From NCBI GenBank assembly GCA_035772785.1, contig JAOCPU010000001.1:3100001-3164000 (forward strand): a stretch of 64,000 nt of DNA. Direction: 5' to 3'. This document shows positions 1 through 64,000 of this stretch, in pieces (position 1 is the stretch's first letter; each line of letters starts with the position of its first letter). The translations under genes and the position numbers were made by a program. This DNA is from Phlebiopsis flavidoalba (lineage: Eukaryota > Basidiomycota > Agaricomycetes > Polyporales > Phanerochaetaceae). The notes beneath the pieces were generated by a model that searched no databases, had not been told where the DNA came from, and saw nothing but the letters and a program-made list of their open reading frames with translations.

Positions 1-1006
1 GGCTCGAGTTCATGGGCGATGGTGAGTGTGATTCCTATTCGACGCAAAATTGTGCTAATAAGGGGACAGCGCTGCTCGATCTTGTCGTCATGCGGTATCT
101 CTACAACAAGTTCCCAGCCGCCACTTCGGGCCAGCTCTCGTGGGCGCGCTCACGCGCCGTCTGCGCGCCCGCGCTGGCCCTGGTGGCCGTGAACGTGCTG
201 GGGCTGCACAAGCCGCTACTGATCAACAACGTCGAGCTGAGCATGGCGATCAGCAAGTACATTCCGATTCTGAAGGAGACGACATGCGAGGAGATCATCC
301 ACCACGGCTGGAAGCACGACCCGCCCAAGGCGATCAGCGACGTCCTGGAGAGCATCCTCGGCGCCGTGCTCGTCGACACGCACTACGATTTCGAGAAGAC
401 GAGCGTGGTCGTCGAGAATGCTCTCCGTGGGCTGCTTGAGGTCCTTACGCCGGACATGCCGCGCGACCCCGTTTCGGAGCTCATGGTCTGGACTGCGCGC
501 CACGGGTGCATGAAGATCAGCTTCCGGTGCGTACCTTACGATCAGACATGAAAGCCGCTCGCTCACGCGGCGTACAGAAAATCACAGAGCATTTCAACAA
601 TGAAGAGGAACGACAGCATGTCGATCATCGTGCACGACTTTGCGGTGGTGGGGCCTATCCCCGCGGCAAACATTTCGCTCGCCAAGGGTCTCGCGGCCGA
701 GCGCGCGCGCCAGGTCATGGACGACCCCGAGAGCCCGTACTACCTCCCTAAAATATGCGACTGCAAGACCCAGCATGAAGATCACCCGCCAGTGGACCAC
801 GACGCGGAGGAGAAGAAGCGACTGGACGACGAGACAGAGGCCGGGTTCGCCGCGCTTGCCCGCGCGGTGTTGGCCGAGGTACAGCCTCTCGAAGTGAAAC
901 CTGCAGACGATAGCTCGAGCAATGCAGAAGACGAAGACGAAGATAATGAGGACGATGATATTGACGGTACCCGATTGCGATTGAAGATTTTATGGTTCTC
1001 GGCTGA
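1..1006 (+). CDS. Dicer-like ribonuclease III, C-terminal part
   Basis: This is the 3' end of a Dicer gene; the 5' part lies outside the window. Dicer cuts double-stranded RNA into small RNAs for Argonaute. Joining exon 1-21 to the exon from 70 (intron 22-69) gives the RNase III signature EFMGDALLDLVVMRYLY, followed by NKFP and then SDVLESILGAVLVD around 330-375, which carries the second pair of acidic catalytic residues. A second intron at 527-577 (GTGCGT to CAG) joins KISFR to KSQSISTMKRND. The C-terminal part holds IIVHDFAVVGPIPAAN, a possible vestige of a dsRNA-binding domain, and an acidic Asp/Glu tail around 900-965. A missing C near 969 shifts the frame; comparison with the second copy (17.6-18.1 kb) puts the true stop at 1004-1006. 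Assignment to RNase III of the Dicer type is firm; which Dicer paralogue it is cannot be told. Confidence 0.85.
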
Positions 1007-2228
1007 TACTCTATGCAAATTCGACTCCCAGCTCAATACTATCCCCAGGAAATACCGTATCGTGAACGTATTTAATCTGTGTCTCGGTAGTGACTTTGCC
1101 TTACCTTCGGATTGTATTGTATTCGAAAACGTGTATCACCTTGCCTCTCAAGCTGTCTCTCGAGCCCCGTAATTCGTGTATGTGGTAACAAGCGATAAAG
1201 CTGTATGTGGATTATGACATCATCTGTATTGGCTTGGCACTAGTACAACCTCAAACTTGGCCTGCTTCTGAGTCCACCACTACCAAGACCCGAGACGTCC
1301 GACATTGTATTTTATGCACCGTTCATGCTAGAGTAATCAGAAATGTCAACTGCACTGAATAGTGCCCTACTGCGTTTTCGAATACTTATAATTTCCGGGA
1401 GTATTTCCGAGTTTCGAGAACAGAGCCGTCTCGTCTTTCAGACTCTAGAAAACCTTAGCACTGCAGTTCCTACACCACTGCCAGACCCGCCAAGGACCGT
1501 CACTACGAAACGTACCCAGAACTCTCCTCCGTGACGCAGCAGACACCCCCGATGGGTCTACTTACATCCATCACATCGGTAGTCGGGCGGTTGCCGCTCG
1601 CAAACTATTCAAACAGCAAGACCTAACAAGACATGCCCTGACTCACCACACTTAAATCCGGTTAAGATGAAGCAGCAATGGATTTGTGGATAACTCACCA
1701 AACTCAAAACGATGACGGTCGTGTCGGCAATGTCGTCCCACGCTCGCAGAGTGGGCTTTACACTAACTCATACTCTTATTCTTTCCATTTTATTTTCGGT
1801 CTTATTTGACCTCAAGCTCAGAGCTGTTGGCCTGTTGTGCCGCCGAAAGACAATTTGAAGACAGAGTGAGATAGTCAGATTGGCCGGATTGATTGGATTG
1901 ATCTTACTACTCAAACCGTCTCTTATTTTCACTCCAACGCATACAATCCTTCGGTCGCCTACCACAGATATTGACCTACGTCGAGGCAAGGTCAACGCCC
2001 CGCGCCAGCCCGAGCTTGTCGAATAAGTTAACGAGGATGCATCTTCGGACGCTTCACTGACATCCGCGTGCGCGGGGCCCTAAATCCGGAAGGTGTGTAG
2101 TAATGGGCCCAGCCGAAGCATCCCCAGAAGCGTGATTCTGATGATTGGAGACACTTCCATAAGTGCGAGTCATCCCGTGCAGTGCTAATCATCATCTTTC
2201 ACCTCGACCGACGAGGATCGTTCCTAAG
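1007..2228. other. Intergenic, Dicer to AhpD-like gene
   Basis: I see no conserved coding region here. The stretch is AT-richer than its surroundings and should hold the Dicer 3' UTR and the promoter of the AhpD-like gene. It is almost perfectly preserved in the second copy at 18067-19290. Confidence 0.5.
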
Positions 2229-3131
2229 ATGAGCGATCTTCTTGCCCCTGCCGATCTCATGAATCGTCTCAAGTCGCTCTACCCACTCCGAAACACTCTC
2301 CGTGGCTCAGACAGCGTGCTGCAGAATCCGTGGTACATCATCTCCGCAGTTGCGTACAGCTCGAGCAATCGCCCAGAGGGAGTACCACTTGTGTTCCAGC
2401 ATGTATTGGCGGACTTGAAGAGGGCACAGACGGAACAGCAGACCCCGGCAGAGACAGCACACAAGGAGCAGCTGTTGCTGGCGCGAAGAGTACGAGAAGC
2501 AATTCTGAAAGGGGGGCTGTTTATGTGGATATTCGAGGGTATGTAGCGCCACATGCGTAGGAGATTGTGCTGATGCAAGTTTGATAGGCGATTAACAGCT
2601 TCATTGCACTTCATGAGGTCATGCCGGAAGAGTTGCGCGACAAGAAGACTCTGAGGTGTGTGTTCTCTCAATCGATGCGTTCTTTATGTCTAACAGGAGT
2701 ATCAAGAGATCCGTCTGTGACCATGGAAGAGTACGTACGCAACGGCGAGAAAACTGTTTCGGGCAATGTACCGCGACACCGCGGACAAGGTGCAGAACCT
2801 CCTCGACGAAGTCTACCCGGACATGGGTATGTCCTTCTCCTCCCTGATGCCTTATACTTCTCATTCTTCGTATAGGGTGGTTCTCTAACACGGTCGGGTA
2901 CGGTATCACCTATGGGGCGACGGATGTCTTGACACAGGTCGAAATCTCGTACGTGCTCGTTGCGGCGCTGATCTCGATGGACACACCCCGCCAGATCGGT
3001 TGGCACCTTGCCAATGCAATGCATGGAGGCGCAAGTAGAGAGAAGAAGCGCAGGCAGTACGCCAGATTTCCATTGAAGTGGCAGAGAAATCAGGAATCAA
3101 GTGGAAAGAAGGCGTTCCCGAACTCAGCTAA
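2229..3131 (+). CDS. AhpD-like / carboxymuconolactone decarboxylase family protein, copy 1
   Basis: The protein starts MSDLLAPADLMNRLKSLYPL and belongs to the fungal AhpD-like group (CMD fold, all-helical, often with peroxidase or decarboxylase activity; the substrate is unknown). Four exons are supported: 2229-2538, 2588-2655, 2707-2826 and 2876-3131. The splices give KTLR/DPSVTMEEYVRNGE and YPDM/GWFSNTVGYGITYG. The conserved IGWHLANAMHGG near the C-terminus is intact in this copy. An extra T near 2520 and an extra A near 2753 break the frame, and a two-base surplus near 3040 displaces the last 30 residues, which read correctly only in another frame (QISIEVAEKSGIKWKEG). I do not see a canonical CxxC pair, so AhpD-type redox activity is doubtful. 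It lies downstream of Dicer on the same strand, 1.2 kb away. Confidence 0.75.
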
Positions 3132-3635
3132 AAGATGCCTGCGTTGTACTGCCGCCTATTACTCCTACTCAATTGAGGCTTCGACTTTGAGATTTAGATT
3201 TTGAAAGATCCGTGAAGGTTCAAATACTGGGATGGGCCGAGTGCTCGTGGAAAGAATTCGGCCATGGGAGAATAAGATTCTGAGTCTGCGCTGGCTTTGA
3301 TATCTTGAAGCCTGCCAAGATGATAGAGCATAGATTCGTCGGCGGTAATATCAGGAATTGCTTTGTCTCCAAGTCTGCGAGTGCTTTGTACTGCCTGTTA
3401 TGCAAAGATTGTACATGACCGTCGAGTTTCAACCTGTGCCACCCAAGGTAGGGCCAAAACCAGGGTGCATTACCGCCAATAAGTCCACGAATGGTAATTC
3501 TTCAGGACTTCTTTATGATAAGTCCCCGGTTAATCCACAACGAGGTAATCAAGTGCAAAGTTGTGGTAATTGCTGTTGTTTGCAAACCGCCAGTACAAGG
3601 ACCCTCCCTCAGGGCGACATCCTCTATGCTCAGCT

Positions 3636-4396
3636 CCGCGTCAGATCTCGCTGCGTCTCCCCCCCCTCGGTTCTCTCTCTCGGATCCCCCACACAGCGCC
3701 GCCGCTGCTGATTGACATGGCGACATCGGGCGTCTACGAGAAATCGGACTGACAGAGTTCGCCGGTGGTGGGCTCGATTGGCTGGATCTATCTACGGGAC
3801 TCTGACACCAATGTAGATACAAGACCTGACACGGGGGTGGGTATCGAGACGGCAATTTGGCGGTTGGACGCGTCAGACTGGTGCGTTCTGCGCTCTGTGT
3901 GTCTGCGCTGCAAAGCCCTGACTTGTCCGGCCACAGCGGCTCTCTCTCCAGCCCTCTGGCTCCCTAGCCCAAGTCTCCAGCCTGCGCTCTCTACCCGTTT
4001 GCGACCCTGTGCGTGCTACTGTGAGTGCGCTTTGCTATTTCACGCGCGTTTTCCAATTTGGCCGCTTTGCAGTAGTCCAGTGTCTTGCATGTCCATCAAA
4101 GCTGAGTCGCGGCCCGGGCGCGCTGAGCGCGGATGCAGCTGTTGTATGCACCTTTGTAAGTACAAGTCTGTCTTGTCTTGTCTTATCTGTGTACTTACCA
4201 ATGTCATAGAAATCCCATTTTTGCATCTTGCGACAACTGGGCAGCGACGCGCGTGACCGCGCCTCGTCCGCCGCGCTCGTGTACGTGTACTTGTACCAAG
4301 GTACGCCGCAAGTACTCATCATCGGCCCCCGTAACTCGCTAACTAGTCATTGCGCCTCTAGTAACATGTCCGGCAGTGAACGGCATACAACTGCCC
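3636..4396. other. Start of CpG-rich block, no gene recognised
   Basis: Immediately right of the duplicated segment the composition changes to CpG-rich DNA. Open frames are present on both strands but none resembles a known family. A plausible intron, GTACGC near 4301 to CTCTAG near 4361 with a CTAAC branch site, points to transcription on the plus strand. Confidence 0.35.
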
Positions 4397-5490
4397 TCGA
4401 GACAAGACTCACCGAACCCTTGCTCGCGGGACGGCGATCCGTCGTCTCGGCGCGACTACGCCTTCAAACTGCCCAAATCCAAGTTCCAGCGCGCCGCTTT
4501 GGCCTCTCGAACAGCGTCCGCCGCCGCCTCCGCCGCCTCTGACGCGCCGCGCCGTCCATGGCCTGGAAATGCGCAAATCAGCATACGGCATGTAATTCAA
4601 GACACTCAAGAAGGTACTCACCAATCCCTTGCTCGCGGGAAGCCGATTCATCGTCTCGCCGCGAGTCCGAGTCCAATGAGCCCGCGCCCCGGCTTTCGAC
4701 ATCCACAGACCCCTTTCAGTCCCGCACAGCTCGCCCTGATCGCCAGCGGCGCACCTGGCCTCTATGTGCACGCGCGGGGCTCGCAGCTCTCTGAGAGCAC
4801 GGGAGTCAGTCCACGGACTTTGTCTCAAGCCATCGAGACAGGACTCACCGGCGCCTTGGCCGCGGGATGACGATCTGTCGTCTCGACGTGGGTCTAGACG
4901 CTCCTCACCGCCGACAGCCTGCTCGTCGGACGGCGTTCTGTCGTCTCGGCGTCATTGCGACTTTAATACACCGATGACCGACCCCTGCGACGACGACGAC
5001 GACGACGACGAAGCCTCCGACGCCTCGACCGCACCGTCAGCCGGACAGGCCGCCGTCTCTGGCCTCGACGTCCATGAGCGCGCTCGCGGCTACAAAAACA
5101 CGCGAATGAGCACACAACACTCCAGTTAAAAGGATCTCCTCAAGACAGCACTCACCGGCACCTTGCTCGCTGGACGACGTTCTGTCGTCTCGGCGCGTGC
5201 GCGACGGCGCTCGGCAATCAAGGCCCAGCACGCACCGAGGCCCCATCTGTGCCCCTCTCGACGACGGCAACTCTCCGCAGCCAGCAAGCCAGCCGGCGCC
5301 GCCCCGTCACGCCGTCGTCGTCTTCACCAGGCACCTCGGTCGGCGGACGCCGTTCTGTTGTCTCGGCGCAAAACTCCCGCCCTCACAGCGGGCCAGACTC
5401 CTTCGTTATGACCCAATCATCTCGTAGGATCTCGCTGGATCACCGCGCGCGGCCCCAGCTCGCGGGACGTCGATCCGTCGTCTCACGAGT
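4397..5490 (+). repeat. Seven interspersed copies of a ~58-bp element
   Basis: Seven related units lie at about 4397-4454, 4605-4663, 4833-4890, 4891-4952, 5138-5196, 5318-5369 and 5428-5490. The core reads close to TCGCGGGACGGCGATCCGTC followed by GTCTCGGCGCG, usually preceded by CAAGACTCACCGG. On the plus strand most units can encode GRRSVVSA or a variant, but the reading frame between units is repeatedly closed. The ACTCACC part is a 5' splice donor (GGTGAGT) on the minus strand. Spacing is irregular, from about 60 to 240 bp. Whether this is repeated coding sequence or a non-coding repeat is open. Confidence 0.7.
4988..5011. repeat. (CGA)8 microsatellite
   Basis: There are eight uninterrupted CGA triplets inside the 58-bp repeat region. 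In one plus-strand frame they would encode an Asp run. Confidence 0.9.
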
Positions 5491-5754
5491 TAATAGACGC
5501 CCGTCCGAGGATCTTTAAATGGCGGCGCGCAAGTCCGCGCGGACCTCTTGAAATACGGCGTACGGCGGGGAATAGAGTGTGCGAGGCGGTGGTGATGATG
5601 AGGGGGTGGACGGTGCGAGGACTGTCGGCGTGGATGTGAGTCGGCTGGGACGGCGGGGAGTGGCGAGCATAATTGCATGCGTATCGGTGCGTCTGCTTGC
5701 GCGCAGCCTTCAAAACATCCTCTCACGCATTCTTTACAGAACGCTGACGGTTTG

Positions 5755-7577
5755 CGCGACACCGCGCCGCGCGAAATCGAAGATCCCGTCTGAATTTCCG
5801 GCGGGCACTTTCATGGCGATTTTTCGAAAACCAAGCGCGCACGCCCCCGTTTGGCCTCCAAAAGACTCGCAATAACCTCCGCATACGACGCCTAAAGTTG
5901 CGAGACGACAGCGCGCCGAACGTGTCGCCCAGTGCGCGATCCGTCCCGGGAACCCGGCACTTGACGCCGCCCTGCCGGTACTCACACACCGCTCCGCTCC
6001 GCGTACAACTCTCTTACTGACGCTTCTATAGCTACCACTCGACGTTCCCCAGGCCTCGAATCACGCGAAATCGAAAATCAGATTTTCGGCCGTTTCATGC
6101 AAATCTCGCCAAACCTCGTCGCGCTGGTTGTTTGAGGCCTGGAGAATGCTCCGCATTGCCAGGAGCATCGATGGTTATATTTGCGAGAGGGGAGCGTGCG
6201 TGTGAGGCCGTCGGGAGCATCGAGAGTGGCGACGGGGTCAGGCTATGGGCATACGAGAATGCCGGGGTTCTGTGTGACGGTGAGCCCCGCTGGTAGTTTA
6301 TTTTAGGTGCGGCATAGCTGACTTACCACTCCAGCGTGTCTGCGACGCCCTCGCGACTGCAGATCGCGCGGATTCGAAATTCGCATTTGCGACCGCCCCA
6401 TGGCGAATTTCGACAAACTCGGCGCGCCGGCCCTTTGAAGTCTGAAGAGTGTTCGCCAACACTAATAGCCTCGACGGCTGCATTTTCGAGAGGGAAGCAT
6501 GCGCTTGAGGCCCGCCGGGAGCGTCGAGAACGTCGGGGAGGCCCACCCCGCCACGGACCGCACAAAGCCATCGAAAGCGCAGCCCGCGCCTCTTGTTTGA
6601 TCACCGAAGACTCGCAGGGGAGGCCGCGAACGACTCGTGCGGTCGGAGGACGAGAGCGCGTTGTGCGCGTTGTGCCGAGGGCCGTGAGTGGATGTTCGGC
6701 AATTTGCTCGCGACGCCGCTTCCCTGGTACGTCGACCCGTCCGTTTCTCCCGAAACTCTTGCTAACACTGCTATAGAGGGCCCCCGACGTTCTCTGGACC
6801 CTGGACCGGCCGAATCCGAACGACGTATTTACGACGGTCTCGTGGCGATTTCGTTCGAACTCGACGCGGCGACGATCGGAGGCCCGGTGGGTGCTCAGTG
6901 ACGCTAGAAGCGTCGCCGGCTGTGTTTGCGAGAGGAAAGGATGGGTAGGGGGCTGAAGGGAGGGTGGAGGCCTCCGGGGAGAGTGGCCGGCATAGACTGA
7001 CTGGATAAGAACAGAGGTGAGTCCGGGTTTCTGCATCTGGGCGCAAAGTGATGCTCACCGGATGGCTACAGATAATCCCAGGAGCATCTCAAGAGCACTT
7101 CAAAGGCATCTCAAGAGCACTTACACCCCGGCCACTGGGTGCAAATTCGTCACGACGGCACCTGCCGATGTGCCGCGGCCGTTCTTCCTGGATGGAGAGT
7201 CAGACCGGTACGTCGGTGTGCTAGATTTATAACAAGAAGCAATCCTTACCGTCTACAGCCCTTTTGACTTACTATGGCTGCGGAAACCCGACGTGTGCGT
7301 GGCGCCGTCGAAGCCCTCACCCGTGTCCGTGCGCCGCCGCAGGAAACCCTATGGCTCGTTTGTGAGTACACTGACGACGCACGGAAATATGAAACAAACT
7401 CACAAGACTGCAGAACTGTGTGCGCACTGCGAACGCGTCTTGTCGAGACCCGCCCGCTGGAGTTAATGCGACGACTGCGCGTGCAGAGATCAGCCCAATA
7501 TGATCGAAACAGGGAACCAGCAGCCATAACTCACCTCTCCTCTTTCAGCAGGATATTGTGCGACGCGGCTTGACGTG
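5755..7577 (+). other. Candidate multi-exon gene made of four diverged exon repeats
   Basis: Four related segments lie at about 5755-5890, 6040-6215, 6345-6535 and 6790-6990. In one plus-strand frame they give alignable Arg/Pro-rich peptides: RPRITRNRKSDFRPFHANLA, SRLQIARIRNSHLRPPHGEF and GRIRTTYLRRSRGDFVRTRR, each followed by a Gly/Glu-Cys-Ser and a FARG or FSRG motif. Good fungal introns separate or follow them: 6280-6334 (GTGAGC, CTGAC, CAG), 6727-6776 (GTACGT, CTAAC, TAG), 7017-7071, 7208-7258 (GTACGT, CTTAC, CAG) and 7362-7413. These support plus-strand transcription. The minus strand is also open across the repeats, as expected for CpG-rich repeats, so the strand is not certain. I recognise no domain, and no start codon can be fixed. 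Confidence 0.35.
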
Positions 7578-8540
7578 CGAATACGCGATGCGGACCAATC
7601 GTCGCGTGTGTGAAATGGCGCAATGGGGACGGCGCGGGTGCTGGCCGCGTTTCAACGCGTCGGTCGCGGACTTCAGCTGGACATAGCAGGACTCGACGCG
7701 TAGAGCCATGGCCCCCTGGATGGACGATTCGAAAGTGAAGACGAGCACTTGGTGGGTATCCGTGCCGTTCTTGCTGGGCCCCGCGTGCGCTTCTACGCCT
7801 TTGTGGAGCCGGGTCGTCGCGTGCCGCCTGGCCCCAGACTGTCCTCCACGACCGCGACGCGGGCAGCATGCAGTCTCTGAGCGTCGTCGCTCTCGCCAGT
7901 CGATGTTCGGAGTCTAAGTTCCACCTCTCGACCTGTGCTGGTGAGCGTTGGGCTTCGGAGCGTGGTCGAAGGCCGCTGGAGAAGACGACAGCCAAAAGGG
8001 CGAGCAGAGCGAGTCTGAGCAAGAGGTCAGGGCTCGACTGACCTGACCTCTCGCGTTTGCCGCCCTCGATCCGACCGCAACAGCAAAGGGAGCCGGTGCC
8101 AGCGCAGCCAGCCCGAGGCGTAATCAGCAAACGCGAAACTGCCGTCGCGCAACACTTACGCCGTTGCGACGCGCGCGGACGCTCGCAAATTCGGCCGCGT
8201 AGTTTGTACCCCCTTGCCAGCGTAGCATGGGTGAATGGCACGTAGTATAGATGGCGACCGGGTCTGTTTATTTGACCAGTCTGAGATCATGTATTGCACG
8301 AGAATCTGTGTCCAGAAAATATATCAAATCTGACAGACACCCAGCATAGTTTGAGTAATAAACAAGAGTGTGCATTGTAGGAAATAATGTCCAAGTGTGA
8401 AATCCTCAATGCAAGTTTTCAGAGAGCTGCAGACTAGTTCTGTATTAAAAAAGGACCCCTTTATTGCTCAGGCTATAGATTCAGGGCTAGACAAAATATT
8501 GCTAGCTAATCTTCCCGGCCATTAGTGAGCCGGGAAGTCT
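7578..8540. other. No gene recognised
   Basis: The left half (to about 8250) continues the CpG-rich character, with long but uninformative frames on both strands. From about 8260 the sequence becomes AT-rich, and the part up to 8540 probably is the 3' flank of the minus-strand gene that follows. Confidence 0.4.
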
Positions 8541-9030
8541 TTACATCAAATTTCCGGAGCTTTTTGCGACCCGCGTCGCCTCCCCTCGCAGCCGCCGTTT
8601 GCCCACATCAACCCGGTAGGCTCCCCTGAGCCCACCCAGCCCGCTATCGCGGTGCTCCCGTCTCTCCCACGCATCAAATGCTTCATCCGAGAGAGGCTCG
8701 AAGCGAGTCTCTCCCGTAGTGAAGCGTCTGATGAGCTTGTTGAGAAGCTCTAGTGACCAAATCCCGCTCGGCGCAGTGCCGAACGGGATTTCGGTCTCAG
8801 GCCAGCCGCGCAAGGTGACACGGTATTTGCATGTCACCTTGGGTGTGCCGTAAAATGATGTGGTTGTCCACATCATTTTTGCGTTGGCAACACCGCTTGC
8901 CTCGGCTACAAAAATTACATGTTAGACTAGAGCCGATGCCATATTTTTGAATAATGTCTGATTTGCCAGATCTGAGCTTACCAAGTTTGTGATTGACAAG
9001 CTCGACGTACTCTGTACGCCGGGCTTTCAA
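8541..9030 (-). CDS. Hypothetical protein of an expanded Agaricomycete family
   Basis: The downstream exon (8541-8876) is open and contains YRVTLRGWPETEIPFG, then LNKLIRRFTTGETRFEPLSD and a basic C-terminus. An upstream exon around 8970-9030 gives ARRTEYVELVNHKLG, with an intron between them (donor near 8980). The 'K-Y-x-V-x-L-x-G-W-P' motif with a following linker and 'W/F-x-x-L-s-d-E' block resembles a repetitive family of proteins of unknown function that I recall from Agaricomycete genomes. That match is from memory and not from a search. It is the only conserved-looking gene inside the 13.9-kb inserted block. The N-terminus is not resolved. Confidence 0.45.
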
Positions 9031-11178
9031 ACACTCCCGGTATCCTGACCCTGTGGGAATGATGCACAGAAATTAGTGGCGTGCTCAGCAGCTCAACCGA
9101 GACTGCAAACGATTGATTGGAAACTCACCGGCAAGATTCTGCATCCTCGTTGCACCTTCTGAACAGGTGTTCGAGGAGTGCATTGCGAAGTAGTTATAGT
9201 ATCACCATTGGCTGTGGTAATATCTTGAGGTAGTTTCATCTTAGAGATGTTTGCGCAGAGTTTATAGTAGATATATGACCGGAGATGATTATGAATGAAG
9301 AGAACCACTTAGAAGCTTGAGACTTGTTCTGCTTCAAGCTCAAGTTAAAGACAACGTTGGACAATATTCACACCATTTATAGCTTGCACAGTCTCTCTCA
9401 CAACGGCATCAGCTCAGGCCAAATTTCGTGAAGGATACCGTGACGCCAGCTTAGGGTTTCTGTCTCAAAGCGTCAAACACAGTGCTCGAGGCGCAATACT
9501 CTCCGATGCCACGCCGAATTGAAATTTGATGTCAATACGAAATAGAGCGTTGAAGAGTGAAGCGAGTGAAGAGCGGATGTCAGATGAAGCCCGGGCAGTC
9601 GGGTCGCGGTCAAGCAAATTGGAATCAGTGTCAGACCACACAGGCAGGCAGCGGCGCGCAGATCCGAGGGTGAAGACGGTTTTTTCCCAACGCTGCGAAA
9701 TTTTGAATCGGCGTGTCCATCTTCCGTGTTCCAGGCCAGGAACTCCGGTAGCGTCAAGCGGAGACGTTCCCACTCGACTTGAAGCTTCGAATACTCACGA
9801 GTCACCGCTGATCAACTTTCCTCTGGAAGCATTGAGCTTGGGATTGAGACTTGGAACTCTTGTCTCACCGCAGCTATGCTGCTGCCGTATTATCAAAGGT
9901 ATACATTTGTGAACTGAGACCAGAACTTGGCCGCTACACAGTGAATTCAGCTTCCGTCCGTGTCTTGAGGTGTTGGGACGCGAAGGGCCGTCCAGATGCA
10001 GCAGAAACGGCATTCAACACCAGCGATGTGTGAATTCACCACCTCTAAGGGGTACCGATCCTGCAGATGACGCGTGATCATCAAACTCGGGACTCAATGA
10101 GTCACGATCATATGGTCAATGGGAGTCTAGCTCGCGCCTCGCGTTTTGAGCCGTAGTACGCTCACATGCACGTCTGACCCCTACGTTGAAGAATCAATAC
10201 CATGTTATCCCTCCCTAGGAATCGAATTCCGCTTGGATTACATGGCATCAGTTGCCTCTATCGTACACGCCAACACCAGCGTGCGAGCCTGGTCCGAGCT
10301 GAGCATTATACTACCGGCGGCGGTGCCATGAAAGGAGTGAACACATCTGGAAAGTCATGTTAGAGTGAGGTATTGGCACCATAGCGGAGGGCAGACGACT
10401 CGCCGATACCGTCTCGACGGTTGTGAGAGTTGAACGTGAGTGATCAAGGCAAACCCGTGGCTGCGATGTCAGCGTTGTTACATAATATCATCACAAACGC
10501 CACAATGGCTTCAATCTCGTTCTGCAGTCCGAGTCGTTGCAGCATAGCATAGGGTGTAGCCATTGAGTGGTTATTTACATCTATCCAATGTCATAATATT
10601 CATACATGCATTGAGAATACAGGTCCCATACACCCCACTACGAAAACTTGCGACGAGGCTCGAAATGAGCTGTAATGCTTATCGTAGCGCCGCTGCGCAT
10701 GGACAAGACACTGTCAGGGAAAGAAAATGAGCGAGTCAACGGTCGGCAGTGTCAAGTGCGAACAGATCCGCGCCTTGCTCGCTTATTCCAGCCTGCAATT
10801 GAGACGGATATTGTGCGTGCCGGATTTGTCCAGAAAGTGCGAATTTTACACTTCTCCTCGCCCCAGTCAGCGGGCAACCCTCCTGTCCGGAAATACGACG
10901 AGCCTCGGCGAGCGATGAGAGAACACCGGTTTGGCGCTTGCTCGCGTGTGCCTAGAGAGATTGCAATCATTGCACCCCCGTTTCGACGAAGTTACGGAAT
11001 CGCGAACTGAGACCCAACGGCGCTGCCCCCGTTGAGTCTTCGCTTGCATTTCCGTAGTTCGACTCTTGACGGCGGCGCTTGGAGGACGAACGGCATCGGC
11101 GTCACACGGCGGCGGAATTGTGCGCGGCGACACCCAAGTGAGCCCGTCGATGATCATGAAACACCTGTCGCGCGAGGG
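9031..11178. other. No gene recognised
   Basis: I found no conserved protein or RNA gene in these 2.1 kb. Several short frames are open (9465-9805 minus, 10675-11010 plus) but they show no motif and no codon pattern that I trust. Confidence 0.4.
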
Positions 11179-11184
11179 TATAAA
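11179..11184 (+). promoter_or_regulatory. TATA box upstream of a CT-rich leader
   Basis: A TATAAA is followed from about 11205 to 11300 by a strongly pyrimidine-rich plus strand (runs of CCTCC, CCCCTC and CTCTCCC) ending in CTCTCAAGC. TATA plus a CT-rich tract is the usual form of a highly expressed fungal promoter. The intron-like array starting at 11399 would then be its transcript. Confidence 0.4.
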
Positions 11185-11398
11185 TGGGCAGGTGAGCACG
11201 GCTCACATCCTCCATCCCCTCTCCGTCCTTCACCTGTTCCCCTCCAAACTCTCCCATCACCCACATAACTCTTTGCTCTCAAGCTTCCTCTCCCGCACAA
11301 CCACCGTGGACGAAGACACTGGCTACCCACTGCACACGCAAAACCTCGCCGGTGAAACTGACCGGACTTGTGAAGGCCGGTCGGAACGGTACAAACCT

Positions 11399-12320
11399 GT
11401 AAGTATCGTTTGAACGGCAATGAAAACTGCACTTACTTCTGATACTGACTTCTAGAAGCTGTTTCGATCGCGTTCAATGCGGCCCGTTCAAGCATTTCAA
11501 AATGTAAGTGATCTGATCATCACTTACTAGTGAGTTCCGTTTGAACGGCGCTGACGGCGTTCTTTGGCCTTTCTACTGACTTTCGACACAGCCCGTTCAA
11601 CTTCTGAACGCGTAAGTAGCGGGATCACTGTCTCCGTTCAATGTCTCACTTACCCATTCTTATCTTATACAGGACTCTGCGGGGTAAGTATTATTTGAAC
11701 GGCAAAGAGAGTCGTACTTACTTTCAATACGCGGCCCGTTCAAATTCGTTGAACGAAAAGGCCTCTTGGGCTTAATTACCGGTAAGTCTCGTTTGAACGA
11801 TGATAACTTTTCTACTTACTTTGTATACTGACTTTGTAGACTCTGTTTCTCTTATGTTTGGCGCAGCCCGTTCGAGCTCGTTGACTGCGTAAGTAATTGA
11901 ATTCTCGTCTCGTTCACCGCTTTACTTACTCCGTTCGATGCATACAGAACGAGTCTGCGTATTGACTGTCAGTCTGCAAGTTCAAACGATTGAATTGCTT
12001 GTAAGTCACGCTATGCCACTGACTACTGAGCACAGCGAACTAATTTCTATGATAGCACATTTCATTACCGTGCCCGCGTATACTGACCACGCATTACAGC
12101 GATTTGAATGGACGTGGGTCTGCGGTCACTAACGGCTGGCTGTTATGGGTTACAGGTCAGTTCTGCTGCGATAAACGGCCTTGTGCGGCCAGTGAGGCCA
12201 TCTCGTCAGTCGCGGTTCAACCGTTAACGACCCCGGCTTAGGCTCCGTTCATCTTGGATCTGCGAACCATGGTAAGTCGCAAATTTTGTATCTAGGTTTC
12301 AGAGCCACTTACAACAAGTT
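11399..12320 (+). repeat. Array of intron-like units with micro-exons
   Basis: GTAAGT donors occur at 11399, 11504, 11612, 11684, 11782, 11889, 12001 and 12272. Most are followed after 12-30 nt by ACTTAC (11431, 11522, 11648, 11716, 11814, 11924, 12307) and then by an AG acceptor, several with CTGAC in front (TACTGACTT...AG). The units also share GTTTGAACGGC or a near match after the donor (11408, 11539, 11692, 11791) and GCCCGTTCA around the exons. If spliced, exons would be only about 10-50 nt and no reading frame runs through them. A non-coding, intron-dense transcript or propagated intron elements (introner-like) would fit. ACTTAC can also be read as a weak branch site. Confidence 0.55.
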
Positions 12321-15300
12321 GATAGGGTGTGATTACTGCTGTAAAACGTGACGGCGAGGTCTTCTTACCATACCCTACGTCAACGCCGTTGATATCAGGT
12401 AAGCTCGCGTACCCGCTGTCCTCGTCATGTGTATTAATTCTGTCCCTGCGAAGCCGACTGCCGGCACGTTAGAATCACCCGCGCACTGAAAGGTTGAGCG
12501 CGACGGGGTATTCCTGTGAGTTGTAAGTCTGTGGGTCAGCGTCGTTGTCCATTGATCTGGCTAATTCCGCTGTCGCGTAGTCTATGGCCAGATTTGTTCC
12601 CAACGCGGCATTCAATAACTGGACGCCTTTTGTGCTTTCCCGACAGCCTGTATTGGTTAGTTCCTGTTACACGTCATCCCCGGCAATACTGACCGGCTTC
12701 TTATAGCGCCTTCGTATGTGTCAATACACCGCGCGCCGTACCCGTGAACGGTTCCCACGTCCTGGCCGTTTCGCTGCTGGAACAACGCACATGACGGCGA
12801 CCCCGTCGTAGCCACGCGCTGCGACGTGTCTTGACATCGCGAGTACGTCGTGCATCCGAGTCTGGCAACTCCTGGTGTCGCCGTTGTCGCGGTCCGCACG
12901 TCGTGTTGTGTTGCGTCGAGTGCCGGTCCTCGCATACATGGGCTGTTTGGTCAGCGATCTGCGTTCACGTCCCAGGTCTTCAAATTAAAACTGTGTATTG
13001 GGCTAATGTAATTACATGGGGTGTAGTACTGTAGTACACAAGTAAGAAAGTCTGCAACGGCGGTCGAGGACGAGTAGACTTACCTTTAGGTCGACGACGC
13101 CATTGTGATCGCCTTCAACCGCGATCTCAACGATCTACGCCCTCACCCCGATTGACGCATTCAGGGCCCCGCCGCCTGCGCGCGAGACGATCGCGTGCCG
13201 AATGTTTTGATTCCGCACTGAAAGAAATATATCTAGGAGAGTAAGTCGTCAATCATTTTTGAGTATACCAGAAGACTACTTACTGTTAATTTATGTCTCG
13301 TCAGCCCGTTGATAAGTACGGACGTCGGTGTCATGGCTATTGCCGTCCTATTGCCGTCGCGATGTCGCCGCGGTTCGACGTCGGTGAGTCACGTCTTGAT
13401 GTTGATGTTGTCTTGTGTCCGTATTGACTGGGTTGGTAGTGTACGTGTGCTGGCCGACGTTGTCTCGTTTCACGGTCGTACTTTCAGTGCACGTATAACA
13501 ACTAATCCAAGTGCATTAGTAAGCGGTCCACCGTAGTGCGAAAAACGAACGCTTACCTTGAGGGTATTACTTGGTGAGGCGGCCTTTCTTGTCATTTTGA
13601 TTGTTGGCTAACGTTCCCGTTGGCAGGCGTTTGTCACCAACGTCAATGCGGTGCGGATCAAACGTGACCGCTTTCGTGGTAGGTTCGAACCCTTGGTGTC
13701 TCGCCCATGCTAATCTTCATCGCGCAGATACAATGCGGCGACGTCGCCGCATAGTGCGAGACGACGCGGCCATCTCCTTTCGAATGGAGTCATTACAGTT
13801 CATTCCTGGGTACGTCGTGTATATGGTTGCGAGTCTTCGCCAGTGGCGTACTCTACTAGTCCTTGCGTGCGTTGTGGTGGCCTTGTGCTGATTACTTGGC
13901 CTACGCTGAGCGCCATGGCCATCGCCGTATGCCTATCATGTGCGTCCGATTTACGTCTCGTTGCTGACATGGGTGCGCAGATCATCGAGGGCCGTTTTCG
14001 AGCAACCGCTGCTCGACTTCAAGTAACACCTCCGCTCACGCTCGCTTCTTGCTATGCCGCACGGTAAGTCGTCCGTTGTTTACTGTTCGTTGATTGACAC
14101 CTTGCTATAGGCACCTGCGTAATGGGAAGTCCACGTTAGTTGGGTCATTTGTCATTTCGTATCAAGCTACGTACTCACCGGCCCCCTGTGCCACTCCACG
14201 TCATGAACAGGAGCAGCCTTCCAGCCGCTCACTACCCCACGTCGAGGTCGGCACCATACGACCGCACGTCCGTTACGCAACCGTCGTCTGGCACATAGAG
14301 TCCATGCACCGTCGACGTGCATGAATCTTTGCCGTCATTTGTACGTCGTATGCTGGGCCTTTGCATCACTATACTCAAGCGATTAGCTGCCCGCAGCGCC
14401 CTATTTGCAACGTTGACATACCTTGGTAAGTAACCGCTACTCTTCCTCCATCCCGCTCTGATTTCATTTTGTTGGTGGTCGCAGCCTCGCCAGCCGCGAC
14501 GGGTTTGACGGAGGTGTTCGCATGATGAGACGTTCGTCTCGCGAGCCACACGCCAGTGTGTGTTCGCGACGACGATAGCCTCCATGGTCTGCGTGGGCTC
14601 CTTCCTTGCGGTTCGCACACGTGTGACGTATGCAAAGAGTGCCTGGAACAAATGTGCTGTGAGTTCTCGACTGAACATTTTGCAACGTTGAAACTCACCA
14701 ATGACTCGCAGCGGCCCTTGAGGTCTGCGTAGATTCCTCGCCAAACGCGTTTCGGCACGCGTGTAAGACTCTAGAGTCTAAACGGATACATTGTAAGTTC
14801 TTGAATTTAAAATGGGGACGTAAGCACTCACCGTCGTCGTAGCGCGCCGACCGCATATGTCACGCATCGTCTTGTAGTCGTGATACGTGAGTCTGCGCGC
14901 ACTCTACGCAGGTCCAGTCGCAATAACTGGACTTGGGTAGCTTGCGCGAGAGCGCGACCTGGACGCAAGGTAAGCCCCAAGTTCGCGTGACGAGTGCGTT
15001 GGGACTCACCCGAGATCTGCAGCTCAAGGACAGCGCACATCGTACGCGTCGTTCCGCCAGTCCGCAGTGGGCTGCTGGCCATCTTTCACGCGTCGCCCCG
15101 CTATCCGTAGTGTTGCGGGGCTGGTCTCTTCGGCGCACGATGCGCAGGGTTCGCTGATGGGCACGGGCGGTGGATTGCGCCAGGTGAGTGGAGTAGATTT
15201 TTGTGCGGATAACCACGGCGCTGACTGCTTGTTGCGGAGCCAGGAACGGCTTCGTTCTACAGTCTTCGCGTGCGTGGCAAGTCGAATGCCAGGCAAGGGC

Positions 15301-15907
15301 TTTGGTTGTCCATCGGAGCGTGCGATCCAGGTAAACTGCCTGAATGTGGCAGCCCAATCAGTCTCCGACGGGCACGCAAGCGTGGCAAGACTTACCGGTC
15401 GAAGGCGGTGGTCTATTGGCGGCATAACCTGTCGCGCCGTGCTGGGTTGCGCGTCGTTCGGCACGTCTCTTGGTTCGACGCGCGACGCGCATGAGCTCGC
15501 GCGTTGTCGAGCGGTCTGGGCGAGACTTCAAACATGCGGCGCGTTCGCCCGATGCTGGAGCAACATAAACCAGTCAGTCAGAGGATAACAAAAGAGAAAG
15601 ATCTCACTTACCTCCATGGTAAGTGTTTGAATTTCATTTCCGAGATTGCGCTGGTGACTGCGAACGACTAGAGCTCGATGTTGGACGTGGCCCGCGTGAC
15701 GGTAGGCTGCCCGGGCGCCGGTCGCGGAGCGCAAATCTCTGCTCGCGGCGTAAATGTGTGCAACATCGTGGTGGACGGCGTTTCTATGCCGAGCACAAGA
15801 CCGTCAGCGCCGCGCAAGAACGAACAGGTGAGCCAGAACTTACCTCTACCTTGATCCCCGCTGCTGGGGCCCGCGCCGCAACGATGGTAGGCTGGTGATG
15901 GCGACGC
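12321..15907. other. No conserved gene; scattered intron-like signals
   Basis: Donor-like GTAAG and facing CTTAC sequences continue through this region, for example 13240-13284, 13519-13556 and 15826-15845, as do possible introns (14064-14111). Open frames on both strands (such as 14232-14758 minus and 15067-15588 plus) carry no motif I recognise. The DNA stays rich in CG dinucleotides. Confidence 0.4.
13733..13752. repeat. Perfect 20-bp palindrome
   Basis: The sequence ATGCGGCGACGTCGCCGCAT equals its own reverse complement. It ends abruptly on both sides. It could be a dimeric protein-binding site or a cruciform; no partner gene is visible. Confidence 0.9.
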
Positions 15908-16345
15908 GCTGCGGTTGGGCCAAGTTGTGTCGTCGTCGTCGTCCAGAATGGCCGGGCGCCGCGTGAGCCAGCGTCTTCTGTTCACGTCTCAGTGAGAGTC
16001 TTGCGTGCTGGTCGCCGTGCGTCGGCCGCTGCTCGTTGTGCCGTTAAAAAGACGGCGCGTGACGTGCTGCGGTTGGGCCAAATCACGCCGTCGTCGCCCA
16101 GAACGGCTCGACGTCGGGCGGTGCAGTGTCCCGAGGGGACAGTCTTGTGTGCCGATCGCCGTGCGGTCGGCCGCTGCTCGTTGTGCCGTCAAGGAGACCG
16201 CGCTGCAGCTGGGCCGAATCACGCCGTCGTTGCCCAGAACGGCTCGGCGTCGGGCGGTGCAGTGTCCCGAAGGGGCGGTCTCGTGTGCCGGTTGCTGTGT
16301 GTCGGCCGCTGCTCGTCGTGCCGTCAAGGAGACGGCGCGCCCTTG
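15908..16345. repeat. ~140-bp tandem repeat, three units
   Basis: The anchor GCTGCGGTTGGGCCA starts at 15908 and 16066, with a variant at 16202. A second anchor, GTCGGCCGCTGCTCGT, starts at 16021, 16166 and 16301. Units are therefore about 135-158 bp long and roughly 85-90 percent alike by eye. Frames are open on both strands across the units and show no known domain. Confidence 0.8.
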
Positions 16346-16564
16346 TGTGATGTCCCGTCTTGCGAGTGAGATCCTCAATGCGCGGCCGACGCGCCCTGTA
16401 GTCTTTGCGACACGCCGGCCCTTGTGTGAGATCGGCCTCGCCGCCGTGCTCGTCGCTGTCTTGCACGACGTGGCCTGTGATCTTGCGACACGCGGCGGCA
16501 TACGGGCACGTCGGCCTATGTCCCATCTCGCTCGCCCGCGAGTGTCTGAGTGCCTTGCTCGACG

Positions 16565-16632
16565 GCGGCAGTGACGCTCAGACGCAAGGGCGGGCTGAGC
16601 AATATATATGTGCCCGCCGTCCTCACTGCCGC
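16565..16632. repeat. Hairpin element H1
   Basis: The outer arms GCGGCAGTGA (16565-16574) and TCACTGCCGC (16623-16632) are perfect complements. Inside lie GCTCAG (16576-16581), GGCGGGC (16589-16595), CTGAGC (16595-16600) and GCCCGCC (16612-16618), which pair in the crossing order a-b-a'-b'. The element is 68 nt long, similar to a microRNA-like precursor. It is the first of three related copies. Confidence 0.6.
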
Positions 16633-16715
16633 AGCGCCCGTCTTCATTGTCGACTCCGTGGTCGGCCTGTTCGGTGTTCCGCGGCTCATCCTGCTCGCAT
16701 ACGTGCGTGGGACAA

Positions 16716-16790
16716 CGGCGGCAGTGGTGCTCAGAGATCGCAAGGGCGGGCTGAGCGATACATTTGTGCCCGCCGGATTCACTGCCGCCG
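16716..16790. repeat. Hairpin element H2
   Basis: The outer arms CGGCGGCAGTG (16716-16726) and CACTGCCGCCG (16780-16790) pair over 11 bp. The inner elements GCTCAG (16729), GGCGGGC (16745), CTGAGC (16751) and GCCCGCC (16768) repeat the order seen in H1. Confidence 0.6.
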
Positions 16791-16907
16791 TTGTGCTGTC
16801 TTTGCCTTCGCCGTCGATGCCTTCGCCGTCGATGTCTTCGGTGTCGCCGTCGACGTTGGTGTCTTTGCGCCGCGCCGGGCAATGCGCGTGCTTCGACCTG
16901 GCTTGAC

Positions 16908-16978
16908 GACGGCAGTGACATGCTCATGCGCGAGGACCGCACGAGCTCAATATGTTCGCGGTCGTACTCACTGCCGTC
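16908..16978. repeat. Hairpin element H3 with compensatory changes
   Basis: The outer arms GACGGCAGTGA (16908-16918) and TCACTGCCGTC (16968-16978) pair over 11 bp. The inner stem is GACCGC (16935-16940) with GCGGTC (16958-16963), where H1 and H2 have GGCGGGC with GCCCGCC: both arms changed and pairing was kept. GCTC (16922) and GAGC (16943) keep the crossing a-a' pair. Confidence 0.6.
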
Positions 16979-17555
16979 GCCGTTCCCCTTGATCCCGCCG
17001 CGGTCGTCGTGGTCGGCGCCGCCGTCGATGAAGGTGTTGGGTGGATGGGGACATGGTGGTTGCTCGCAAAGGGCGTCGGGCAAGGCGCCAGCCAAATCGA
17101 GCAAAGTCCGGAGCGCCCATCGACGGAACGGGCTTGTTCGCGTTCATCGAGCATCGAACCACCTCTGCTGAGTCTGAACATCTTGACAGCTTGCCCCACG
17201 TCACCATCGAGCTTCGATGACAGATGTGTGAAGTGTGTCCGCGCCCCTCGCACCATCGGAAGAGGGTCACGGTCTCCGAGGGTGACGACCGACCCAGGGG
17301 GCCGTTAGTTCACGGACTCGGAAATGGAGATATTTATTGTAAGTAACACATCTATTTCCATATTTTGTGGCTGCTAATAACTTCGTTCCACAGGTGAACT
17401 GCGCTCGCAGCGCCACCATCGGCCTTGGTGCAAATGAGTGCAGCGCACGCCTCCGCCACGCTCGCGACGTCCTTTGCGCACATCATACGCACCCGCGCCG
17501 TACACTGCAGTGCCGCCAGCATGAAAGATGCGTGGGCTTCGACGCTGAATCGCAG
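16979..17555. other. Right end of the inserted block
   Basis: No conserved gene is seen. A good intron lies at about 17339-17394 (GTAAGT to CCACAG, with CTAAT as branch-like site). The 160 bp after it are CpG-rich and run directly into the second copy of the Dicer end, but do not encode RNase III sequence. Confidence 0.4.
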
Positions 17556-18066
17556 CCACGGGTGCATGAAGATCAGCTCCCGGTGCGTACCTTACGATCA
17601 GACATTGAAGCCGTTCGCTCACGCAGCGTACAGAAAATCACAGAGCATTTCAACAATGAAGAGGAACGACAGCATGTCGATCATCGTGCACGACTTTGCG
17701 GTGGTGGGGCCTATCCCCGCGGCAAAACATTTCGCTCGCCAAGGGTCTCGCGCGGCCGAGCGCGCGCGCCAGGTCATGGACGGACCCCGAGAGCCCGTAC
17801 TACCTCCCTAAAATATGCGACTGCAAGACCCAGCATGAAGATCACCCGCCAGTGGACCACGACGCGGAGGAGAAGAAGCGACTGGACGACGAGACAGAGG
17901 CCGGGTTCGCCGCGCTTGCCCGCGCGGTGTTGGCCGAGGTACAGCCTCTCGAAGTGAAACCTGCAGACGATAGCTCGAGCAATGCAGAAGACGAAGACGA
18001 AGATAATGAGGACGATGATATTGACGGTACCCCGATTGCGATTGAAGATTTTATGGTTCTCGGCTG
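17556..18066 (+). pseudogene. Dicer C-terminal fragment (copy 2)
   Basis: This holds only the last Dicer exons, without either RNase III domain, so it cannot encode an active enzyme. The last intron is kept (GTGCGT near 17583 to CAG near 17633). Relative to copy 1 it has an extra A near 17726, an extra CG near 17754 and an extra G near 17782. It lacks the C deletion near the end, so the proper C-terminus IAIEDFMVLG and its stop at 18064-18066 are readable here. Confidence 0.85.
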
Positions 18067-19290
18067 ATACTCTATGCAAATTCGACTCCCAGCTCAATAC
18101 TATCCCCAGGAAATACCGTATCGTGAACGTATTTAATCTGTGTCTCGGTAGTGACTTTGCCTTACCTTCGGATTGTATTGTATTCGAAAACGTGTATCAC
18201 CTTGCCTCTCAAGCTGTCTCTCGAGCCCCGTAATTCGTGTATGTGGTAACAAGCGATAAAGCTGTATGTGGATTATGACATCATCTGTATTGGCATGGCA
18301 CTAGTGCAACCTCAAACTTGGCCTGCATTCTGAGTCCACCACTACCAAGACCCGAGACGTCCGACATTGTATTTTCTGCACCGTTCATGCTAGAGTAATC
18401 AGAAATGTCAACTGCACTGAATAGTGCCCTACTGCGTTTTCGAATACTTATAATTTCCGGGAGTATTTCCGAGTTTCGAGAACAGAGCCGTCTCGTCTTT
18501 CAGACTCTAGAAAACCTTAGCACTGCAGTTCCTACACCACTGCCAGACCCGCCAAGGACCGTCACTACGAAACGTACCCAGAACTCTCCTCCGTGACGCA
18601 GCAGACACCCCCGATGGGTCTACTTACATCCATCACATCGGTAGTCGGGCGGTTGCCGCTCGCGAACTATTCAAACAGCAAGACCTAACAAGACATGCCC
18701 CTGACTCACCACACTTAAATCCGGTTAAGATGAAGCAGCAATGGATTTGTGGATAACTCACCAAACTCAAAACGATGACGGTCGTGTCGGCAATGTCGTC
18801 CCACGCTCGCAGAGTGGGCTTTACACTAACTCATACTCTTATTCTTTCCATTTTATTTTCGGTCTTATTTTGACCTCAAGCTCAGAGCTGTTGGCCTGTT
18901 GTGCCGCCGAAAGACAATTTGAAGACAGAGTGAGATAGTCAGATTGGCCGGATTGATTGGATTGATCTTACTACTCAAACCGTCTCTTATTTTCACTCCA
19001 ACGCATACAATCCTTCGGTCGCCTACCACAGATATTGACCTACGTCGAGGCAAGGTCAACGCCCCGCGCCAGCCCGAGCTTGTCGAATAAGTTAACGAGG
19101 ATGCATCTTCGGACGCTTCACTGACATCCGCGTGCGCGGGGCCCTAAATCCGGAAGGTGTAGTAATGGGCCCAGCCGAAGCATCCCCAGAAGCGTGATTC
19201 TGATGATTGGAGACACTTCCATAAGTGCGAGTCATCCCGTGCAGTGCTAATCATCATCTTTCACCTCGACCGACGAGGATCGTTCCTAAG
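18067..19290. other. Intergenic, second copy
   Basis: This is the duplicate of 1007-2228, with a few indels and substitutions. No gene was recognised. Confidence 0.5.
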
Positions 19291-20188
19291 ATGAGCGATC
19301 TTGCCCTGCCGATCTCATGAATCGTCTCAAGTCGCTCTACCCACTCCGAAACACTCTCCGTGGCTCAGACAGCGTGCTGCAGAATCCGTGGTACATCATC
19401 TCCGCAGTTGCGTACAGCTCGAGCAATCGCCCAGAGGGAGTACCACTTGTGTTCCAGCATGTATTGGCGGACTTGAAGAGGGCACAGACGGAACAGCAGA
19501 CCCCGGCAGAGACAGCACACAAGGAGCAGCTGTTGCTGGCGCGAAGAGTACGAGAAGCAATTCTGAAAGGGGGGCTGTTATGTGGATATTCGAGGGTATG
19601 TAGCGCCACATGCGTAGGAGATTGTGCTGATGCAAGTTTGATAGGCGATTAACAGCTTCATTGCACTTCATGAGGTCATGCCGGAAGAGTTGCGCGACAA
19701 GAAGACTCTGAGGTGTGTGTTCTCTCAATCGATGCGTTCTTTATGTCTAACAGGAGTATCAAGAGATCCGTCTGTGACCATGGAAGAGTACGTACGCAAC
19801 GGCGAGAAACTGTTTCGGGCAATGTACCGCGACACCGCGGACAAGGTGCAGAACCTCCTCGACGAAGTCTACCCGGACATGGGTATGTCCTTCTCCTCCC
19901 TGATGCCTTATACTTCTCATTCTTCGTATAGGGTGGTTCTCTAACACGGTCGGGTACGGTATCACCTATGGGGCGACGGATGTCTTGACACAGGTCGAAA
20001 TCTCGTACGTGCTCGTTGCGGCGCTGATCTCGATGGACACACCCCGCCAGATCGGTTTGGCACCTTGCCAATGCAATGCATGGAGGCGCAAGTAGAGAGA
20101 AGAAGCGCAGGCAGTACGCCAGATTTCCATTGAAGTGGCAGAGAAATCAGGAATCAAGTGGAAAGAAGGCGTTCCCGAACTCAGCTAA
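19291..20188 (+). pseudogene. AhpD-like / CMD family protein, copy 2
   Basis: It has the same four-exon layout as 2229-3131. Four bases are missing just after the start (MSDL then a shift), so translation from the normal ATG would stop after about ten codons. It resumes from a Met in MNRLKSLYPL at 19317. The two insertions that break copy 1 are absent here (KGGLLCGYSR and NGEKLFRAMYRDTADKVQNL are in frame). An extra T near 20056 destroys the conserved IGWHLANAMHGG. Each copy is thus broken at different places, which fits sequencing error as well as decay. Confidence 0.7.
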
Positions 20189-20753
20189 AAGATGCCTGCG
20201 TTGTACTGCCGCCTATTACTCCTACTCAATTGAGTCTTCGACTTGAGATTTAGATTTTGAAAGACCCGTGAAGGTTCAAATACTGGGATGGGGCCGAGTG
20301 CTCGTGGAAAGAATTCGGCCATGGGAGAATAAGATTCTGAGTCTGCGCTGGCTTTGATATCTTGAAGCCTGCCAAGATGATAGAGCATGGATTCGTCGGC
20401 GGCAATATCAGGGATTGCTTTGTCTCCAAGTCTGGGAGTACTTTGTACTGCGTGTTATGCAAAGATTGTACATGGCCGTCGAGTTTCAACCTGTGCCACC
20501 CAAGGTAGGCCGCCAAAACCAGGGTGCATTACCGCCAATAAGTCCACGAATGGTAATGATTCAAGACTTATTTATTATAAGTCCCCGGTTAATCCACAAC
20601 GAGGTAATCAAGTGCAAAGTTGTGGTAATTGCTGTTGTTTGCAAACCGCCAGTACAAGCACCCTCCCTCAGGGCGACATCCTCTATGCTCAGCTTCCTCC
20701 GCACGCTTTGAAGTTACCAAACTACAACTGGCGCGTACAATCAGAACCACAGC
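20189..20753. other. 3' flank of copy 2 and promoter of the GW/WD40 gene
   Basis: No gene was recognised. Up to 20694 this is duplicated sequence and is its most diverged part. The last 60 bp before the ATG at 20754 are unique. Confidence 0.4.
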
Positions 20754-23700
20754 ATGGGCTCCGAACCTTCAGGAGCCACGGAGGAACCCACAGTGCGCTC
20801 TGTGCTCGGTATAAAGGGGCAACTTCGATTCCACCCTCACGGTTCAACGCAAAAGGCCCATGTCGTCCTTCGTCAAGTAGACATGTCAGATGAGTCAGAT
20901 GACGAAGGGGACTCGTCTATGGTCTACTTCAGTCTGTTTGCTCATAAGCGTATTGAGGTGAAGCCGGGGAAGGAGATATTGCTCGCGGTGGCTACGCCGG
21001 ACGGAAAGTTTCTTGATACGCCTGTGGTGTTTGCTGCTAAGTTATCTGAAGAGGATAGCCCTGCTCAGGCTAGCCCTTCTCGAACGTTGGTTGTCGACGT
21101 TCCGGCGAAGACACAGCCATCCGTCATCCCCCCAAAGCTGCGGAAACCATGGCAAGGAATGTCCACCTCGGAGCTCGCTATAAGTTGTGAGTTGCTTCTT
21201 ATTAGATCGGCTATAGTCCTATTGAGCTTTTGGATAGCTATACCACCGAAACTTTTGCCTGCATACGCGTCTGTGGCAATTCAGGCCGAGCCCGATTCGA
21301 CTGTTCCCGAGGCCAGCGTGAAGCCGGGCACGGCTTCGTCACCTGTAGAACAGACTGGGCCACCACAACATGTCATAGAGAAACTTCCTTTTGACAGCAC
21401 CCTCTGTCCTTGGAGGCATCTGTTGCAGCACAGGTAGAGAGCTCTTTGGAACGCGAGCGAAGTCTGTCTCCAATGGAGATAGATTCCCGCTCGAGTAGTC
21501 GGGCATCTACTCCGCCGCCTGCACAAATCGTCTGGCATTCAACAAGAACGTGCAAGTTCAAATTCATTCTCCCCTCCTGGACTGCTTGTTCCCATACCTA
21601 CGGCAAAGCAGCAATCTTTCCCTCATGCTTCGTCTTCTCGCCCCGCGGAAGTAACTCGCACGCCCTCAAAGCTCAACTCCTGACTCAGACGATCCTCCAG
21701 GGTTATCACTTCCACCATTATCTCGCGAAACTCACTCGCCGACAACGTCCAAGGTCGGCAGACACGAAGCAACGACCTTTCCAGTAGTTCACAACCCATG
21801 TCGCCGATTCGATCCGTTGCTCCGTCTCTTTGTCCATGCCCACCTCCATTTTTTCTTCCCAGCCAGGGAACACCGTGATCTCAGCGAACATAGCTACAAA
21901 TTCGAGCCCCGTTGGTCCGCCACCGGATCACTCAGCATCAGCAGCCGTTCCTACGTGCCTAAACGAAAAACAGTACCGAATCCCTTCGTGTCGGGAGGTC
22001 TCATCACGGACTTTACGGGTAGCAGTACTCCCATCAAAGACGACCCCTCAAGTAAGCATAAAATTTCCTATAACTTTGCGGCCGTGTTTGAACACACGTC
22101 AGCTAACACCGATTTTCCAGCCTCTCACTCCGTCAATAGTGGAGACAGATTCATCGATAACGCTGGCTCCGTCGGTACCTGCTTCCACCAAGGTATCCCC
22201 CATACCGAGAGCACACCCCCGCGCAGTTCACGCGGGAGCTCTTCTATTAGAAGCTCACCTCGAAGCCCGCCGCCAAATCGCTCACCCACCCAGCAGCGTC
22301 GACCGACGCCTTCGCCACCACCTTCACCTGCTTCCAGCTCGAAGGTGAAGATTGAAGATGTTCCCATGCTGCCACCTGCTCCCTCAGGTCCCTCATCCAT
22401 GTCCACTCCGTTCCTGGAACCCGTCGCTCACCCGCCGGTTCCTCCCCCTCCTCGTGCTCAGAGACAACCACGCCGATCACGATTTCGGAATAACGCTTCG
22501 GCTAACCATGCGGGTACAGCCAGTGGCTGGGGTGACACAGACAGCACACTGTGGTCCGGCACCACCCCTGGCGGTGGGTGGAACAAGGCGATGGCCTACG
22601 GCCAAGGCTGGGGGTGGTGCCGCTGATGAAACGCGGCCAACCGCCGCTAGCACATCGTGGGGCACTGCTCCCGCGGACGAACTGGGCTCGAACTCTGCCA
22701 GCACATCGTGGAACAATGCTGGTGGCAGCAGCGCATGGGGTGGTAGCGACGAGGGATGGGGCGGCAGGGCCACGGACGAATCCAAGTCAACCCCCGCCGG
22801 TGCGTCATGGGTCGCCGCCGACGAATCTCGGACGAACAGTTCTGCCAGGCCGTGGGGCAATGCAGCCCGCCCCCGAACCGCGGTCGAACACCGTCGATAA
22901 ATCGTGGGAGAAGACCGCCGATAAACCGCGGGCGAACGGCGCCCAACCGTCGTGGTCCAACCCACTGGGCATCCGGCCAGAGGTCACCAACGGATGGAAG
23001 TCGAACAAGCCGCTGCCCCCGCAGCTCAGCACGTCTGCTCCGCCCAAGGGTGGGTCGAAGAAGCCCGTGGCTATCGGCAGCGGCTGGCCGCATAACCGCC
23101 AGGGAGGCGGGTCTTCCCCCAGTGGTTCGCGTTCGCGGCGCGCGGCGCACGTCGTTCAGAACGGCGGGATGGTGCTGCCGTCGCCCGTGGGTGCACCACC
23201 CATGGACTCGGGATACGTGGGTTCGTCGTTCATCGCGCCAGTAGCTCCAATGGGAGATGTCATGGGTGCGAGTGGGAATCCGAACACCATTGTGAATGGT
23301 TCTTCACCTGGTGTGTATCGTCGAAAGTTGTTAGTTTTACCTGACTAAACAAATTTACTCTCCAGCAGTACCGTGGGGGCAACAGCCATTAGGTAACTTT
23401 CTGCCGTGGTTAGTCCTGTGGTGACTACTTCAACCCTGGCTGCAGACCCCGGAAATTCTGCGACTACTGGTCAGAGCTTCCTATACATTCATCTCCGGAG
23501 CGCATATTCATATAGCTTCTAGCTATTCTCCAGCTTCCGAACAAACCACCTGCCTTTACAGGGCCTTCTTCCGGTTTTGATACCAGCCGCGGCGTCAAAC
23601 GAATGGGCTCACCTACTCCGCCTACACAAGAACCACGGCGGCAGGCGGACGTTTAAATGGCCCACGTCGAATGGGCTGCACTCGGTGAAGCTCAAGGGCG

Positions 23701-25066
23701 ACGACGACACGGGCGTCGTCAAGATCACCACAGCTCGGATGGCAGTCTGTTCGCAGTGACATGTAAGCGGTCATCCGAGGTGGTGTGAAACCGCGGGCTA
23801 ACGAGATGTGGAGGCTACGATAAGAGCGTCCGAGTGTGGAACAGCAAGACGCGGACAGAGATCGCGAAGCTGGCGCATAACATGCAGATCATCGACGTCG
23901 CGTGGATGGACCGCACGACGCGGGGCTCGTCACACTCGGCGACAACGGTATCATTAGCACCTGGGACGCGCTCCGTAGGTGTCTTTCCTATGTCGTCTTG
24001 TGGATTTGTTGTCATGAATGCTCCGTAGGCTGCGAACAAGTGGCAGTGGGCGAAGATCTTGGACGCGAAACGCCGCGGGCGGGCGGGGAGACGACGGTCC
24101 GTGCTGTCTTGCGTTCTGTCGGGACCGGCTCTCGCCGTGGCGTATCCGCGGTCTGGCGTGAAGATATGGCTGTTCATTAAAGGTATGTTCCACAAAATTT
24201 GACGTGCTTCGCTGCCGGTGTCGATCAGGATGCTGCTAGTAGTGGCACTTGGTCTCCACAACGATCGATCGGTCGTAAGGCAGAACGTCACTGCGGTCAA
24301 GTTCATTGAGGACGGCGAGGCCCTGATTGGCGGTACGACGGACGGTGTGCTGTAAGTTTGTTCATGTTTGAGTCGACGTGGCTGATTGACGTACGTTGTG
24401 TCGCAGATGGCATTGCGCAGTGCCCAATGGTACTCTGAGAGCGTATTCTTTTATGCGAACCAAGATGTACGCAATTCCGACTCTCCAACTTCCATGCTAG
24501 GACTTACACTCCACTAGATCGACGCTTGACATTGACACCAAGAAAACGCACGCTCTTGCTGCCCAGTCGACGGGCTGTATCCTTGTCAACATCGCGGACG
24601 GCGACAACAAGGGAAACGTCGAGCAAGCATACTCCGTGAAGGACCCGGATGTGTTGAGCACAGCGTCCTACGAGTTCGGCGCCTTGTTCGCGTCTCGAGG
24701 CGCAGCGCTGTTGTTTGGATGGTTCCAAGGGGGTGCTTGTCATGGTGTGGGACCGCGCGTCTGGTTCCGTCGTGCATGGGCTTTATCTCGGCGAAGGTAC
24801 GCCATCCCAACGTTTTTGTTTCATCTTCTGTCATTGGTAACAACATTCGTTCGGATGATCAGAGCATACGGTGCAAGCAGTTGCGGTGAGTCTGTGTCCG
24901 TATTCAGGCGAGAGCAAAGTGCTGATCAGATGCTTGGGATGCAGTCATTCGACGGCAGTCCCAAACCTTTGACGGTCACGTCCTCGTGGGTACGAGGCAG
25001 GGGCAGCTAACATGGTTCCTGCAGCCACCAACTGATAGTACCGGAAGTGTGCAGGGCGCGTGGTAG
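20754..25066 (+). CDS. GW/WG-repeat and WD40 protein (probable single gene)
   Basis: The N-terminal exon (20754-21187) reads MGSEPSGATEEPTVRSVLGI and is well conserved in style up to PDGKFLDTPVVFAAKLSEED; its function is unknown. A long Ser/Pro-rich disordered part follows, with introns at about 21188-21237 and 22053-22121. Around 22500-23100 about 14 Trp residues occur in Gly/Ser/Asn/Asp context: ASGWGD, TLWSG, GGGWNK, TSWGT, TSWNN, SAWGG, EGWGG, ASWVA, RPWGN, KSWEK, PSWSN, NGWKS and SGWPH. This is the composition of Argonaute-hook proteins. From 23570 a basic linker (RGVKRMGSPTPPTQEP) leads into WD40 repeats: YDKSVRVWNSKTRTEIAKL, GLVTLGDNGIISTWD and GHVLVGTRQGQLTWFLQPP, ending at 25064-25066. 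Homopolymer indels near 22610, 22860 and 23720 move the frame. A split into two genes near 23350-23570 cannot be excluded. Confidence 0.65.
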
Positions 25067-26098
25067 ACTCGTGTGAGTCGTGCGCCAAGTCGTCGATATC
25101 ATTTACAGTACATGCAATCCTGAGCAATCACTACATTTGACCACCCTTGTTTGGTGGTTAGTATCGGGGTTTAATTCTACTTGCTTCCAAGTGACGAGAC
25201 AAAAAACATATGTTATAAGTCTGGATTTTTCATTCCAGCGAAAGTATGAATCACTCCTGAGCGTCCCACGAAGGCGTTTTGAATCGTTCCTGGGAGCTAA
25301 CGAATTTGTATACGCAGAAGAGAACTCTGGGCGGAGTGGAGTCTCCTTCCAGACGAGCCGTTCTTCTTGGACCAGGGTGGGGGCTGATTTGTTGCGTTGG
25401 CAACCCCTGACTGGGAACACAGTCCGTGCGCTGTGCGGATGTTCGGAAAGACCACAAGAGACCGCAGTAAGCGGGAGATGCCAGTGATGTCTGTTCTCGA
25501 GTAACAAACGATCTGTTACTCCATCAATACCACTGCTTACTCGTTGTTTACCGCTGGTTAAAAGTGGGGTTGTTCAGGGCAGGCTGCGCTCAGAATGGCA
25601 GTGAGACCCTCGACAGTCGTTCAGGCGTCCGTGAGGCGGCAGCTGGCAATAACAGGACTGTTTGCTACATCCCCTCGCCTCCGCTCACCTCGCTGTTCGG
25701 CGTGCTCAGACTTTGTTCTTGCGACCTGCCCAGGCATTCAGAGGTCCGTCTCCCGCACCCTGTTGGATAGCCGGATAGCAACCAATAACGACTCTGGCTA
25801 GGTTACGTTCAAACTCGTGGTTCACATCTGGAGCATAAAATACTCCTGAACGTTGCCATTTGCCGATACGCGACTCTGCCGACCTCGTTGCAAACTCCCC
25901 ACGACTCGTCCCTGCGTAAGAAGGTGAGCTGCGCACCTCGTGTGCGAGGCTATGCGTCCTGCACTCTCCGTGAAAGGATCATTCCATGTCCACGCGAGCG
26001 CCGGGCCTGTCTCTGCATGTTCAAAGTGGCCTTGTTGCTGATCTACTTCTTTCGCTGCTAGCTGCTTCTACTTGACTCGATAGACCGACTGGTGCGCT
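25067..26098. other. Intergenic before CDC42
   Basis: No conserved gene was recognised. A frame at 25080-25487 is open but has no known motif. The last 100 bp before the CDC42 start are pyrimidine-rich (TTCTTTCGCTGC, GCTTCTACTTG), as usual for a fungal leader. Confidence 0.4.
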
Positions 26099-26904
26099 AT
26101 GCAGACAATCAAGTGTGTAGTTGTTGGGAGATGGTGCTGTGGGCAAGGTGCGTTCTGCTAGTTGCGATACAGCCGTCCTCGGGTGCTCAAGGGCGGCTCA
26201 GACCTGTCTGTTGATATCGTACACAACGAACAAATTCCCGAGTGAATATGTCCCCACTGTGAGTCGACTTGCTCGCTTCGTCTGCGGCGAGTGTGAATCG
26301 AGGCTCCTGTCGATAGGTGTTCGATAACTATGCCGTCACTGTGATGATTGGTGACGACCCGTACACTCTCGGCTTGTTCGATACTGCTGGTAAGTCCGAC
26401 TGCGATCTATTTCCCTGTGGCGATAGCTGAGCGAAGTCCCCTGATGAACAGGTCAGGAGGACTACGACCGTCTCCGTCCACTATCTTACCCCCAGACGGA
26501 TGTGTTCCTCGTGTGTTTCAGCGTGACGTCCCCCTGCCTCCTTTGAGAACGTAAAGGAGAAGTGGTTCCCAGAGGTTCACCATCATTGCCCTGGTGTGCC
26601 GTGCTTGATCGTGGGCACCCAGATCGATTTGCGGGACGATCCCCAGGTGCTCGAGAAGCTGCAACGACAGAAGCAGCGACCAATCACCCCCGAGCAGGGT
26701 GAGAGGCTCGCCCGGGAGCTTGGAGCAGTCAAGTACGTTGAGTGCTCTGCGCTCACTCAGAAGGGCTTGAAGAACGTTTTCGATGAGGTACGTCCTATGG
26801 AGTTATCTCGTCTTGCCACGTCAACTGAACCATTCGCACAGGCGATTGTAGCGGCACTCGAACCACCTGTCGTGAAGAAGACAAAAAAGTGTGTTATAGT
26901 CTAA
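26099..26904 (+). CDS. CDC42: Cdc42 Rho-family GTPase
   Basis: Cdc42 controls cell polarity, septins and actin at the plasma membrane. Exons: 26099-26147, 26202-26258, 26317-26389, 26452-26787 and 26842-26904. They read [10 protein letters not shown], the P-loop GDGAVGK, the switch I region YVPTVFDNYAV, switch [22 protein letters not shown], the base-recognition stretch [10 protein letters not shown] and [13 protein letters not shown]. The end is polybasic with a CAAX-type box (KKTKKCVIV) for prenylation. The length of about 190 residues is normal. Two extra bases interrupt the frame: a G in the P-loop (GTTGGGAGATGG, near 26128) and a C in [11 protein letters not shown] (near 26530). In an essential, near-invariant protein these are most likely sequencing errors. 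Confidence 0.95.
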
Positions 26905-27456
26905 GGTCCCAGAAACCTAGGCGTCCACGACTCTTGTTACTTCAATCACGACAGTCATGTTCATCGTCCCACGATTTATCGATATATCCCGTTCTGCCAT
27001 TTGCTCGTCCACTTTCATGAAACACGCAGTAACCCCGTACTCTATCCTCTTTACAGCCCCTTTTCTAACACTATCCCACTTTTTACTTTCTCATGTCTCC
27101 TTGTAGTTTATAGCCGACAATTGGGTTTGTGGGGAATTGCGTCTGTAGGTCGGGGGTCCGAGGGTCCTAGCCTCGCTCACCACTTCTGCACAGGTTCTCA
27201 GTTTTTCCTCATTATAGAAATTTCGTATAACCACTTTTTTGTGCTGCCTTGAATGCACGTCTGCACACTCAAAAAGCCTTTATCCTGAATTTGCCTCCGT
27301 TGCCAGAGCACCCAAACTTCGCGGGTTCAGCCAGAGCACGGGACTGTGGGACACTATTGCTTATTCCGGACCACCGATCACTTTTGCGCGCTAGACCTGT
27401 GTCGCCGAGGCAAGCTATTCAGCAGATCAACTTGCTCTTGCTCGCCACCTCTCACC
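26905..27456. other. Intergenic, CDC42 to SF3B4
   Basis: This is T-rich sequence, probably the CDC42 3' UTR, followed by the SF3B4 promoter. No gene was seen. Confidence 0.5.
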
Positions 27457-28659
27457 ATGTCCCGACCACAAGATGACAGGAATCAAGAGGCTACCGTTTA
27501 TTTGGTGTGTATGCATGTCTAATACACAGTCTAGTTGTCAGCTAAACTGCGACGCCATCAGGGTAACCTGGACGAGCGGTGTACAGATGCTCTTGTATGG
27601 GAGCTTATGCTCCAAGCAGGACCCGTTGGTGAGTACGCGTATTCCGTTTCGGGGCACACGTTAACGGACCGTGACTTAGTAAACGTACACTTGCCCAAGG
27701 ACCGTATCTCTATGGCACACCAAGGCTATGGTTTCTGTGAATTCCTGACGGAGGAGGATGCTGAGTATGCTTGTAAGATCATGAACCAAATCAAACTTTG
27801 GGGAAAGCCAATACGTGTCAACAAGGTGGCGCGGTGCTTCATTCTTGAAACAAAACTTGTACTAAATATACGACGCATAGGCATCTTCCGACAAGAAGCA
27901 ACTGGACGTTGGCGCGAATCTCTTCATTGGAACTTGGATGAGAACGTAGATGAACGGTTACTGTACGATACATTCAGTGCATTTGGCGTGATGGCTACCA
28001 CAGCAAAGGTGCGTCTGTGTGCTTTATTTACGACCAAGAATGGAGGCCAACATACGTCGTCAGATTGCACGCGACCCGAACACCGGTCAGGTCAACCGGA
28101 AAGGGCTATGGCTTCGTGTCTTACACAGATTTCGAGGCTTCGACGCCGCCATTGAGTCCATGAATGGCCAATTCCTGATGAACAAGGCCATCACTGGCGC
28201 AATATGCCTTCAAGAAGGACGGAAAGGGCGAACGCCACGGCACTCCCGCCGAACGTCTCCTCGCCGCGCAGGCCCGCAAAAACAACGCGCTTCCAGTCAA
28301 TGCGCGGCCGCCCCCGGCACCCATGGGCTTTGCCACCCCGGGCTACCAAGGCCCCTACCAGGGCCAGTTTCGCCGGCGTGCTCGCGGCGCCCCCACCCCC
28401 GCCCGGATTCACCCCACAGCCCATGGGCATGCCTATGGGCGTGCCCCCAACCCGCGATAGCCGATGGGTATGCCCCCGCCGGCCGGCATGCCTGTGTACA
28501 ACCCCGCGGCGGGATTCGTTCCTCCCCCTCCCCCTGGTTTCGCGCCCCAGGGTTGTTCCGCAGCCAGGGATGATGCCGCCGGTCCGGGATGAATGCGGCC
28601 CAGACTCCGGGGGGGGGTCCTCCACCTGGTGGGCCGCGCAGGCTTACATGCAGATGTAA
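27457..28659 (+). CDS. SF3B4: Splicing factor 3B subunit 4 (Hsh49/SAP49)
   Basis: SF3B4 is the two-RRM subunit of the SF3b part of U2 snRNP that touches pre-mRNA next to the branch site. The start [16 protein letters not shown] is followed by introns at 27505-27561, 27629-27679, 27826-27880 and 28009-28075. RRM1 runs from [16 protein letters not shown] through [20 protein letters not shown] to IRVNK. RRM2 runs from [19 protein letters not shown] to the [11 protein letters not shown] block. The C-terminal part is Pro/Gly-rich ([15 protein letters not shown] onward) and ends QAYMQM. At least four small indels disturb the frame (a missing A at IGNLDE near 27920, an extra G near 28105, one base lost near 28139, and several in the Pro-rich tail). 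Gene identity is clear; the exact tail sequence is not. Confidence 0.92.
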
Positions 28660-29425
28660 GTGACTGTGGTATTCACGTCTTGTTTTGATTGCCGTAATGT
28701 TTATTTTCTTCAAACATCTGATCGCCGTGTGTGAAGATCGTGCCAAGGCGGATTGGTCTCTCCGTGAGGTTTTGTCAAAGGGGTAAGGCCGCTTCGCAGA
28801 ATGATTCTATAGGCATGGTAAAACACGTAGTGTGTGGTGATGACGGTAAGCGTCGCTCTCTTTTGGAAGCAAGTTGAGAGTCTGAATCAACCTCGTCTGC
28901 TTCTAGTCCTGGACATGGACGTGTTTCGATGACCGCCAGTGGGGATAAGATTTGAACTCACACCTCATGCCCACTTCGTACGCACGTTATTCATGACATG
29001 ATATGACGGCGCATGATGAGTTCCGGTGACATATCGATAGTTCCCGCCCGTTCGAGCTAATTGTTTCCTCCGCGAGTCATTTCTAGCTCAATTGACCCAT
29101 GTGGTCCCCGCAGGCCGACGTGGTAAAGCATCGCAGAACAAAGATTGACGAAGGGTCCGTAGCTCAGGATTTTCCATGTATCGACCCTTGTTTGGTTTCC
29201 ACAACAATATTGTGATTTCCATCTTGCTGAAAGAGTGTTCTGTGGACCCTTTCCTCTTCCTTCTCTCCCTCCTCCTGAATGTTCTCTGCTAGGAATGCAT
29301 ACCATTTTTCGTTATGCTCCTTCTTATTCCTATGTTCGGCTACGCATCCTCTGAGCAGTATAAGTATAGGCCAGGCAAAGTACATAGCAGACTCCCCAGG
29401 TACCTGGAATTCAAAATCGACTATA
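28660..29425. other. Intergenic, no gene recognised
   Basis: The region holds a tRNA T-arm-like stretch on the minus strand near 28940-28970 that does not extend into a full tRNA. No conserved protein was found. A TATA-like TATAAGTATAGG lies near 29359, about 65 bp before the next start. Confidence 0.4.
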
Positions 29426-30993
29426 ATGTCTATTCCGGAGTCCGTCGTAATTCAAGAACTTTCCGAGATGTAGGTTAAGTTCTTCGATCGGTGCATTCCT
29501 CGTGAGACTCACAACTTTGTCTTCACTAGTTTGACGGCTAGCTATCTATCTCTTAATATACATTGGTATGACGCCACGGTCGTGATATGAATCTGAAATT
29601 GACATAAGCCACCCTGTTTCAGCTGTGACTGTCTACGAGTACCTTGTTACTCTGACCAAGAGTACAAGTCTGTTTGGCGGCGCAAGATCAGCGCGACGTC
29701 AACATTTTGCTGTTGACCACGCGTTTTGGGTCATGGTTCTATCGGTGGTCCATCCAGCCCATACATACGATCTACAAGAGCAGTAAGTTGTCCAGTCAGC
29801 TCTAAAGAATTGATCGTTGAGGGAAAATAGAAGTTTGTACCTCTATCCGGCGAGGGATGATAATGTCCTTACGAATTACCGCTTCTCACTACAGCTGCCA
29901 ACCGATGATACACTTCCAAGACTTCTTAGAGGCAGCCTCGTTCATTCAAGTCGCTCGTGCGTCCATTCACTTCTGCATAGCGCTTAACGGCCTCAGTAGT
30001 GAAACGAGCCAGTGTTTTCTGCGTTGCGTGTGTTCGCAGTTTGGGAGCAACATTATTTGTGGGGATTGCTGGTGCTTGCTGTCGGGCTGGTACCTTCATC
30101 ACAAATTTGGTATGGCACATTCCACTCGTCGTTCTTGACGCGATTATTCATTTTGATATCAGTACCTGTGGGCTGGAGCTAGTTATACGTTCATTGGAGC
30201 CCCTTTCTTTGTATGTGAAGACAACTTTGACTCGATGCCCCCTACGGTATACATTGCGTAAGTGCTTTTTCTGCAAAGACTCTATGCCGCGTGCAGCTCA
30301 CCCGGGTTCTCTTAGACGTAAGAAATTATTTTCATCCGCTGCAATCAATTTAATGACGGGAAACTCAGTCTTATTCCTTACACGTGGCAGTCAAATCCTC
30401 GTTGACGTGATGGTACTCGTATTGACCTGGGTCAAGACCTTCGGTCAATGGCGTGCAAGCGTAAGATTGAATACCCGTCCGCCTGTTACGCAATGCCTCC
30501 TGCGAGACGGAACGTGGTACTGTCCTGTGCGTCCACTCTGAGCTTATGCGTGTCGTCGTGTGTAATGACGACTCGGCATGCGCAGCGGTTTTCTTAATGA
30601 TGAATGTCGCGCGTATGATAACTGATCAGAAGGTAGCTAAACCTAAGCATGTCCGACGTATCGCAACGCACTGACTTGGAGTAGAATATACAGCCTCTGT
30701 CTACATTGACCACGGCATTGGTAAGAGCAGCTTACGAATAGAAAACCAATACATTGACTAAAACTCGTCCAGCCTCCAATCCTGATGAATCGCTTCTTAC
30801 TCAACCTCCGCTCATTGGGCTCTGAGTCAAATCCCCCCCCCATACTACAAGTTCAGATAAATCCGAAAAAAAACCTTCCTTTCTCGGAGCCCAACTTTAG
30901 AGAGCTCACCCGGGAGCTTCATTGGAAACATTGGTGAAGATCTCGACGACGGTTATGAAACCAAGTCCGGACGATGTGGATGATTTATCTTGA
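29426..30993 (+). CDS. DUF6533 multipass membrane protein
   Basis: The start is MSIPESVVIQELSE, with an intron directly after (GTAGGT near 29471). The family hallmark VTVYEYLVTL followed by WRRKISA is near 29625-29690. The third region gives ALRVFAVWEQHYLWG and a hydrophobic LVLAVGLVP. The C-terminal part contains LVDVMVLVLTWVKTFGQWRA, LLRDGTWY and, after an intron at about 30720-30771, PILMNRFLLNLRSLGSES, FIGNIGEDLDDG and an acidic end. These blocks are typical of the DUF6533 family, seven-helix proteins of unknown function that are abundant in Agaricomycetes. Several indels and a run of nine or ten C near 30832 break the frame. Confidence 0.75.
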
Positions 30994-31422
30994 CATCTGA
31001 GGTGACCTGCGCTCTCGAAGAAATAATACTGGGTAAATATCAGAAAGCAAAAGTTGATGTCTCGATCGTTGGCATGAGGTTGTGTTAGTCTCCCTAGGCA
31101 GACCTTATAATGAGGGGTTGTGTTGCTCAGGCTTGTGAATAAAATTGACAAGCATCGTGAACATTGGCTCTGAAACACTTGTTGGCAGTGGTAGGATACA
31201 ACCCCAGCACGACCTAAATTATACAATATCATGGAAAAATTAACGAGATGAGCGCACATTTCGCGGCATTGTCACACAGCTGCCTCCGTCGAGAGGCTAG
31301 CGGATGACCAGGATTTGCGGTCAGACTCAGCTGCCGCATCATCAATTCAAACGGCGCATCAAAGCTAGCGGCAACTGCCGGTGTCCACACAACTCCAAGC
31401 TGGGCGCTCGGGCAGCTTCTCC
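30994..31422. other. Intergenic, no gene recognised
   Basis: This AT-rich spacer separates the DUF6533 gene from the FG-GAP gene. It probably contains the promoter of the latter. Confidence 0.4.
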
Positions 31423-34219
31423 ATGGTCTCGCGGTCACCGTTGCGATTCTCTGGCTTTTGCTTATCTATTATTATCTTCAAGGACAGTGTTCTCTAGATC
31501 TGGTATCGACAAAACAAATTTCTGGTCCGAATATACCCCACCATGCTCGCTGAGCTGCTGTTCTTGACCTTGTCATTGGACCCCCCTCCAAACCAACGCG
31601 ATATGGGCCGTTTCCACCCAAAAGAGATTCAGTGGCAATTCTCTGCTCGGCGCAGGGTCCATGGGGGGGTAAACTCTGACGACAGAGTTATAGCTTATGG
31701 CGACTTCAATGGAGATCAATTGTGCGTACCCAACCGGCCTCTCATAACGCGTTCACATCTGAGCGTCCGCAGCCTTGACCTTCTGACTGTGGGTCGTGAC
31801 CCAGCAGACCCTCGCTGTATACATCTGGGACCATGGTACGAGTTCATACTTGGTTGTATGAAATCCTTATTGACTCTCTTACTAGATGACTACACCTTTG
31901 TCAAGTCGAACTCCTTCAGGCATCCACAGAAGGTGCTAAATGTAGTTCCAGGAGACTTTACGCAGGACGGGAAGCTCGATATCCTCGTCATGGCACAGGA
32001 GCGGTCAAGTCAAATTTCTTTACAGGTATACATCGGCCTGCCGCAAGGTGGATTCGGTGAGCCCCCAAACGCCATGCTTGTCTTCGGACGCTCACCAAGT
32101 CTATTCCCAGACTTGACATCTGTCTCGGCCCCTTCGTCAGCTCAAGCCCAACCTGTACCCATGGACATGAATGGAGGGACCTCAAGATAGACCTGTTTGG
32201 TACCGTCCCTGGAGTATCCTCTAGCGGCGAATTCAAGGTCTGGCAGAAACAGTTGGAATGCCTCGCAGCCCACTACTATGTTTCAACTTGTATGTAGAAC
32301 AGCTATCCATGTATATAGAACGACGAATAAAATATACTTTCCTTGCAGAATCGACCCCAAGTTCAACGGCGCACAGTGTACTCTCTCAAATCCTCACAGT
32401 AACGCTGCCGTAGATCTGGACGGAGATTGCTTAGCAGGTAGTCCTTTTATCGCAGACTACAGCATACGCTCATCTTGTTATAGACCTTTTCCTTGTGTGC
32501 GATGACAAGGACGGTCAATACTACCAGATCTGGGGTGAACAACAAGGACTCAGGTTTCTCCCTCTCTTCGCTGGGGTCGTTTGCCTAAGGGGTTTCAGAC
32601 GGTTTCTCTTTCGGCGACGTTGGTCAGTCCCCCATCGACCGTCTTGAGACATGAATGGCAAATAACATATGTCGCAGACCGACCGGATGGCACAATTGAC
32701 ATGGTCATAGTGACTTGCGACTCTGTCTCCGCAAATCTACCGGTATTGGCTACTGGATGCGCCATCAATGTGTGGCATACAACAGGCAACTACCTCTCTG
32801 TGCTTCGGCTACAGTTCCCAGCACGAAGGACGGCAAGAAAGTGTGTCGGTCACCCCAAGATCTCTGTCAGGCGGACCCGCAATTTCAGTTCAACTTACGC
32901 GAAGGAGCTGATAACCCCGTACGCCATGAGATATCCTCTTTCGCTTACAGATTTATTGACATCTTAGTCCAGGACTTCGTGCGCTACGCCTATATCTTCC
33001 ATATTCACCTCCATCCAGTCTTCCCGCGCTCCTTGTTTTTGACACCACCGTCACCCCACCCCTTCCACTCCCTGTTAAACTTGGGGATGCAAACCATGAC
33101 GGTTTCCCAGATTTGCTCACTGTCGTGACCTCAGGGGACAGGCTACAACAGCGACAGGACTCCAATGCTTGCCTTTAGTGTCCCTTGCGGCAAGGGCGTC
33201 GCCGGCTGCGCTGCTGACGGAAGCGGACGGAGAGGTTGGAAGGTGCTGAAGAAGGGAGGCGAGGTGTTGAGCTCGATCAAGGATGCCAAAGGGCGTCGCG
33301 TTTATGGACATGGATGAAGATGTGAGTCAAATGTGGCCTCTCCCCAAATATCTCGCTTCACCATACTTCAGGGGACTCTAGACGTCATGTCCCAACGGAC
33401 TGGATCTCAGGGCGAAGGAAACATCCTGTTCGTTCAGAATAACTTCTACTACGACGCCTTTTTTCTGCAAAAACCATTGGTGAGCCGACCAACAATTGCT
33501 TATGCACCAGTGCTGATGGTCACTATAGTCCTGAACGGCGCATGCGGATCGGGGCATATGTACAGCTCCTAACACTTCCATCAAATACCATGTACGCGTA
33601 CCCTTCATCCACGTATACGCTGCTGTATCTTCACGCAGTTTTCTTAGCCCTTTGGTGTCAGCTACTCTGGGGCTACATACAAATATACCGTACTGCGACA
33701 CCAACGGCAGGCGTACTGCGGCTGCAGGTGAGCGAACAAAAAAAAATCGCCTAGCTATGCATGGGAGAAGGCTAACGATTTTTTTTGCAGTCGCACAACT
33801 GCCTCAAACGTCTTACCAGACGCTTTTGACGCCCTAGTTTCTTACTTTGGCCTAGGACGCACGAACAACTATATCGAGAACCTCTTCGTTGGCTCCACGC
33901 TGCATACCGCTGAACACTTCATCAACATGGAAGGCGTCATCCCAAACTCGAAGGTCGTCATTATCCCACCAGTCGAACGTGACGGAGTTTGGAGGAAGGA
34001 GTTGTATCTTCGGCCAGGAGAGTGGATTGTATGGGTGACGGTCACGGTTGTTGCCGCAAACCATTGCGCTGGTCGATAATTGTGTTCGTTCTGCATCTGA
34101 ACGAGAAGGTATGTTTTGTTGCCCTTCGTTATTTACGAATGACCAACGCTTTGCTTCAGAGAGAAGACGAGATGGAACGGAGGAAGGCTTCGCATCATAT
34201 CAATTTCGACGCACTCTAG
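31423..34219 (+). CDS. T-cell immunomodulatory protein (ITFG1/TIP)-like FG-GAP membrane protein
   Basis: This is a type I membrane protein with a beta-propeller of FG-GAP repeats; in animals the family is called TIP/ITFG1. A hydrophobic segment at about 31440-31490 (ILWLLLIYYYL in one frame) looks like the signal peptide. Repeat blocks with Asp-rich loops are clear: VIAYGDFNGDQ, VVPGDFTQDGKLDILVM, MDMNGDLKIDLFG, AAVDLDGDCLAD, GDANHDGFPDLLTV and FMDMDEDGTLDVMSQR. The C-terminal part reads YLRPGEWIVWVTVTVV, then after a frame break RWSIIVFVLHLNEK. A last intron (34111-34165) leads to REDEMERRKASHHINFDAL and the stop at 34217-34219. This is one transmembrane helix with a short basic tail. The start codon and the signal-peptide frame are uncertain, and many introns of about 50 nt plus indels divide the sequence. 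Confidence 0.85.
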
Positions 34220-34396
34220 GAATGCCTCCGCAACACTACAACCTACACATCTGTCATATTTACATTTAGGGTTATATATTCGTACTTGATACCCTGTTCC
34301 CTCCGACAATCGTACGAGTAAATACACATTACGCGATGAATTTCCAACTGCGTGTGTCTCTCCTCTCCCTCAACTTTCGCGACCCGGCCCTCACCT

Positions 34397-35517
34397 TCAA
34401 GTTTCTTCACAAATGTTGATCAACACTCGCCGCCGCAGGCTCCCACAGCTCCTGTGGATAGCTTGCGTATATCTTCTGCACAAGCGTCCACCGTCGTCCA
34501 TTTATCTCCACCAGGAGCCTCTTCACCAATGGCCTCCAACACCTGATTCTCCCTGTCCACACGATGACGAAGGTACATCCCGACGTGGTCGTGTGGGACA
34601 GTGGGGCCGTGCCCGGGGGGGGTATGTAGAGCGTGTCGTACTTTGGCGCTCTGCGGCGCCCTCGCCACCGTTGAACGCAACAAGCTTGCGAAGGCTGGCC
34701 ATGTATAGTCCGAGATCCTCGAACACGGTGCTGCTCTGCCCGAGTACGGTATCTGCGGTGAAGACTCTGAGCGCGCGGTCGGCGGGGAGAAACAGGCAGA
34801 GAGAGTCGTCGGTGTGTCCTGGTGTATGTATCACTTCAAGCACCGGCTTTGGGTCACCCGTCGCCGTGAATGTTTGGCCCTCGTGAATGTCGTGAATGAC
34901 TCCCCCTGAAGGGCTGGGGACGAACAAATCGGTGGGGAGATCCTTCAGCAAGGCGCTGAGCTGCGGAGTGACCAGGGAAGTTTGTGTATCCTCGGTGCGG
35001 GGAAGGGTATGGTTGCGTCTTTCTATGGTGAGTGTTGGCCCATCGACGACGAAGCAGCGTCCAGAACAGAGGGTAAGCCACCGACATGATCGTGATGTTT
35101 ATGAGTGAGGATAATATCACTGATCTCTGCTACATCGCGAGTATTGTGCGACGCGCTGAGTGCCTCCTCAAGGAGAGGAATATAGGAGTCATATCCCTGT
35201 CCCGTGTCAACGAGGATGTATGGGTTGCTTTGACCGACAAGATATGTGTTGGTCCCTAGTCAAAATCGTCAATTTACGCATCGCGATTGGCATATGAGGG
35301 GGTATAAACCTTGAAGAGTGAATTTACTTGGATTCTATGATTCACTGCAACGTTAGGTTGATAAATTGGGATAATACTGGCAATATATACCTGTCCCAAG
35401 ATCCTCACGACGTTCTTGCTAAGCTACAACATATTAAATGAGAATCAGCATCGATACTAGAGTAAACTGTGCGAACTCTGGTTATAGTCGAAATGGAGTT
35501 GCCACAGGTGCGGACAT
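34397..35517 (-). CDS. LACTB2-like metallo-beta-lactamase fold hydrolase
   Basis: This is a zinc hydrolase of the LACTB2 type (an endoribonuclease in animals). The start MSAPVATPFRL is followed by an intron (GTATCG to TTGTAG) and LSKNVVRILGQ, then the small exon NPSKFTLQ and GTNTYLVGQSNPYILVDTGQG. The metal-binding motif THKHHDHVGG (HxHxDH) is near 35090, and a further zinc-ligand motif is in VIHTPGHTDDSLCLFLP. A substrate-loop Asp is in FTADTVLGQSSTVFEDL. The C-terminal winged-helix-like segment DRENQVLEAIGEE leads to RRRVLINICEET and the stop at 34397. One frame break lies in the first exon and others in the middle. Length and domain order match the family. Confidence 0.88.
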
Positions 35518-35889
35518 CCTGGGCAGAGGCACCACGGCAAGAGAGTACAGTCTGGAGCTGGTCTGACGAGAGCTTCAAGGTACCTCATGGGCTTTTTGTA
35601 GCTCGGCACCGGGTTATACGTCAATCTTGTCAAGCAGTCTTGCCTACTCACGCTGTAGGATGTCGACATTGCCGAAGGGCTCACTCTTGTGATTTACCTT
35701 GTTTGGGCGACTTTTGTACGAAAAACACCGCAGCGCCACCACCAGTTTCACGGGAAAACATAGTCCCTCCTCGCGATGACCGAGTCAAGCACAAAATGAT
35801 TAACGTCAGCTTGGTAGTTTGGGTTAGGATAGTGCTGGGGTATACGAGATAGTACAAATGGAGAAGTCCAACTCTGAACTATGCGCTCA
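35518..35889. other. Intergenic, no gene recognised
   Basis: This short spacer lies between two minus-strand genes. It is expected to hold the promoter of the metallo-beta-lactamase gene and the 3' end of the next one. Confidence 0.4.
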
Positions 35890-36878
35890 TCACTCTTTGA
35901 ATGCTTCATAAGAACGCAGAATTGCCTGTCTGTTGTCCAATGGCTTCATTCCTTCGTCATAACGGCGGTGAGAACGTGGAAGCGTTGGAACGTGTACGGA
36001 GACCACAGTAGGCTCCGCAGGATATGTTCCATGACGAACGTTGTACGCAAGGCTTGCAGTGACGGGTATAACGTAGAAAGTTGGTGTTGTTCCGGTCAAA
36101 TAATGCCCGGTATAGCCTTATCAACAGAATGTCAATACGATATGAACACATGAATTACAAGTACATACCTCATAGTTGATCGGCTTGCTCCCCGCCGCCT
36201 CTCGTCCCCCGGTGATTATTATACGTGAATGCGGCGATTGCTTTGGCAATCAATTGGGAACGAGCATCATTCGGCTCTCCAGACTCGTAACGATTGTCCA
36301 CTTGGACACTAGTCGAATGAGATTTTCCCACGCGATCGACGATGCAAACGTCCGCCCATCCATCTCTCCATTCAACCCGATACGAGACACGGAAGTCTGA
36401 CCCCGGTGCGAGCGAGCTTGTGGCGTTTCACATAAACCGAGCCTCTTGAAAAGTTCAACGACAAAGTCCACGGTCGCGCCCTTTTCTCGGTCCGTTGGGC
36501 TCATGGCAATGTCGAGTAGGTTAATGAGCTCGGCATTACGATCCAGCAGCATATCGTCGCTTCCAGCACGGTCAAGAGCTCTTTATCTACCGTAGACGGT
36601 TGCGATTGAGCCAGTTCAAAGAAAGTGGCCGCGTCTTCCAGCAGTAGTCGGATATTGTACGCATCCAAGTCATTTTGTGTCCATCGTCCACGGATTTGGG
36701 GTATCGCGCGAGGTCTGCCATGGATGATGGGCGTAAGAAACGAGCAGGAGGTCGGGATGACTTGGTCCTGATTTGGTCCGGGAGAAACAAGCGTTCTAAT
36801 TTGGCGCCGAAACTTGCACTGAATGGGAGGCCCGCTCAGCAGCGCCTTAACCAGCGACCACGATGGCGACTGCGACAT
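35890..36878 (-). CDS. Conserved basidiomycete protein of unknown function
   Basis: The start is MSQSPSWSLVKALLSGPPIQ. The body contains WTQNDLDAYNIRLLLEDAAT, then LDRNAELINLLDIAMSPTDR, QLIAKAIAAFTYNNHRG and a conserved C-terminal block, TPTFYVIPVTASLAYNVRHG to EGMKPLDNRQAILRSYEAFK. I recall the last block (P-T-F-Y-x-I-x-V-T ... E-G-M-x-P-L-D-N-R) from many Agaricomycete hypothetical proteins, but know no function. Introns and at least two frame changes lie near 36255 and 36120. The start codon overlaps the start of CWC22 on the other strand by 16 bp, so one of the two starts may lie further in. Confidence 0.6.
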
Positions 36879-39723
36879 TGAGCCCTACTACGTCTCCGGA
36901 CGCTTCATATCAAAAGCGAAAGAGGTATTTGAGCTAGTAGAACCCTAATATCTGCTCTACTGACATGTATACTCAGGTCTCCTTCACCAGAGAACTCTGA
37001 CGCACCTGCGACCCCACTCTCGTCTTCGGTCAGGATCCCCTCCCACTAGGGAGCGTCTCGTTGACATACCGCGAATTGTCGATGTCGATCCACAGCGACG
37101 TGCAGAACGTGAAAGGGAACTTGCATCCCGCGTTGCGGCCATGGAGCTGGAGAAGTTGGAGAAAGGCGAGGCCAAGGGGAAGGAGAAAGAGAAGGAGTTC
37201 GATGCGAAAGCGGAATTCGCAAAGCTCACAAGCACCCGATCCGGAGGTGTGTACATGCCACCCCGCCTCGTTTGCGTGCTCTGCAAGAGGCGGCGTCCAA
37301 GGACAAGGCGAGCCAGGAGTACCAACGACTTTTCTTGGGACGCGCTGCGCAAGTCCATTACCGGTATCGTGAACAGGGTCAACGGTGCAGAACATCAAGA
37401 ACGTCATTCCAGAGCTCTTTGCTGAGAACCTCATTCGTTGGTCGCGGTCTGTTCTGCAGAAGTATCATGAAGGCTCAAGCCGCAAGTTTGCCATTCAAAC
37501 CTGTCTTTGCTGCGCTTGTTGCAGTCATCAACACAAGCCCTACCTCAAGTAGGAGAACTGCTTGTACGCGTTTGATCAGCCAGTTCAGACGTTCCTTCAA
37601 ACGTAATGACAAAGTGAGTGCTCAATTCCATCCGTACTGCTGCATATAACGAATACGTGTACCCAGATTGTTTGTCACTCTACGACGACCTTCCTTGCCC
37701 ACCTAGTGAACCAACAAGTGGCCAACGAAATCATTGCTCTCCACAAATTCTCATCCTGTTACTCGAACGGCCCACGGACGACTCGATCGAAATCGCGGTC
37801 GGATTTTATGCGCGAAGTCGGTGCTTTTCCTCACCGAAGAACTCGCCAAAAGCGAACGCCTCTGTCTCTTGAACGCTTCCGCGCCGTGCTCAACGAGGGG
37901 TCTCCATCAGCCACCGTGTTCAGTATATGATTCGAAGATTGATTGCAAGTTCGCAAGGACAAGTTCAAGGACAACCCCATCGTCCCGGAAGGTTTGGATC
38001 TCGTCGAGGAAGACGCCCAACCAGATCACGCACCAAATTTCATTGGACAGGACGAACTGCAAATTCTGGAGGGTCTGAGTGAGTATAGCAGACTTCCATG
38101 CTTCCAACAGATACTGACTATTGCACTAGATATTTTCAAAAGTCGACCCTAACTACCTGGACAACGAGGAGAAGTACAAGACCATCAAGGCCGAAATCTT
38201 AGGCCGAGGGTTCAGACGACGAAGAGTCTGGCTCAGAGGAGTCCTCGGAGGAAGATGACAGCGAGGAAGAAGCAGGTATGTTTCTACCCTTCGCGCCGCC
38301 GCCTGCCAAATAGCTCATATTTTGTAGCCGTCGAGGAAAAACAAGGCAATAGAAGACAGGACCGAGACGAACTTGGTCAAACCTTCGCCGTATCATCTAC
38401 CTAACAATCATGAACGCCCCCATCAAACTACGAGGAAGCTGTACACAAGTTGCTCAAGATTCAGCTGAAAGAAGGTCAAGAGGGTATTGCACATCATCCA
38501 TAGCTACTTGTATTGTTCGCTGACTATTCTCAGATTGAGCTGTGCAACATGATTATTGAGTGTTGTTCTCAGGAGCGCTCAATACTCCACCTTCTATGGT
38601 CTCATCGCCTCATGTTGAACGGTTCATGCAATTTGAACCGAGTATGGAATCGAATGCTTCTAAACGTGCCTTCACCGAGTACTACACCCACTATCCACCG
38701 ATACGAGACCAACCGCCTCCGAAAATATCGCTCGCTTCTTTGGTCACCTTCTCTGCTCCGACCCGTCTCATGGGGAGTACTGGAGTGTATCAAGCTTACA
38801 GAAGACGATACAACTTCGAGTAGCCGTATCTTCATCGAAATCATGCTCAACGAGATGACGGACGGAAGCTATGCCCTCAAGACGGTTACGGAACGCTTCA
38901 ATGGACGAGATGTCGCAAGGTGTTGCAGCGGCATGTTCCCGATGGACAACCCAAGAACACGCGTTTTGCTATCAACTACTTCACGAAGTATCGGCCTCGG
39001 CGCTGTCACAGATAGGACATGCGTGAACATTTGAGGTACAGTGTGAAGCTAAATTCTCGCTTGTACTTGTGCTGACGGTTGTATTAGAACGCTCCTCGCT
39101 TGATTATGGAACAACGTCGAGCTAATGCTTGAAGCCGAGTCGTCATCTTCAGACTCTTCGGACTCAGACTCCTCGGACTCAGATTCAGACAGCGACGACT
39201 CAAGCGACTCAGATTCGGATTCTGACTCGTGGCAGCGACTCGGACGACTCGCGACGCTCCGACCCGCGCCGTCGCTCGCCACCACGGAATGGCCGCGGCC
39301 GCGACGACTCACGGTCGCCTCCGCCCCGCTCAAGCCGGCGCTCACCCTCGCCGCGCAGATACGACAGCTCGCGATAAGCGTCGAGACTCACGAGACGGCA
39401 CGACCGCTACCGCTCACGCCGGGACTCACCTCCGCGTCGGGAACTCGGCCTCCACGCAGGCGCGACTACACGCCTGACAGGCGTGACCGCGATCGTATAC
39501 CGTCGCCGGTTCGCCCCCGCGCTCGCCTTCACCGACCCCTCGCCGCAACGCGAGGTCAGCCTTCGCGCTCGCAGAGTCCGCCGCGGCGCCGTTGAGAATG
39601 GGAGAGCGTGATCGTGATGAGTACGACCGAAGACGGAGGGATGAGAAGGAGAGGCCGAGGGAGCGCGACGAGCTATCAGCGAAAAGGAGGAGGATGTATT
39701 CCCTATCTGCCGTTCGAGCGTGA
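36863..39723 (+). CDS. CWC22: Pre-mRNA-splicing factor CWC22
   Basis: CWC22 is a spliceosome component with MIF4G and MA3 domains; in animals it recruits the exon-junction helicase eIF4A3. The start is MATATLSPTTSPDASYQKRK. The MIF4G domain contains WDALRKSITGIVNRVN, KNVIPELFAENLIRGRGLFC, SIMKAQAASLPF, LERPTDDSIEIAVGF and VRKDKFKDNPIVPEGLDLVE. An acidic linker (GSDDEESGSEESSEEDDSEE) follows. The MA3 domain contains NYEEAVHKLLKIQLKEGQE, IELCNMIIECCSQER, IHRYETNRLRNIARFFGHLL, GMFPMDNPKNTRFAINYFTS and RLIMEQRR. The tail is a Ser/Asp repeat (39140-39240) and then Arg/Ser/Pro-rich up to RDRDEYDRRRRDEKERPRER and a stop at 39721-39723. Many short introns and several 1-nt indels interrupt it. Confidence 0.93.
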
Positions 39724-41365
39724 GCGATACGGCGGGCGCGACCCTCGCGTCGCTATAGTTCCATGTAGTTGTTATGACAAGTGTATTGATTTCTGTGCTG
39801 TTCATCTGCTATCCAATCGTGCTTGCTTCAAGGAGTCAATGTCACACCGCCCGCATGCGTGCTGTGCCACCCGCCCCTACGATGTGAATCCCAGACTGGC
39901 GTCGTGTTGTTCTCTGATTCGGCCGGCAAGAGGTAACAATCCCGGACAGTGACCCGCGATCTGGGGCCAGTGGAGTGAAATCCTGAAGAATCCGGATTCC
40001 TGGCCATCGGCGTTGGCGGTTGGATGTTGGGTGCATGTTTCCGCAAGGTGGCGCGGCGACTGGGCTGGAAGGACGCTCCGGAACTACGAATATACGACTC
40101 GGCATCGTTGAGTCGAGTACCTGCCCACACTAAACAATGTAGTTAACCAGCATCACCCCCCCGCCCTTCGACTCGAATTTTGTAGAGGAATGAGTATTTT
40201 CATATATTAACCTGTAAGCATTGTGAGAGAACCTATGAAGCGATCAACATACATGGGAGATTCAACGAGATAAAGGCACATGATATATTAAAAATGACGA
40301 CAGCAACATATTAGGAACCACAGGCTGATACGGTACACCAGGGAAATGAGAGTTATGAAAAAGGGAGGAAGTAGGGCTCGAAGTAAGTATGGGCACCGTT
40401 GACTGCCAGGCGCGGAGGTATCCGACTTGCGCCCGTTCCTTGTTACATGCAACAATTAGTCTGACGTTCACCCCAAGGTGCTCGTGCAGTTAGCCGATCG
40501 AATAGTATGGTCGAATGTTTTCGTTAACCAGCCTTGTAGGGTTTTTTTGGCGGCGTATCGGCCCAGAACACCGTGGGTCGTTCCTAGTAGGGATTGTACC
40601 GTTTTTGCATGATCGCGCAGCCTCTGACGCCTGGTTTCGGGGTCTACGGTCAACTCCAGGACTGTCTTCTGCGGACTCCTAGGGACGCTGGCATCGTAGC
40701 CACCTATGTACTCATTGCAACAGAAAGTCGAATCCTTGATTCAGAAGTAGGAGCGTGGACAATTGCAACGTGATTGCACGCTTTCTCAGAGTGACAGGGC
40801 GGGTGTCCGGGGCTGCTGGTGCCAGATCCTGCTCATGTTGCGACGAGTCTTGAAACCATGAAAATGATGTTTAATAGTGTGAGGGCAGGGTGAACATAGG
40901 CGATGGTACGTACCTCATGAGGCAAGGAGGCCCAGTCACCAGGCCCAAGGGGGTCCTGGTTGTCTAGTCATCACAAATTGCCCGCAATAACGAGCGCGAA
41001 TTAACTCGCGCCCACTTCCCATTGGTCTCTATGCGCACGATTACATGAAACGGAGCTCCCTCACTGCAGAGCCTTGCAAACCCATGCTCGACGGGCGGTC
41101 ACGATTGCGTTATGCTCACCAGTCCCCCGCCACGGAACTGCTATCTTCTTAAGCAGTTCACACTCCCCTTGGGGGACACTTCACCACCAGGCCGAGACCG
41201 AACGCCATGTGGGGGGATTCGGTGAAGTTTTTTGCTGGCCTGGGTGCTTGTCAATGCAGAATACTGTTCGTTGTGGCGAGAGTGAAATGTGCCACTCACA
41301 AACGACTCACGAAGTCATATACTCAAGGTCATGCTAAGGTTCATCTCGGTCCAGCTTTCCGAAAT
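39724..41365. other. No conserved gene recognised
   Basis: A short minus-strand frame at 40468-40653 (DPETRRQRLRDHAKTVQSLL) might be a coding exon, but its neighbours do not extend it convincingly. The remainder shows nothing I can support. Confidence 0.35.
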
Positions 41366-41787
41366 CTATGTTCCTCTGAATGAACCACCTTCGGGTCCTG
41401 AGAAGAACTCGCTAGGACCGTCATCGGTCAGAAGACTCCTACCAGCCCTCGCTAAGCTATCCTGCATGTCCTGCCGGATGTTCTCCAGAGTTAAGGAAGC
41501 TCGATGCAAGCTTGACCCTTCCGCACTCGAAACACTATCCTCGCTGGTCACCTGCGGCCACGCTTTGGAGGAGGTTTTCTTCGGCTTATTGTAAGGGATC
41601 CTGAGTTCTAGCACGAGAAACAATAAACCCAGCGCTCAGATCACGATAGAGCTGCGTCGAATATACGAACTGAAGCTCTGGCCTTAGCTGGCCGCTTCGT
41701 AGGACTCGATGGCTGAGATTTCTTGCCACGCGACGAAAACCAGAAGCTGGATGCTTTGGACGGGGAGTCCTTGGAAGGGGAAGACAT
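41366..41787 (-). CDS. Small Ser/Lys-rich protein, member 1 of a local pair
   Basis: The start is MSSPSKDSPSKASSFWFSSR, continuing to SSPTKRPAKARASVRIF. A frame break near 41640 leads to a hydrophobic LGLLFLVLELRI, then PYNKPKKTSSKAW and a polar tail ending GPSEFFSGPEGGSFRGT. The layout of a Ser/Pro/Lys-rich N-terminus, one hydrophobic segment and a polar tail is the same as in the protein at 44062-44437. Both share the start MSS and the (A/T)KRP(A/S)K block, and both have a GAAGACAT context at the start and an AATTTATAG about 60-100 bp upstream. I know no family for them. Confidence 0.45.
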
Positions 41788-43317
41788 ATACGGGGCGGTG
41801 TGGAGAGAAGATGGAAAGCAAATGTTCAGAACGCACGTGTGCCTAGGCCAAGTTTGCCCGAATTTATAGACTCGAGAGCAAGTCAGTTTCAGGTAAACAG
41901 GCTATACGTGACAATGGAATGCTTGCGGCGTAGGTCACGTGCGAGAAAGAAGATCCCTGGACCCCAGTGACTGCCTCAGGTGGCCAAACACATTTCCTTT
42001 GTTTGTTGAGTATTTGTGTCCTGCTAACGGTAGAAATTACCCTTCCGGTGTCAAGCACACCCTCACATCTCGATCTAGAGCATACGTGGGTTCAGGGCTC
42101 CGTATGATGAAAGAATTGACAACCACCCCTACCGTCAAACATAGACTCCCATGTCCCTGCAAAAGCTTGAAACGTAATGAGGGTCTGGACCGCTGTGCCA
42201 TTGGTATATGCAAGTGTCCTGGCAGGAGGAACGTGGCGGCAGTTTTCTCGATCACTCCATCGAGATGTTTAAGTCGCGATGAATGGATTGAAAATGTCTA
42301 ATGAACCGCATGTCAACTCGCCAGACTGGAGTCGTGACGGACAACGCTCGGACAAAGGGGTTCGCCTCACCGCGCGTGCACCTGTCATTTTTTGCTTGAC
42401 TGTGTATGGCATCCTAAGATATTCGGTGGCACAGAACCACAATACGAAAAGAGTAGCATAGTAAGACGTCAGCTCGACGACGTCACGTACCTTCTTGCTT
42501 GTCGCTAAAAGTCGGAAGTGATCGCGTGTGCGGGACTCCAGGCACCTCCACGGATCACGGTGGCCAGGGTCCTTCGTGTCAAGCACAACGATCAGCCTGC
42601 CGACTACCATTGTCTGCCAAACCACAATTCTACGAAGACGAGTGGCACATGCTGTTCCGAGCTCAGGTCTGCACATCCACTCCTGAACCACAGATATGAA
42701 TGTGCTGAAATCCTGTAACAATCCACGCGCGCAATACTTACTAGCATCGCCGGTGTCTTTGCACTCAATGCTCCGGTAAGTAATCGGGATCTAAGTCTCG
42801 AGTGTGATCCACGTTCCAGGTCGCAGCGTCGAAAAAGGTCGTGGGTCCATTTTTTCCCGGGTTACGGGCGCTGGATCGGTGGAAACTCGTGAATAGAGTA
42901 CGAGTGAAATGAGTGACACCGTCGTTCGTCGTGGTCAAACTTACGGACTCTTAAGTCTGGAGGATGATGAGCTATGACTATGATCATTCTAGAGATTACG
43001 GTCGTGTTTACACATAAGAGACGGCATGAAGAAGGCTGGTAACATAAGGTCAAAGACATAGGTGTGGCAACAAAAATCGGAACGCGAGAGAGGAAGAGTG
43101 AAGAGAGAGAGAGTTGGATTCTACAACGACAGGGGACCGTGGCCCTTGAGCGGCAACCGTTGGTATCCTTCGAACATGTGGGTATCTGAGTTGCTACCCG
43201 CGCCTCGACTTGAGCCGACGCGAGGAATGATCGGCCCCGTTAACGGTTAGTCCATAGAGCGACGAGAGCGGCGCGCCGACTTCTTGGGCTCATGTCGACT
43301 TTGAACGCTGAAGGGGA
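41788..43317. other. No gene recognised with confidence
   Basis: A minus-strand frame at 42269-42721 is 150 codons long and includes a hydrophobic stretch (YYATLFVLWFCATEYL). I cannot connect it to a family or to flanking exons. A stretch at 43080-43110 is purine-rich (GAGAGAGG). Confidence 0.3.
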
Positions 43318-43832
43318 TCAATTATCCGGGTAGGGTTGGTATCTAGAGTCTCCACGGCGCTTCTTGGCGCGCTCCTCTGGGGTTTGGAAAGTGGCGATGA
43401 TTGGTCTGGGGTCTTTTGAATGCAGCTGTTGCGTAGCTGACGAGAGCGTCATTGAAGGAGCGGATTGCTTGAACCTGTCTTGATCTACCAGCAGTAGCTT
43501 CGTCAGTGCCATATGGTCGCATTTCTCCCACTTTTATCGCAGGCTCCCGCCCCCTTCTGCTGGTGCCAAAGCTCGCTCATATACTGGCGGCGCTACGCAG
43601 ACACTCTAACAAGTAAGCAATTGCACCCTGAACAATGAAATGAACATGTTGTCGCGTACCGCTGCTTCCCACGCGCTCCCAGTCCCAGTCCACGAAGACT
43701 CCAGGACATTCTTCCTCTGTCCGTGTTGTGTCGGTGACAACGTAGCAGCCAACATATCGAGCGCCGCGCGCGGGGTCCCTTGAGGGCCCCGTCCTCAGGT
43801 TCCAATTCGCTCAATGATGTGGAAAGGGCCAC
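43318..43832 (-). CDS. Hypothetical protein
   Basis: Two exons can be joined tentatively. The first (about 43660-43780) reads YVGCYVVTDTTRTEEECPGV and FVDWDWERVG in one frame. The second contains LLLVDQDRFKQSAPSMTLSS, then RPIIATFQTPEERAKKRRGD and ends YQPYPDN with the stop at 43318. The codon pattern looks protein-like, but no family is recognised, and the joining intron near 43580-43660 is inferred. Confidence 0.35.
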
Positions 43833-44061
43833 CTCTACAGAGAAAATTGGCCCACTGCGACAAGTGACGAGGATATCTGTCCGGGACGGTTCAGCGGATC
43901 GCTGAGCTCCGCAGACCCTTCGGCGGAATAACCACTAGGCGTTGCTGATACCGAATGGCTTCACTTCTCCTACTGGACCCTGATCCACACAGACACACCC
44001 GTCAATACGACACTCAGAGTGTGTTCAGCGTAATTCGTCACTCACTACCCAGATCGCCTTC

Positions 44062-44437
44062 TTAGACCATTCTAAGTCGCCGTTTTCCAATCGTCCGAAA
44101 TCGAGTCTTCGCCTGAAGGCCCTCTTTCGGGTCCGAGAGGAACGTCTCTAGACCACGTTCACGATAGTCAAAAGAGCTCATCGTGCCGTTTTCAATCGCG
44201 AGTCTTGTGACCTCACAAGAGCCTCGGTGTGAGGAGGAGGCCTTCGAGGCAAAAAAAAAACAACGTCTGGGACAGACATGAGGATCCCATGAGGACAAAT
44301 AAGAGTGTGCCGAGATAGAGAAGATACAGCACAGGTTTTTTCGGCTTGGAGGGCCTCTTCGCAGGGCTCGACGGAGCTGGCTTAGAGGGGACTCTCACGA
44401 TAGGGCTCGACGAAGTTGGTTTGGAGGAAGAAGACAT
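44062..44437 (-). CDS. Small Ser/Pro/Lys-rich single-pass protein, member 2 of a local pair
   Basis: The start is MSSSSKPTSSSPIVRVPSKP, then SSPAKRPSKPKKP and a clear transmembrane helix (VLYLLYLGTLLFVLMG). A run of ten A (minus-strand T) at about 44251 shifts the frame. The continuation reads SSHRGSCEVTRLAIENG, then RERGLETFLSDPKEGL and a basic end (GKRRLRMV). With the basic N-terminus before the helix, the tail would face the lumen or outside, but this is a weak prediction. See 41366-41787 for the related protein. Function unknown. Confidence 0.5.
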
Positions 44438-45698
44438 ATTTGAGGCCGTGTGAAGAGACGGCGAGATCGAGAAGTGAAGTTATGGTGGCGATCTGGTCAA
44501 CCTTGCCTGGGACCGCAATTTATAGGGCTGCCTAGCAAGTCCTCCAAGGGCCACGATTTGTACGTGACGGCCACCTCACGGCAGAGGCAACGAAACGATA
44601 GAAAATAAAACACCGTGGCTGGAGTAGATCAAAGGATCCCTTTGTCTGCTGGGGATCTGTGGCCAACCTGGACAGAAGGTGCGCCTCTGTGGTCAAACAC
44701 GCCACTACATTTGGTGCTGGCGCATGCTTGGGTTCAGGGACTTGCTCTACAATTGAAGTGGTAGCGTGCTCACCAGTAGATCTAAAGCTCAGTGCCATAC
44801 GTCCACAGAACGTGAGTGAAAACGCCGCCGGCGTGTTCACGTTTGCTCAGCGTATAGTAATTACCGGGTTTCAAAAGCCGGAAACTCTGCTTCGATAATG
44901 GTGACATATCGAGCTACACGCCGTCAATCGTGAATTACATTTCGGTGTCTCGATTTTTCTGTATGCACCTGTCGCAGAGTCCGGTGAATGGTCTCTACCA
45001 GTGGATCGCTAGCTGATTCGCTGCGCGATGTGCCAATTGGTCTCAATCATCACCATGGAGCATCCGGCCCTGAGCCACAATTCGCGCGTGCTCCTAGTTT
45101 GACATACGCGTTAGATTTACGGCTGACACGGAGCCACACGCCAGGAACTACGTGATTGGCGTGAAGCTCTTGGGAGACTCCGTCCTGAGTGAGGCCACCG
45201 ACAACGCGAATGAGACAACGGTGAATATTCTGTAGCGGCTGAGAAAATTGACTCACCCGCTGCAAGTATGACTTCTGCTTTTACTGTGTCAAGTACTCTA
45301 TCCAAAGCAACACAAGTACATGCCCGTGCGAAATCAGATGTTTTCGAGTAAGTCGTGGAGGGTTGAGAGTGGCCATAGGACTCCGAAAACCTCAAAACGA
45401 AGGCGAGTGGCTGGGGTCCTTGCGTCAACCAAACTAGCGCGCAGACAGTTAATTGTGGCATTTCTGTGAGGAAATAGGTGGCACATTGTGTCGCTCGAAC
45501 TAGGCCCTGTTCTTCAGATTTGGGACTGGAAACCCACAAAAAATCAGATTTTCGATGTGTGGACATTCGAAATCATCCGAAATGAAAATGTCCTCATAAA
45601 ACTAACGAATAGTCAATGCTCTCGAATATGTAGAAATTGTCCGCTGGAGATAATAGTCGCTAAAAGTCCTGTCCGGCCTCACAGAGTCATACTCGGAG
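44438..45698. other. No gene recognised
   Basis: The first 100 bp should be the promoter of the minus-strand small protein (AATTTATAG near 44517-44525). A minus-strand frame at 45117-45566 is long but has no motif. Confidence 0.4.
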
Positions 45699-47224
45699 CT
45701 ACACAAAAACCTTGGTATCGAGCCATGACCGGAGAGCGTCGTTATACGCGACAGGCTGCTCAAGTGTGACCCAATGCGCAGAGTTGTTCACCGGGGTGAC
45801 GGTGATGTTTGGGAGAACCTTGAATGCGCCAAGGAAACTCCATCACAGCGTTGAAGTCGGGTACGACAGGGTCCTATAAGGTGCATGAGAGATGTGTGTT
45901 GAGGCGTCAGAGGCAGTGAGGACTGACCGAGTCTGGAGGAACAAAGAGCACGGGCTGTGAGATGACGGCGGGACTGTTCGCTTGATCGTATGCAGCCGAC
46001 ATGACGCGGTTCTACAAACAATATCAATACAAGACGGTCGAAATGACGGTAGGTGGGCCTCTTACATCATTTTGGTACAGATACAGAGCTAGAAATGATG
46101 CACTGAGTCTCTCTGTCTTTTAGGGTCTAAATCCAACGACGTACTGTTATTGAAAACCCTGTTTCTCGAATTGCTGAACCATATAGTCTTCCTGTTGAGG
46201 CGTCATGAAAACGATGGGATCGATCTGAGCGGTACACCATGATCAACAACTACAACAACTCGGGCGCATCAGGTTTGATCGTACCGTGTCATTTTCCCGT
46301 ACGCCCCCAAGTAATTGGTCTGCGCAATAAGGAAGCCATCTGGCGGCGGGTTCGACTTGCCGCGCGGTACGTCGACCGAAGAGAGCGCCGGATGTCCCGT
46401 GTTTGAGCTCTGCAATGGCTGACTAGTGAAGTTGTTGAAGTAGACCTGGTACCCGAGTGCGGGAAGCGCGGAGGTGATGAGCCATGCTGGGGTGTATGTG
46501 GGTTGGTACTGTATGGAGGTGAGCTTTAATTGTGTAGTATACAGGTCAAACGCGGTTACACACGGGTAGGGTGGCAGATGCAGCGATGATTGTGTTGGGC
46601 AGGTCGCGGGCGGCCTCCATGCATATTTGGGAGCCCCAGTCAATGCTATACAACTGTTAGCCAACTACGAGCGCGCGCCTCTGAAATACTGCTCACCCAA
46701 TGCATGCAGCTTTTTGAAGCTTTGACGTGGTTGAGCACACATTGGATATCCGCTGAGACGTCGAAGAAGGTGCCGTCCTCCTTGACGTCACCTGGGAAAG
46801 TTGATCCAGCGTAGCCGCGAGTGTTAAGGGCAACAACATGATATTCTTTCTGATTCAAAATCCTGTCAATTTGGAGTATCAAGCAAACAAGATGTATACC
46901 CACAGAGAACTCTACAACTTGAGGGCCCCAGACGGTCCATATGCTGGGCCAGCCATGCGCAAAGAGAAGGGTTTTTCTTGGCCGTTGGATTTTCTTGAAC
47001 GTATTCTGCGAAATATGGTGTCAGCTGAAGTTATGAGCAACGGCCCAAAGCTGTGACTTGCCGATTTTCGATGGTAAACATTCTTCCCGAAGTACGCTCC
47101 ACAGCCGGGCATTTGACAGTGTTCAGCTTGAAGTCATAGGGATTGAAGGTACTGGAGCTGGGCGTGACCGCAGCCAGAGCCAAGGAGACAGTAGACAGTA
47201 GAGCAACGATTATGAAGCACGCAT
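45699..47224 (-). CDS. Secreted alpha/beta hydrolase, epoxide-hydrolase-like
   Basis: The N-terminus (after one frame break behind the ATG at 47224) reads FIIVALLSTVSLALAAVTPS, a good signal peptide with cleavage after ALA. The oxyanion-hole motif is in TLLFAHGWPSIWTVWGP (HGWP). The cap-side block NTRGYAGSTFPGDVKEDGTF follows. The nucleophile elbow is GWDWGSQ (catalytic Asp), and the catalytic His is in VNNSAHWVTLEQPVAYND. The acid is probably in DPVVPDFNAVMEF. The protein ends SWLDTKVFV. Domain order fits the epoxide hydrolase branch, which opens epoxides through an Asp ester. The substrate is unknown. Several introns and indels divide the gene. Confidence 0.85.
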
Positions 47225-48313
47225 GCTGGCAAAAGAAAGTTAGATGGGTACGATGTCACTCATAGCACAGTATATATACCTTGTCGGACGCCCTAAAAGC
47301 GCCGAGGTCCGTCCACACCGAGCGAGATGATTCTTGCTCAGCACATGCCAACTCCTTCCCTGCGGCAATCACGCCAGTGTCAGACGGAGGGGGAGATGAA
47401 TGGGTGCCGCACCGGCGTTTCGTGCGTTGTCTTGGGGGACCTCGGGCCAGGAGCCTGGCTGGGTGCGGTCGGGTGTGTTGTCGCGAGCTTGCCCTCTTGA
47501 TGGGTGGTCTGGTCGCCAGCTTGCTCTCTCCTGATGGGACGTTGTGTGATGCCCGGCGCATTTTCTTGGAATACGAAACGTGTCGGAAAATCGCCGGTTT
47601 GCGTCAAATTGGCTACGTCTGTAGATATCAAGAGTTGGTATCCCACGCCAAATGACACCGGTGTTGAGGACCAGGATGCACTGAGTTAGTCTTAAGCAGT
47701 GCTCAGTGGGCGGTGGTGTACTTTCAGATGCACCACTCCTGCACAGCTGGAGATACAAAGATTAGCCGCTGGGATTATCCGCACCACCTATGCAAGAGTC
47801 TGCTGATCATGAAATTGATTTCGAACACTTGTCTTGCTTCAAGGTTTCTACCGCATGAGAGCAACGTGCTGTCGGTTTGTGGCAACAGCGCCGGAGAGGA
47901 CGCCCACAGACAATCACCGGCGTCCTCCATCCCGAGGAGCTGATCGTGATTTTTTTGCCTTGTGCTCTTGAGGACGCTTGCTGTTTGCAGATGTTTCAAT
48001 GATCTGCGTGACTACGTCTGAGTATAATAAACGAAAATCACGACTTGCCTTTGACAACAGTCCTGCGTGCTCCGCCGACCTCCGAGTCGCACAACTACAA
48101 CGAATTGTCCTGCTCTGAAACCCTGGGCTTAACACGACCCTGAGGTACTCTCAGAGGAGATCATCCATTCGGACATGTTGAGGCGAAACTGTCATATATT
48201 AAACCTTGGAGGGGGGCGAAATCTAAAAGTCTGTAATTACACCATCAGCAAGCAAGAGCGCATTTCAATGGTCCAAGGCTCAATGATCGTGAAATCCAAA
48301 ATGTGTCCACCGT
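47225..48313. other. No gene recognised
   Basis: Frames are open on both strands at 47280-47660, but no domain is visible. The right part should contain the 3' flank of the senescence-domain gene. Confidence 0.4.
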
Positions 48314-50060
48314 TCACGTCTTCACCACGGTATCTGTACTCGCAGCGGAAGCTTTACTCTTCCCCCCGCCGACACGCGCCTTCACAAACTCCTTCCCCGC
48401 CTTCTTCAAAAGCGCCTTGCGCGCGAAACCCCACGCATATTTCGACATACACAAGCACCACATTGCCGCGCCGTATGGCTCGCGAGACGTGTAGGAGCGC
48501 TGTGCCTCGTGTCCATACCTACACAGACAGTCCTCATCAGCACTCTCACCAAGAATGAAGAGAAATAAGCGACACACTTGTGCCCGACGACGGCCCCGAG
48601 CCGATGGTGCCGTGCCCACCTCAAACACGCGCCGCGCCGAATCGTCGACCGTCGTGATGAGCAAATTCGCAGTTGACCCCCCATGAGCAGTTTGTCCTTC
48701 ATCTTCGGCGGCCCGCGGGGCGCCTCCACCTCCTCCACCACGACGGGCGCGGCCTCTGCAGGCGGAGGCGCGCGCCGGCGGGGCGTGTATACTGCGTAGG
48801 GCGGGTGGCGGGCCCTGAGCGTTTGCGTGTTGTATTCAGGGTGGGGCCGTGACGGTACCGTGGGTGCGGAGGAGGGGGTTGGCTTCCCACCCATTGCGCG
48901 TATACGATGATGTTGCCCTACCATGTCGGATGAGGCTTTGTTGCTTACTTGCGCGGGCTTTACCTGTCACGGAGTGGGCTGTAGCAAGAGCAGATGAGGA
49001 GGAGGACGGCGAGGGAGTTGAGGTGGGGGATGTGGGGTCTGAGGGAGGCTTGGAGAGCCTGGAGTTCGAGTCGGGCGATGTAGAAGTTCGACGCGGTGGT
49101 TATGCCTCCGAGAGTAGCAGTGACGTCGAGTGCCCGAGATGGCTTGACTAGAAAAATATCAGTATAGTTGTGTATTTTGTAGTATCAGTGGGACGCACCT
49201 CATGAGCGTAGCACTCTTCAGCACCCAGTCCCGCATTCCTCAGGCGGCACAGCCCTCACAATAACCTCCCTCGTCTCCCTCAGCTCCTCTCCAATCGCAC
49301 ACCAGCTCCGTCATGCACCCGTACACGCATCATACATCTCAGGCTGCATCTCCAAAACCACCGCACTCGATGTCTTCGCATCATGCGGCATCGCGGGGTC
49401 CTCACGAATGTTCCATCGCCGTTCGGCAGCTCGCCAAAACGATATTCGCCATTGGCCTCGTCCATTGAGGACAAGTCGTCCCTTCAGATCGGGGGTCCTC
49501 GACTGGCCTTCTCCCGCCTGATTCGACGGTTTCGCCTTGATGTTTCAGCCTGGGTTAGCTCTTAAGTTCTCCGCGTGGTCTGCTGCGGGCTGAGGCGTGA
49601 GCGACATATGGTGTGAGCGGCTGGGAGCGCGCTTGGGAGAGGAGGCGGCGACGAGCTTGGAGGGCTCGAAGCTCCATGAGAGCTCTGTGTACTGTGATAG
49701 CAGCTGGTCGAATGTCTCGATGTCCTGCGCGACCTGCGGTGCGTCGTGTGTGGGCGCGGGGATAATCAAGCGTATCGTAGTATTCCTCTTTCTCTGAGGG
49801 CCCTGACGGAGTCAAAAGAATATGTGCGCCGTCCGCTCTGAGATATGGCGAGCTTTACGGGGGCACCCGGGCTCCAGCTTTGGGGAGTGCTGACCAACGT
49901 GAAAGACCCAACGTCCCAGGGGTTTCTGGGTCTTTCGCGTCTCGGGAGTCACGGTGTGGCCCTCTACTGCACGATTACTCGAGACGCAGATGGACCATCT
50001 TGAGAGGTGGGTCCAGCCCAGAGAGTGACCTGGGGGAGCGTGAGGGAGGGTGAAAGACAT
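48314..50060 (-). CDS. Senescence-domain (spartin/ERD7-like) protein
   Basis: The N-terminus is MSFTLPHAPPGHSLGW. Read across frame breaks it continues WVFHVGQHSPKLEPG, APVKLAIS and SGRRTYSFDSV, which resembles the N-terminal senescence/spartin region. IIPAPTHDAPQVAQDIETFD and LLSQYTELSWSFEPSKLV follow. A Ser/Pro-rich middle (48900-49300) is poorly resolved. The C-terminal part contains TANLLITTVDDSARRVFEVG, KYGHEAQ-like sequence, a VDMRGVSR-like strand and RKALLKKAGKEFVKARVGGG, ending STDTVVKT at 48314. The 'YGxEA ... V-y-v-d-x-R-G-v-x-R-k-A-L-l-K' pattern is typical of the Senescence domain, proteins that bind lipids at membranes or droplets. Indels are numerous. Confidence 0.65.
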
Positions 50061-50464
50061 GGAGGAAGGTGGTCAAGGAGTGTCTCTCCGCTCCGCCATT
50101 CCTCGTGGAGTATTTGTCTGGCTTAGAATCCTTAGATTGCCAAGTCTGAGGCACGGACACATCGCCTCATTTTTCCTGCAAACAGCTCACAAAACTCCGT
50201 CAGTCGTGAATGTGGATAGCCTGAGAGAGACTGGAAGGATGTGGAAACGGCGACGGGAGAAAGTAGAGTCCGAAATTACAAGTATGGCGATGACGGTGCT
50301 GCGCCCGGGGCTTGCCCGAGGGAGATTTCAGAGCTTGTACGCGCGCGACCACCATCCTCTTCAGACTCGGGCTTCTTCCCTTCATCCCTACGATCTTTGC
50401 GCTAGCGTAGCACCTAGAGTGATCTTAAGGAGATATTTTGAATCCCTTTTTACATCATCTTGCC
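50061..50464. other. Intergenic between divergent genes
   Basis: These 400 bp separate the minus-strand senescence-domain gene from plus-strand EMC4 and probably act as a bidirectional promoter. AGATATTTTGAATCC lies just before EMC4. Confidence 0.4.
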
Positions 50465-51229
50465 ATGTCTGCCCGCCAGGTCGATTCATCCAAGTGAGTC
50501 CACGAAGCACATCTACGACGCGCGGCGCAGATGCGAGCCATACACAGGTGGAAGAACCTCCCACCTCCCCCAGGCTTCAGCGAATGCTACGGTACGCATT
50601 CTTCAGCGTCCCTGTCTCTACCCGTCTGACACGTTCCAGGTAAAAGGCAGCGCGCCGAGATGCAAGGGACATCCTACACCGCCGCATCCGCCAACTACGA
50701 AACCTTGAAGGACAAACGCGCATGGGACTTTGCAATCTCGCCCGCCAAGTCACTGCCCATGCAGGCTTTCATGCTGTACATGTTCCGGCGGCGGCGTGCA
50801 GATCTTTAGCATGGGCGATCGTGTTCATTGATACTCCTGCTCAGGCCCGTTCAAGATCAACCTCGCGGGCATCAACAATGGTGCGTCGCGCCTCCGCCGT
50901 CCCCAATACGGCCTCGCTCATCTTGTTGTGTGGTGTTTGCTAGCATTTGCGCGAGTTTGCACCGGTGCCCGCGAACAAGAAGCTCGCGCCGAATCCGAAA
51001 GCGCTCTCGGACGCTCCCGCTGCAGAAGGTCGTGTATTTGTTGTGCAACCTCCTGACGCTTGCGCTCGGTCTGTGGAAGTGTCGCTCGATGGGTCTCTTG
51101 CCGACGGGGAAAAAACGGGAGATTGGTTAGCGTTCGAGACGCGTGGGCCGGTGTGTGGTGCTCTTTTGCAAGTTGTGGACCCGGAGCTGACACCATTCAA
51201 TGTAGCCACCAGAGTTTGTCTTGATCTAA
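50465..51229 (+). CDS. EMC4: ER membrane protein complex subunit 4
   Basis: EMC4 is a subunit of the ER membrane insertase complex. The first exon reads MSARQVDSSK, then after an intron WKNLPPPPGFSE, and after a second intron (GTACGC near 50591 to CCAG near 50640) KRQRAEMQGTSYTAASANYE and TLKDKRAWDFAISPAKSLPM. The first helix is QAFMLYMFGGGVQIFSMG, once an extra C near 50787 is ignored. The second is partly visible as SPFKINLAGIN. After another intron come FAPVPANKKLAPNPKAL, the C-terminal helix KVVYLLCNLLTLALGLWKC, RSMGLLPTG, DWLAFETRGP and, after a last intron, PPEFVLI with the stop at 51227-51229. This pattern is diagnostic for EMC4. Confidence 0.92.
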
Positions 51230-51490
51230 CGACACTTGTAACTGTGCCCAGAGGTCTGGATTATCCACTACAATATCTTCTCATACAGTGTGCTCTGCAA
51301 GGCTCCAATGGTGGTGCTCAAGTGTGCTAACAAACGCGACCAAGGGCAAGTACAAGGATGTTCATTCATTGAGGAGAGGCGTTTGTGGGTTCTATCTATC
51401 TATACATCCAAGCTCCAGATCATCGCAAGTCGTAAATCATTGAGAGGAGAAACAATCCATGACCCTTCAAGCAGCACAGCCGAAGGCAGT

Positions 51491-52558
51491 CTACTGCTCC
51501 TTCTTCTCGCGCTCGCCCGCTCAGCCTCCCTCAACAACTGCGCCTTGGCCGTCTCGACCACCCCCACGTACGTCTTCCCGTCCGCGTGCCAAACAAGCCC
51601 GCCAACACAATCGCACACACCGCCCGCGCGGTCTCCGCGTCAACAGGCGCAATCTTCGCGACACCATGTCGTCCACCGCCGTCCGCCGCGCCCGTCCAGC
51701 CGAGCAGCGAGTTAGTGCAGTGGTCCGCCCAGTAGGGCTGCGCGTGCGTGAGCGTCGCGTAGAGCGCCGTCACGAGCGGCGCGCACCAGGATGTCGGTCG
51801 GCGTCCAGCCGTAGTGGGGCTGTAGCTCGCGGCGGCGTGCTCAGGGCTGAGGGTGTATGGCTGGAGGAGGTTGAACATGTTGTGAGGAAGAAGCCTGCGT
51901 TGGCGGTGATCTGTGTTGGGAGGGTCAGTTGTGAGTGTGCGGTGGGAAGTGCAAGTGGGCGTACGAGGGAGGTTATGAGGAGTGTCCAGGGCGAGCTGGC
52001 GATGCCGGGCGGCGAGGCGTGCGTGAGCACGGCGGGTGGGATAAGATTGCAGAGGAGATAGGCACGGAGATGCCGTCGAAGAAAGCGAGCGGGGAGTTCG
52101 CTGTTCAAGGGGATAGTGGAGGGACAACCTTGAGGTATTCTACCAAAGCCTGCATTGCGGGGTATAATATAGGAACGGCACCCGCGACCATGAACGAAGG
52201 TGCCTGTCCTAGGTAGGGGTGCTACACAGAGCATTGTTAGGTCACTTCAACACGATGTCTGGAAATAATTCGATACTCACATGTTATGGCCTCTCCGCCA
52301 TACACAACAATGAGCGTCGTCGCCGCCTCGCGGACAAACGACCGCCTCCTCGAGCGCACGCGTCTCAGCACCAGCCCTAGCCCTCAGCTCATGTTTCGCG
52401 CGCAGCTCCTCGCGCACCTGCCGCAGGACGAGACAGAGCCGGAAGCACGCCGCCAGGTCGAGCAGCGTGATCGGCGCGCCGGCGAGGCTGCTGAACGGCT
52501 GCACGGGCTGGAGATTGAGCGGTAAAACTCGACGACGGGCGCGACGATGATGGACATG
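51491..52558 (-). CDS. Multipass membrane protein, function unknown
   Basis: The start is MSIIVAPVVEFYRS. Reading across breaks gives PFSSLAGAPITLLDLAACFR, LCLVLRQVREELRAKHEL, SFVREAATTLIVVYGGEAIT, CPYLGQAPSFMV, YPAMQALVEYLKVVPPL, PWTLLITSLITANAGFFLTT and WCAPLVTALYATLTHAQPYW, then DAETARAVCAIVLAGLFGTR. That makes about five to six hydrophobic segments. In one frame the end is EREKKEQ, a dilysine (KKxx) ER-retrieval pattern, with the stop at 51491; this depends on an uncertain frame. The arrangement faintly recalls TRIC-type channels, but I see no diagnostic motif. It converges with EMC4, 260 bp away. Confidence 0.5.
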
Positions 52559-53262
52559 GTCGGCGCGGTTTGTGGTGGTGAGAGGGAGAGGAGATGGGGA
52601 AAATATAGGGTGGGCAGTGGGCCTCTAGGCTTGAGCCTAGTGCTACGAGAGGCACGTTCGCGGGATTACGGCAGCTTGAAACGCGTTTGAGACCACGTGT
52701 CAATAAAGGGACATGTTGCTATCCCAGGGCTATCCCCTGTATGCACCGGTGGTGTAGTGGCTGTAGCGGCCCTAAACCGGGAATGTGAGGTGGTCTAAAG
52801 CTCCAACGGGTTCACTCGTCTGTGCGCTGGTTCAAGGCCGTCCCCTCCAGAAAACTTGGTGATCCGCTACCGCCCGCAGCGTAGGCTGTGGACCGCGTGT
52901 GCGGGATAACCCGTCCTTGACTGGGCCAGGGAAGCAATTCCGCAACCTGCAGGACGCGCCGAGTTAGTCGTCGGAGACAAGGACGTGCCGTCTGTCCGCG
53001 CAGATGGGCCGTGCCTCTCGCAAACCTTTTACTTTTCGCGCTCGTTTTTTATGTTCGTAAACAGTTAGATTTGCAAACCAATTTTGTTGTTGGACGTTCA
53101 TTCGTTCTTCAGTCCCAACCCTCGTTTGCTCATCCGGAATTTGAAGACGGCAACGATAGCGGCATACGATAAGAGGAGAAGAGAATTAACAACAAAATAT
53201 CGGTATCACTATGTACAGAAAAATCCAAACACCCAGACAGCGTCTTCCCTGATGCACACCAT
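52559..53262. other. Intergenic, no protein gene recognised
   Basis: The region contains a Pol III-box pair described separately (52750-52839) and otherwise GC-rich sequence followed by an AT-rich 3' flank of the Rab11 gene. Confidence 0.4.
52750..52839 (+). repeat. tRNA-like A and B boxes, possible SINE head
   Basis: TGGTGTAGTGG (52750-52760) matches the Pol III A box TRGYNNARNGG exactly and looks like a Gln or Glu tRNA D-arm. GGTTCAAGGCC (52829-52839) matches the B box GGTTCRANNCC. The spacing of 80 bp is too long for an intron-less tRNA, and the 7 bp before the A box do not pair with the sequence after the B box. A tRNA-derived SINE remnant is the better guess. Confidence 0.35.
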
Positions 53263-54349
53263 CTAACAGCACTTGCTTCCCTGGTTTGCCTGCGGATCAA
53301 CGCTAGGTGTTACCAGGATGGAGTCTCCGGTCGAGGGCTTGATGGGGTCAGCAGACTGCTCGAGCGACTTTGCTCGACACAATCCGGTAGATGTCCGTGA
53401 GGATGGTCTAAAGTGGGGGAAGGCCGACTCGACATTCGAGGCGTCCAGCGCCGAAGTCTCGATGAACGACAAGCCGTTCTCCGCTGTGTTTATCCATAAT
53501 GCGTCAGTCTACGCCGCTCGTGTAGCGCGCGGTTGGGGGAGAGGGCGTACTGGCAAAGGACCTTGGCCTCGTCCGTGTGGGCACCGCGCGCAGGTGCTTG
53601 AGATCGCTCTTGTTGCCGACGAGCATGATGACGATGTTCGAGTCCGCGTGGTCGCGCAGCTCCTTGAGCCAGCGCGTCACGTTGGTGTACGTCTGGTGTT
53701 TCGAGATGTCGTACACGAGCAGCGCGCCCACCGCGCCGCGGGGGTAGGTAGGCGGACGTGCTGATCGCGCGATAGCGTTCCTGTCCGGCTGGTATGGCGT
53801 GCGCCAGGTCAGGTCAGTGCTGCGACGCTTGTGAAGGGGCGAAGAACGCACACGGTGTCCCAGATTTGCGCCTTCACTGTCTTTCCGTCAATGGCCAGCG
53901 AACGTGTCGCAAATTCGACACCGATCGTTGACTTCGACTCGAGATTGAACTCGTTGCGCGTGAAAACGCGAGAGAACTGTCCACCGTTGTATTGGGGCGG
54001 CAGCATCAGCATGTCTAATCGCAGATAAGCGGGGCCAGATAGGAGTTGGCAAGGTTAGAGAGGGAGGGGATAAATGAGTGACCGAGTTTTGGAGTTTGAT
54101 AGCTTGCAAGAGAGATACATACGTGTTTACTAGAACACAGTCAGCAAATGCAACGCATATATACACGCGAACATGACAACGTACGATTTACCGACGTCCG
54201 GCCGTCTCCAATAAGCACAACCTGCAGATGTATAAGTCAGCATACAAGCTACATATGAGCTCCTCCCGGCGGCCTAGCATAAACCAAAACGACCAGGAGA
54301 CGAGTGACGCACTTTGAAGAGGGAAATCGAAGTTGCTCTGGTAGGCCAT
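53263..54349 (-). CDS. Rab11-family GTPase (Ypt31/32-like)
   Basis: Rab11/Ypt31 directs traffic from late Golgi and recycling endosomes. After a short N-terminal exon ([12 protein letters not shown]) and an intron comes VVLIGD, then [123 protein letters not shown] and the double-Cys end QANQGSKCC (geranylgeranylation). The P-loop is not readable: VVLIGD is followed by a CGGACGTCGGTAAATC stretch that would give GVGKS only after removing bases. The piece joining it to FTRNEF also does not read as the usual SNLLSR. This may be error or an unusual intron. The effector and nucleotide-binding regions leave the family in no doubt. Confidence 0.9.
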
Positions 54350-56619
54350 TGCGCTTCAAGCTTCGTATAATCGTATAGGTTCTTCTGCACAGCAAGAACC
54401 AAAAGCAAAGAAAAACAACACAAAGCGGTATTAGATGCACAGGAGCAAGGCTGTCTGTGATGTCTTGGGACTTTGTGTTCGTGAAGATGAAAGAAAGGCC
54501 GGCGGGCGAGATAAAGCGAGAAACGACGTTGGAGGCGGTGGTGATGAGACGAGTGGTGAGCGGGGCCAGGGGCAGAGGTGCGCACGTCGCCGCGCCGATG
54601 GGCGGAGTTTTAATTTGCGTTCCCTTCCCCCACAACGACCAGGCTCAGCTCAGGGCTCGGGTATATACCGTACGCTCCTCCCTGAGATGTCCTGACTGCG
54701 CAGCTGGACGACGTGTATACGGTCGGGATGTTTTTTTTTTTTCTTAGTGACAAACGTAACTCGGGTCCGTAGTGGTTTCGCGGGTATCCGACTGCATGCA
54801 GTGTGCGTTTCAATTCGTGGTAGTCTATGTTGCTCTGCTCGATTCCAAGTCTACCTCCTCCCGACTTACATTAGGCTACTCGATACACACTATCCACTCT
54901 GCGTACCATCCCCCCGTGCGTCTCAATCGTATCTTTCCTTCAGCGACCGAAATGTTGAAGGCGTGTGCCGAAAGGCTTTCATTACCATGGGCGTATGGTG
55001 TATTTTTGCAGTCCTTCCCACTCCATCTTTTTCGCAGAATCTTTTTCCGCTGTCTTTTGCTTTGGGGTGTCAATCGCCAAAATTAACACGTATGGCGAAT
55101 CCATGTCTTATGCAAAGCGGACACTTGCGTCAAGTAACGGCGACATTGATCCCTCTGCTGGGGTCTGGTCTGCATAGCTAGGGTGCTTGTGCTACAATTT
55201 CTAGAGGATCATCTCAGTCTCGGATTACATTCACGGCAACTGGCCAATACCTCCTCTCCCATCATTCTGCTTAAAAACTTTCTCTGACTCTGCTCGGATC
55301 TATGATCCCGGGCTGCGCGATTTTTCGTAGTGATTTCCGGAAAGATCTATCTACGGCCCGCACGTAAAATAACTGCTTAATTAATCAAGTTCGCGGAGTG
55401 CTGCTGCATGATGTGGAGACACACGCATCGATGGGGGTTACAGCAGCGCTCGGACGGATCTTGCTTCACTATCCCTACCTATCTGCCTGGGGTGAAGACT
55501 CGAAGCAAACAAGAACTGAGAATCTTGGAAAGAAAGCATTGAAAGAAAGTGGTAACGTGTAGCCTGAAATGAAGAATAGTGGGCACTCACCGGGCGTACC
55601 AGTAAGCGTTCCAAACCAAAACGCAGTTCAAGATCAGGAACAACTCCCAAGATATCGACTTTCAAAAACTGAAGATAGTTTGTTTTTACACTTCTCTTCA
55701 CTTCTTACAAGCCTGTGCAGAATCACTGTTACTATACTATCTTGAATTTGCAGTCGTTACGGTTCGGCCCGTTATACTCGCGTAGCGCGTCGCGTTTTAA
55801 AGCTATACTACCCATTTGCCACCAGTGACATCCAGAAGAAAGACGTCCGCAACCGCGACACGGGTCCTCAATGAGGACAAGGAAGTCACAAGCCGGGGCA
55901 CGCGATACATTGAGATTATCGACAAGTATGCACAAAATGCATGCATTTAGAAACTTTCCGCCAAGCGTGTAATCCGGGTTTAAAATAAAATAAAAATTTT
56001 GACGGGTTTGCGTACTTGTAACATCACGTGAAACACGAGTTTACAAAGAGGCGACGAAGGTACTTTCTAATCAACATGCAAGATTTAGCATCTCAATCTA
56101 ACATTTATTAATACCATAGTTAGATGTCAGGATATCTATGGATTCAGGCACGTGAAGTCGTAATTCGAGTGCGATTGCAGCAGTGTTAGTGAGGATTGAC
56201 AACTGGGTATATATGTCACGCATTGTTTCACAGCGAAAGACTGCCGCTTGACCAGCTAGACGCCTTCTCGACGGATATTTCAACTATTTAACCTCACAAG
56301 CGGGTGCGCAGGGAGCATCTCAACAAGCCTCTGCATGATTGTCGAGTTTGTAGGCCGTGTGGCCTCTTGCAGGTACTTGCTATCTCAAGGCCGCCCCATA
56401 TGTGCGCACGAGATCCGTTTTCAATTGGTTTCACTCTATCTTATTGATACCATTTGGAAAAAGACGAAAACAACTTTTCTCTGCATGCGAAGTCATTTTA
56501 ACTCGTACGAGGTTGCGGCGGGCATGAATCTCGCTCGCGAGTGCGCGCGATTTCTGGGCATTTTTCAGTACGCTCCCCTCTCCACAATTGACTCGCAATT
56601 GGCTCAGCTGACTAGACGG
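54350..56619. other. Intergenic, no gene recognised
   Basis: This 2.3-kb stretch includes a T12 run at 54731-54742 and becomes AT-rich after 55200. A plus-strand frame at 54747-55181 has hydrophobic segments but no family. The missing N-terminal part of the Argonaute gene should lie at the right end, but I cannot recognise it. Confidence 0.35.
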
Positions 56620-59598
56620 TGGTAAACGTCCCTGTAGAAGCGTGCGCCCCGTCCTCAACAGCTTTATCGTAAACGTGGATACAACTACAGCCACATTGTG
56701 AGCACTATCATTAGACGGGCCCAATCCTAGTCTAATTCCGGCGACATAGCTATCAAGATGGCCCGCTCGTTGAGGTTGCAATGAGATACTTATTCGGAAA
56801 CCGTGCAGATGTTCGCGAATTCATACATCGGTGTAATAACCACAGCAGTTCGAACGGATGCGTCGCTTCTTCAAGGGTGTGGCCATCCGGGTGCAAAGAG
56901 CATATAACGGCGGCCGCAAGCGCTACATCCGAGACTTGATCGTGAACGCGGGGGCTCACGAGTTCGAGAAGGGCAAGGAGAACGAAAAAGTGACAACGGT
57001 AGCGGTGAGTAGCTTCGGATACACAAGAGGACAGATGGCTCATCGAGTTCCAAGGCGCACTATCGGGGCGACCTATCGCAAAGAATTGGCGTGGCCAGGA
57101 CTCTTTTGTGTGTTGTATGTGACGGCGGCGTGGTCTTCCCTGCTGAAGTCTGCGACGTGGTTCCCGGGCAGAGATACAAGAAGAAGCTCGATCCTGACCA
57201 GACGTCAGAGTTCTTGAAAAACACTCGGTCAAGAATCCTGGTCCACGGCTCCAAGCTATCGAGAAGGCCGTCACCGGTCCGGTAAGTCTGGCACACACAT
57301 CACGAGCGCATGGACTCACCCGCGGTTCAGTTGCTCAGCTATCGCGACTCACCGTTCATGCTGGACGTAGGCATGGAAATTGACACCAGACCTCTCGAAA
57401 TCGACGCCCGGCAACTCCCACCCCCAAACGTCATGTACGGGCAGAATAACCGAGCAGTAGGTACCCTTCGCTGCGTCGAAATGCGTTTTGCTCAACAAAC
57501 TCGTGCAGGACGTGACGAGGAATCCTGGCGCGTGGAACGTCGTCGGCAAAAGACTCTGGCAGCCTGCCGAAATTTATCATTGGGCTATCGTCGATTTTTG
57601 ACTCGCCTACGGATAGGCAGGCCGTGACGGTTTTTTCCGCGACATGTTGGCCAAGTGCATGCTTGCCCTCGGTATGTTGTATCTCGCTGCCTCGACTCCT
57701 TGATCTCAAAGCACTTTCTAGGTCTGCGTGAGTATGTTTCCCGAATGATTACAATGCATCTGTGACACGTTTTTTTTAGAATTCCGTCTCCATCCACACA
57801 CGAACATCTTTGAACCCGGAAACCCAGCATGATCCCGAAAGGGTGCGTGATGTTACACAGTCGCTTACCGTTTTTACATGCTGAAGCAAGGGCTTTCAGT
57901 CTTTGAAAACGCTGCCGGCAAGATGCTCGAAGGAGTACCTCAGAACACTCCCCAAGGGATGAGATGCATGAATGGCTGCTTCATTGTCGTAATTCTGCCA
58001 GCACAAGCGCTAGAAACTCCGTAAGCGAGTTAAATACTGGGGCGATACGCAAACGGGTATCTCGACGCAATGTGTGGGTAAGACTTTCATTCCTTCGGGC
58101 ATACTAGTCGAGCCCCTCAGCTGAATGTCTCCCTAGCGTTCAACCCAAGTACAAAGTTGGCCTCAATGACCAGTATTGCAACAATCTCTCATTGAAGTAC
58201 GATGCCGCAGCACAAGTGAATATTTTCCGTCGCTAATTTAACGTCTCTAGAATCAACACGAAGACGTTGGGGGTGAATTGGCTGCCCGGCTCCAGCGACA
58301 TAGAGAACATGTTGATCGACACAATGGTCGTAGGCGAGTAGTGGACCTACACAACAAATTATCTCGCTTTATGGATTACTTATCTGGATCGACAGGATGT
58401 GATTGTGAGCCACCCTGGCCCCCAAGTATTTGACAGGCCCGTCGATCGCAAGTGTGGTTTATTCCTTCAATTCGACTGCTACCCCCAGATACACCCCCCC
58501 TGTTGGACTGCCAAGAGCCCCGATTAGAGATAATCGAACGATCTAACCCGGCATGCTCGACGTATGAACCACTCTTTTATGGGGTCGCAACACAGCCGCT
58601 GACGACGCACATTAGGCGGTCGGCCAAAGGTCACTATTTCAAGCGCAGGGGGAGGGATCCCAAGACTATTCCTTGTTCTACCGTGACGGCGTATCCGAAG
58701 GAGAGTTCTGGCAGGTGGTGGAAAGAGAAATCAAGCCACTCAAGGCGATGCTGCGTTGGCATCAATCTCGTCTTTATCGTGGTGGGCAACCAAAACGGTG
58801 AATATCCTTTGGCTCCCCACAGGAAGCGCTCGCACTGACAATTCCGTGAAACGAGACATCACGTACGCTATTTCTTCCCTCATCCGTGAGGTCAGTCGCT
58901 TTGTAAGTCTAGGGAAACGTAGCTTACCAGGAGCTAGTCAATCCAGGCAAGGGACAAGAAACTTGTGGGAAACTGTCTACCGGGTCTGTCCGTGGTCGAT
59001 TCCGGCGTGGTGCATTCGACACTCCCCGACTTTTACCTTCAGTCGCACGCCGGATTGATTAGGCAGTAGGTCCTCTTTTTATCTGCCTGGAAATTGACAC
59101 ATTAATTTCGTCCCACTTAGCCTCAAGACCTAGCCACTAAATCGTTTTACATAACGATCCAGGCTGGCTCCGGTTCTCGACAAAGTAGCTTAACTTCCTC
59201 TCACGTCAAGCACTCAATTAATTTTATTACAGTCTGCAAAAAAACTATCTTATCATCATGTGCTAACCTTCTACGTTTACTCAGTCGCAACACGCTCCGT
59301 GTCCATCCCGGCTCCTGTATACTGTGAGTAGCGCCCTCTTGTCCCGGAGTCTAGATTCGCTGACGACTTCATTCAGACGCGGACGTAAGTCACCAAATTC
59401 CCACGCCATCTAAACTATTCCTAATCAGCTCCTCACAGCGCGCGTGCACGCGAGCGGCATACCAGTTTAACCAGGACGCGAATCTCGGGGACTACGAGCA
59501 TGACTCCAATAGCGGCACCGCAACGGGGTGCGACGTGAAACGTTGGCGCGACGCGCTCTTGCAAGCACAAGGTCTCGAGAAGATGCATTTTTGTATAA
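56620..59598 (+). CDS. Argonaute (PAZ, MID and PIWI regions; N-terminus not recognised)
   Basis: Argonaute binds small RNAs and silences matching RNAs. From about 56630 the L1 region reads RSVRPVLNSFIVNVDTTTAT, then (intron 56699-56730) GPLVEVAMRYLFGNRADVRE. The PAZ region has GRKRYIRDLIVNAGAHEFEK, RKELAWPGLFCVL and GGVVFPAEVCDVVPGQRYKK, followed by KLDPDQTSEFLKNT. The linker to MID is LLSYRDSPFMLDVGMEIDTR and ARQLPPPNVMYGQNN, then GAWNVVGKRLWQPAEIYHWA. PIWI shows KVGLNDQYCNNLSLKINTK, a SHPGPQV block after the first catalytic Asp, YRDGVSEGEFWQVVEREIKP with the second Asp, LPGLSVVDSGVVHSTLPDFY, LQSHAGL and ATRSVSIPAPVY. The end is ALLQAQGLEKMHF. About fifteen short introns and many indels divide it. 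Between the first Asp and Ser-His-Pro there seem to be two extra residues (DVIVSHP). Confidence 0.87.
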
Positions 59599-60638
59599 GG
59601 TACCTTACACGACTAGGTATATTTTACCCACGACGTATTTAAGTTGTGCACGAAAGGCTTGTTTCCTAATTGTCGATGTGTGCAATTCGATCTTTCTCAT
59701 CTCATACAGTGATAACATGTACGGAATCATGGGAGGCCTTTGGTCTACACTAGTAATCCACGCGACCAGGTTGCCTCTACAAGCCTTGACACAAGTCTGC
59801 GATTCACTGAGCTGTCGTTTATCAAACATGACGCCGAGATGAGCTGTTTTTTATACCCCAAAGACGACTAATGTGGGACCTTGGGTCTGTGGTCACCCCA
59901 GTACACGCCTCGAAAGCATCGTTACCGCGATAGACTTTATTGCTGAGCCAGCGACTGTGGGAGTATACAAACATGTGTATCCGGTGATGGCCGTAGGTAG
60001 CACAACTGTTTAAGCACCTTCCACCTCATAAATACGCAGAAGAATAAATAAGGGTATATGTAAACTTGAATGCTATGCAGCCCAATCCACTCATGAATAT
60101 AACGTTATACCCGCAATGCTTCCCAAAGGGTTTGTAGGTATGTGTACGTCGATCGTACTGCAGCCGCTGTCGAACTCATGATAATAGCCAGTCACGTCAT
60201 GCGCCCAACGCCTCAAAACTCTATGTTTGCTGCTGTTTGATGACCAAACGTCCACCTGCATGGTTTCATGACGTCTAGAATTGTGAACAGCCCTGTGTAG
60301 GTTAAGCAGTTATTTGTTTTTTTTGTCCTGGACGCCATGTTGAGTGAGATGCTATGTTTAAACATGTTGTAAGTCAGGAAAAATCATGTCAATCTAGCGG
60401 GGTATCCTAACTTGCTAGTCAGTCTGGCCAAGCACCCTCTGAACTCCGGCTACAAGTCAACGTTGAATCGGCATCAACGCTTGCTTAATGGCCGCGTATT
60501 GATCGTAGTACGTACCTCTACAACCTTGGAGTACGGTCAGATAAAATAGCTACATCATTTTTTTCCGTAACTTACGTAGAAAAAGGTGATATTAATGCAT
60601 TGCGCAAGCACCATGACTCTATTAATGAGCATGTTTCG
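59599..60638. other. Intergenic, AT-rich
   Basis: No gene was recognised. This is the 3' flank of Argonaute followed by sequence with long stretches of closed frames on both strands. Confidence 0.45.
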
Positions 60639-61290
60639 TTAGTACGTATGTTCTAGCTCTTTTCGTACTTTTTGATACTCACCCAAAATAAGTAGATCCT
60701 TTGGCAAATTCTCAACATCAGTACGGAACATATCCACATTCATGATAACTCTCAACGTAACCGTCGCGGAAAACGAGAGTAGTATAAAGAGTGGCGTTTC
60801 AGCGTATTGGCGCTTCCACCATTGATGATAGGTTCTCGAAAATGTTAAGATAAAAATCAAGAAATCAAAAACAAGAAGCGTCTCCAGGACGCCGCGTTTC
60901 CTTGAGGATCAGATTTTGATTAACATTCAGATAGTTTCATCTGGGGATCTATGCTACTACCACTGTTGGCACTGATGATACTCTCAGTATGGTTACGATC
61001 TTTGAACTTGATCTGGGTCTCAGAGAGTGCTCACCTTCCCGGCGTATATTGCTGCTGGCAGGTCTCTACCGAGCTAGTATTTGATCTACTTACTATATAT
61101 CCGCCAATGTCCCACTAATCATGACAATGAGAAATGCTCCGGTGCGACTGATGAATACGGTCAGTAAGATGCAACGCACCAGGAAGACTGGCTACTACCA
61201 CAGCTCCAGTCATCAGTATCAAAGTTGTAATCCATTTGTTTCTGTCATACAGCGCGCGCGTCCGAAGTGTCTGTAGAACGGAACTAGTAC
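60639..61290 (-). CDS. DUF6533 protein, C-terminal half (partial)
   Basis: Minus-strand exons give TLRTRALYDRNKWITTLILM with TGAVVVAS (61190-61285), then after introns GVLETLLVFDFLIFILTFSR, TYHQWWKRQYAETPLF and a tail to KVRKELEHTY at 60639. The 'LRTxALYxRNK' and 'E-x-L-x-x-F-D-x-x-I-F-x-L-T' blocks are typical of the middle and C-terminal helices of DUF6533 proteins. The N-terminal hallmark is not next to it but at 63165-63413, on the same strand and in the right order. Confidence 0.6.
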
Positions 61291-63164
61291 AGATATGGTT
61301 TAGAAGGGGAAATCTGAGCTACGCTGTAACTTACGGCATATCGATATTTGTAACAGACCAATACCAAGACCGAGCTCGCCAAGCAATGTATAATGATAGC
61401 ACCTGGGTCTACATTGTTAATGGGATGGGCGAAAGCAATAACTTCGCACTTGCTCCTGCAATTTTATTAGATTCTATTCAGACGGTATGATCTAGTAGCT
61501 CTAATGCGCTAACCTCTGGCGTGAGATCACATCAGCATTTTGACACGGCGTCTGAGACGTCTAATTTCGTCTGGACCAGACGGATTTAGACAAATTAGAC
61601 CCCGTCTGGAAACTTGCTGAGGTCTCTGCTGAATCAGGACGAGTTTCCTGGTTTTAGATGGGATTTCTGACAGCACACTGAAATCAGACCGGGCACCAGG
61701 ATGAGCATTAGATCTCTCTAACCAACCATTTAGTGCTGAGTTTCTTTTTGGTCACACAGGCACGCCGGATTTTGGGGTTTCATGAATTTTATTAGGTGAT
61801 TTCAGTTTTACAAAGTCTATGCTACTGTAATACTAATGTTACGCAATACGCCCAGCTTCCCACAATGCGGCGCTGGTATATACCACTTGGTACTCACAGT
61901 CACATAGAATTAGCCTGCTATACGGGGTGGACAAACCAGAGCGCGAATATGCGGGCCTGCGCAGATTCATCCAGCGAGCTCGCATACCCCCCGCGCAAGC
62001 TTGAGCGCTAACCCCATGCGTGAGCACTAGTGACCGCCGCGTGGGCTCAGTCACCCCGGGCCCTGTGGGACCGCCGCTGCATGAGTTTGAAAGCTTCGTA
62101 CATGATGAGTGACCAGTGACCGCCACCACGGGAGCTCAAATGCTCCCTATCAGCCAGGTGCGAGCGTGGAGACGGCACGCGTAACCGCTTGGTGCCCGCC
62201 GCCACGTAAATGTGAATGGCCCCAGCATGGGCTCAGGCATCCTGTAAGCAAGCAGTACATCGGACTTTTACACACCTTGCCTGGGGTTGACTCACACTCC
62301 CTACAGAGTGTTGCTGTCCACCGTGTGATTTTCGAGCTCACACGTTGAGGGGTCAGGTAGCCTTGGTCCGTGATGCATAAACGGGCTTGGTACGGGGTCG
62401 TTTGGGACTCGGCTGATGCGCGGCAAGTGCGCGTGAGCCTGCCTGCGCTCATGGCAGCGCATGTTGCGGTGACATAGGGGTGGGAGACGCTGGAAGGTGG
62501 CTTGGTGAGGGTGGGGCTAGTCACCGCCTGACACTCAAATAAAGATGTGACTCGTACCTTGACGATTGCTCAAAGGGCACAACGCTCTTGCTTTGATGCC
62601 TGAGCTGGTCTAGATTGTTCTATTGACAATGAGCGGGTAGTAGTGCATAGTAAAGCTGTCGGGCGTAAAAACATTGCGCGAGGAATGTGAACTAAATCAA
62701 GACTTGTCGGGGGAGATCCAGTGCGGAAGGAGGAGTGTCGATGAGGAAGAGACAAGAGTGAACAGCGCTTGAGGCCGCTTTTCAACATTGGATAAATAGA
62801 CACAAACAATGGGAGAGAGAAGTGTGAAGTTGAGACGCCCGGACCGTCTACTCTGACAACTCCTGGACACCGACCGCCTCGTCTGATGAGTTTCTGGAGA
62901 ATGGGTCGCGTCTGAAGATGGTCTGTGGCACCTGAAGTCAGTCAAGTTTCAGATGTACAGGCGCCCCATAATCCCAGATTGTCCAGGACGGATCAGGCGC
63001 ATCAGACTCTCTAGGCGGCTTGTCAAAACGCTGATGCAGGAGAAAGCATGCCGATGGTCTTTCGCCACACTCTAAGCTCAGAGTTAACGTAAGCACCTCC
63101 CAGATGGATGGGCTCATACCGAGATTAGGGCAAACAAGCGAATAAAGTAGAACAAAAGCGACGC
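61291..63164. other. Non-coding stretch between DUF6533 pieces, possible insertion
   Basis: From 61990 to 62560 the DNA is clearly more GC-rich than its AT-rich surroundings and repeats GTGACCGCC-type words (62030, 62115). The nested inverted repeat at 61559-61600 lies at the left side. I see no transposase or reverse transcriptase. Confidence 0.4.
61559..61600. repeat. Nested inverted repeat
   Basis: The outer arms GTCTAATTT (61559-61567) and AAATTAGAC (61592-61600) enclose a palindrome with one central base, CGTCTGGACCAGACG (61568-61582). CGTCTGG occurs again just downstream near 61605. The structure looks like the end or core of a small transposon-like element. Confidence 0.85.
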
Positions 63165-63413
63165 CTGTTTTTACCTGGAAATTTCCATATATACCGATAT
63201 TCATCGTCAAAGGTTGAGATATAATCGTATAAAAGGACACCTTGATAACAGCGGTTAGCCTCGAGACCTCTAGGATAATTTAGAGGCGAGACCGTACTGG
63301 TAGAGGCCAGCTCTAAGCAAGCGTATGGATGGCTGTTATTTATGTTATCTTTTAATATTTTGAGTAAAGTAGCCGAAGTGTACTTACACTTGCCATGACG
63401 AAGGATCGGACAT
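63165..63413 (-). CDS. DUF6533 protein, N-terminal fragment
   Basis: The start is MSDPSSWQ, followed by a donor GTGTAAGT. The next exon gives NRCYQGVLLYDYISTFDDEY and RYIWKFP, with a donor GTAAAAAC behind it. 'Y-x-x-x-L-L-Y-D-Y-x-x-T-F-D-D-E-x-x-x-I-W' is the N-terminal hallmark of DUF6533. The continuation expected to encode the following helices is not readable to the left. This piece and 60639-61290 may be one gene separated by about 1.9 kb. Confidence 0.55.
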
Positions 63414-64000
63414 CTTAGACCTCAAGAAATCATCCCCTGCATTTTGTGAAGCTGAGCTTATAAAGAGCAGCTGCGGCTGATGCCTGAGATTCGGGTGCTT
63501 TACTACAACGTTTGCTTGTAGGCGTTGACTGTTGCCCTCAGATGAGTCACAATCGAATCTTTCAAGAAAGAATCTATTTTGATGTGAGGTACGCACTGCT
63601 GTGCGTATATTTTCTCACGCGATTTTGATTATAGCTGCACTCCATAGCCACGACTTGGAATATTTTCTTAATCCTGCCATAATGCATATGTTCATGTTCT
63701 GCATGAATCACGGTGTGAGAGAGATAGGGTGAGATATGTAGACACACCATAATACTATTACAACGAGAGGGTTCAACAGATGAAAGCTCAGCTCAACAGC
63801 TTGGAGAAAAAGGAATGCTTCCTGCCCGACTTCGAGCGGCGTGCCTGAAACTTGGAATCTATCATGAAATCATAACAGCCAGAATGCTCAGTTCGGCATT
63901 CTAGACGGCCGTCCGCAAGATGTTTGATATCCTAGCGCACGAGTTCTATTGAGAACCTTCGCCTGTATAGGTATTTAATTTGCAGTTTTGGATAAAACAG
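63414..64000. other. No gene recognised
   Basis: This AT-rich sequence is probably upstream of the DUF6533 gene. No promoter element or open frame is worth naming. Confidence 0.45.

Follow-up and report, generated by a model that had tools for sequence, protein, structure and literature searches.

H-type pseudoknot domains are found in SAM-II and preQ1 riboswitches and in the telomerase RNA core. Short, dispersed palindromic repeats are otherwise familiar as MITE or fold-back elements, and ribozymes are often situated in repeats. HDV-like ribozymes are reported among fungal motifs (PMC5640933), and the hairpin criteria for fungal milRNAs given in PMC9757828 rule out both secondary stems and large loops within the duplex. 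Three hairpins in a 64,000-nt stretch of the Phlebiopsis flavidoalba genome (hereafter, the window) can be compared with each of these systems. As in H-type pseudoknots, two of their predicted helices cross (a-b-a'-b'), leaving a short junction and two crossing loops. Unlike H-type pseudoknots, they are closed by an outer helix of 10-15 pairs and repeated within a noncoding repeat, their crossing helix lacks covariation support, and they have no match in Rfam. HDV-like ribozymes also have helices that cross in a compact GC-rich domain, but here no hairpin lies between b and a' or between a' and b', an extra helix encloses the domain, and again Rfam provides no match. The hairpins resemble fungal milRNA hairpins in length and in having an outer stem, although the outer duplex is short and gives way to a one-sided loop. 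Like MITE or fold-back elements they are short, dispersed, and palindromic, but the copies found lie inside larger common repeats with a T-block hairpin nearby.

No Rfam family matched the hairpins at gathering scores anywhere in the window. Prokaryotic contigs contained no match to the hairpin pattern, and neither they nor viral contigs contained one to the T-block pattern. IMG/VR gave three exact matches to the hairpin pattern, which our covariance model R1 did not support (only match there E 0.69); exact patterns would miss diverged copies. Within that scope (viral and prokaryotic contigs searched with exact patterns), no copy turned up beyond this genome. The literature examined contained no description of the motif. 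Lineage-specific structured RNAs in the intergenic DNA of eukaryotes are hard to recognize when sequence similarity is the only guide. With about 15 recognizable copies in one genome, a domain that is repeated, covarying, and possibly knotted offers a tractable test case for telling functional RNA from relic. The family described here probably represents either a new structured RNA or the relic of a mobile element, rather than a microRNA.

Architecture of the three hairpins

All three hairpins of the preliminary description were recovered when the sequence was re-read; coordinates are given on the forward strand. H1 (16563-16634) is closed by the outer helix P1 (16563-16574 with 16623-16634, 10 continuous pairs), within which lie a (16576-16580), b (16589-16595), a' (16596-16600), and b' (16612-16618). 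H2 (16712-16794; covariance model match 16716-16790) and H3 (16907-16979) share this architecture. The outer arms, given earlier as 10-11 perfect pairs, comprise 10 continuous pairs in H1, 15 perfect pairs in H2 (16712-16726 with 16780-16794), and 12 perfect pairs in H3 (16907-16918 with 16968-16979). The arm sequence assigned to H2 was mistaken: GGCAGTGG is present there and not GGCAGTGA.

Inside P1, the order is a (GCTCA), loop, b, a', A/T-rich loop, b'. The loop between a and b measures 8-12 nt and has CGCRAG at its end in 11 of 14 copies, the A/T-rich loop between a' and b' measures 10-15 nt, and the spacer between b and a' is 0-2 nt; entire copies range from 71 to 83 nt (covariance model rows). 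As first described, the inner stem changed on both arms, reading GGCGGGC/GCCCGCC in H1 and H2 and GACCGC/GCGGTC in H3, such that three of the six common pairs differ two-sidedly. GCTC/GAGC, which in H3 makes up a four-pair helix a, does interleave with b as a-b-a'-b' in all three hairpins. Within the window this covariation is a single comparison, of H1 and H2 (88% alike over 50 nt) with H3, and it is strengthened by copies elsewhere in the genome.

Relative to dinucleotide shuffles, fold energies on the forward strand gave z-scores of -2.5 (H1), -5.7 (H2), and -4.5 (H3), with -2.8, -5.6, and -3.9, respectively, on the reverse strand. The whole 671-nt region folded only mildly better than its shuffles (z -1.8, 20 shuffles).

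Paired changes among copies in the genome

DNA and pattern searches of the same genome (36.28 Mb in 129 contigs) revealed seven further hairpin loci, or eight with that of the window: L002 (C35:111.2 kb), L003 (C120:6.1 kb), L004 (C1:3.0567 Mb), L005 (C11:452 kb), L006 (C86:26.6 kb), L041 (C11:422 kb), and L063 (C101:39.2 kb). Each locus bears one to three hairpins. Eleven copies were aligned by MAFFT without structure (alignment A1), and R1 comprised P1 and b only, with helix a omitted. Searching 86 kb, R1 identified 15 copies at E ≤ 1e-4, all at the eight loci. The preliminary description had proposed such a search of this genome for further covarying copies, and the outcome bore it out: four of the 15 were outside the training set, two in L041, the 5'-truncated L002:1483-1549, and one in L063. 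Over 198 kb from 45 sources, these four had E values of 3.3e-8 and 4e-6 (L041), 7.5e-6 (L002:1483-1549), and 2.3e-5 (L063), and R1 gave 29 matches at E ≤ 5, consisting of the 15 copies, 12 opposite-strand readings of the same copies, and two weak matches, L006:1179-1258 (+, E 0.09) and L005:1875-1946 (-, E 2.6). Among 38 loci drawn in by pattern matches, L063 was the sole match, the other 37 having none even at E up to 5 in the 198 kb; L065-L070 and L078 had no R1 match. L063 and L041 as queries yielded no new locus in the genome, nor did a 3' pattern search. Copy counts from this genome are lower bounds, with 54 of 61 places from one pattern search and 43 of 76 from another, outside known loci, left uninspected; within these bounds no free-standing hairpin copy was found.

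In A1, 90.3% of 238 cells pair, versus 86.0% in shuffles (0/500 as high) and 24.8-53.2% in slid controls. Two-sided cells in P1, a, and b together numbered 9, versus 3.7 in shuffles (0/500 reach it). With 15 rows fitted to R1 (A3, P1 and b), pairing reached 92.9% with 11 two-sided cells (0/500 shuffles), although A3 slid by +3 still paired 80.0% of cells because of GGCGGC-like repeats. The structure was drawn from H1. We also registered 14 rows by hand, dropping the truncated row; this table is biased towards pairing because inserted bases were omitted from six rows. There, 88 of 96 cells of b pair, with 7 two-sided changes against 2.5 in shuffles (2/5000 as high). For P1, 153 of 168 cells pair with 4 two-sided changes against 2.0; P1 alone is not clearly above shuffles (309/5000 as good for pairing and 379/5000 for two-sided changes). 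Two-sided changes fall at three pairs of b and at two or three of P1. Two of the three such pairs in b depend on the H3/L2c lineage, and pair 2 of b is more variable (G-C 7, A-T 4, G-T 1, A-C 1, A-G 1). RNAalifold predicted P1 and b, with an unfavorable covariation term (+0.44). With the helices taken together, compensatory changes are above the controls, as in a conserved structured RNA, where the controls are shuffles that ignore the kinship of copies.

Helix a behaves differently. In the hand table 62 of 70 of its cells pair, without a two-sided change, and 1074 of 5000 shuffles pair as well. All five pairs form in 9 of 14 copies (two of them after omitting one inserted base) and at least four in 11 of 14; pairs are lost in copies L2b, L2c, L4a, and L41b, and one is lost in H3. 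The one two-sided cell of helix a in A1 is probably due to shifted columns, and RNAalifold predicted no a/a' helix. On the hand-table cell counts, support is good for b and modest for P1, and for a it consists of conserved complementarity only. The claim that structure rather than sequence is kept therefore holds for b and P1, which retain folding through paired changes, but not convincingly for helix a.

The preliminary description had further envisaged a pseudoknot or two alternative folds. The a-b-a'-b' order is kept and its crossing complementarity is conserved, as expected of an H-type pseudoknot, which makes a knot plausible; the covariation that such a pseudoknot would also display in its crossing helix was absent from the 14 rows. 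Since helix a lacks convincing covariation, the case for a pseudoknot depends on conserved complementarity. When a fold was forced to hold either a or b, the two energies came within 6 kcal/mol of one another on both strands in each of the eight copies tested, which fits either a knot or a switch.

The surrounding repeat

The hairpins are embedded in low-copy, multi-kb, apparently noncoding repeats. In the window, the repeat spans 13364-17553 on the forward strand, which is the extent common to L004, with its right end cut at the join to a copy of window 499-3635; 13364 is not an established left end because similarity to C120 reaches further left. Counterparts of this stretch occur in pieces at 69-82% (L004), 76-77% (L002), and 78-88% (L003/C120) identity, and a second group of loci (L005, L041, and L006) has the core. 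All parts named here are on the forward strand. Tandem GC-rich units, partly common to L003, lie upstream of the hairpins at 15903-16339 with a spacing of 135-158 nt. The T block (16466-16497) has a short stem around CCTGTGATCTTGCGACACG (19 nt from 16474), and a second, diverged T-like stretch at 16384-16422 was seen by eye and missed by the T-block pattern. The pattern places a T block close to the hairpins at seven of the eight loci, the window locus included, and a diverged form was seen by eye in L063. Downstream, 17018-17133 is common to L004, and its part 17110-17129 (GGAGCGCCCATCGACGGAAC) is also recognizable in L005 and L041, which have the downstream block in common. An intron-like stretch of 55 nt follows at 17339-17393 (GTAAGT...GCTAATAAC...CACAG); all of its signals recur in L078, and L004 keeps those of the branch and the 3' end while lacking GTAAGT.

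Other copies of the repeat are partial. L078 (G000:C1:2589001-2591000) contains the intron-like stretch and the downstream part without an R1 match, and further pieces are found at C74:14075-14246 and C1:3093146-3093290; because such partial copies exist, the modules of the repeat appear to recombine. The window also carries a 3.1-kb direct duplication of 98.5% identity (499-3635 and 17555-20694). At 17553/17555 the hairpin repeat joins the copy of 499-3635, which is where similarity to L004 ends.

Sequence comparison between loci suggests that the fold pattern is mostly better kept than the surrounding DNA. In six of seven locus pairs, hairpins are 69-89% identical versus 49-62% for flanks, which include poorly alignable stretches. 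Hairpin and flank identities are 89% and 55% for the window locus and L002, 84% and 62% for L005 and L041, 78% and 58% for L005 and L006, 75% and 49% for L041 and L006, 69% and 50% for the window locus and L006, and 81% and 53% for the window locus and L005. The window locus and L003 show no preference for hairpins (82% and 83%). The T block, at 58-91% identity, is not consistently better kept, a spread due in part to its differing place between groups.

We rejected protein coding as an explanation. None of the six unspliced frames stands out, since several, on either strand, are conserved to a similar degree, and copy lengths of 71-83 nt do not advance in steps of three. The hairpins do lie within long open frames on both strands (e.g., 15992-17143, minus). 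Pfam searches of window 9001-17560 in six frames returned no domain. No transposase or reverse-transcriptase domain was found in that stretch, in L003, L066, L067, and L068 (six frames), or in the forward frames of L006. In L068, a single peptidase match fell below the threshold (E 0.0084).

Intron-like stretches, about 55 nt long and bearing branch-type signals, exceeded Markov resampling on the forward strand (10 versus 2.7, 2/200 as high) and on the reverse (7 versus 1.4, 1/200), with overlapping starts counted. As the excess occurs on both strands, these stretches do not fix the strand. Three on the minus strand lie within the repeat, at 15340-15395, 15555-15611, and 15784-15843. Wobble cells read on the forward strand comprise 20 A-C and 8 G-U, several common by descent, and A-C on this strand equals G-U on the other; the excess of A-C weakly hints at the minus strand. 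Opposite to this hint, it is the forward strand that carries the intron-like stretch kept in other copies.

Competing explanations

From sequence comparison, we put the chances at about even that the hairpins constitute a structured RNA domain, with one to three copies at each locus of a low-copy noncoding family. Such a domain, about 72 nt long, would be an H-type pseudoknot closed by P1, with almost no gap between its helix a of 4-5 pairs and its helix b of 6-7 pairs. The domain and the nearby T-block hairpin, set within diverged noncoding repeats, would probably belong to a long noncoding transcript or to its decayed copies, the repeats presumably having spread by segmental duplication. We infer that the domain would act as RNA, with a and b forming together, and might be where a protein, or a different part of the same RNA, docks.

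The main rival of this reading, which we consider unlikely but weigh seriously, is that the hairpins are a DNA-level feature, namely inverted repeats of a decayed non-autonomous mobile element (protein-binding or cruciform sites), whose matched changes would stem from symmetry and recombination between arms. In its favor are the dispersed, diverged multi-kb repeats with recombining modules, the outer arms of up to 15 perfect pairs, the folding signal similar on both strands, and the decay of some copies (L002:1483-1549, L2b, and, by eye, a broken copy in L004). Against it, the hairpins are interior to the repeat as far as it was traced, the stretches scanned (window 9001-17560, L003, L066, L067, L068, and the forward frames of L006) contain no transposase or reverse-transcriptase domain, and neither the conserved crossing pair a/a' nor the loop CGCRAG follows from simple symmetry.

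It is rather improbable that the copies are neutral relics, in which a GC-rich region was duplicated segmentally to a low copy number and the hairpins seem conserved only through copy age, gene conversion, or alignment. The 98.5% duplication joins the repeat at this very place, the window locus and L003 are equally alike within and outside the hairpins, and independent compensatory events are few. However, flanks between group A and group B loci (window locus with L006 and with L005) are 50-53% alike when hairpins are 69-81% alike, and R1 recognized copies on which it was not trained.

Precursors of milRNAs processed by Dicer, the reading suggested by the size noted in the preliminary description, are very unlikely. 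The size of about 70 nt agrees, and the end of a Dicer gene lies about 15 kb upstream. This gene enters the window (1-1169) from the upstream stretch L070, which matches Dicer_dimer and, weakly, RNase III; window 3-548 matches RNase III. In H1-H3, however, both helices of the P1+b fold are short (10-15 and 6-7 pairs), with a one-sided loop between them. Because 14-17 nt on the 5' side and 4 nt on the 3' side are unpaired between P1 and b, the hairpins have no continuous duplex of about 20 pairs, and they contain crossing complementarity. The computed folds thus depart from the criteria of PMC9757828, under which about 20 pairs form an unbranched duplex free of large loops. The sole Rfam match over a hairpin in 16000-17400 at E up to 10 was mir-5881 on H2, at 15.1 bits against a cut-off of 87. 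The Dicer neighbor was observed at one locus, that of the window, and we treat its proximity as coincidence, given the 15 kb from the end of the gene to the hairpins and the fact that the adjoining 3.1-kb copy arose by a duplication of its own.

A self-cleaving ribozyme of a new class, which a compact and possibly knotted domain, a conserved unpaired loop, and tandem repetition might bring to mind, is hardly to be expected given that no Rfam ribozyme matched 16000-17400 at E up to 10 and that the inner hairpins of the HDV fold are absent from this domain.

Returning to the structured RNA reading, CTTGCG in the T-block loop (16482-16487) is, by eye, complementary to CGCRAG in the a-b loops of H1-H3, with G-U for CGCGAG. 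The two may form a loop-loop contact, judging by complementarity without compensatory support. An ambitious and improbable extension is a new multi-domain RNA class, in which P1-closed pseudoknots and T-block hairpins would pair through CGCRAG and CTTGCG into a compact tertiary fold with a dedicated function in this lineage, possibly catalytic or protein-recruiting.

Upstream of the group-B hairpins, a second hairpin-like stretch lies at 1875-1946 (-) of L005 (GCGAGAGC...GCTCTCGC) and at 1179-1258 (+) of L006. These two weak matches may represent a distant copy of the hairpin or another structured part.
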